A model generated the notes under the pieces. That model made no database searches. It saw nothing but the letters and a program-made list of their open reading frames with translations, and was not told where the DNA came from. A stretch of DNA of 34,294 nt, taken from the NCBI GenBank assembly GCA_026396015.1, contig JAPLXP010000011.1, forward strand, positions 79,897 to 114,190, read 5' to 3'. Shown here piece after piece: positions 1-34,294 of the stretch (within the stretch, counting starts at the first letter, position 1; each line of letters starts with the position of its first letter). Position numbers and translations under genes: made by a program. The DNA is from Candidatus Nomurabacteria bacterium (GTDB taxonomy: Bacteria > Patescibacteriota > Minisyncoccia > Phycocordibacterales > UBA9973).

Positions 1-563
1 CTGATGCTGGATCAGCATTGATGGGTGTAGGTACTGCAGCTGGTGAAGGACGTTCTGAAAAGGCAGCTCTCCAAGCTATCAATTCCCCACTACTCGATCT
101 TTCTATTTCTGGTGCACGTGGAGTACTCTTTGCTATCTCTGGCGGAGATGATCTAACAATCCATGAAATTCAAGAAGCAGCAAAAATAATCACAGAATCT
201 ATCGACAAGGACGCAAAAGTTATCTTTGGAACAATCAAAGATGAGAAGTTGAAAAAAGGAGAAATGAAAGTCACAGTTATCGCTACTGGCTTCCCTACAG
301 ATATGCCAAAGCGTTCACTATTCTCTTCTTCATCACAAAGAATAGCTACACCTGAACAGCCAACTATTCAAGCAGTTCAAAAAGAAGATATGTTTTCTAC
401 AATCAAAAAACCAGAACCTGTAAAAGAAATAGCAAAGGAACCACAAACTGAATATTTCAAAAAACCAGAACCTGTAAAAATCGAAGATGACGACATGTTC
501 ATCGATGATACAGCAAATGATGATTGGAGTACTGTCCCTGCATTCCTAAGACGTAAAAAATAA
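1..563 (+). CDS. ftsZ: Cell division protein FtsZ, C-terminal part (5' truncated by window edge)
   Basis: Frame open from the window start reads DAGSALMGVGTAAGEGRSEKAALQAINSPLL; SISGARGVLFAISGG; C-terminal conserved peptide DDWSTVPAFLRRKK. Confidence 0.97.
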   Translation, partial: DAGSALMGVGTAAGEGRSEKAALQAINSPLLDLSISGARGVLFAISGGDDLTIHEIQEAAKIITESIDKDAKVIFGTIKDEKLKKGEMKVTVIATGFPTDMPKRSLFSSSSQRIATPEQPTIQAVQKEDMFSTIKKPEPVKEIAKEPQTEYFKKPEPVKIEDDDMFIDDTANDDWSTVPAFLRRKK

Positions 564-601
564 TTAGGTTATAGTTTCTAGGGACTAGATTCTAGTATTA
601 A

Positions 602-645
602 AATAAAATAAAAATCACCCAAATGGGTGATTTTTATTTTATTTC
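602..645. terminator. Intrinsic terminator downstream of ftsZ
   Basis: 20-nt perfect arms AAATAAAATAAAAATCACCC / GGGTGATTTTTATTTTATTT around an AAAT loop. Confidence 0.85.
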
Positions 646-738
646 TAAATATATTATAATTCAACTACAGAATTTTAATTTTGTAATTATTCTTTAATTC
701 CACTAGTAACTACAAACTAGCTACTAGTCACTAATTCA

Positions 739-1665
739 ATGTACGATTTAATTATTATCGGTGGAGGCCCAGCAGCAGCAGCAGGTGCCGTATATGCCGC
801 AAGAAAACAACTTAAAAGTTTACTAGTAACAGCTGAATTCGGTGGTCAGTCTACAGTGTCAGAGACTATTTACAACTGGATCGGAACACCGGAGATTTCT
901 GGACGACAACTAGGTGAAGACCTCAAAAAACATGTCATGTATTACAAGGGACCATTCCTAGATGTAGTCGAGGGTGAAAAGGTAGTGAGTGTAGTAAAGA
1001 ATGACAAAGGAGTGACAATAAAGACAGAAGGCGGAAAAGAATTTTCATCATTATCATTGCTCGTAGCGTCTGGCTCAGGACGCCGCAAGCTCGAGGCTAT
1101 CAATGCTGATGTATACGAGAATAAAGGTATCACATATTGTGCATCATGCGATGGTCCACTATTCTCTGGTATGGATGTGATCGTGATTGGTGGAGGGAAC
1201 GCTGGATTTGAATCTGCAGCTCAGCTCCTCGCATACTGCAAGAGCGTGACATTAATAAACCGTAGCGAGACTTTTCGTGCGGATGCTATCACAGTAGAAA
1301 AAGTCAAAGCTCATCCAAATATGAAGATCATCATCAATGCTGTGACTTTACGAGTAGACGGTGAACAATTTGTAAACTCTCTGACATATAAAGATACAAA
1401 CACAGGAGAAGAACACAAGATAGAGGCAGGAGGCATATTCGTAGAGACAGGCCAGATACCAAATACAGGATTTCTAAAGGACGTAATACCATTAGATGAG
1501 ATCGGCAAGATCATAGTAGACCCTACGAACCAAGCCACTCCTATACCCGGCATATGGGCCGCAGGAGACGCTACAAATGGTAAATATCATCAGAACAACA
1601 TTGCATGCGGAGATGCAGTAAAAGCCCTCGAAGATATCTATATTTGGTTACATAAAAATAAATAG
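739..1665 (+). CDS. trxB: Thioredoxin reductase / AhpF-like FAD-dependent NAD(P)-disulfide reductase
   Basis: IIIGGGPAAAAGAVYAARK (FAD), CASCDGPLF redox CxxC, VIVIGGGNAGFESA (NAD(P)), GIWAAGDAT. Confidence 0.93.
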   Translation: MYDLIIIGGGPAAAAGAVYAARKQLKSLLVTAEFGGQSTVSETIYNWIGTPEISGRQLGEDLKKHVMYYKGPFLDVVEGEKVVSVVKNDKGVTIKTEGGKEFSSLSLLVASGSGRRKLEAINADVYENKGITYCASCDGPLFSGMDVIVIGGGNAGFESAAQLLAYCKSVTLINRSETFRADAITVEKVKAHPNMKIIINAVTLRVDGEQFVNSLTYKDTNTGEEHKIEAGGIFVETGQIPNTGFLKDVIPLDEIGKIIVDPTNQATPIPGIWAAGDATNGKYHQNNIACGDAVKALEDIYIWLHKNK

Positions 1666-1670
1666 AAATT

Positions 1671-1702
1671 AAAAAATCCAGAGTACAATCTCTGGATTTT
1701 TT
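1671..1702. terminator. Intrinsic terminator after trxB
   Basis: AAAAAATCCAGAG-tacaat-CTCTGGATTTTTT hairpin. Confidence 0.85.
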
Positions 1703-1727
1703 AACTATTATTTATTTAACTGGAATT

Positions 1728-1761
1728 CACATTCTCACATTCTCGAGAACGTGAGAATGTG
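1728..1761. repeat. 34-nt near-perfect palindrome between convergent genes
   Basis: CACATTCTCAC-a-TTCTCGAGAA-c-GTGAGAATGTG; only the a/c pair breaks the symmetry. Confidence 0.85.
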
Positions 1762-1769
1762 GAAAATAT

Positions 1770-2519
1770 CTATTTAACTTTGATTATTTTTTCGAGGCGC
1801 TCGAGTTCTTCGATAGTGTTTACGCCTAGAGCCTCCTCGGGAGATATGAATACTGATGCGATACTCTTTTGTGTAGCGGCGTATTCTACTAGATCTGTCA
1901 GATAGTACTCCCCTTGAGCATTTTCATTCTTGATCTTGGCCAGATGTTCAAATAGCCATTTCTTTTCAAAACAAAAATAACATGGATTCACTTCTCGGAT
2001 TTCTTTTTGATCATCATCTGAATCTTTGAATTCCACACTACAGACAATCTTGCCATCTTCACCTCTTACAATACGACTAAATGCTTTATAAAACACAGCA
2101 TACCAATCTTCAAAAGAAGGCACATTTACCGTAGCCATAGTCAATACACAGCCACTACCTTCATGAGTCTTGATCAAGTTCGCAATCATAGCACCTGTGA
2201 CAGATGGGGCATCACCAAATAATACCAATACATGATCAGCATCGGCAGGAATAGAATCCTCTGCTATCTTTACAGCGTGGCCCGTGCCTAGCTGGGCCTC
2301 CTGTACAGCGTATAATGCCCTGTTACCTACATGATTCATCACATCTTCCCTCTTGTATCCTACAACGAGAATTGGACGACCTTGCACACCACTATGAGAT
2401 ACAGCATCTAGTAGATAATCTATCATTGGCTTGCCATTAAAAGACACCAAGCACTTTGGAATTTCTGTATTCATTCTCTTGCCCTTGCCCCCAGCAAGGA
2501 TAATGATTTGTGTGTTCAT
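1770..2519 (-). CDS. Sugar-nucleotide/NTP transferase (GlmU N-terminal domain-like)
   Basis: N-terminal IIILAGGKGKRMNTEIPKCLVSFNGKPMIDYLL nucleotidyltransferase signature; LGTGHAV; LVLFGDAP; no left-handed beta-helix domain. Confidence 0.88.
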   Translation of the reverse strand: MNTQIIILAGGKGKRMNTEIPKCLVSFNGKPMIDYLLDAVSHSGVQGRPILVVGYKREDVMNHVGNRALYAVQEAQLGTGHAVKIAEDSIPADADHVLVLFGDAPSVTGAMIANLIKTHEGSGCVLTMATVNVPSFEDWYAVFYKAFSRIVRGEDGKIVCSVEFKDSDDDQKEIREVNPCYFCFEKKWLFEHLAKIKNENAQGEYYLTDLVEYAATQKSIASVFISPEEALGVNTIEELERLEKIIKVK

Positions 2520-2573
2520 GTGTGTTTTTTATTGTACCAAGTTAGAACCTATTTTCAAAATCTCGGCTGATTC

Positions 2574-2609
2574 TTTTTGAAATTCGGCGGGGTTTGGATT
2601 CCGCGCGCA
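2574..2609 (+). repeat. Left copy of an inverted repeat flanking the P-type ATPase gene
   Basis: TTTTTGAAATTCGGCGGGGTTT+GGATTCCGCGCGCA; inverted copy at 5145-5187. Confidence 0.75.
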
Positions 2610-2623
2610 TAGATGCACTCCCT

Positions 2624-5017
2624 TTATACCAAAACTTTTTTATAAAAAACTCGCTTTACCATTTCCACAGTAATAAAGTAACAAATAGTGATACCTACTA
2701 TCACAAACAAAATAACTAGCGGAAGTGGAGTAAATCCAAAGAAGTGACCGAGTGATGATAATGCAATACCAAGCGCAATTATTACAGCACCAAACATCGC
2801 ACACACCACTATCTTATGAGCAGGTTCTGATTTGAAAAATGACTTGTTGCTTCTTATAAAGAAAATTACTAAGGTTTGAGTTATAAAAGATTCTACAAAC
2901 CACCCCGTCTGAAAACCTGATCCGACTAAGTTAAATACTTTGAATAAAACAGCGAATGTTAGTAAGTCATAAAAAGCACTCGTAAGTCCAAAAGCAAACA
3001 TAAATTTTTTAATATATTTTATATCCCAAGGTTTTGGCTTATTTAGATACTCTGACTCAACATTGTCATACGACAAAGAAAATTGAGAACTCTCATATAA
3101 TAAATTATTTAGCAGAAGTTGAACCGCAGTCATTGGAAGAAATGGCAAAAAAATACTTGAGATTGTCATAGAAATCATATTGCCGAAATTCGATGATACT
3201 GCCATAGATATATATTTCATAGTATTGGCAAAAGTTTTACGACCCTCAATTACTCCGTTAATCAACTCGCTAAAACTTTTTTTCATAAGAATAATATCGG
3301 CGGCTTCTTTCGCAACATCTACTGCATTATTAACTGAAATTCCAACATCAGCCATACGAAGTGCGGGTGCGTCGTTTATTCCGTCACCCATATAACCAAC
3401 CACATGACCATTTGCTTGAAGTGCCTTAATAATACGATTTTTTTGAGCGGGAGTTGCTCTTGCAAAAATAGAAATTTCATTTACTTTGATTTTAAGCTCT
3501 TCATCAGAGAGTAAATCAATTTCTGAATTTTCAATAATATGGAGAGTGTCCAATCCTACTTCTCTTGCCACATGTAAAGCAACGAGCGGGTGGTCTCCAG
3601 TAATTATTTTTATAGAAATACCTTTTATCTTTAGCTCGTCCAATACTTCTTTAACATCTTTTTTGGGTGGATCAAAAAATGCAATAAATCCCGCAAGTTT
3701 TAAATCATGCTCGTCGTTTCTGTCATAGGAATCTTTCTTTTCAGTCATAGTTTTTACACCAATAGCCAAAACCCTGTATCCCTCTTTTGAAAGTTTATTA
3801 AATAAATCATCGGCTTTTTGTTTTGAAATACTATCTATATTTGAAGATTGCAATATATATTCAGGAGCGCCTTTTGAAACTAATGTATGTTCTCCAACAA
3901 GTTCAAAAACAACACTGTCTCTGCGACGCTCAAAATCAAAAGGTATCTCGCTTACTTTTTTATAGAAAGAAAGGTCAAAATCTTTATACTTTTCTATAGC
4001 TTCATCAAGAGGTGTTTTAGTTCCTGTGTGTAAATAACTATTTGCAAAACCTAATCGTAAAACTTCTGAGGAATCATTCCCGTCTAAATCAAGATATTTT
4101 ACAACTTCGATTTTATCTTCAGTAAGAGTTCCTGTTTTGTCTGTGCATAACACATTCATACTGCCGAAATTTTCAACCACAGAAAGCTTCTTTATAAGAA
4201 CCCCTTTATGAGACATTTTTATTGAAGCTTTCGAAATATTCAATGCAATAATCATAGGCAAAAGTTCGGGAGTTATTCCGACAGCCAAAGCAAGAGCAAA
4301 CAACAAAGATTCTATTACATTTCCTTTAGTAAGCGCGTTTACTAAAAAAACAACAACTGCCATGCAGACTACGGCTTTCATAATCAAAAAACTGAATGAC
4401 TTTATTCCTCGTTCAAATTCACTCGAAACTTCTTTCGAAGAAAGTAAAAGAACAATGTTTGCAAATTTTGTTCTTTTCCCAGTCTCCGTTACTTTCGCTA
4501 TTCCATATCCAGTAACTACGCCACTTCCAAGATATATTTTTTCGCCTATTGGTTTTCCAACAGGTAGTGATTCACCAGTAAGAGAAGATTCGTTTATAAA
4601 AATACTATTTCCCTCTACAATTTCGGCATCGGCAGATACTACATCACCAGCTTTTATTGCTATACAATCGCCAGGGACAAGATTTACTACAGGAATTCTT
4701 ATAACTACTCCGTCTCGCCATACATTTGCTTCTGGTGCGACTTTTGCAAGCAACATTTCCACCGTTTTTTGCGACTTGTAAGAAATAGAGAAATCAATAA
4801 TTGAGCTTGCAAAAATAATAGCAAGAATAAGTATCGTACTTATGTATGATCCTGAAATAAAAGAAATTACAGTAGCAAATAAAAGCAGAATAATAAGCGG
4901 ACTTTTGAACTCATTTAAAAATGTTTTAAATGCTGATTGTTTCTCTCGAGCTTCAACTTCATTCTTGCCCCAAGTCTTTAGGAGTGAAATCGCCTCATTT
5001 GTAGTTAATCCTTGCAT
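2624..5017 (-). CDS. mgtA: Magnesium-translocating-type P-type ATPase (MgtA-like)
   Basis: TGES, DKTGTLTEDK, MGDGINDAPALRMADVGISV motifs; C-terminal SNFGNMISMTISSIFLPFLPMTAVQLLLNNLLYESSQ resembles MgtA. Confidence 0.93.
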   Translation of the reverse strand: MQGLTTNEAISLLKTWGKNEVEAREKQSAFKTFLNEFKSPLIILLLFATVISFISGSYISTILILAIIFASSIIDFSISYKSQKTVEMLLAKVAPEANVWRDGVVIRIPVVNLVPGDCIAIKAGDVVSADAEIVEGNSIFINESSLTGESLPVGKPIGEKIYLGSGVVTGYGIAKVTETGKRTKFANIVLLLSSKEVSSEFERGIKSFSFLIMKAVVCMAVVVFLVNALTKGNVIESLLFALALAVGITPELLPMIIALNISKASIKMSHKGVLIKKLSVVENFGSMNVLCTDKTGTLTEDKIEVVKYLDLDGNDSSEVLRLGFANSYLHTGTKTPLDEAIEKYKDFDLSFYKKVSEIPFDFERRRDSVVFELVGEHTLVSKGAPEYILQSSNIDSISKQKADDLFNKLSKEGYRVLAIGVKTMTEKKDSYDRNDEHDLKLAGFIAFFDPPKKDVKEVLDELKIKGISIKIITGDHPLVALHVAREVGLDTLHIIENSEIDLLSDEELKIKVNEISIFARATPAQKNRIIKALQANGHVVGYMGDGINDAPALRMADVGISVNNAVDVAKEAADIILMKKSFSELINGVIEGRKTFANTMKYISMAVSSNFGNMISMTISSIFLPFLPMTAVQLLLNNLLYESSQFSLSYDNVESEYLNKPKPWDIKYIKKFMFAFGLTSAFYDLLTFAVLFKVFNLVGSGFQTGWFVESFITQTLVIFFIRSNKSFFKSEPAHKIVVCAMFGAVIIALGIALSSLGHFFGFTPLPLVILFVIVGITICYFITVEMVKRVFYKKVLV

Positions 5018-5144
5018 AGTATTAAAAGTAATTATATGTTTAAACCAGTTTATTTTAACATTTTTTCTTTCATTCCTCTATCTTTTTAACTCATAGCCCC
5101 CGCCAAAAAAGAAGCTCCGCGCGCATTCCTCCCCAGACCCCTCC

Positions 5145-5187
5145 TGCGCGCGGAATCCAAATCCGAAACCCCGCCGAATTTCAAAAA
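5145..5187 (-). repeat. Right copy of the inverted repeat flanking the P-type ATPase gene
   Basis: On minus strand TTTTTGAAATTCGGCGGGGTTT-cggattt-GGATTCCGCGCGCA; matches 2574-2609 apart from a short insertion. Confidence 0.75.
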
Positions 5188-5195
5188 ATATTTGC

Positions 5196-5245
5196 CGAAG
5201 TTTTGTGAAATCCTTTTCCCAGAAAATTGCTTTCGCAAAACTTCG
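5196..5245. repeat. Inverted repeat/hairpin downstream of tRNA-Val
   Basis: CGAAGTTTTGTGAAA ... TTTCGCAAAACTTCG, 15-bp arms with one mismatch. Confidence 0.75.
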
Positions 5246-5410
5246 TCCGCACCGTCTAGTTCTATTCTGGTGCGCGATACAGGACCGTGAGTACACTTTT
5301 CGAATCTTATAGATTCTGTATACCTGTTCCATTCATGATTACATTCACAAGGAAAAGGTCTTCGCCTCCTGTGCGCAAGCAAAGCAGTTTACTTGCTATC
5401 GCTTACTTTG

Positions 5411-5483
5411 TGCGCGATACAGGAGTCGAACCTGTGACATCGTCAACGTCAATGACGCGCTCTACCAACTGAGCTAACCGCGC
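5411..5483 (-). tRNA. tRNA-Val(GAC)
   Basis: Minus strand GCGCGGTTAGCTCAGTTGGTAGAGCGCGTCATTGACGTTGACGATGTCACAGGTTCGACTCCTGTATCGCGCA; acceptor GCGCGGT/ATCGCGC pairs; anticodon loop TTGACGT; CCA not encoded. Confidence 0.95.
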
Positions 5484-5706
5484 AAACATTTTAAATTTCA
5501 AAACCTAAATAACTTATATTTCACAAACACTTGTTATCTACCAAAACAGCTAACCGCGCAAACATTTTAAATTTCAAAACCTAAATAACTTATATTTCAC
5601 GCGCAAACATTTTAAATTTCAAAACCTAAATAACTTATATTTCACAAACACTTGTTATCTACCAAAACAGCATAATCGCGCAATATTTTAAATCCCCAAA
5701 AACCTA
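5472..5706 (-). repeat. 76-bp direct tandem repeats including the tRNA-Val 5' end (about 2.6 copies plus a degenerate one)
   Basis: Copy 1 5472-5547, truncated copy 2 5548-5600, copy 3 5601-5670, degenerate copy from 5669. Unit: agctaaccgcgcaaacattttaaatttcaaaacctaaataacttatatttcacaaacacttgttatctaccaaaac. Confidence 0.92.
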
Positions 5707-5745
5707 TTTGACGATTATATCACAATGGATTATGATTTTCCAATA

Positions 5746-5777
5746 AAAAAATCTGACCACAATAGTAGTCAGATTTT
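5746..5777. terminator. Intrinsic terminator
   Basis: AAAAATCTGAC-cacaatagta-GTCAGATTTTT next to the 3' end of the 139-aa gene. Confidence 0.8.
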
Positions 5778-5783
5778 TAAATT

Positions 5784-6203
5784 TTATTGATAAACACCGT
5801 GTTCACCAGCCTTTCTAGGTCTTTCTTTTTCCTTATCTTCTTTTTCTGTGGCTGCTGCAGGTAATGACGAACAGAAAAATGTGATGGAACCAGAAATGAA
5901 GACATTGAATATATTGAATCCATAAGCGTTGCTATGCAAGACAAGATACACAAAATAATAAAAAGTGCAGAATAATGATACAAAACAGAACACGATTGCA
6001 AAAAATCTGTAAATGTCAGTAGTTCCACCGCTTTCTTTTGATTTAAAATACAAAAAAGCTAGAGATAATAAGGAAGTAGCAAAGGATGAAATACCTTGCA
6101 AAATCAATGTCTGTAAATATTTTGAATCACTCAATATATAGTAATTCACAAACATAATCATAGCCATTGAAAGTAAGTAGATTGCTTGTAGTTTTCTATT
6201 CAT
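5784..6203 (-). CDS. Small multi-pass membrane protein, unknown function
   Basis: 139-aa ORF with about four hydrophobic segments; followed by a terminator. Confidence 0.7.
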   Translation of the reverse strand: MNRKLQAIYLLSMAMIMFVNYYILSDSKYLQTLILQGISSFATSLLSLAFLYFKSKESGGTTDIYRFFAIVFCFVSLFCTFYYFVYLVLHSNAYGFNIFNVFISGSITFFCSSLPAAATEKEDKEKERPRKAGEHGVYQ

Positions 6204-6277
6204 AATTTTAGGGTTTTAAAAACTATATAAATTTTAAGCCATATTGTCAATAAAAATTACAAAACATCTACGCAAAT

Positions 6278-6306
6278 TTGTCTTTTTTGTTAAAAATTGC
6301 TATACT
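6278..6306 (+). promoter_or_regulatory. Sigma70-type promoter upstream of the tRNA-Glu pseudo-copy
   Basis: TTGTCT - 17 nt - TATACT. Confidence 0.65.
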
Positions 6307-6321
6307 CATTCTATGTTTTTT

Positions 6322-6375
6322 GGCCCTATCGTCTAATGCAATATAGACTATAGCTGACGCCGGCTTTCAAAAGCC
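6322..6375 (+). pseudogene. Partial/degenerate tRNA-Glu copy
   Basis: GGCCCTATCGTCTAA matches the first 15 nt of the intact tRNA-Glu at 6415; GACGCCGGCTTT and AAGCC resemble its anticodon arm; no T-arm. Confidence 0.75.
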
Positions 6376-6414
6376 ATAAAAAATATAATTGAAATTTTAT
6401 TGCAATGTTTCTAT

Positions 6415-6486
6415 GGCCCTATCGTCTAACGGTTAGGACGCCGGCTTTTCAAGCCGTTAATCCGGGTTCGATTCCCGGTAGGGTCA
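6415..6486 (+). tRNA. tRNA-Glu(UUC)
   Basis: GGCCCTATCGTCTAACGGTTAGGACGCCGGCTTTTCAAGCCGTTAATCCGGGTTCGATTCCCGGTAGGGTCA; acceptor GGCCCTA/TAGGGTC; anticodon loop TTTTCAA. Confidence 0.96.
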
Positions 6487-6531
6487 CAAAAAATAAAAGT
6501 CTGCCGAAAGCAGGCTTTTATTTTTTGTGAC
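6483..6531 (+). terminator. Terminator-like hairpin overlapping the tRNA-Glu 3' end
   Basis: GTCACAAAAAATAAAAGTCTGC-cgaaa-GCAGGCTTTTATTTTTTGTGAC; long stem with one wobble. Confidence 0.8.
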
Positions 6532-6723
6532 GGCCGGAGCGCGACCGGCGCGAGGCGGGGTCGCGAGATTTTTCAACAGAAAAATACTTGTGACCACAAG
6601 TGACCCTAAGCATGTGACCTGCGTCACATGCGTCCGGGAATCGAAAGACTTTTCGTTCTCTGGTTTACCAGAGCGAAAAGTACCTGGCGATGTAGTCGCC
6701 GATAAGGCTAATGTCGGTCCCGG
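6531..6723. other. Hairpin-dense non-coding segment
   Basis: Consecutive inverted repeats: GCGACC/GGTCGC, ATTTTT/AAAAAT, ACTTGTG/CACAAGT, GCATGTGAC/GTCACATGC, CTTTTCGttCTCTGG/CCAGAGCGAAAAG, GGCGA/TCGCC, CCGGGA/TCCCGG. Confidence 0.7.
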
Positions 6724-6964
6724 TAACCCTAAATACTTTTCACAAACTCACGCTCCTCTCTCGTATTATGCAACATAATAACCTTTTTATTTTTCGAATG
6801 TTCCAGGACTTTATTGTATTCCTCGCTTGACGAATAATCCCATATAAATTTAATCAATAGCCAATTTAGATGATTCTTTCTTTTACCACACATATCAGGT
6901 CGAAATTTTCGGACATCCTACAATAGCTATTTTTTCATACATCAATTATATAAAATAAATAAAA

Positions 6965-6987
6965 AAAAACCTGCAAATGCAGGTTTT
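6965..6987 (-). terminator. Intrinsic terminator at the end of the pilin operon
   Basis: AAAACCTGCAaaTGCAGGTTTTTT. Confidence 0.8.
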
Positions 6988-7012
6988 TTAGCTCTAAACC
7001 AAAATTTAATTA

Positions 7013-7804
7013 TTATTTACAATAAGCCTTTCCTGAATTAAAAGCATCACTTGCAAGTTTGACTGCAACTGCCATCGCTTTTGCTGCTGCTGCTTTAGTT
7101 ATATTATGATTTTTTGAGGCTTCAGCTTTTGTCATGCTATTACTCCTAGATAATTCAGCTTTTGAGATACCACGAGCAGATGATGCAGTTTTTTTTGCAT
7201 TATTTAAGACAATCAATGCTGCGGCCTTGTCACCCTTGCGCTTTGTTTCTATTTCATTTTTTTTAGTCTTTAAATTACTAGTAGCCAAAGCTATAGCTTC
7301 ATTTCTAGCTATTTCAATAGGAATATCATTTGCTAAAAGGATAGCTGCGTTGTACACATTCCCTGCAGTACTCAAAGCACTATCACTAGCAGTATCAATA
7401 TTTTTGACCGCCAAAGAATATGCATTACCAGCACTAGTCAATGAAAGATCATAATCTCTCTTAATTTGATCTTGATTTGCCTGATATGTGACTTTTAAAG
7501 CATCTACACTTTTTGAATAATCAGAACTAAGACTATCTATTTGATTTCTATATGCCTGTTTAGCTGCTGACAATGCTAGTCTTTTAGTATTGTTTATAGT
7601 ACTAAGACAAGCACTTTTACTTAAACTACCAAGAATAACACCAGGGTTTAATGTATTTATACCACTAGTAGCACCAGTTGTTGATGTATTCAGATTGAGA
7701 CCACCTGTTGTTGTGCCAGTATTTATACCTAACGCAAAAACAGGACTATTTACAAACAAAAAACTAAACAAAGCAAATCCAGCTATAAATTTATTTTTTT
7801 TCAT
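7013..7804 (-). CDS. Secreted Ala/Lys/Ser-rich, probably alpha-helical protein, unknown function
   Basis: Signal peptide MKKNKFIAGFALFSFLFVNSPVFA; long Ala-rich heptad-like region; two mature Cys (CLSTINN and C-terminal YCK). Confidence 0.75.
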   Translation of the reverse strand: MKKNKFIAGFALFSFLFVNSPVFALGINTGTTTGGLNLNTSTTGATSGINTLNPGVILGSLSKSACLSTINNTKRLALSAAKQAYRNQIDSLSSDYSKSVDALKVTYQANQDQIKRDYDLSLTSAGNAYSLAVKNIDTASDSALSTAGNVYNAAILLANDIPIEIARNEAIALATSNLKTKKNEIETKRKGDKAAALIVLNNAKKTASSARGISKAELSRSNSMTKAEASKNHNITKAAAAKAMAVAVKLASDAFNSGKAYCK

Positions 7805-7838
7805 TTTTATGATTTAAATATTTTAATAATAAAAAAAC

Positions 7839-9209
7839 TTACTTGAGAGCACTCACAGCAATCCAGTAATGGTATACAGAGCTAGATCCACTTCCTGCCA
7901 CAAATGAATGATGGTCTAATACTGTATAAGTGATGCCAGAAATACTAGCTAGTCCCCTTAAATTGGCAATCTCAACTTTTGCATTATGATCTGCATTATC
8001 TTCCGCATGGGAAGAGCTATCAGCACTCATACCAGAAATTACGAAACGCACCTCAGTAGCAGTATCCATATTGTACGATGGATTTTCCTTCATATTTTTA
8101 AGGACCACATGAGCAGGAAGTTCAGTATTCAAATTACTGAGAAATATTAGAGGTAATGGTGAATGAGTAGTAGTGACTGTCTTCGGATAAGAAATCAAAA
8201 CCCAAAAATAAGTTTTACTGTTTGCGCTATCTGACAACGTCTTGAGCTTAACAATAGCCAAAACAGGATCGTAGACTCTAGGGACAATAGCTCCCTTAAT
8301 TTTATCCACCACAAGGGCTTTCGCTGAATTGGTCAAATCAATCCCAGTATCACCTGACACATAACCAGTTTCATTGAAATGAGTTGAAGAATCCTGATAT
8401 TCTGAATTAATAAATGGATTATCATTTACAAAAACGGGGTTAGTTGTAGTGGAACCTGATTGATTTAATGTTTCTGACATTGGAGACACCGCACAATTCA
8501 ATGACAAGCCAGGTTTTGGTGCGTAGGCAATATACCAATGATAATAAACATGATTTATCATATCAGTAGAATTTGCAATTATATTCATCTCTGTAGTGAT
8601 GTGTGGTATCCCGGGCTGCAATGTGCTAACATCCACATGATAATATTCAGCATATTTCTGTTTTGCATCAGACTGCACACTACCCAATGCAGCATACATA
8701 GAATCATTGCTCTGGACATATGTGGCCACTCTCCAACAGCTTTTATCTATATTGTATTTACCTTTAAATGGAGAAGTAGCAAATGCACTATGTGTACCTC
8801 CATTACCACTTGGCTCATTACCTGAATTACCAGTAGGCCCATTAGGATCTGGTGTATTCACTTCGGCAGGAAAACCAATATCACTATATCCAGTATTTGA
8901 AATATTAATCTCACCATTGTCTGTTATTTTAATTTTATTCTCACCCAATGTACTCAAGACAATACGCATAATACCAAATACAGACATCATAATAAAAATA
9001 CCAATAATCCCATAGAGCATATGGGATTTACTGGTAGTTCTAACTTCTTCATCGTCTGGAGAGAGAAAATATTGCACTACTCCATAGAGAAAATATACTA
9101 CAGCAACAGAAAACATAAATAGAATTAGTGGATTTAAAACAACTCTATTTATACTCTGCATGAGTGTCGCTACGCTAGCCTCTGCTACTGGTATAAGATA
9201 AAAATTCAT
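7839..9209 (-). CDS. VirB2/T4SS-pilin-like membrane domain fused to a large extracytoplasmic domain
   Basis: N-terminal two-TM segment FMFSVAVVYFLYGVVQYFLSPDDEEVRTTSKSHMLYGIIGIFIMMSVFGIMRIV resembles the adjacent pilin-like proteins; PNGPTGNSGNEPSGNGG linker; about 330-aa C-terminus. Confidence 0.75.
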   Translation of the reverse strand: MNFYLIPVAEASVATLMQSINRVVLNPLILFMFSVAVVYFLYGVVQYFLSPDDEEVRTTSKSHMLYGIIGIFIMMSVFGIMRIVLSTLGENKIKITDNGEINISNTGYSDIGFPAEVNTPDPNGPTGNSGNEPSGNGGTHSAFATSPFKGKYNIDKSCWRVATYVQSNDSMYAALGSVQSDAKQKYAEYYHVDVSTLQPGIPHITTEMNIIANSTDMINHVYYHWYIAYAPKPGLSLNCAVSPMSETLNQSGSTTTNPVFVNDNPFINSEYQDSSTHFNETGYVSGDTGIDLTNSAKALVVDKIKGAIVPRVYDPVLAIVKLKTLSDSANSKTYFWVLISYPKTVTTTHSPLPLIFLSNLNTELPAHVVLKNMKENPSYNMDTATEVRFVISGMSADSSSHAEDNADHNAKVEIANLRGLASISGITYTVLDHHSFVAGSGSSSVYHYWIAVSALK

Positions 9210-9212
9210 ATA

Positions 9213-9605
9213 TTAACAGCCTGTTTCAACACCATTAAAATCTTTGTATGGAACACAAGGAATCATATCACTATTAAATTGAGTTGGACCAACACCTGTA
9301 CTATTTGCAATTACCCCAACAATACCCCAGAATGCTACAATAACAAACAAGCCGATCAAGCCTTGGATGATCTTTGCACGTGCACCTGTCTTTGCCTCCT
9401 CATCTGTAGACATTGTGTACTGAATGACACCCCAGATAAAGTAAACAGTAGCCAATGCGATCAATACTGGAATTACCTGATTTAATAATTTATTAACAGT
9501 AAAAATAAGACTACCTAAATCAGCAGCAAACGCAACAAATGGAGACACCACAGTAATGATAAACAAACTTAATAAAATATTTTTTTTCATAATTTTATAC
9601 AACAA
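9213..9605 (-). CDS. VirB2/TrbC-like T4SS pilin-family protein
   Basis: Signal peptide plus IPVLIALATVYFIWGVIQYTMSTDEEAKTGARAKIIQGLIGLFVIVAFWGIVGVI. Confidence 0.8.
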   Translation of the reverse strand: MLYKIMKKNILLSLFIITVVSPFVAFAADLGSLIFTVNKLLNQVIPVLIALATVYFIWGVIQYTMSTDEEAKTGARAKIIQGLIGLFVIVAFWGIVGVIANSTGVGPTQFNSDMIPCVPYKDFNGVETGC

Positions 9606-9671
9606 TAAAACTCTAATAATAATAAACTAATTATAACATGTGTAATTAAAAAATAACAAGCACAAATACAG

Positions 9672-9971
9672 CTAGTTGCTATTCAGTTGTGGAACTATCA
9701 ACTTGTTATTGATACCTACAGTTGAAGACAAAACATTGACCAAACCCCAAATAGACACCATAACAAAAAGACCAATCAAACCCCAGATCATATAAGATTT
9801 ACCTTGACTCCTCTTCTCCTCATTTTCTGGATTTATAAAATAAACAATTACACCCCAGATAAAAGCTGCAGTAGCAAGAGCAAATAACATAGGGATAACA
9901 GAATTTGAAATAAAACAAGTTCCTAAATTAAATACATCGGCTATAGTTTTTAGTGTGTTTGAACAATTCAT
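9672..9971 (-). CDS. VirB2/TrbC-like T4SS pilin-family protein
   Basis: VIPMLFALATAAFIWGVIVYFINPENEEKRSQGKSYMIWGLIGLFVMVSIWGLVNVL. Confidence 0.8.
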   Translation of the reverse strand: MNCSNTLKTIADVFNLGTCFISNSVIPMLFALATAAFIWGVIVYFINPENEEKRSQGKSYMIWGLIGLFVMVSIWGLVNVLSSTVGINNKLIVPQLNSN

Positions 9972-9982
9972 ATAATAAATAA

Positions 9983-10375
9983 TTAGCTAGTACTTTTAAT
10001 ATCACTCACAGTCCCCTGTATCGCCTGAGCAATAACCCAAGAACCCAACAGTAACGCTGCGCCGATCAATGTATACATCAAAGTCTTTTTGGCTTCACTC
10101 AATTTTTCTGAATTACCTTGAGCTACCACAAAAAGAAAACCACTATATATAATAGCAAGAGCGACAATAGGTATACCAATCATAAGCACTATATTTATAG
10201 CAGATTCAATAAAACTTGGAATTGTAGTAATACTATCTCCTAATGGATTATTTATTTTTACACTTAAAACAGAATCGGCCTGCACTGAATAAAATGGAAT
10301 TATCAAAAAAACATAAAGAAGTATTTTGTAAATATAATCTTTGTAATAAAATCCGTAAAAAATAATTCTTTTCAT
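9983..10375 (-). CDS. VirB2/TrbC-like T4SS pilin-family protein
   Basis: FIESAINIVLMIGIPIVALAIIYSGFLFVVAQGNSEKLSEAKKTLMYTLIGAALLLGSWVIAQAI. Confidence 0.8.
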   Translation of the reverse strand: MKRIIFYGFYYKDYIYKILLYVFLIIPFYSVQADSVLSVKINNPLGDSITTIPSFIESAINIVLMIGIPIVALAIIYSGFLFVVAQGNSEKLSEAKKTLMYTLIGAALLLGSWVIAQAIQGTVSDIKSTS

Positions 10376-10421
10376 TTTTATATAATAAGCTTAATATTAA
10401 TTAAACACAACACTCCGTCTT

Positions 10422-10835
10422 TTAACCAAGATTGAGAAACAAACCTAAATCGCTAAAACCAAGACTGACCATAATCGTCTTTACAATAACCCATGCCAAT
10501 AAAGCCAATAAATAACCTATAAATAAATTTTTAATTATACTCTTTGCTGTACCGACATTTTCACTACTACCACCAGAAAACATATAAAGTACTCCTGCAT
10601 AACAAAAACCAATAGCAAAAAGTGGTGTTGCCACAATAAACAATAAAAAATTTATAATATTATTTATCGTGGCCATCAAGCTATCAAAATTACAATCATC
10701 AGTACAAGCAACAATAGCTTTTGTATCACTGGCAGCAAACACATAATTTGAATTAGCATTAAATAGATTAATCCTAGCAAAAAATGTTATGGGCAAGATT
10801 ACAGACAAAAAAATAATAAGTGGTATTTTTTTCAT
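10422..10835 (-). CDS. VirB2/TrbC-like T4SS pilin-family protein
   Basis: INNIINFLLFIVATPLFAIGFCYAGVLYMFSGGSSENVGTAKSIIKNLFIGYLLALLAWVIVKTIM. Confidence 0.78.
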   Translation of the reverse strand: MKKIPLIIFLSVILPITFFARINLFNANSNYVFAASDTKAIVACTDDCNFDSLMATINNIINFLLFIVATPLFAIGFCYAGVLYMFSGGSSENVGTAKSIIKNLFIGYLLALLAWVIVKTIMVSLGFSDLGLFLNLG

Positions 10836-10838
10836 AAA

Positions 10839-12143
10839 TTATTGATTGATTAATATATTAAGCTGATTTTCAAATTTAGCTACTGAATCAGCAGAATTCA
10901 ATTTATTTGAATTAAAATTTTGAATCAACTCTCTAAAAATTAAATCTGTAGATTTTGTATTTGGATCAAGCCATGAATGTAAAAATACTGATGATTTATA
11001 AAAAGTAAAAAGATAAGGATCACTTGGATTTTCATTCAATAGGCTCTTTTGTGCTGGTGGAATAGATAATGCAGTAGAAAGTTCTTTTACATTTACTTGA
11101 TCAGCAAACAAAGATGCGACACCAATAGAAGTTGGTAAATTCTTGGATTTATTACTGATAGCTATAGCATAAATAGGACCAGTAGTGCGCCTTATATCAG
11201 TATCTCGTGTTTGTAATATTTCAGTCACATCAAAATTTATATTTGGATTTATTTCTCTTATTCTAAAGAGCTCGCTCGCATGACCTATATACAAAACAAG
11301 TTTGCCTTTTGTAAACATATCTCTAGAATTTGACAGAGAACTATTCCATGAATATGCTTGGCTTTTTTGATTAGAAAATTCATTAAAAAAAGTTAAAGAC
11401 TGTTCTAGTGGTGAATTAGAGAAAGCATTCTTTTCGTTCACAACCACTCGAGGATGATCACTTTCTTTATTAAAATCAATTATTTTGTTACCACTACCGA
11501 GCAACAATAAAGACAAAATATCTTTTGCATTGTCAACATTATTAAAACTACCCATAGCTATCATACTCTGAGACAACACACCGTCATTGGTCTTTTTTGT
11601 TAATAAGTCATTTAGATTAAATAACTCATCCCAATAATGAGGTGGGTTTGCTACTCCTGAATTACTCAAAATATCTTTATTGTAATAGAGGACAAGTGGA
11701 TCAGACACAATAGGGAAACCTAATATCCCTTCTTTATTTAAAAATACATCCGCACCATCAATAAAATTCTCTCTGTATATTTTTTCAGGATAACTCGCAT
11801 AAGGAATTGGATATATGAATTTTTTATATTTCAAAACCATATCCGGTGTTATAAAAAATAAATCAGGATTATTGCCAGCAGCAAATGATTCTATTAAATC
11901 TGAATTATAAGTATCTTGGGATTTTTGTACATATTTTATTATCAAATTATTATTCGAAGCACTCATATTTTGAATATAACTAGATACAGAACTAGAAGGT
12001 AAAGTTCCCCAAACTAAAACCTTACCTTGGAGTGTGGTCTTGCTAGAAGAATTACCAATAGGCAAAATACCTGAGAATATCAGTACGGCAAAAACAAAAA
12101 AAGAAAGAAAAACTGCAATAAGAACTGTTTGAAAATTACTCAT
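10839..12143 (-). CDS. Membrane-anchored extracellular solute-binding protein (family 1-like)
   Basis: N-terminal TM; VLVWGTLPSSSVSSYIQ; DLIESFAAGNNPDLFFITPD; GILGFPIVSDPLVLYYNKDIL; PPHYWDEL are typical of ABC sugar-binding proteins. Confidence 0.82.
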   Translation of the reverse strand: MSNFQTVLIAVFLSFFVFAVLIFSGILPIGNSSSKTTLQGKVLVWGTLPSSSVSSYIQNMSASNNNLIIKYVQKSQDTYNSDLIESFAAGNNPDLFFITPDMVLKYKKFIYPIPYASYPEKIYRENFIDGADVFLNKEGILGFPIVSDPLVLYYNKDILSNSGVANPPHYWDELFNLNDLLTKKTNDGVLSQSMIAMGSFNNVDNAKDILSLLLLGSGNKIIDFNKESDHPRVVVNEKNAFSNSPLEQSLTFFNEFSNQKSQAYSWNSSLSNSRDMFTKGKLVLYIGHASELFRIREINPNINFDVTEILQTRDTDIRRTTGPIYAIAISNKSKNLPTSIGVASLFADQVNVKELSTALSIPPAQKSLLNENPSDPYLFTFYKSSVFLHSWLDPNTKSTDLIFRELIQNFNSNKLNSADSVAKFENQLNILINQ

Positions 12144-12663
12144 ATATAAATATTATACCATAATGATGACTACCAGCAGAAATATTTTCCTGAATTTTGA
12201 ATCCTCTATCTACAAAAAGATGCTCTGCTTTTATTTTTGGAACTATATACTTCGGTTGTGGACCCATACCAGCAAAACTATCCATCCAATCAATCACTAA
12301 AACACGTCCTTTGGGTTTCAAGACTCTCTTTACTTCATCAATCAATCCGATTTTGTCCTCAGATTGGAATAGCACATTTGAGACTACTACTGCATCCATA
12401 GATTTATCAGCCAATTTTGAACCGCCCTTTTTCTCAATATCACCAAGAATACACTCTACATTTTTAACAGCATAAAATCTTGTATCTTCAGCAAGTTTTC
12501 TAAATAGTGTATTTTGTATGTCGATAGCGTACACGTGACCAGTATGACCAACATGATTTGAAATAGATCGAGTATACCCACCAGAACCGGCACCAAAGTC
12601 TGCGACGCGCATACCTTCGCGAAGATTGAATTGTGCGATATTACTTTCTGGATTTGCAAACAT
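12136..12663 (-). CDS. Class I SAM-dependent methyltransferase
   Basis: GMRVADFGAGSGGYTRSI motif I; VYAIDI; DAVVVSNVLFQ; EVKRVLKPKGRVLVIDW. Overlaps the next gene by 8 nt. Confidence 0.88.
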   Translation of the reverse strand: MFANPESNIAQFNLREGMRVADFGAGSGGYTRSISNHVGHTGHVYAIDIQNTLFRKLAEDTRFYAVKNVECILGDIEKKGGSKLADKSMDAVVVSNVLFQSEDKIGLIDEVKRVLKPKGRVLVIDWMDSFAGMGPQPKYIVPKIKAEHLFVDRGFKIQENISAGSHHYGIIFIYE

Positions 12664-12686
12664 GTTTTAATTATATCACATATAAA

Positions 12687-12712
12687 AAAGTCCGAAAGTA
12701 AATTCGGACTTT
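12687..12712 (-). terminator. Intrinsic terminator
   Basis: AAAGTCCGAA-agtaaa-TTCGGACTTT. Confidence 0.75.
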
Positions 12713-12728
12713 AAAGTTTAAATTAGGA

Positions 12729-13319
12729 TTATCTAATCTTAATTTTATTTTCAGAAGAATATTTTTCCCATACATCTTGCCAATCTGAACGAAAAACAGA
12801 CAAAATAACTTGATCATGATACTGACCACTCTTGTAGTGGTGATCTTTTAATCTTGCTTCCTCTTTGTATCCACATTTATTGGAAAACGCTAGGCTCCTT
12901 TCGTTATAAACAATAACTTCAGAATATAATTTACGAAGGTTTAATTCATTAAAAGCTAGTTCTAAAAGGAGCATTTTTGCTTCTGTCCCATAGCCCTTAC
13001 CCCAATACCTTTCATCTCCGATGACAGATCCTGTAGTAGCGACACCACTGATGTAGTCTATGTTATGCATACCCATGGTGCCTATCAACTTTTTGGTCTT
13101 CCTGTCGACAATAGCGAGTATAACTCTGTCTTTTGTAGACTTGGAATTGCTCTCATACCAATTCTTTTCATCTATAAAAGTAATTGGGAAAACATTTGCC
13201 AAAAAATGAGTGACTTTTGGATTATTCATCCATTTTTGAAACAAAGGAATGTCTGATTCCTGTAACGGGCGCAATATAACCTTGCTGCCTTTGCGAAAGA
13301 TAATTTCTTGATTTTTCAT
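12729..13319 (-). CDS. GNAT-family N-acetyltransferase (RimJ/RimL-like)
   Basis: VILRPLQESDIPLFQKWMNNPKV; RYWGKGYGTEAKMLLLELAFNELNLRKLYSEV; NERSLAFSNKCGYKEEA. Confidence 0.9.
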   Translation of the reverse strand: MKNQEIIFRKGSKVILRPLQESDIPLFQKWMNNPKVTHFLANVFPITFIDEKNWYESNSKSTKDRVILAIVDRKTKKLIGTMGMHNIDYISGVATTGSVIGDERYWGKGYGTEAKMLLLELAFNELNLRKLYSEVIVYNERSLAFSNKCGYKEEARLKDHHYKSGQYHDQVILSVFRSDWQDVWEKYSSENKIKIR

Positions 13320-13360
13320 AATTTTGTTTAATTTTTAGTTTTCAACGAACAATTTTTAAT

Positions 13361-13389
13361 AAAAGACTGCCTTACTGGGGCAGTCTTTT
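13361..13389. terminator. Intrinsic terminator-like hairpin
   Basis: AAAAGACTGCC-ttactgg-GGCAGTCTTTT. Confidence 0.7.
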
Positions 13390-13415
13390 GATGAATCGAA
13401 ATAGATTTTAGTTAA

Positions 13416-13511
13416 TTATCGTTTATTTCCATGCATCAAAATACGGCCCCAGATATTAGTATCTGCCCCTGAAGTGACCATATTTGATTGGTGAAAATTA
13501 AACTTTTTCAT
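13416..13511 (-). CDS. Possible 31-aa small ORF or gene remnant
   Basis: ATG...TAA reading MKKFNFHQSNMVTSGADTNIWGRILMHGNKR; no homology test possible here. Confidence 0.25.
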   Translation of the reverse strand: MKKFNFHQSNMVTSGADTNIWGRILMHGNKR

Positions 13512-13577
13512 ATGTATATAATATCATTAAAAGCACAGAACGTCAAACCACCCAAAGGAGTCTCCTTTGGGGAAATA

Positions 13578-13605
13578 AAAATACCCTTAAACTTAAGGGT
13601 ATTTT
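13578..13605 (-). terminator. Intrinsic terminator after gyrA
   Basis: AAAATACCCTTAA-ac-TTAAGGGTATTTT; second hairpin CCAAAGGAG/CTCCTTTGG at about 13552-13570. Confidence 0.8.
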
Positions 13606-13619
13606 TAAATAAAACTATA

Positions 13620-16076
13620 TTACAAACATGTAATGGATGCGATTGAATCCCCTGCGCGGAGCTTCATGATGGTCACTCCTTGAGTCTGGCGTCCAGATGA
13701 AGGAATAGATTTTAGATCCACACGGATCACTTGGCCCTTTTGTGAGACAGCGATGATCTCATTCTCATCACCTACTATCTTTGCCACGATTAGCTTTCCA
13801 GTCTTTGCAGTCACCTTTGCAGTCTTGATTCCTGATCCTCCACGCTTTTGAACTTTGTACTCTTTGATACCAGTTTTCTTGCCAAGGCCGTGCTCACCGA
13901 GAATCAATAGAGAGCTCTCTTTATCCCCCTTTGCTACACGATCAACTCCGATAACCATATCATTCTTGCCGAGCTTGATACCACGTACACCTGCTGCTGC
14001 ACGTCCCATCTCGCGGACATCATCTTCTTCGAATCGGATAGATTGACCCGCTGCTGTCGCGAGCATTACACTGTCGCCTTTTGTGATTGGTAGTACAGAT
14101 ACGAGTTCATCTCCCTTGTCGAGTGTAATAGCGATCAGGCCTGAACGGCGCACATCTTTGAATCCTTCGGCTGACACCTTCTTGGCTACACCTTGTGCAG
14201 TTACGAGCATCAGGCTCTCTACTGTCTTCTTGGTCTCTTTGTCAATCGGTAGTATTGAAGTCACTTTTTCTCCATCATCTAGTGAGATAAAGTTCATGAC
14301 AGATTTACCCTTGGTAGCACGCTTGCCCTCTGGTATGTCATACATCTTGATCTGGTAGGCCTTGCCACGATTTGTAAAGAATAGTAGATCACTGTGTGTA
14401 TTTGCTGATACGAGCATGGTCACAAAGTCTTCGTCCTTTGTCTCGATATCGACAACACCTACACCACCACGCTTTTGTGCACGGTATTCAGATGGGTCTG
14501 TACGCTTTACATAGCCACCCTTTGTGAATACTAGTACTGATTCTTTTTCTGGAATAAGATCTTCTTCATTGATAGCTTTTACTCCACCTTTGATGATGCG
14601 AGTACGGCGCTCGTCTGCGTATTTTTCTTTGATAGCGATCAATTCTAGAGAGATGACCTTTAGCATTTTCTTTGGAGATGCTAGGAGTGCTTCGAGTTCT
14701 TTGATGAGTGCCTGCTTTTCTGCGAGCTCTAATTCTACGTTCTTTCTCTCTAATCCTGCTAGCTTTTGCAAACGCATTTCGAGAATGGCTGTAGCCTGTA
14801 GATCAGAGAATTTGAACTCCTTCATCAAGTTTACTTTTGCAGTTGCAGTATCTTTTGAAGCACGGATCACAGAGATGACTTTGTCGATATGATCGAGAGC
14901 CTTTTTCAAACCGAGGAGGATATGTTCGCGTTCTTTTGCTCGACGTAGGTCGTATTCTGTGCGACGCTTTACTACTACCTGTCTGTGAGTGATGAATTCA
15001 GAAAGGAGACTCTTCAGTGACAATGTCTGAGGCACACCATCCACTAGAGCCACAATATTGAAATTGAAAGATTGCTCGAGCTGTGTATGCTTGTAGATAT
15101 AGTTCAATACTTTTTGTGGGTGAACACCAGATTTGAGATCAATAGCGATACGGATATCTTTTGCAGATTCATCACGTAGACCTTTGATACCTTCTAGCTT
15201 TTTCTCTTGCACTAGGGCTGCTATAGCTTCAATAAGAGCTGATTTATTCACACGATAAGGGATAGAGGTGATGATCACTTGAAACATTCCACTCTTTTGT
15301 TCTACAATTTCTGCCTCACCACGAGTCACTACACCGCCACGTCCAGTAGAATATGCATGTACTAGGTCAGATTGACCATATACTATGCCTCCGATTGGAA
15401 AATCTGGACCCTTGATGTGTTGCATCAGATCCTCTGTAGTTGCATCTTTATTTTCAATCATGTGAATTGTCGCATCTACAACTTCACCCAGATTGTGTGG
15501 AGGGATATTTGTAGCCATACCCACAGCGATACCTAGAGTACCGTTTAGTAGTAGTGATGGCACAGCAGTAGGAAGAACTACAGGCTCGCGGCGTGTCTGG
15601 TCATAATTTGGACGGAAATCTACAGTTTCCTTTTCTAAATCAAGAAGAAGAATTGATGATAATTTAGACATCTTTGCCTCCGTATAACGCATAGCAGCTG
15701 CATTGTCTCCATCAATAGAACCAAAGTTACCTTGTCCGAATATCAATGGATAGCGATAAGAGAAGTCCTGAGCCATACCCACCATAGAATCATAAACAGC
15801 CACATCTCCGTGTGGGTGGTACTTTCCGAGCACGTCTCCGACCACTGCAGCAGATTTACGAAAACGAGCTGTAGAGGTCAGACCCATCTCATTCATAGCG
15901 TAGAGAATTCTGCGGTGCACAGGCTTTAACCCATCACGCACATCTGGTAGTGCTCGGTCTGTGATGACCGACATGGCGTAGTCAATAAATGAATCTTTCA
16001 TTTCTCGACTGATATTTACTCCTACTACATTTATATGTTCAGCTTTTATTATTTCTTTTGATTCTTCTTTAGGCAT
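13620..16076 (-). CDS. gyrA: DNA gyrase subunit A
   Basis: [83 protein letters not shown] box-like QKRGGVG and QKRGGSG. Confidence 0.96.
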
Positions 16077-16077
16077 T

Positions 16078-16401
16078 TTATTGTTGAGGATTATTTACTA
16101 CAGTAAGGGGTATCAATTTTTGATTTGCATGGGGGTCTACATTGCTATCTGTCTTATTCTTTAATGAATCAGCAGCACTAGCAGTCAAATCGCTATATGT
16201 ATTCTTTATAGATTCACCAAATAATGTGAATGGCTTTATATCGTTATCTATATTTACACTGACCTGTGCATCGAATCTGTTTGTAAGTCCATATATCCAG
16301 ATACCAAGGACTACAGACATAGTAACAACCAAAAAAATAACCATGTATTGCTTTCTGATATGCTCTGGCTTTTCGCGTAATTTATAGATATAGTCTTTCA
16401 T
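16078..16401 (-). CDS. Single-pass membrane protein, unknown function
   Basis: 107-aa ORF directly upstream of gyrA; one TM ([21 protein letters not shown]). Confidence 0.65.
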
Positions 16402-16416
16402 CTTTATATTTTACAA

Positions 16417-17040
16417 TTAATAATCAAGAACTACAATCTCGCCTTCACGACCTGCTAGTTCTTTTGCTTTGATTGTCAATTTTTCTATCGCTCTTGTATT
16501 CTCCTGACCACCCTCCTTGAGGAATGCTTTGAGAGTCTTCTCGTCATAGTCCATCGGGATTATAATTTTAGCCTCAAGATTCAGACCCACTTTGTATGCC
16601 TCAGCTACAGACAGAGATTCGCCACCGATTGGTACAAACAATATATCTGGTGCCTCGATTTGTGCACGTACAGCTGAGGTCAATGCGTCATTTGATACTG
16701 GACCCAATATTCCGAGAGTAATATTTTCGATTGAAATAGTGTAGATAGTATTGATGTATTTTTTGCCACCGAGAGATGCCTCTGTGCCTACACCTTTGAT
16801 AAAGATACCCTTGATCTCATAGTCACCAGCACCAGAAACAGAAAAAGGCACATTGTCGCCATGAGTAACTGTATCAAAGCCATTGTAGTCAGGGTGATTT
16901 GTAGTAGAGAGCGCTATATCAGAACCAAAACGTGTAATCTTGCCATCCCATTTTGTATCTTTACTGATAGGGTTAAAAGCCACCGTTAAATCTCCTTGCT
17001 GGATTTTAAAAAATTGGCGACCATTGTATGTGATAATCAT
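16417..17040 (-). CDS. MBL-fold (UlaG-like) metal-dependent hydrolase homologue, apparently lacking the canonical metal motif
   Basis: MIITYNGRQFFKIQQGDLTVAFNPISKDTKW; ALSTTNHPDYNGFD replaces HxHxDH; ILFVPIGGESLSVAEA. Confidence 0.75.
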   Translation of the reverse strand: MIITYNGRQFFKIQQGDLTVAFNPISKDTKWDGKITRFGSDIALSTTNHPDYNGFDTVTHGDNVPFSVSGAGDYEIKGIFIKGVGTEASLGGKKYINTIYTISIENITLGILGPVSNDALTSAVRAQIEAPDILFVPIGGESLSVAEAYKVGLNLEAKIIIPMDYDEKTLKAFLKEGGQENTRAIEKLTIKAKELAGREGEIVVLDY

Positions 17041-17072
17041 ACGAGTATTATATCAAATATATAAAAAAAAAG

Positions 17073-17106
17073 AAGACCCAAATAGAAATAATTCTAATTG
17101 GGTCTT
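17073..17106. terminator. Bidirectional intrinsic terminator
   Basis: AAGACCCAAATAGAA-ataa-TTCTAATTGGGTCTT. Confidence 0.8.
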
Positions 17107-17119
17107 ATGGGCCTTGTTT

Positions 17120-17554
17120 TTAAAAAAAGTATAAACTTCCTCCTTTTTGTTGGATGAAATTTAACATTAAAGAATGACTTTTTTGTGCAGTCATTTCATC
17201 ATGTTTTACTTTTTTAAAGTAAGAAGAATGCAATCTTGCTGCAATTTCTTTTACTTTTTCTTTTGCAGTTTCGTTTAAAGCAATAATATCCTTATCAAGA
17301 ATACCTACTAAAAATTCAACTGATGATCTTTTTTCTTCATCATTTAAAGATGAATCTTTTTGAATACAATTTTCATTTATAGAAAACTCAATAAGAAGTA
17401 AATTTTTTGCATTTCTTACTTTTTCTAAGCAATGATCATCTAATTTTTGCCAAAATTTTTGCTCTTCGGTTAAAATAACCGGTTTTTCATTTTTGATAAA
17501 TTCTCTGGCAAAGATTGAAAATTCACCTTTGTGATTCAAAACTAATACATTCAT
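17120..17554 (-). CDS. Hypothetical protein, 144 aa
   Basis: Intact ORF with near-consensus promoter upstream and terminator downstream. Confidence 0.7.
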   Translation of the reverse strand: MNVLVLNHKGEFSIFAREFIKNEKPVILTEEQKFWQKLDDHCLEKVRNAKNLLLIEFSINENCIQKDSSLNDEEKRSSVEFLVGILDKDIIALNETAKEKVKEIAARLHSSYFKKVKHDEMTAQKSHSLMLNFIQQKGGSLYFF

Positions 17555-17581
17555 TATAATATGGTTTTAAAATTTGTGTAT

Positions 17582-17610
17582 ATTATACACCTTTTGGACT
17601 AGATAGTCAA
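17582..17610 (-). promoter_or_regulatory. Near-consensus sigma70 promoter for the 144-aa gene
   Basis: Minus strand TTGACT - 17 nt - TATAAT. Confidence 0.8.
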
Positions 17611-17612
17611 GC

Positions 17613-17641
17613 TTGCAAAAGTCCTTATTTTATGGTATCTT
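17613..17641 (+). promoter_or_regulatory. Sigma70-type promoter of the rpsA leader
   Basis: TTGCAA - 17 nt - TATCTT; predicted start about 17648-17650, just before the structured leader. Confidence 0.65.
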
Positions 17642-17650
17642 TTTGATATT

Positions 17651-17772
17651 ACTAGCCCAGTGTGTGGATATCCCTTGGGAGTGCAACATTAATATAAATG
17701 CACTACAAGACCCATATATTGTGCCGCTGTTCCCTATCACCCTCGGGTGGATGTAGGAATGGGCGGTTTTTT
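17651..17772 (+). ncRNA. Structured leader or small RNA upstream of rpsA ending in a terminator-like hairpin
   Basis: GTGCA/TGCAC hairpin; CCGCtgTTCCCTAtCACCCtcGGGTGgatgTAGGAAtggGCGG followed by TTTTTT; GCCCA (17655-17659) can pair with TGGGC (17760-17764). Confidence 0.65.
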
Positions 17773-17784
17773 AATTTTTAAATT

Positions 17785-18912
17785 ATGAAAAAAGACGAAA
17801 AAGAAGTTTTAGACAGTGTTGTAGAACATGCCAAAGCTGAACTCTCAAGTGTCGGCAAGATGCTTGAAAAGACTGAACTCCCACCGATGGTGGATGCTCT
17901 AGTCGAGGGTCCAGTGATCATGATCATGAAGTCATCTGTATATATCGATCTTGCACCATACGGTACAGGTATCATCTATGGACGTGAATTCATCAACGCA
18001 AAAGACATCATCAAGAAGGTAAACATTGGTGACGTAGTAAAGGCAAAGGTTGTATCAGCTGGAAACGATGAAGGTTATATTGAACTCTCATTGAAGGAAG
18101 CAAAACAAGCTCTAATCTGGAGTGAAGCTGATAAGGCAATCAAGTCAAAGACATTACTCGAAATCACAGTAAAGGAGGCAAACAAGGGTGGACTTATCCT
18201 TGAATGGCAAGGTATCGCAGGATTCCTACCAGCATCTCAGCTTTCAAGTGAGCACTACCCAAGAGTAGAAGATTCCGATAAGGACAAGATCCTAAAAGAA
18301 TTAAAGAAACTAGTTGGCAAGCGCATCAATGTGATCATGATCTCTGCACTTCCAAAAGAAGGCAAGCTCATCTTCTCTGAGAAAGACAACAATCCAGAAG
18401 AGCGCCAGGCAGTAGTAGGAAAATACACTGTAGGTGATGCTATCGATTGTACAGTAGCTGGTATCGTAGACTTTGGAGTATTCCTAAAAGTTGAAGAAGG
18501 TCTAGAAGGTCTAGTACACATCTCTGAACTTGATTGGGGTCTAGTAGAAGATCCAAGAGCGCTATTTAAGATCGGCGACAAAGTAAAAGCTAAGATCATC
18601 GAAATCAAAGAAGGTAAAATCTCTCTTTCAATCAAGGCTCTAAAAGAAAACCCATGGAAGGAATTCGAGACTACATTGAAAAAAGGTGATATCGTATCTG
18701 GAGTAGTGATCAAGTTCAACAAACACGGCGCATTGGTATCTATCAAGCAAGGTGTAGCAGGACTAGTACACAATTCAGGATTTGGATCTGAGGAAAAGCT
18801 AAAGAAGACACTAGAGATGGGTAAGACATACAATTTCCAAGTGACACTATTTGAACCAAAGGACCAGAGAATGACTCTAGTATTCCTAGACGACAAAAAA
18901 GCAACTGCATAA
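17785..18912 (+). CDS. rpsA: 30S ribosomal protein S1 (four S1 repeats)
   Basis: Repeated S1 motifs: GDAIDCTVAGIVDFGVFLKVEEGLEGLVHISELDW; GDIVSGVVIKFNKHGALVSIKQGVAGLVHNS. Confidence 0.92.
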   Translation: MKKDEKEVLDSVVEHAKAELSSVGKMLEKTELPPMVDALVEGPVIMIMKSSVYIDLAPYGTGIIYGREFINAKDIIKKVNIGDVVKAKVVSAGNDEGYIELSLKEAKQALIWSEADKAIKSKTLLEITVKEANKGGLILEWQGIAGFLPASQLSSEHYPRVEDSDKDKILKELKKLVGKRINVIMISALPKEGKLIFSEKDNNPEERQAVVGKYTVGDAIDCTVAGIVDFGVFLKVEEGLEGLVHISELDWGLVEDPRALFKIGDKVKAKIIEIKEGKISLSIKALKENPWKEFETTLKKGDIVSGVVIKFNKHGALVSIKQGVAGLVHNSGFGSEEKLKKTLEMGKTYNFQVTLFEPKDQRMTLVFLDDKKATA

Positions 18913-18933
18913 TCTATATAAATAGACGCATTA

Positions 18934-18967
18934 AAAAATCCCTCGAACGAAAGTTCGAGGGATTTTT
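18934..18967. terminator. Bidirectional terminator, CCCTCG-family copy 1
   Basis: AAAAATCCCTCGAAC-gaaa-GTTCGAGGGATTTTT. Confidence 0.9.
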
Positions 18968-18971
18968 GATG

Positions 18972-19748
18972 TTAATTATCTTCTGGTATTTTTTTGACAG
19001 CATTTTTAGGGACCCAGTAAGTCCTCCCTTTTAGATCTTTATCAAGAAGAACAATTTCGATTGCTAGCTTGGCTCCAACTGGAATCTTAGGTTTAGGAAT
19101 AGGATATGAATCTAAATAAAAAATAGTTGAGAGTTGGTTATGAGACCAGCTAAATTTAATTTTGTTTTTGTTCAAAAGCGTCTCAGCTCTTTTTTGTGAC
19201 TTTTTAGATAATTCTCGAGCTTTTTTAATAATTGGCTCAGAAAATTCTTTCCAACTCTCTGCCCACTTATCATTTTTATTAAAAAGCTGAATTTTATCAT
19301 TATCATCAAGGTAAAGATAATAATCTTCTATATTTTCAGACAAATTTAGAATTTGTTTATTAAATGTATTTCCTTCACTAGCAGTAAAAACCTTTGTTCC
19401 CTTAATCAATCCTCCCATCGGTACTTTTGAATCGCTAAAGACTGGCAATATAAAAATGTCAGGAATATCTTTTTTAACTAAATATTCAGAATAATTTTCA
19501 AGAATATCTTGAACAAGTTTCTTATTCAAAAAAGGTTTCAAACCATTTTTTTCTGTTGGCTTAAAAGGTAATCCGCATGAATCACAAAAAAATTCACTAG
19601 TGACCCATTTAGGTACGTGATGATTATTTCCACCATATCGCACCTTGCTACTATCAATATGTCCGCGATTAAGAATGAAAACTTCAAGGATAGACCCTTC
19701 TTTGCATGAGATACATTTGAACCCTGTGTTTATTGATAAATTTTTCAT
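18972..19748 (-). CDS. Hypothetical protein with putative zinc-binding CxxC pairs
   Basis: CISC near the N-terminus and FFCDSCG about 40 residues later; 258-aa ORF with promoter and terminator. Confidence 0.7.
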   Translation of the reverse strand: MKNLSINTGFKCISCKEGSILEVFILNRGHIDSSKVRYGGNNHHVPKWVTSEFFCDSCGLPFKPTEKNGLKPFLNKKLVQDILENYSEYLVKKDIPDIFILPVFSDSKVPMGGLIKGTKVFTASEGNTFNKQILNLSENIEDYYLYLDDNDKIQLFNKNDKWAESWKEFSEPIIKKARELSKKSQKRAETLLNKNKIKFSWSHNQLSTIFYLDSYPIPKPKIPVGAKLAIEIVLLDKDLKGRTYWVPKNAVKKIPEDN

Positions 19749-19768
19749 ATTTTTAAAGATTTTTCTTT

Positions 19769-19797
19769 AGGATACAATATATAAGGTTTTTTGTAAA
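19769..19797 (-). promoter_or_regulatory. Promoter of the 258-aa gene, shared promoter family
   Basis: Minus strand TTTACA - 17 nt - TATCCT, near identical to 21266-21294 and 22012-22040. Confidence 0.75.
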
Positions 19798-19834
19798 TGA
19801 TATTAAAAAATATAAAAAGGCTTTTATTATATGG

Positions 19835-19863
19835 TTGACATTTACACTTTTTTAATTTAAAGT
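19835..19863 (+). promoter_or_regulatory. Promoter of the 146-aa membrane protein gene
   Basis: TTGACA - 17 nt - TAAAGT. Confidence 0.65.
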
Positions 19864-19895
19864 ATATCTTAAATTCACCTTTAATAATAAAAATT

Positions 19896-20336
19896 ATGTT
19901 TAGAAAAATTGTTTTAGCCACTGCCGTAACAATGGGCGTAATCGGATTGTTGTTATATTTTGTAGCACCTACTGCCCTAGTTGATCTTATGTTAATAGCA
20001 TCCTATCTCTCATTTCTCTATTTAGTGTTTAGTATTTATCAAATTAACTCATGGAATTCAACTCAAAGAACATTCGTTGCTGTGTTATTTGCTATACTTG
20101 CAGGATTTATACCTCTCATTGAGCTATGTGTGATAAGTTCTAATATGAATGTTAGACCACTTCGTGAGGCAGCAAATTTTGCACACGAAAATCATTATGG
20201 AATATTTACTCAACTTAAATACGAAGGTGAAATAGTCTTCTCGACTGTTCTTCCTGTAATTATAATGTGGGTTGGATATTTATTTAAAAAACCAGCAGAT
20301 GAAGATAAAATATGGTGGTTAGACTTTCCTGATTAG
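19896..20336 (+). CDS. Multi-pass membrane protein, unknown function
   Basis: 146 aa with about four hydrophobic segments; promoter upstream and terminator downstream. Confidence 0.7.
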   Translation: MFRKIVLATAVTMGVIGLLLYFVAPTALVDLMLIASYLSFLYLVFSIYQINSWNSTQRTFVAVLFAILAGFIPLIELCVISSNMNVRPLREAANFAHENHYGIFTQLKYEGEIVFSTVLPVIIMWVGYLFKKPADEDKIWWLDFPD

Positions 20337-20364
20337 GATGAAGATTTTTTTATCGCAAAATCGA

Positions 20365-20392
20365 AAAAGGCAGGATCTAATCCTGTCTTTTT
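20365..20392 (+). terminator. Intrinsic terminator of the 146-aa gene
   Basis: AAAGGCAGGAT-cta-ATCCTGTCTTTTT. Confidence 0.75.
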
Positions 20393-20473
20393 ATTTATAT
20401 ACCTAAAAATTATAATTTAAAAGAGTGAACAATTAACTTTACAAGAACAGTACTCATGTAATTCCACTAAGAT

Positions 20474-20509
20474 CAAAAAATCCCTCGAACGAAAGTTCGA
20501 GGGATTTTT
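20474..20509. terminator. CCCTCG-family terminator, copy 2
   Basis: AAAAATCCCTCGAAC-gaaa-GTTCGAGGGATTTTT, identical to copy 1. Confidence 0.9.
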
Positions 20510-20528
20510 AATTTTAGAATACAATAAA

Positions 20529-21245
20529 TTAAGAAGAAAAATTATGATTGTATATTTCTTTCGTAGAATAAATTCCTTTTGACCAAAGGCAACCCTGAAT
20601 AAATCCCAACAACCTGTTAGCATCTTCAATTTGAAGTACCCCCGATTCAATACCAATTTCCATTTGATCCAGCATCCACTCACAATGACCGAGGTTTTGA
20701 CTTCGATTAGGTTTTAGTTTATCTTCTGAAAACTTTTGGCATGAATCTTGAAATTCCAAATCTGGATAATTTTTAATAACTTTTTTATAAAGAATAATAA
20801 TTTCTAAAATTCTTTCTAGTGAAATTAGAGGTTCAAAGTAAACAAATTCATTACTATCCTGATTTTTAAAAAAGAAATAAAAAATAGCGTACACAACTAA
20901 ACAATTAGAGATAAACCATAAATTGGAAATAATACGATAGTCATAAAAAACCGAAAAGCAAGATATGGCCGTCCAAAGTATCATTAAAACACGCAAAGAA
21001 CGAAAAAATTTTATTGTTTCCATATTTTTTTCTTTTGTCGTTTCAGGTTTATTATTTAAATTATCGATTAATTCTATTCTACTTAATACAAACCTACCCA
21101 ATAGATAAAGAAGAAAAATACCAACACAGAAGACAATGGAAATAATGTAATCATAAGGATTTGACCTGTCGCGATTAAAATAATTCAATGAGACTAAGGC
21201 ATATAACAATACCCATACTAATTTGATTTTAGTTGATTTTTTCAT
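20529..21245 (-). CDS. Membrane protein, unknown function
   Basis: 238-aa ORF with about four N-terminal hydrophobic segments and a soluble C-terminus. Confidence 0.7.
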   Translation of the reverse strand: MKKSTKIKLVWVLLYALVSLNYFNRDRSNPYDYIISIVFCVGIFLLYLLGRFVLSRIELIDNLNNKPETTKEKNMETIKFFRSLRVLMILWTAISCFSVFYDYRIISNLWFISNCLVVYAIFYFFFKNQDSNEFVYFEPLISLERILEIIILYKKVIKNYPDLEFQDSCQKFSEDKLKPNRSQNLGHCEWMLDQMEIGIESGVLQIEDANRLLGFIQGCLWSKGIYSTKEIYNHNFSS

Positions 21246-21265
21246 GATTTTAAGTTTTTTCTTTT

Positions 21266-21294
21266 AGATTACAATATATATGACTTTTTGTAAA
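21266..21294 (-). promoter_or_regulatory. Promoter of the 238-aa gene, shared promoter family
   Basis: Minus strand TTTACA - 17 nt - TAATCT. Confidence 0.78.
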
Positions 21295-21302
21295 TGACAT
21301 TA

Positions 21303-21338
21303 AAAAATCCCTCGAGGCGCAAGCCACGAGGGATTTTT
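21303..21338 (-). terminator. CCCTCG-family terminator, copy 3
   Basis: AAAAATCCCTCGaGGCgcaaGCCaCGAGGGATTTTT. Confidence 0.9.
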
Positions 21339-21357
21339 GATATTTACAAACAATTCA

Positions 21358-21984
21358 TTATTTGCTTTTCATTACATCAGGAATCTGATTTAGGAAATCT
21401 GGTGTCCACGAATCATCAAACCAATAATTCATACTCATAAATACATTTTTTGATATGTCCCAAATATCTAAACCATCAATCGTATTTTTATGATCAGCTT
21501 CTTCTAATATCACAGTGAGCTTATTAATAAAATAATTTACAGTATCCACAAAAGTTGGTATTACGGGATTATTCTTGTTTAATTGTTCAATGGGAATTAG
21601 TAGAGTCATATCTTCTCCACTTAATTTAATGTTAATATATTCTTCACAATCTTTTTTGCTGAATTCAGCAGTATTACAAATTGAAAGAATATTCACAATT
21701 GTTTTTAACATTGCCTGTCTAAATTCCACACCACTAGTACTCATGTTTTCATTTGGACGAGAAAAAAGATCCCGCTCCCACACACTCGTGTGTTGTTTTT
21801 CAAAAGGTATCTTCATTCTAATCTTATGGACTGATTTCAATAAATGAAGCAACCCATGTTTGAGTGCAAATATTTTTGCCTCAGTCTCAGTTAAATGCTT
21901 CATGGCAGGGTAATTCTCTGCATTGTAAATATACCTTGAGTTCACGTATTCAAAGGCATCGGAAAAGTTTTGTATTTGTAACAT
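21358..21984 (-). CDS. Hypothetical soluble protein, 208 aa
   Basis: Intact ORF with dedicated promoter and terminator. Confidence 0.7.
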   Translation of the reverse strand: MLQIQNFSDAFEYVNSRYIYNAENYPAMKHLTETEAKIFALKHGLLHLLKSVHKIRMKIPFEKQHTSVWERDLFSRPNENMSTSGVEFRQAMLKTIVNILSICNTAEFSKKDCEEYINIKLSGEDMTLLIPIEQLNKNNPVIPTFVDTVNYFINKLTVILEEADHKNTIDGLDIWDISKNVFMSMNYWFDDSWTPDFLNQIPDVMKSK

Positions 21985-22011
21985 ATTTATAGGATTTAAG
22001 GATTTTCATTT

Positions 22012-22040
22012 AGATTACAATATTTATGGTTTTTTGTAAA
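22012..22040 (-). promoter_or_regulatory. Promoter of the 208-aa gene, shared promoter family
   Basis: Minus strand TTTACA - 17 nt - TAATCT. Confidence 0.78.
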
Positions 22041-22048
22041 TAGCATTA

Positions 22049-22085
22049 AAAAATCCCTCGAGGCGCAAGTCACGAGGGATTTTTT
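22049..22085 (-). terminator. CCCTCG-family terminator, copy 4
   Basis: AAAAATCCCTCGaGGCgcaaGTCaCGAGGGATTTTTT, following pth. Confidence 0.9.
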
Positions 22086-22100
22086 AATGCATAAGTGATT

Positions 22101-22661
22101 TTAATTGTATTTAGTCATCGCTTTATCGTAACCTTGGGAGATTATTGTAGTCAGCATATCGCCTACGAGTGGTGATACATCTTTCAAAAGTATAGACATC
22201 TCGTCTTTTGAAAAATTACCTAGAACATCTGGCTTGCGCAGAGTACCAGTGTCATCTAGGATGGATACGCCTACACGTACACGGACGAATTCACGAGAGT
22301 TTAGCTGCGTCATGATGGATTTGATACCATTGTGTCCGCCATCTCCCCTGTCATGCGATATTTTAATCTTGCCGAGTGGTAGATCTATATCATCTTGCAC
22401 TACGACGATGTCTTCATTTGTAAAATTATATTCTTTGATTAGATATGGCAGTATCGATCCAGTGTTATTCATAAAAGTCCCCGGCTTTGCAAATATTACA
22501 TCAGTATTTTCGAGTGTTGTATGAGCGAGATTTGAATTCGCATATTTATTAAAATTCCAATCTAGATTTTTATTTAAATTATCAAAAATAATCCACGCTA
22601 CATTGTGACGTGTTTCTGTATACTTTTCACCCGGATTACCGAGTCCGATGATTAATTTCAT
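22101..22661 (-). CDS. pth: Peptidyl-tRNA hydrolase
   Basis: MKLIIGLGNPGEKYTETRHNVAW; FAKPGTFMNNTG; VVQDDIDLPLGKIKI; GGHNGIKSI. Confidence 0.96.
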   Translation of the reverse strand: MKLIIGLGNPGEKYTETRHNVAWIIFDNLNKNLDWNFNKYANSNLAHTTLENTDVIFAKPGTFMNNTGSILPYLIKEYNFTNEDIVVVQDDIDLPLGKIKISHDRGDGGHNGIKSIMTQLNSREFVRVRVGVSILDDTGTLRKPDVLGNFSKDEMSILLKDVSPLVGDMLTTIISQGYDKAMTKYN

Positions 22662-22761
22662 ATGAATATAATAACATAGATTTTAGATTTAATCACAATT
22701 AGCATAGACCACATATTTGCCTATTCCGTCAAGCATATTTATATGTTAAAATGTGTCTTAT

Positions 22762-23370
22762 ATGGAAAATAACACTGAAGAAACAAAGGTAATTTCAAAA
22801 ACTAAGAGTAAATTGTGGATCAAAAAGCAACTACATGAATTTTGGGATTTAGTCAAATTCGCTGCCCTAGCATTATTGATTGTAATACCTATACGCACAT
22901 TCATCGCACAGCCATTCATAGTATCTGGTGAATCAATGTTCCCAACTTTTCATGATGGTCAATATCTCATCGTAGATGAGCTCTCTTATCATATGGGTAA
23001 TATCAAGCGTGGAGACGTTGTTATCTTTCGCTACCCCCATGACACAACAAGATTTTTTATAAAAAGAATTATTGGACTACCAAATGAGACAGTAAAGATT
23101 GAAGATGGGAAAGTCATGATCATAAATAAGGAAAACCCAGAAGGTTTTGTCTTGAATGAACCATACATCAATCAACCCTTCCATACTTATGACACAAAGA
23201 CTACAGGAGACGGAGAATACTTTGTGATGGGAGACAATAGAAATGCAAGTTCTGATTCTCGATTCTGGGGTCTAGTTCCTAAAAAATTATTAGTAGGTAG
23301 AGCATACCTCAGATTATTACCGACAGATACTGTTTCCTATCTACCAGGATATTATCCAGAAATAAAATAA
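22762..23370 (+). CDS. lepB: Signal peptidase I (ATG at 22762 preferred; GTG at 22753 also possible)
   Basis: FIVSGESMFPTFHDGQYLIVDE (Ser), RGDVVIFRYP, FFIKRIIGLPNETV (Lys), YFVMGDNRNASSDSRFWG. Confidence 0.95.
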   Translation: MENNTEETKVISKTKSKLWIKKQLHEFWDLVKFAALALLIVIPIRTFIAQPFIVSGESMFPTFHDGQYLIVDELSYHMGNIKRGDVVIFRYPHDTTRFFIKRIIGLPNETVKIEDGKVMIINKENPEGFVLNEPYINQPFHTYDTKTTGDGEYFVMGDNRNASSDSRFWGLVPKKLLVGRAYLRLLPTDTVSYLPGYYPEIK

Positions 23371-24672
23371 ATGAGTACACCAAATAAAAAAACAAATAAA
23401 GAAGCACCTGCATCCGTAAAAGGTATGCGTGATTTTATAGATGAACAATATTATCTATATCAGGGATTTTTTGAAAAGGCTCAAGAGATAGCTGTGTACT
23501 ATGGATTCAAGCCCATCAAGACTCCTATAGTTGAATTCAAAGATGTATATACATCTGGAGTAGGAGAAGGTACAGATATCGTGGACAAGGAAATGTATGA
23601 CTTCAAGACAAAAGGTGGCGATGAATTAGCACTCCGCCCAGAAGGTACAGCAGGTGTTGTACGCGCCTATATCGAGCACGGAATGCAGTCACTACCTCAG
23701 CCTGTGATGTTGTACTACTACGGACCATTTTTCCGTCATGACAATCCTCAGCGTGGACGTTATCGTGAGCTTCACCAATTTGGCCTTGAGATACTAGGTA
23801 CTGAAAAGAGTATTGCTGACGCATTGATAATAAAGACAACAATTGCAATTCTAGAAGAAGTAGGTGCAAAGAATCTAGTTGTAGATATCAATTCTATTGG
23901 GGACAAAGAGTCTCGCCCTGCATATATCAAGGAGCTTGTCAGTTACTACAAAAAGCACATCAATGAGCTAGGTGCTATAGACAAGGAGAGATTAAAGAAT
24001 AATCCCCTACGCATCCTAGACTCAAAGGACCCAAAGACAATATTGATAAATGAAGGCGCACCAGATGCTGTATCTTTTTTGACTGGTGATGCAAAGAAGC
24101 ACTTCAAGCAAGTATTGGAATATTTAGAGGAGATGGCTGTACCGTATCGTATAAATAAAAATCTAGTACGCGGACTATCATATTATACACACACTGTATT
24201 TGAAATAATCGAGATACCAGAAGATGAAGGCCTACCACCATTGACTATAGCTGGTGGAGGACGCTATGATTATCTCGCACGCATGCTAGGAAGCAAAAAG
24301 GATGTACCAGGTATGGGTGTAGGTATCGGAGTAGATAGAGTCATCGAATCCCCTTGGTACAACAGACCACTACCACGAGTATCAAAGAAGCCCAAGATGT
24401 ATTTCATACAACTTGGATTTGAAGCAAAATTAAAATCATTGAATGTCATTGAGATACTCCGCAAATCAAAAGTCCCAATAGCACAGTCACTCTCAAAAGA
24501 CAGTCTAGGATCCCAGCTTGCAGTAGCAGAAAAGATGGGTCTACATTATGCTATTATATTTGGACAAAAAGAAGCACTGGAGAATTCTGTCATCGTTCGC
24601 GACATGACTACAAGATCTCAAGAGACAGTAAAGATCACAAAACTTCTGGAGTATGTTAAGAATCTAAAATAA
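23371..24672 (+). CDS. hisS: Histidyl-tRNA synthetase
   Basis: VKGMRDF; LRPEGTAGVVRAYIEH; FFRHDNPQRGRYRELHQFGLEILG; RGLSYYTHTVFEI; GGGRYDYL. Confidence 0.96.
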   Translation: MSTPNKKTNKEAPASVKGMRDFIDEQYYLYQGFFEKAQEIAVYYGFKPIKTPIVEFKDVYTSGVGEGTDIVDKEMYDFKTKGGDELALRPEGTAGVVRAYIEHGMQSLPQPVMLYYYGPFFRHDNPQRGRYRELHQFGLEILGTEKSIADALIIKTTIAILEEVGAKNLVVDINSIGDKESRPAYIKELVSYYKKHINELGAIDKERLKNNPLRILDSKDPKTILINEGAPDAVSFLTGDAKKHFKQVLEYLEEMAVPYRINKNLVRGLSYYTHTVFEIIEIPEDEGLPPLTIAGGGRYDYLARMLGSKKDVPGMGVGIGVDRVIESPWYNRPLPRVSKKPKMYFIQLGFEAKLKSLNVIEILRKSKVPIAQSLSKDSLGSQLAVAEKMGLHYAIIFGQKEALENSVIVRDMTTRSQETVKITKLLEYVKNLK

Positions 24673-24673
24673 A

Positions 24674-25210
24674 ATGTCAGCAGAAATTGTACAAAATGGA
24701 CACCCCGTATTGCGTGAAATAGCAAAGGCTGTCCCAATAAAAGATATCAAGTCTGAAAAAATTCAAAAAATCCTGAAAGATATGTCTCTCGCATTAGCAT
24801 CCCAAGACGACGGGGTGGCTATTGCTGCACCTCAGATAGCTGTAGCATTACGAATATTTACAATATCTGGGAATGTATTCGATGAAGAATTCGCCCGTGG
24901 CAAGAAAAGTATAAAAGAAAAGAAACACGGCGACGTAGTATGCATCAATCCTGTTTTCACAAAAATATCAAAGGACAGAAAATTAATGCCCGAAGGATGT
25001 CTCTCCGTACGACCACTATATGGCAATGTTCGCAGATCTACACGTGCCACTATAGAGGCCTACAATGAGCATGGAGTGAAGTTTGTACTAGATGGCAAGG
25101 GGTTACTCGCTCACATCTTCCAGCACGAGATAGACCACCTAGATGGAATATTATTCATTGACAAGGCTCGAAATATTCATGAATCAGATGGAGAGAATGA
25201 ATTCAATTAA
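24674..25210 (+). CDS. def: Peptide deformylase
   Basis: GVAIAAPQ, EGCLS, QHEIDHLDG motifs. Confidence 0.95.
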   Translation: MSAEIVQNGHPVLREIAKAVPIKDIKSEKIQKILKDMSLALASQDDGVAIAAPQIAVALRIFTISGNVFDEEFARGKKSIKEKKHGDVVCINPVFTKISKDRKLMPEGCLSVRPLYGNVRRSTRATIEAYNEHGVKFVLDGKGLLAHIFQHEIDHLDGILFIDKARNIHESDGENEFN

Positions 25211-26046
25211 TGCAAAACGAAAATAAAAAATTTATATTTTTTGGTACACCAGATGTAGCAAAAAAAACACTAGACATTTTAAAAGAAAATGGATATACAC
25301 CATGTTGTATTGTCACATCACCAGACGCTCCATCTGGTCGTGGTATGATACAGACTGCCTCACCTGTATCAGTATGGGCTGAGAAGAATTTTATTGATTG
25401 TATCAAGCCAACAATTATCGATGATGAATTCATAAATACAACATCAGAATACAATGCTGATCTTTTTATTGTAGTAGCATACGGCAAAATTCTACCAGAA
25501 AAACTAATCAAACTACCCAAATTAGAAACTATCAATATACATTACTCTCTCCTACCTAAATACCGTGGCGCATCACCAGTAGAGCAAGCATTATTAAATG
25601 GTGACAAGGTAACAGGGGTATCAATACAGCAAATGGTATACAAGATGGACGCTGGAGATATTATTACCGAATTAGAAATACCTATAGATATTACAAACAC
25701 AAAAAGTACACTTCGTGAAAAACTCATAAATAAAGGTGGGGAGCTCTTGGTCTCAACACTACCCGATATTTTCAACAAAAAAATAACATTAAAGAAGCAA
25801 GACGAAAAACTCGCCACAAGATGCAAGAAAATTAAAAAAGAAGACGGATTGATAAATATCGATGGTGACGATTGGGAAAATTACAATAAATATAGAGCTT
25901 ACGAAAATTGGCCAAGTGTATTCTTTATGAAAGACAACAAAAGGATAAAAATAACAAAAGCAGTTTTTTCTGATGAAAAGTTCGTAATAATAAAAGTTAT
26001 ACCTGAGGGGAAAAAAGAAATAGACTACAATATCTTTAATAAATAA
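25210..26046 (+). CDS. fmt: Methionyl-tRNA formyltransferase
   Basis: FFGTPDVAKKTLDILKENGY; VVAYGKILPEKLI; NIHYSLLPKYRGASPVEQALLNGD; MDAGDI. Confidence 0.95.
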   Translation: MQNENKKFIFFGTPDVAKKTLDILKENGYTPCCIVTSPDAPSGRGMIQTASPVSVWAEKNFIDCIKPTIIDDEFINTTSEYNADLFIVVAYGKILPEKLIKLPKLETINIHYSLLPKYRGASPVEQALLNGDKVTGVSIQQMVYKMDAGDIITELEIPIDITNTKSTLREKLINKGGELLVSTLPDIFNKKITLKKQDEKLATRCKKIKKEDGLINIDGDDWENYNKYRAYENWPSVFFMKDNKRIKITKAVFSDEKFVIIKVIPEGKKEIDYNIFNK

Positions 26047-26088
26047 AAAATACTCCAGCATTTGCAAGAATGCTGGAGTATTTTTTAT
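26046..26088. terminator. Bidirectional terminator between convergent fmt and ABC permease
   Basis: AAAATACTCCAGCATT-tgcaag-AATGCTGGAGTATTTT. Confidence 0.9.
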
Positions 26089-27293
26089 TTTCTTGTGAAT
26101 GCTTCTTTTGGAGAGAGTCCTGCTGCACGATGAGCTGGCCACCAACCAGACACGAATCCAATAACAATAGAAAAACCCATAACAATGAGCACAAACCAAA
26201 ATGGTACAGCAAATAAATCAAAAGATTTTCCACCAAAACGAGTAGCAACAAAACTCAGTAAAAAGTTAAAGAATTTACCCAGACCCCACCCGATTCCCAC
26301 ACCACCCAGACCTCCCAAGAATCCCATAAATGATGCCTCTACGAGGAATAGATTGCGCACATCTGCATCTGTAGCACCGATGGACTTTAGGATACCCACT
26401 TCATAAATACGTTCTAGGAATCCTACGAGCATGGTGTTGAACATTCCAATAGCTGACACTATCAATGCAGTAATACCAAAGACTCCTAGTACCATAGTGA
26501 TAATATTTGTAATTTTTCGAGCTTGAGTTACCAAGTCTATGCGAGCAGCCACAATGAATCCATCATTAATCAACAAATCACGAAGTTTTTCTAGAACTTC
26601 GACACTCTTTGCTTTAACCAATGCTTTTCTGTAAAAAGGAGGGTCTACACTGAACAAATTAGAATATACAATCGCAGAAGGAGCAAGAGATTCATCAACA
26701 ATAATACCAGAGAGTGGGGGCTGTTCATTAGCCTTCACCTCTTGATCTATGTTTGTTTTTTCATCTTGAAAAGAAACCTTCAAATTAAATGGTTTATTTA
26801 ATACAGATGAATCAATCTTCAAACCCAGTGCTGTTAAGGTCTGACTAGTTACAACAACACCTTGCTTTTCTCCCAATATTTTACCAACAGAAGGTAATGT
26901 ACCCGAAAGCCTAAAATATGAAGGCTCAACCATTTGAACATCAACAATAAGACTAGATGTACCCACAGTACTAACTTCACCAGAAAAATTAGCAATAGGA
27001 CTTATTTCTGCAACATCTGGATATTTTCTAATTTTTTCAATACTTTCTTTTTTAATAACAAGATTACTCTCGGTTGGATAAGATATTTCCATTGTAACCA
27101 AAGAGTCTTCGGTAGTCATAAGTTTTCCAATTAATATATATTGAAGTCCATAACCCAAAGACACCAGCAAAACAACAGTAGCGATACCCACAGACATGCC
27201 CATTATTGTCAAAAAAGATCTTTGGGGTTTTGTCTTGAAAGATCTAAAAGACAATATTATTAATTCATGAAATTTTAACTGTTTATTTGGCAT
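26085..27293 (-). CDS. MacB/FtsX-type ABC transporter permease
   Basis: SFRSFKTKPQRSFLTIMGMSVGIATVVLLVSLGYGLQ; C-terminal FtsX core GIFGITALIVSAIGMFNTMLVGFLERIYEVGILKSIGATDADV-like. Confidence 0.9.
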   Translation of the reverse strand: MPNKQLKFHELIILSFRSFKTKPQRSFLTIMGMSVGIATVVLLVSLGYGLQYILIGKLMTTEDSLVTMEISYPTESNLVIKKESIEKIRKYPDVAEISPIANFSGEVSTVGTSSLIVDVQMVEPSYFRLSGTLPSVGKILGEKQGVVVTSQTLTALGLKIDSSVLNKPFNLKVSFQDEKTNIDQEVKANEQPPLSGIIVDESLAPSAIVYSNLFSVDPPFYRKALVKAKSVEVLEKLRDLLINDGFIVAARIDLVTQARKITNIITMVLGVFGITALIVSAIGMFNTMLVGFLERIYEVGILKSIGATDADVRNLFLVEASFMGFLGGLGGVGIGWGLGKFFNFLLSFVATRFGGKSFDLFAVPFWFVLIVMGFSIVIGFVSGWWPAHRAAGLSPKEAFTRK

Positions 27294-27302
27294 TATATTT
27301 TA

Positions 27303-28727
27303 TTAAATCTTTTTTAGGTCACTAGATTCTTGTTTTACTTCTTGTTGAACATTATTATTAACCAAAATACCTTCCAATACAAGCTCTAATTTTTCAGCAA
27401 ATATTTGAGATGCACGAAAAGACAATCCTGCACCTGATTTATTTTTTGTAAGACCCAATAGTTCCACGACTTTATCTTTTGAAATATAATTACGAATTCT
27501 ATCTGCAACTATTTGATCAATAGATTTTAACTCATCTGAAGTTAATTCTCTGGTATACCCATCAACCATCCAATTTCTTAAATTCTGAATTTCAGCAGAT
27601 ATATCAGTCTCTGGATTTTTAGACATTAATCTTCTTAGTGCTCGCATATTTTTTCTTCTTTCAATTACATCTTCAACATGAGAACTGACCTTTTCTGCTT
27701 TTTTACCACGCAAACCTAGACCATTTTCTTTGAAAGGTTTAACCATCAATTTATTAAACTCATTTTTGTCTATAATATTAAAAAATCTATTCTTAACAAA
27801 ATTTTCAAATCTATCTATCTCATCCAAAGAATAACCAGAAAGCTGAGAGTTGGCAATTTGATGCGAGGCAATATCATCACCTAATACATCATCAAAATCA
27901 CCTATATTATTAATCTTAGTATCTTCTTTTTTAACTTGTGATGGAGGAACCACAATAGGTGTAGTACTAGGTTCACTTACAGATGAAAGTTGTTTGTTTA
28001 AATGACTTGTGATTGAATCATTCAAAGTTTTTGGTGATATATGCTCAATTTCAGTAATAGAACCATCTTTCATATGATAAATAGTTTTTACATCACGAAG
28101 ACTCCATGCTTCGTGAGTAACCATGATTATAGTTCTACCATCTTTTTCATTAAGTTCTTTTAAAAACTCAAGGACCTTTTTTGCATTCACGGAGTCAAGG
28201 TTTCCTAATGGCTCATCAGCTATTATAATAGGCGGATCATTAGCAAGAGCACGAGCAATACCTACTCTTTGTTGTTGACCTCCAGATAATTCAAAAGGAT
28301 ATCTATGAGCATATTCAGAAAGATTCAAGCGATCCAAAAGTTTTGCAGCTTCAGAGTCAGCTTTTTCAGAAGAAATACCTACAAACAACATTGGCAATGC
28401 AACGTTTTTTAAAACAGTAAGAGATGGTACCAAGTTAAACTGCTGAAAAACAATACCAATACCAGTTTGCCTAAATATAGCAAGCTCCTGATTTGTTAAA
28501 GTAGATATATCTTTATTATTAATAGTAATTTGTCCTTCCTGGAAATGATCTATACCCGATATTGCATACAGCATCGTAGTTTTACCGCAACCAGAAGAAC
28601 CAAAGAAGGCGACATAATCACCTCTTTCAATGTCTAAGGTAACACCCTTCAAAGCTTTTACCTCCATAGGTTTACCTTTTTCATACCATAGACCCACATT
28701 TCTTAAACTAATGATTGAATCAGGCAT
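27303..28727 (-). CDS. MacB/LolD-type ABC ATPase with long C-terminal extension
   Basis: Walker A GSSGCGKTT, LSGGQQQRVGIARAL, Walker B PIIIADEPLGNLDS; about 240 extra residues after the ATPase core. Confidence 0.93.
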   Translation of the reverse strand: MPDSIISLRNVGLWYEKGKPMEVKALKGVTLDIERGDYVAFFGSSGCGKTTMLYAISGIDHFQEGQITINNKDISTLTNQELAIFRQTGIGIVFQQFNLVPSLTVLKNVALPMLFVGISSEKADSEAAKLLDRLNLSEYAHRYPFELSGGQQQRVGIARALANDPPIIIADEPLGNLDSVNAKKVLEFLKELNEKDGRTIIMVTHEAWSLRDVKTIYHMKDGSITEIEHISPKTLNDSITSHLNKQLSSVSEPSTTPIVVPPSQVKKEDTKINNIGDFDDVLGDDIASHQIANSQLSGYSLDEIDRFENFVKNRFFNIIDKNEFNKLMVKPFKENGLGLRGKKAEKVSSHVEDVIERRKNMRALRRLMSKNPETDISAEIQNLRNWMVDGYTRELTSDELKSIDQIVADRIRNYISKDKVVELLGLTKNKSGAGLSFRASQIFAEKLELVLEGILVNNNVQQEVKQESSDLKKI

Positions 28728-29157
28728 GTAATTTATCTGTAAATGAGATTATTTCTTTAGGCATTATCTCACCCTTTGTTAAATAAGCATCGACTCCAAC
28801 TTTTACTGCTTCTTCTTTTAAAATTTCATCTTTTTGACCAGAATAAATAATTATATTTATGCAAGATAATTCATTATTTTTTTTGATTCCAGAAATAAAA
28901 GCAAGAGAAAGTGCCATCTGATAAGCTGGAGCGTTACAACCAGCCCCCTTTGAAGACATAAGTACATCTAAAAAAATAGTATCCGGTCTCGTCTCAATGT
29001 TTTTTACAAGCTCATTTGCTTTTTCAAAGGATGACACCATCTCAACATCATATATATTACTCTTTCCATGTATCCAAAAAATATCACGAAAATATATTCG
29101 CATCATCTCGTCATCATCTATGAGTAGAATTTTTATTTTCTTTTTTAGATTTTCCAT
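28720..29157 (-). CDS. Stand-alone response-regulator receiver (CheY-like)
   Basis: ILLIDDDEMMR; IFLDVLMSS; IIIYSGQ; AYLTKGE. TGA stop overlaps the ABC ATPase start. Confidence 0.87.
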   Translation of the reverse strand: MENLKKKIKILLIDDDEMMRIYFRDIFWIHGKSNIYDVEMVSSFEKANELVKNIETRPDTIFLDVLMSSKGAGCNAPAYQMALSLAFISGIKKNNELSCINIIIYSGQKDEILKEEAVKVGVDAYLTKGEIMPKEIISFTDKLHA

Positions 29158-29206
29158 TTTAAATCTTACTATTATACTTAATATAGTAATTATAGCAGAT
29201 TAAAAT

Positions 29207-31054
29207 TTATACAACAAAGTCTTTATTTAAAATTCCATTTCTTAGAATTAGATTTTCTGATTTATATATATAAGTATATGATTCGTCATTATTTTTTTTA
29301 TCAATTACAATATAATACTCACCTTTTGGTAATAGACAATAATAATTGCCATACTTATCAGCAACACGATGAAATATTTCCTTAGTTCCTCCTTTTTGAA
29401 AAACACGAATAATAGCAAAAGATAATGGAAACATTGTATCTTTTTCTTTTATCGTACCGTGTGTTTTTGATTTTATATTTATTTTTCTAAATATCATTAA
29501 AATAATATAAAAAGAAATAACACCAACATTATAGTAGCTAAAACCATTAATCAATACTAGCAATACAGAAAAAACAAAACCAAGATAAAACAAAAAATTA
29601 GAAATCTTAGCAAAAATACTCGCATTAGGAGAATTAAATTTTAATAAATTTTTATCTTTTTTAGTAAATTCATTCCAATCAAATCTTTCTGGGTCCATTG
29701 GTATGTTTTTTGTAATAGTTTTACCATCTTCTAGATACATCAATTCTCCAAAATAAAGATTTTCATAAATAGTATCATTTGATTTTCCGTCCATCTTTTT
29801 TGAGGGAAAAATGTAATTATTTTTCTTTACAGAAAGAGCATACCAGCCGGGTGGAACAAGAAATCCAAAACGACCATCCATATCAGTTATCGCAGTCGAT
29901 ACTTCTTTTCCATTCTTATCAGATAGCACTACATATACAGGATCCAATGGTTGCTTTGTTACACTGTCATACACAGTTCCCCATGGTCTTAATTTTTTCT
30001 TTAAACCAATTGCTGATAAAAATAAACTCCACAACCTAAAGAAATTTAAAAAAAACTCAGAAAAAGATATCGCATTAAATATTAGAGAAGATACGATAGT
30101 AGTACTTCCTCCCACGACACCGGCAGTTGTCACAGTTTTGGCTCCTATATCAAGAGTATCTGAATTTGCAACATTTACAACTTCATCACGTATTTGAGTA
30201 GATTTTATTTTTATGACAGAAGAGATATTACTTTTATTTTCTTTTTGAGGAACAGATATATTAATATCATTTACAATTTTATTACCAGATATACTAACAT
30301 TTTTTTTAATAGGAGTACTATCTTCAGGCATTATATAAGTAATACCACCAGTTATAACTGGGGTATTATTATTTTTTACAATATCACTAGAAGATTCATA
30401 CTGACCAATATTACCAATTGGCATCTGTTTTGGAGAATTAGCATCTTTTTTGATAACAATATTATCCGTAGTATCCACAATTAAAGATACTACTGGTGGT
30501 TCAATATTTTTAATAATAAGAACAGGAGGTGTGCCGTCTTTTCTGAAAGATATAGGTCTCCAATCTGTTTTTACTTTATAATCCTCTTTTGTACAAGAAT
30601 TGTCATTTATACAATTAAAAGATATTATTCCAAATTTTTGACTCAAAGCATATCCAGTAAATTCACCATCTGAATTTATTTTCACACCCCCACTATTAGG
30701 GCTGAAATTCAACCATCCACCAAACTCAGACGTAGCATATCCATACAGATTACCTTCTCCATCATTAAAAACCCCAGCACCAGAAGGTGCCAAATTAACC
30801 CATCCTATTTTTTCACCCCAAGCAAAACCAGTTAAATTCGAATCTGTAACATCAACATGGATACTACCTCTAAACAAACCGAAGTTTATCTTCAGAGTCG
30901 GATCAGTTGAACCCTTTGCGTACTTATAAACATTATCTATTGTACCTGAAAGATCGGCAGCATTTATAATATACGGACCAAAAATTACAACACAAAAGAA
31001 ACTAAGGATTCCAACAAATACAATATACTTGTTTTTGTGGTATTTATTTTCCAT
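29207..31054 (-). CDS. Multi-TM surface protein with GW-type repeats and two carboxypeptidase-regulatory-like domains
   Basis: Signal anchor; repeats GFAWGEKIGWVNLAP / GYATSEFGGWLNFSP / GYALSQKFGIISFNC; GTVYDSVTKQPLDPVYVVLSDKNGKEVSTAITDMDGRFGFLVPPGWY; second GTIKEKDT...DKYGNYYCLLPKGEYYI. Confidence 0.8.
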   Translation of the reverse strand: MENKYHKNKYIVFVGILSFFCVVIFGPYIINAADLSGTIDNVYKYAKGSTDPTLKINFGLFRGSIHVDVTDSNLTGFAWGEKIGWVNLAPSGAGVFNDGEGNLYGYATSEFGGWLNFSPNSGGVKINSDGEFTGYALSQKFGIISFNCINDNSCTKEDYKVKTDWRPISFRKDGTPPVLIIKNIEPPVVSLIVDTTDNIVIKKDANSPKQMPIGNIGQYESSSDIVKNNNTPVITGGITYIMPEDSTPIKKNVSISGNKIVNDINISVPQKENKSNISSVIKIKSTQIRDEVVNVANSDTLDIGAKTVTTAGVVGGSTTIVSSLIFNAISFSEFFLNFFRLWSLFLSAIGLKKKLRPWGTVYDSVTKQPLDPVYVVLSDKNGKEVSTAITDMDGRFGFLVPPGWYALSVKKNNYIFPSKKMDGKSNDTIYENLYFGELMYLEDGKTITKNIPMDPERFDWNEFTKKDKNLLKFNSPNASIFAKISNFLFYLGFVFSVLLVLINGFSYYNVGVISFYIILMIFRKINIKSKTHGTIKEKDTMFPLSFAIIRVFQKGGTKEIFHRVADKYGNYYCLLPKGEYYIVIDKKNNDESYTYIYKSENLILRNGILNKDFVV

Positions 31055-31059
31055 AATTT

Positions 31060-34000
31060 CTATTTTACATTATTAATAAAATTAAATGTCTCGTTAAAGT
31101 TTTTAAATATAACGTCTACAATAGATTCATTTGGTCTTGGTGTGATAATAGTACGAACAGGTAAGACTGCTATGTTGTTTGCATCATCAGAAGATGCTAT
31201 TTGGAATCTATACACCTGACCAGGTCTCAATGTTGTCAGCATTACCGTATGAGTCAAAGTTAATTCTGTATCCTCTTGTTTATTTGCTAAAGCCTTATCA
31301 GGAGAACCAGATCCTTCTTCATAATAAACCACTGAAGTAGATGGTTCATCTGTCTTCCAGGAAACTATCGTCTGAGTTTTATCTGTTCTACCTACAACAA
31401 GAGCACTATCAATTTTTATTCTAGAGATAACAGGTGGTGTCACATCAGTAGAAGTAGTTACATTCAAAGCCTCGACAGCTTCGACAATATTACCAATATC
31501 ATTTACACCAGAAACATTTACAGAATAAGTAGTACCAGGAGCCAGATTTTCTACCTTAACAGAATGAGAAAGATTCATTGATCCATCTGTGGTACGATCA
31601 ATATTACCATTTCTTAAATTCTTATATTCTACGATTGAAGAAGTTGGTTCACTTGTTACCCATACGACTGTAAATGAATCTTTCTTACGATCAGCGACAG
31701 ATGCGACTATTTTTGCAGGTTTTGTTGTAAACACAACATCTTCAGATTTACCAATAACTTGTGGCAATGAAAAGGCTTTTGCCATTACATGATATTTAGT
31801 ATTAGGTTTTAATCCAATTAATTGTAATTTATGGTTTATCTCTTTTGTGCTAGTATCTGATATTTCTCCATTATAACTACTAGTAGTAGCATCAACTATA
31901 CTAGTATAATAACTATCACTTGAATAACTAACAACTGGGTAAGATTTAATATTTGTCTTAAATGTCACCGCAGCTGAATTCTCTGTTATATCAGATAAAT
32001 CTGGCTTTTGAACAAATGGTGCAATCAAAGAAGGAACTATTGATTCTATTGTTGAATCTATTTCTGATTGGAATTGTTCTATGTTATCTACACTTGTACG
32101 CTCTGGTAAATTCTCACTGAAGAATTTTGTTTTAAAAACTTGATTTTTATCACTAAAAGTCCCAACATTACCATATTTATCTATAGCTTTCAATCTAAAA
32201 TAATAATCTGTTCCCATTGTTAAGCCAGTCAATTTTATCTTATGGTTCTTCGCAAAAGCAAAGTCTGCAACATTTTTACCATAATCTTCATTTTTACCAT
32301 AATCTATAGCACCAATAGTTTCCTTGTCACTATCAAAACTTATAATAGCAGTAAAGGAAGTAATTTCTGATATTTTTGAATTAGTAATAACCGGTAATTC
32401 TGTAACTTGATCTTTTATTTTATTTTCAATATTTTGTTTTTCTTGAAGAAGAGAATCATATACACTTTGAAGTACGCCTGATATTACATTTACAGATACA
32501 GTTTGATTAGAGTCCACTGTTTGTACTGTTTGCACTGAAGATACAGCTTCATTACCTGCTACATCTTTTGAATGAATAACATAATAATATGTTGTATTAG
32601 CAGTTAATCCAACTAATGATATAAAATGACTAGTTGCGGGAGTAGAATCAATCAATGATTCAGTTGTTAATGAACCAGATTGTGTTCCGTACCACACGAC
32701 TCCGTCAGTCAATTCATCTGTCTTCCATACTATACCCACAGCAGTAGGTGTTGTAGCTGGTGTTGCAATACCAGATATTATAGGAAGAGTTACATCAACA
32801 ACATTTATAATTCTATCTTTTGTTGATGTAGCGCCAGTCACGTTATCTGTGACTGTATAAGTAATTTTATTTCCAGAAGATCCATAATGCTGGTTATTTA
32901 CACCAGTTAGACCAGTTACAATTATACTGCTGGTTAAATCTCTAATACTATCATCTGCATCTGTAATACTTGCAGTCACACCTGGTTCAGAAAAAACAGT
33001 CATTGTATTCATTAAATAAGGGTCTGAACCTCCAGTAAACACAATCACAGGAGCAGGAGCTGTCGCAGAAGTAAAAGTAACTGCAATAGTATGATTAGAA
33101 ACAACATCATTAAAATTATAAGTATTTATACCATCAGCAGGCAATAGAGACTGATTGGCATTATCTATGATAATAGTTGCTACTTTAAATCCAGAATCTG
33201 GAGTTAATGTAAATGTTGGATTTGAATGAGTTGGAATTATGTATGTACCGTTTTGATCAGCGGTTCCAACATCTGAAATTATATTACCATGATTACCTGT
33301 AGTGACATCAATTCTATACTGTTCTGCATACACAATATGCACAACTCTAATCATTTCAACTGCAGGATTTAAGTGCGCATCGCTGACATTGTAACGAATA
33401 TTATAATCACCGACAACCTGAGTATTTACAGCAGATACACCTACTACAACAATATTTGAAGTAAGATTTATATTACCAGGATTATCTAAAGCAGTAGCAC
33501 CAGCATCTGTGTAAGTACTTACACTACCCACCACTATAGTCACATCATCTAATCCATTCACCTGAGTAATAGTAATCACTGGTGGAATATTATCAGCAGC
33601 AGCGATAAATGAAGCAGAAATTGTGTGTACACTTGTAACATTGCTAAACGTATACAGTGCAATAGTGGAATTATTTGAATCAAAAACTGTTGGGACAATT
33701 GGAGTACTATCAACTATTATTGAATACACCTTAAATCCTGCTTCAGGAATAATACTAAATTGCTGTGAGGCATTCAAATTTACGGTTAAAATATTATTTA
33801 CTCCTTCTGGTAAAATACTACCATTAGAAACCTGGTTAATAGTTATATCATAGCTAGATGGAGCATTTACTATAACAGTTCTATTTTTACTTGTATGATT
33901 TCCACTTGAATCTATAGCAGAATAAACAATTATATAAGTACCTACAATAGAAGTATTAGATTGATTTAATATACTGTATTTACATGTGCCAGCTGATGAA

Positions 34001-34294
34001 GTTGTATCAGTAGCACCTAAAGTACAAGTACCATCTACAGCATCAACTACCGTAAACCCTGGATCATTATATGTCTGACCTGTAGTTAGTGTAACTGTAC
34101 CTCCAGTGAGAGTAATTACTGGTGCAGTTGTATCTGATGTTGTAATTATACTAAACGTCGCCGCAATAGTATGAGCAGTCAATACATTTGAAAATGTATA
34201 TGAGGAAGCTGTAACGAGAGATACACCATCTACAGTCAAAGTAGCGATTTGAAATCCTGATGCTGGAGTGATTGTATACATTTGATTTGCACCT
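31060..34294 (-). CDS. Giant multidomain surface adhesin-like protein (DUF5011-like Ig, divergent InlB B-like and FN3-like repeats); N-terminus beyond window
   Basis: Frame remains open to the window edge (GANQMYTITPASGF). Repeats PASGFQIATLTVDG...YTFSNVLTAHTIAATF; PVITLTGGTVTLTTGQTYNDPG; four FN3-like modules. Confidence 0.85.
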   Translation of the reverse strand, partial: GANQMYTITPASGFQIATLTVDGVSLVTASSYTFSNVLTAHTIAATFSIITTSDTTAPVITLTGGTVTLTTGQTYNDPGFTVVDAVDGTCTLGATDTTSSAGTCKYSILNQSNTSIVGTYIIVYSAIDSSGNHTSKNRTVIVNAPSSYDITINQVSNGSILPEGVNNILTVNLNASQQFSIIPEAGFKVYSIIVDSTPIVPTVFDSNNSTIALYTFSNVTSVHTISASFIAAADNIPPVITITQVNGLDDVTIVVGSVSTYTDAGATALDNPGNINLTSNIVVVGVSAVNTQVVGDYNIRYNVSDAHLNPAVEMIRVVHIVYAEQYRIDVTTGNHGNIISDVGTADQNGTYIIPTHSNPTFTLTPDSGFKVATIIIDNANQSLLPADGINTYNFNDVVSNHTIAVTFTSATAPAPVIVFTGGSDPYLMNTMTVFSEPGVTASITDADDSIRDLTSSIIVTGLTGVNNQHYGSSGNKITYTVTDNVTGATSTKDRIINVVDVTLPIISGIATPATTPTAVGIVWKTDELTDGVVWYGTQSGSLTTESLIDSTPATSHFISLVGLTANTTYYYVIHSKDVAGNEAVSSVQTVQTVDSNQTVSVNVISGVLQSVYDSLLQEKQNIENKIKDQVTELPVITNSKISEITSFTAIISFDSDKETIGAIDYGKNEDYGKNVADFAFAKNHKIKLTGLTMGTDYYFRLKAIDKYGNVGTFSDKNQVFKTKFFSENLPERTSVDNIEQFQSEIDSTIESIVPSLIAPFVQKPDLSDITENSAAVTFKTNIKSYPVVSYSSDSYYTSIVDATTSSYNGEISDTSTKEINHKLQLIGLKPNTKYHVMAKAFSLPQVIGKSEDVVFTTKPAKIVASVADRKKDSFTVVWVTSEPTSSIVEYKNLRNGNIDRTTDGSMNLSHSVKVENLAPGTTYSVNVSGVNDIGNIVEAVEALNVTTSTDVTPPVISRIKIDSALVVGRTDKTQTIVSWKTDEPSTSVVYYEEGSGSPDKALANKQEDTELTLTHTVMLTTLRPGQVYRFQIASSDDANNIAVLPVRTIITPRPNESIVDVIFKNFNETFNFINNVK

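Follow-up and report, generated by a model that had tools for sequence, protein, structure and literature searches.

A cluster of pilin-like genes at positions 7013-12663 of the analysed window, a 34,294-nt stretch of a Candidatus Nomurabacteria genome, raises the question of what a tiny and probably host-dependent bacterium would do with five different pilins encoded beside a solute-binding protein (SBP) and a methyltransferase. The first-pass annotation had placed eight ORFs here, all on the minus strand, and all were found where it put them.

Composition of the gene cluster

The methyltransferase gene (12136-12663) encodes a SAM-dependent enzyme with a clear match to Methyltransf_31 (1.5e-16), and it overlaps by 8 nt the downstream SBP gene (10839-12143). 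The latter encodes a CUT1-like extracellular protein with an N-terminal membrane anchor and a clear match to PF01547 (2.6e-16), as had been annotated for both genes. An intrinsic terminator at 12687-12712 separates the unit from the GNAT gene upstream of the methyltransferase, and a second one, previously claimed at 6965-6987 and located here at 6964-6989, marks its 3' end; both are on the minus strand. The description of the cluster as a single operon holds in that all eight ORFs are present, but the unit is not uniform, since the fourth pilin gene has its own promoter (see below).

The five pilin-family proteins are encoded downstream of the SBP, and all carry the T4SS-pilin domain PF18895 (Pfam), which places the small proteins inside the T4SS-pilin family, as the first-pass annotation had proposed. 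They are p1 (10422-10835; 1.5e-10), p2 (9983-10375; 2.4e-7, with a weak TrbC/VirB2 match at 0.0021), p3 (9672-9971; 9.4e-11), p4 (9213-9590; 1.1e-8) and p5 (7839-9209), a fusion with the domain at residues 34-82 and a C-terminal extension of ~350 aa. Four of the five exceed the Pfam cut-off in a protein search, while the p5 fusion scores 23.5 bits as a protein (cut-off 26.6) and 27.4 bits in a genome search. None of the five has a Pfam match to type IV pilin domains (N_methyl, class III prepilin). For p4, the sequence reads as starting at ATG 9590, which is likely, and not at TTG 9605.

AF2 models of p4 and p5, together with the pilin alignment, indicate a pair of hydrophobic helices connected through a short, charged loop; in p4 (mean pLDDT 70) the helices span residues 30-65 and 69-102. 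Neither a Foldseek search with p4 nor a PDB sequence search gave a significant match to solved VirB2-type pilins, and the pilin alignment had only chance GPCR matches among PDB sequences. A weak Foldseek match of the last ~100 residues of p5 to an Alba-like fold (E 5.6e-3) was set aside because the model in this region is mostly below pLDDT 62.

Five pilin positions and the distinct features of p4

In Nomurabacteria/Paceibacterota and kin the gene order is near-invariant: gyrA–methyltransferase–SBP–p1–p2–p3–[~115 nt]–p4–p5. The gene-neighbourhood comparison proposed in the first-pass annotation found this arrangement kept in relatives, also well outside the taxonomic order of the window. The methyltransferase lies directly upstream of the SBP in 99 of 105 operons of the order and occupies this place in other families of the class as well, with none found at the SBP locus in other classes. 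SBP-pilin adjacency is phylum-wide, and outside the order it is seen at 14 of 16 loci. Among the 81 operons with sufficient downstream sequence, 79 have at least three pilins downstream of the SBP; five pilins are present in 55 and six in 14.

Each pilin resembles its counterparts in other genomes more than its neighbors. The median similarity is 80 bits between genomes at the same position versus 32 bits within one operon, and the best match falls at the same position in 95, 88, 71, 87 and 98% of cases for p1 to p5, respectively, making p3 the least fixed. The p5 group is monophyletic (33/33, 99/99). Judged by these comparisons, p1-p5 are five positional orthologues, with roles fixed by position, and are not recent duplicates. 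This speaks against antigenic variation and for subunits that share out the work, and the existence of five orthologue groups lends support to the earlier idea of a heteropolymer.

One position stands apart. The p3-p4 intergenic region (9606-9671, minus strand) contains an internal promoter for p4 (TTGTTA-18-TATAAT, 9659-9630) with an extended -10 element (TG in front). The extended -10 precedes p4 in 16 of 19 genus members, where 0.46 would be expected, and in 97% of operons p4 is preceded by a gap of 55 nt or more. In relatives, the 5′UTR of p4 forms a hairpin that covaries and that occurs ten times in 621 kb, eight of them upstream of p4; it is missing from the p4 leader of the window itself. 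Rfam searches of the window and five loci matched only tRNAs, so the hairpin is unlisted there at the gathering threshold. An extension of p4 was never seen among 63 operons. The lack of extensions, the conserved separate promoter and the covarying hairpin in relatives together make p4 the probable major subunit.

The other four positions, p1, p2, p3 and p5, carry extensions that vary between species. Homologous extension domains recur at different pilin positions, and p1 is the position that most often bears N-terminal outer domains in relatives. The p5 extension in the window is itself homologous to a domain found at the N-terminus of p1 in the nearest relative (G002/L039).

The secreted, Ala-rich helical protein encoded at 7013-7804 had been counted as a member of the operon, but searches of 23 other genomes from the genus found no relative. 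A single weak match (7.1e-4) was obtained among 60 other genomes, outside the genus. It is thus ruled out as a conserved member of the system and, from its distribution in sequence searches, is a local add-on. In the nearest relative, p5 is followed by an unrelated ORF, presumably encoding a HAD-type hydrolase.

An orphan SBP and a distant VirB4 locus

The SBP has an SBP_bac_1 domain, its profile matches CUT1 SBP structures, and it retains conserved aromatic or polar residues, W266 and N267 among them. It shares sequence family and profile with CUT1 SBPs such as MalE, GacH and MBP1, but differs from them in being membrane-anchored, in lying beside pilins and in having no cognate permease pair, as in most of the order. 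ABC permeases were absent from 54 of 61 relatives, and no MalF/MalG-type pair was found in the genome of the window. This genome has a single permease with an adjoining ATPase, which we take to be NitT/TauT-like. The SBP is therefore classed, on gene content, as an orphan whose transporter appears lost. Its identity within the genus is about 50%, compared to about 88% for VirB4. No lipobox is present in the window SBP, whose sequence begins with a hydrophobic anchor; a lipobox-like cysteine is visible in the SBPs of loci L125, L127 and L132.

VirB4 is missing from the window, as the first-pass annotation stated, and a search elsewhere in the genome, which it had advised, located VirB4 with TrsD and PrgI adjoining dnaA (G000:C2, 9.5-17.6 kb). 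TrsD was identified from its position and its similarity to a protein of the relative G337, not by a Pfam model. The pilin module is unlinked to VirB4 in this genome, but it is linked in four relatives. G337 has a single cluster of methyltransferase, SBP, two pilins, PrgI, TrsD and VirB4; in G077 the SBP and four pilins are followed by three ORFs and then PrgI, TrsD and VirB4; and in G386 and G189 the module lies near VirB4. VirB4 is found in 54 of 61 relatives and 363 of 380 phylum genomes, and the SBP in 53 of 61 and 280 of 380. The lower count for the SBP in the phylum sample suggests that it is dispensable, or unrecognisable, in some lineages.

Proposed role and alternatives

It is fairly likely that the operon supplies a Patescibacterial T4SS with its cell-surface module. 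VirB4, TrsD, PrgI and a pilin-like/SLT protein, encoded apart from it beside dnaA, would make up the motor and the membrane part. In this reading p4 is the predicted major subunit, building a pilus or a short conduit at the surface, and p1, p2, p3 and p5 would be minor or specialised subunits whose outward ends may show domains that bind a host or a surface. Having no permease, the membrane-anchored SBP is read as a ligand/glycan recognition or docking part and not as an importer. The methyltransferase may modify some component of the system, and the complete machine would be used to contact another cell and exchange material with it. A more specific version, a heteropolymeric pilus with a p4 shaft, the other pilins as sockets for exchangeable host-recognition domains and the SBP as a stationary recognition part, is put forward tentatively and is somewhat doubtful. 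If true, such a five-subunit socketed pilus would amount to a modular organelle for host recognition that known T4SSs do not have.

The pilins could instead assemble, with no pilus polymer, as a ring or channel that spans the membrane or wall and is made of five different subunits. The predicted structures are helical hairpins only, five non-equivalent subunits would suit a hetero-oligomeric ring, and Gram-positive T4SSs usually lack pili (PMC12857230). Such a ring is nevertheless unlikely, as a separate promoter for p4 alone and its constant lack of extensions suggest many copies of one subunit. The SBP might also pass a sugar or other solute to the pilin/T4SS channel in place of an ABC permease. 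The CUT1-type profile, the conserved W266/N267 and the missing permeases fit nutrient capture of this kind, and uptake via a T4SS or pilus has been speculated upon (PMC12857230). Import is nevertheless rather improbable: to our knowledge, no T4SS imports small solutes through an SBP, and the low identity of the SBP fits a surface-recognition part equally well.

A pilin array serving antigenic or host-range variation, with functionally equivalent copies, has been suggested by analogy with the VirB2 arrays of Bartonella and Anaplasma (PMC12102498), and the outer domains do differ between species. It is very improbable here, given that the copies are old positional orthologues rather than lineage-specific duplicates, in nearly fixed number and order. 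There is also little reason to regard the SBP and methyltransferase as unrelated housekeeping neighbors of a system consisting of pilins only. In favor of that view, classes beyond that of the window lack the methyltransferase at the locus, and at loci L130 and L134 the SBP has groES-groEL next to it and no pilins. Against it, the SBP and pilins stay adjacent across classes even where the genes upstream differ, and the SBP sits inside VirB4 clusters; the housekeeping reading is scarcely credible for the pair and already unlikely for the SBP, though it may hold for the methyltransferase.

The surface module of a T4SS, as favored here, has published counterparts. Pilin arrays in Patescibacteria are described in PMC12102498 and PMC10633639, and epibiotic growth of Southlakia epibionticum, the one species tested, requires the T4SS together with its pilin array (PMC10633639). 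The present system shares with these the arrayed PF18895 pilins and the presence of VirB4, TrsD and PrgI in the genome with VirB4 near dnaA; the one relaxase family searched for here (PF03432) gave no match. It differs in that its array lies behind gyrA, away from VirB4, and comprises five positional orthologues accompanied by an orphan SBP and a methyltransferase; the internal promoter of p4 and the exchangeable outer domains are further differences. The passages searched on Patescibacterial T4SSs make no mention of an SBP, and those of the wider literature searched describe neither the SBP/methyltransferase linkage nor the five fixed roles, p4 promoter or exchangeable domains. MPF-FATA systems of Gram-positive conjugation (pCF10, pGO1) have the same VirB4/TrsD/PrgI core, but they have no VirB2-like pilins and rely instead on wall-anchored adhesins, PrgB for example (PMC12102498, PMC12857230). 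The VirB5 pilus-tip protein may be a functional analogue of the SBP or the extended pilins, although the Pfam search found no sequence relation. A large survey reports no adhesin for the Patescibacterial T4SS (PMC10633639, PMC12102498). The orphan SBP and the extended pilins are now named as a candidate recognition module, and p4 as a candidate major subunit in a fixed five-role arrangement. The variable outer domains may help to predict the hosts of uncultivated lineages.

The pilin unit and its gene order

The first-pass annotation read 7013-12663 as an operon of eight minus-strand genes, suggestive of a heteropolymeric envelope structure, and all eight ORFs are present at these coordinates. 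One encodes a SAM-dependent methyltransferase and one a CUT1-type solute-binding protein (SBP). The VirB2-like pilins are five T4SS pilins (PF18895), here p1 (10422-10835, -), p2 (9983-10375, -), p3 (9672-9971, -), p4 (9213-9590/9605, -) and p5 (7839-9209, -). Terminators lie on both flanks (6964-6989 and 12687-12712), the first being the one already assigned to the end of the unit. Two tRNA genes lie downstream, at 5411-5483 (-) and 6415-6486 (+).

The arrangement gyrA, methyltransferase, SBP, p1, p2, p3, gap, p4, p5 recurs in nearly all relatives. A set of 107 distinct operons was counted, whose named records include Nomurabacteria, Zambryskibacteria, Campbellbacteria and other Paceibacterota. 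The methyltransferase is immediately upstream of the SBP in 99 of 105 operons, and gyrA is upstream in 82 of 88. Of the 81 operons with more than 4 kb of downstream sequence, 79 contain three or more pilins, with five in 55 operons and six in 14. The window departs from this order twice: a GNAT gene separates gyrA from the methyltransferase, and an Ala-rich secreted helical protein (7013-7804, -) stands at the end. The latter had been counted as part of the system, a placement that is not upheld, as none of the 23 other genomes in the genus has a relative of it. The GNAT acetyltransferase (12729-13319) is followed by a terminator, and in most relatives no such gene was seen at that site. Three records labelled Burkholderiales and Simkania (L167, L222, L223) also have this SBP locus of Patescibacteria, probably through binning contamination of public MAGs.

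Five pilin positions and their extensions

For the 33 operons that have exactly five pilins, best matches in other genomes fall at the same position for 95% of p1, 88% of p2, 71% of p3, 87% of p4 and 98% of p5. The median score is 80 bits between genomes at the same position, vs 32 bits between paralogues of one operon. All 33 p5 sequences form one clade (support 99/99), and the five position labels require 13 changes on the tree vs about 100 when shuffled; this alignment is short, and the p3/p4 separation is poorer outside the family. Judged from these comparisons, the five pilins represent five predicted roles fixed by position, not five copies. Pilin arrays for antigenic variation have been proposed by analogy for Patescibacteria (PMC12102498), a reading that fits poorly with the same-position best matches and the position-wise grouping. 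In other families of the phylum, two tandem pilin domains occur in a single protein (L125:7243-7902; L126:10627-11289, the latter read from sequence).

Extensions, including TIG and fn3-like domains, occur among 63 five-pilin operons on p1 (23), p3 (16; 9 N-terminal, 7 C-terminal), p5 (6) and p2 (2). The inter-helix loop of p1-p4 tends towards positive charge, so by the positive-inside rule both termini should face outward. In the nearest relative, p1 has an N-terminal extension that is a homologue of the C-terminal extension of the window's p5 (29% identity over 102 aa; E 6e-7 within the extension set, 5.5e-7 among all ORFs). Two more such p5-p1 pairs were found in other genomes, one being a short and perhaps common Cys/Trp-rich repeat. 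The homology indicates that one kind of domain can occupy different pilins, which in turn suggests that p1 and p5 are parts of one structure.

AlphaFold2 predicts that the pilin parts of p5 (residues ~12-88, pLDDT about 90 over most of them) and p4 (helices at pLDDT 78-87) fold as helical hairpins; searches for a solved relative gave no significant match. The p5 extension did not yield a reliable model; its C-terminal ~100 aa (7839-8140), modelled at low confidence, have a weak Foldseek likeness to Alba-type nucleic-acid-binding proteins. The window also encodes two large probable surface proteins, one of 1073 aa (31060-34281; Pur_ac_phosph_N, bacterial Ig-like and fn3 domains) and one of 615 aa (29207-31054; CarboxypepD_reg-like domain), and akin domain types are found as pilin extensions in relatives.

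The p4 gap and leader

A gap of at least 55 nt precedes p4 in 97% of the 63 five-pilin operons, vs 0-8% for p1, p2, p3 or p5. The predicted p4 promoter of the window is TTGTTA-18-TATAAT (9659-9630), and an extended -10 (TGNTATAAT) lies in the gap in 16 of 19 genus members (0.46 expected from shuffles). In relatives it is followed by a hairpin with an NGTCG loop (12/19 vs 0.94 expected), whose stem shows covariation (18 cells with changes on both sides, vs 7.8 when shuffled, 0/500; slid controls lower). A scan of 621 kb of strand gave ten NGTCG-loop hairpins, eight of them just upstream of p4. The hairpin is absent from the window itself, and Rfam lists no family at this element. No p4 carries an extension (0/63), and 31 of 63 have a C-terminal cysteine pair that is rare at other positions. 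We infer that p4 is probably the major subunit.

The orphan SBP and the link to a T4SS

By profile, the SBP family matches structurally characterised CUT1 SBPs, and the protein is predicted to be attached to the membrane via a hydrophobic anchor or lipobox-like cysteine. Its description as an orphan holds: the only BPD permease of the window's genome, which looks like a NitT/TauT type, adjoins its own ATPase. In the order sample of 61 genomes (the window's own and its relatives), 54 have no such permease at all, while 53 of the 61 have the SBP, in single copy. The SBP is also found in 280 of 380 phylum genomes. The gene upstream changes from gyrA-methyltransferase within the class to what reads as galU, comM or leuS in other classes, yet outside the order pilins are directly downstream in 14 of 16 sampled loci, and the same pattern is seen in shorter loci retrieved by the phylum search. 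Two SBP relatives (L130 and L134) have a long N-terminal stretch ahead of the hydrophobic anchor and adjoin groES-groEL, with no pilins nearby.

Patescibacterial VirB2 arrays are described in PMC10633639, PMC12102498 and PMC12857230, and that of S. epibionticum is essential (PMC10633639); the pilin array itself is thus of a known kind. As far as a literature search covering few subscription papers and no preprints extends, the linked orphan SBP, the methyltransferase found in this class and the five fixed roles are new, as are the predicted p4 promoter, the leader hairpin and the putatively exchangeable outer domains.

VirB4, sought elsewhere in the genome, is on another contig beside dnaA, with TrsD, PrgI and a pilin-like/SLT protein, in agreement with published Patescibacterial T4SS loci (PMC12102498). 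It is present in 54 of 61 order-sample genomes and 363 of 380 phylum genomes. A genome of the same class (G337) has a single co-directional cluster that comprises the methyltransferase, SBP, two pilin genes (one with a tandem of two pilin domains), PrgI, TrsD and VirB4. G077 has the SBP and four pilins, then three ORFs, then PrgI-TrsD-VirB4, and G386 and G189 have looser clusters. No match to the PF03432 relaxase was found, and a weak VirD4-like match lies elsewhere in the window's genome. Also beside VirB4, locus L038 encodes two proteins: one of 928 aa (10770-13556), in which a weak pilin-like stretch is combined with an SLT transglycosylase domain, and one of 377 aa (17573-18706), whose match to a lysozyme-like domain (Pesticin) is weak.
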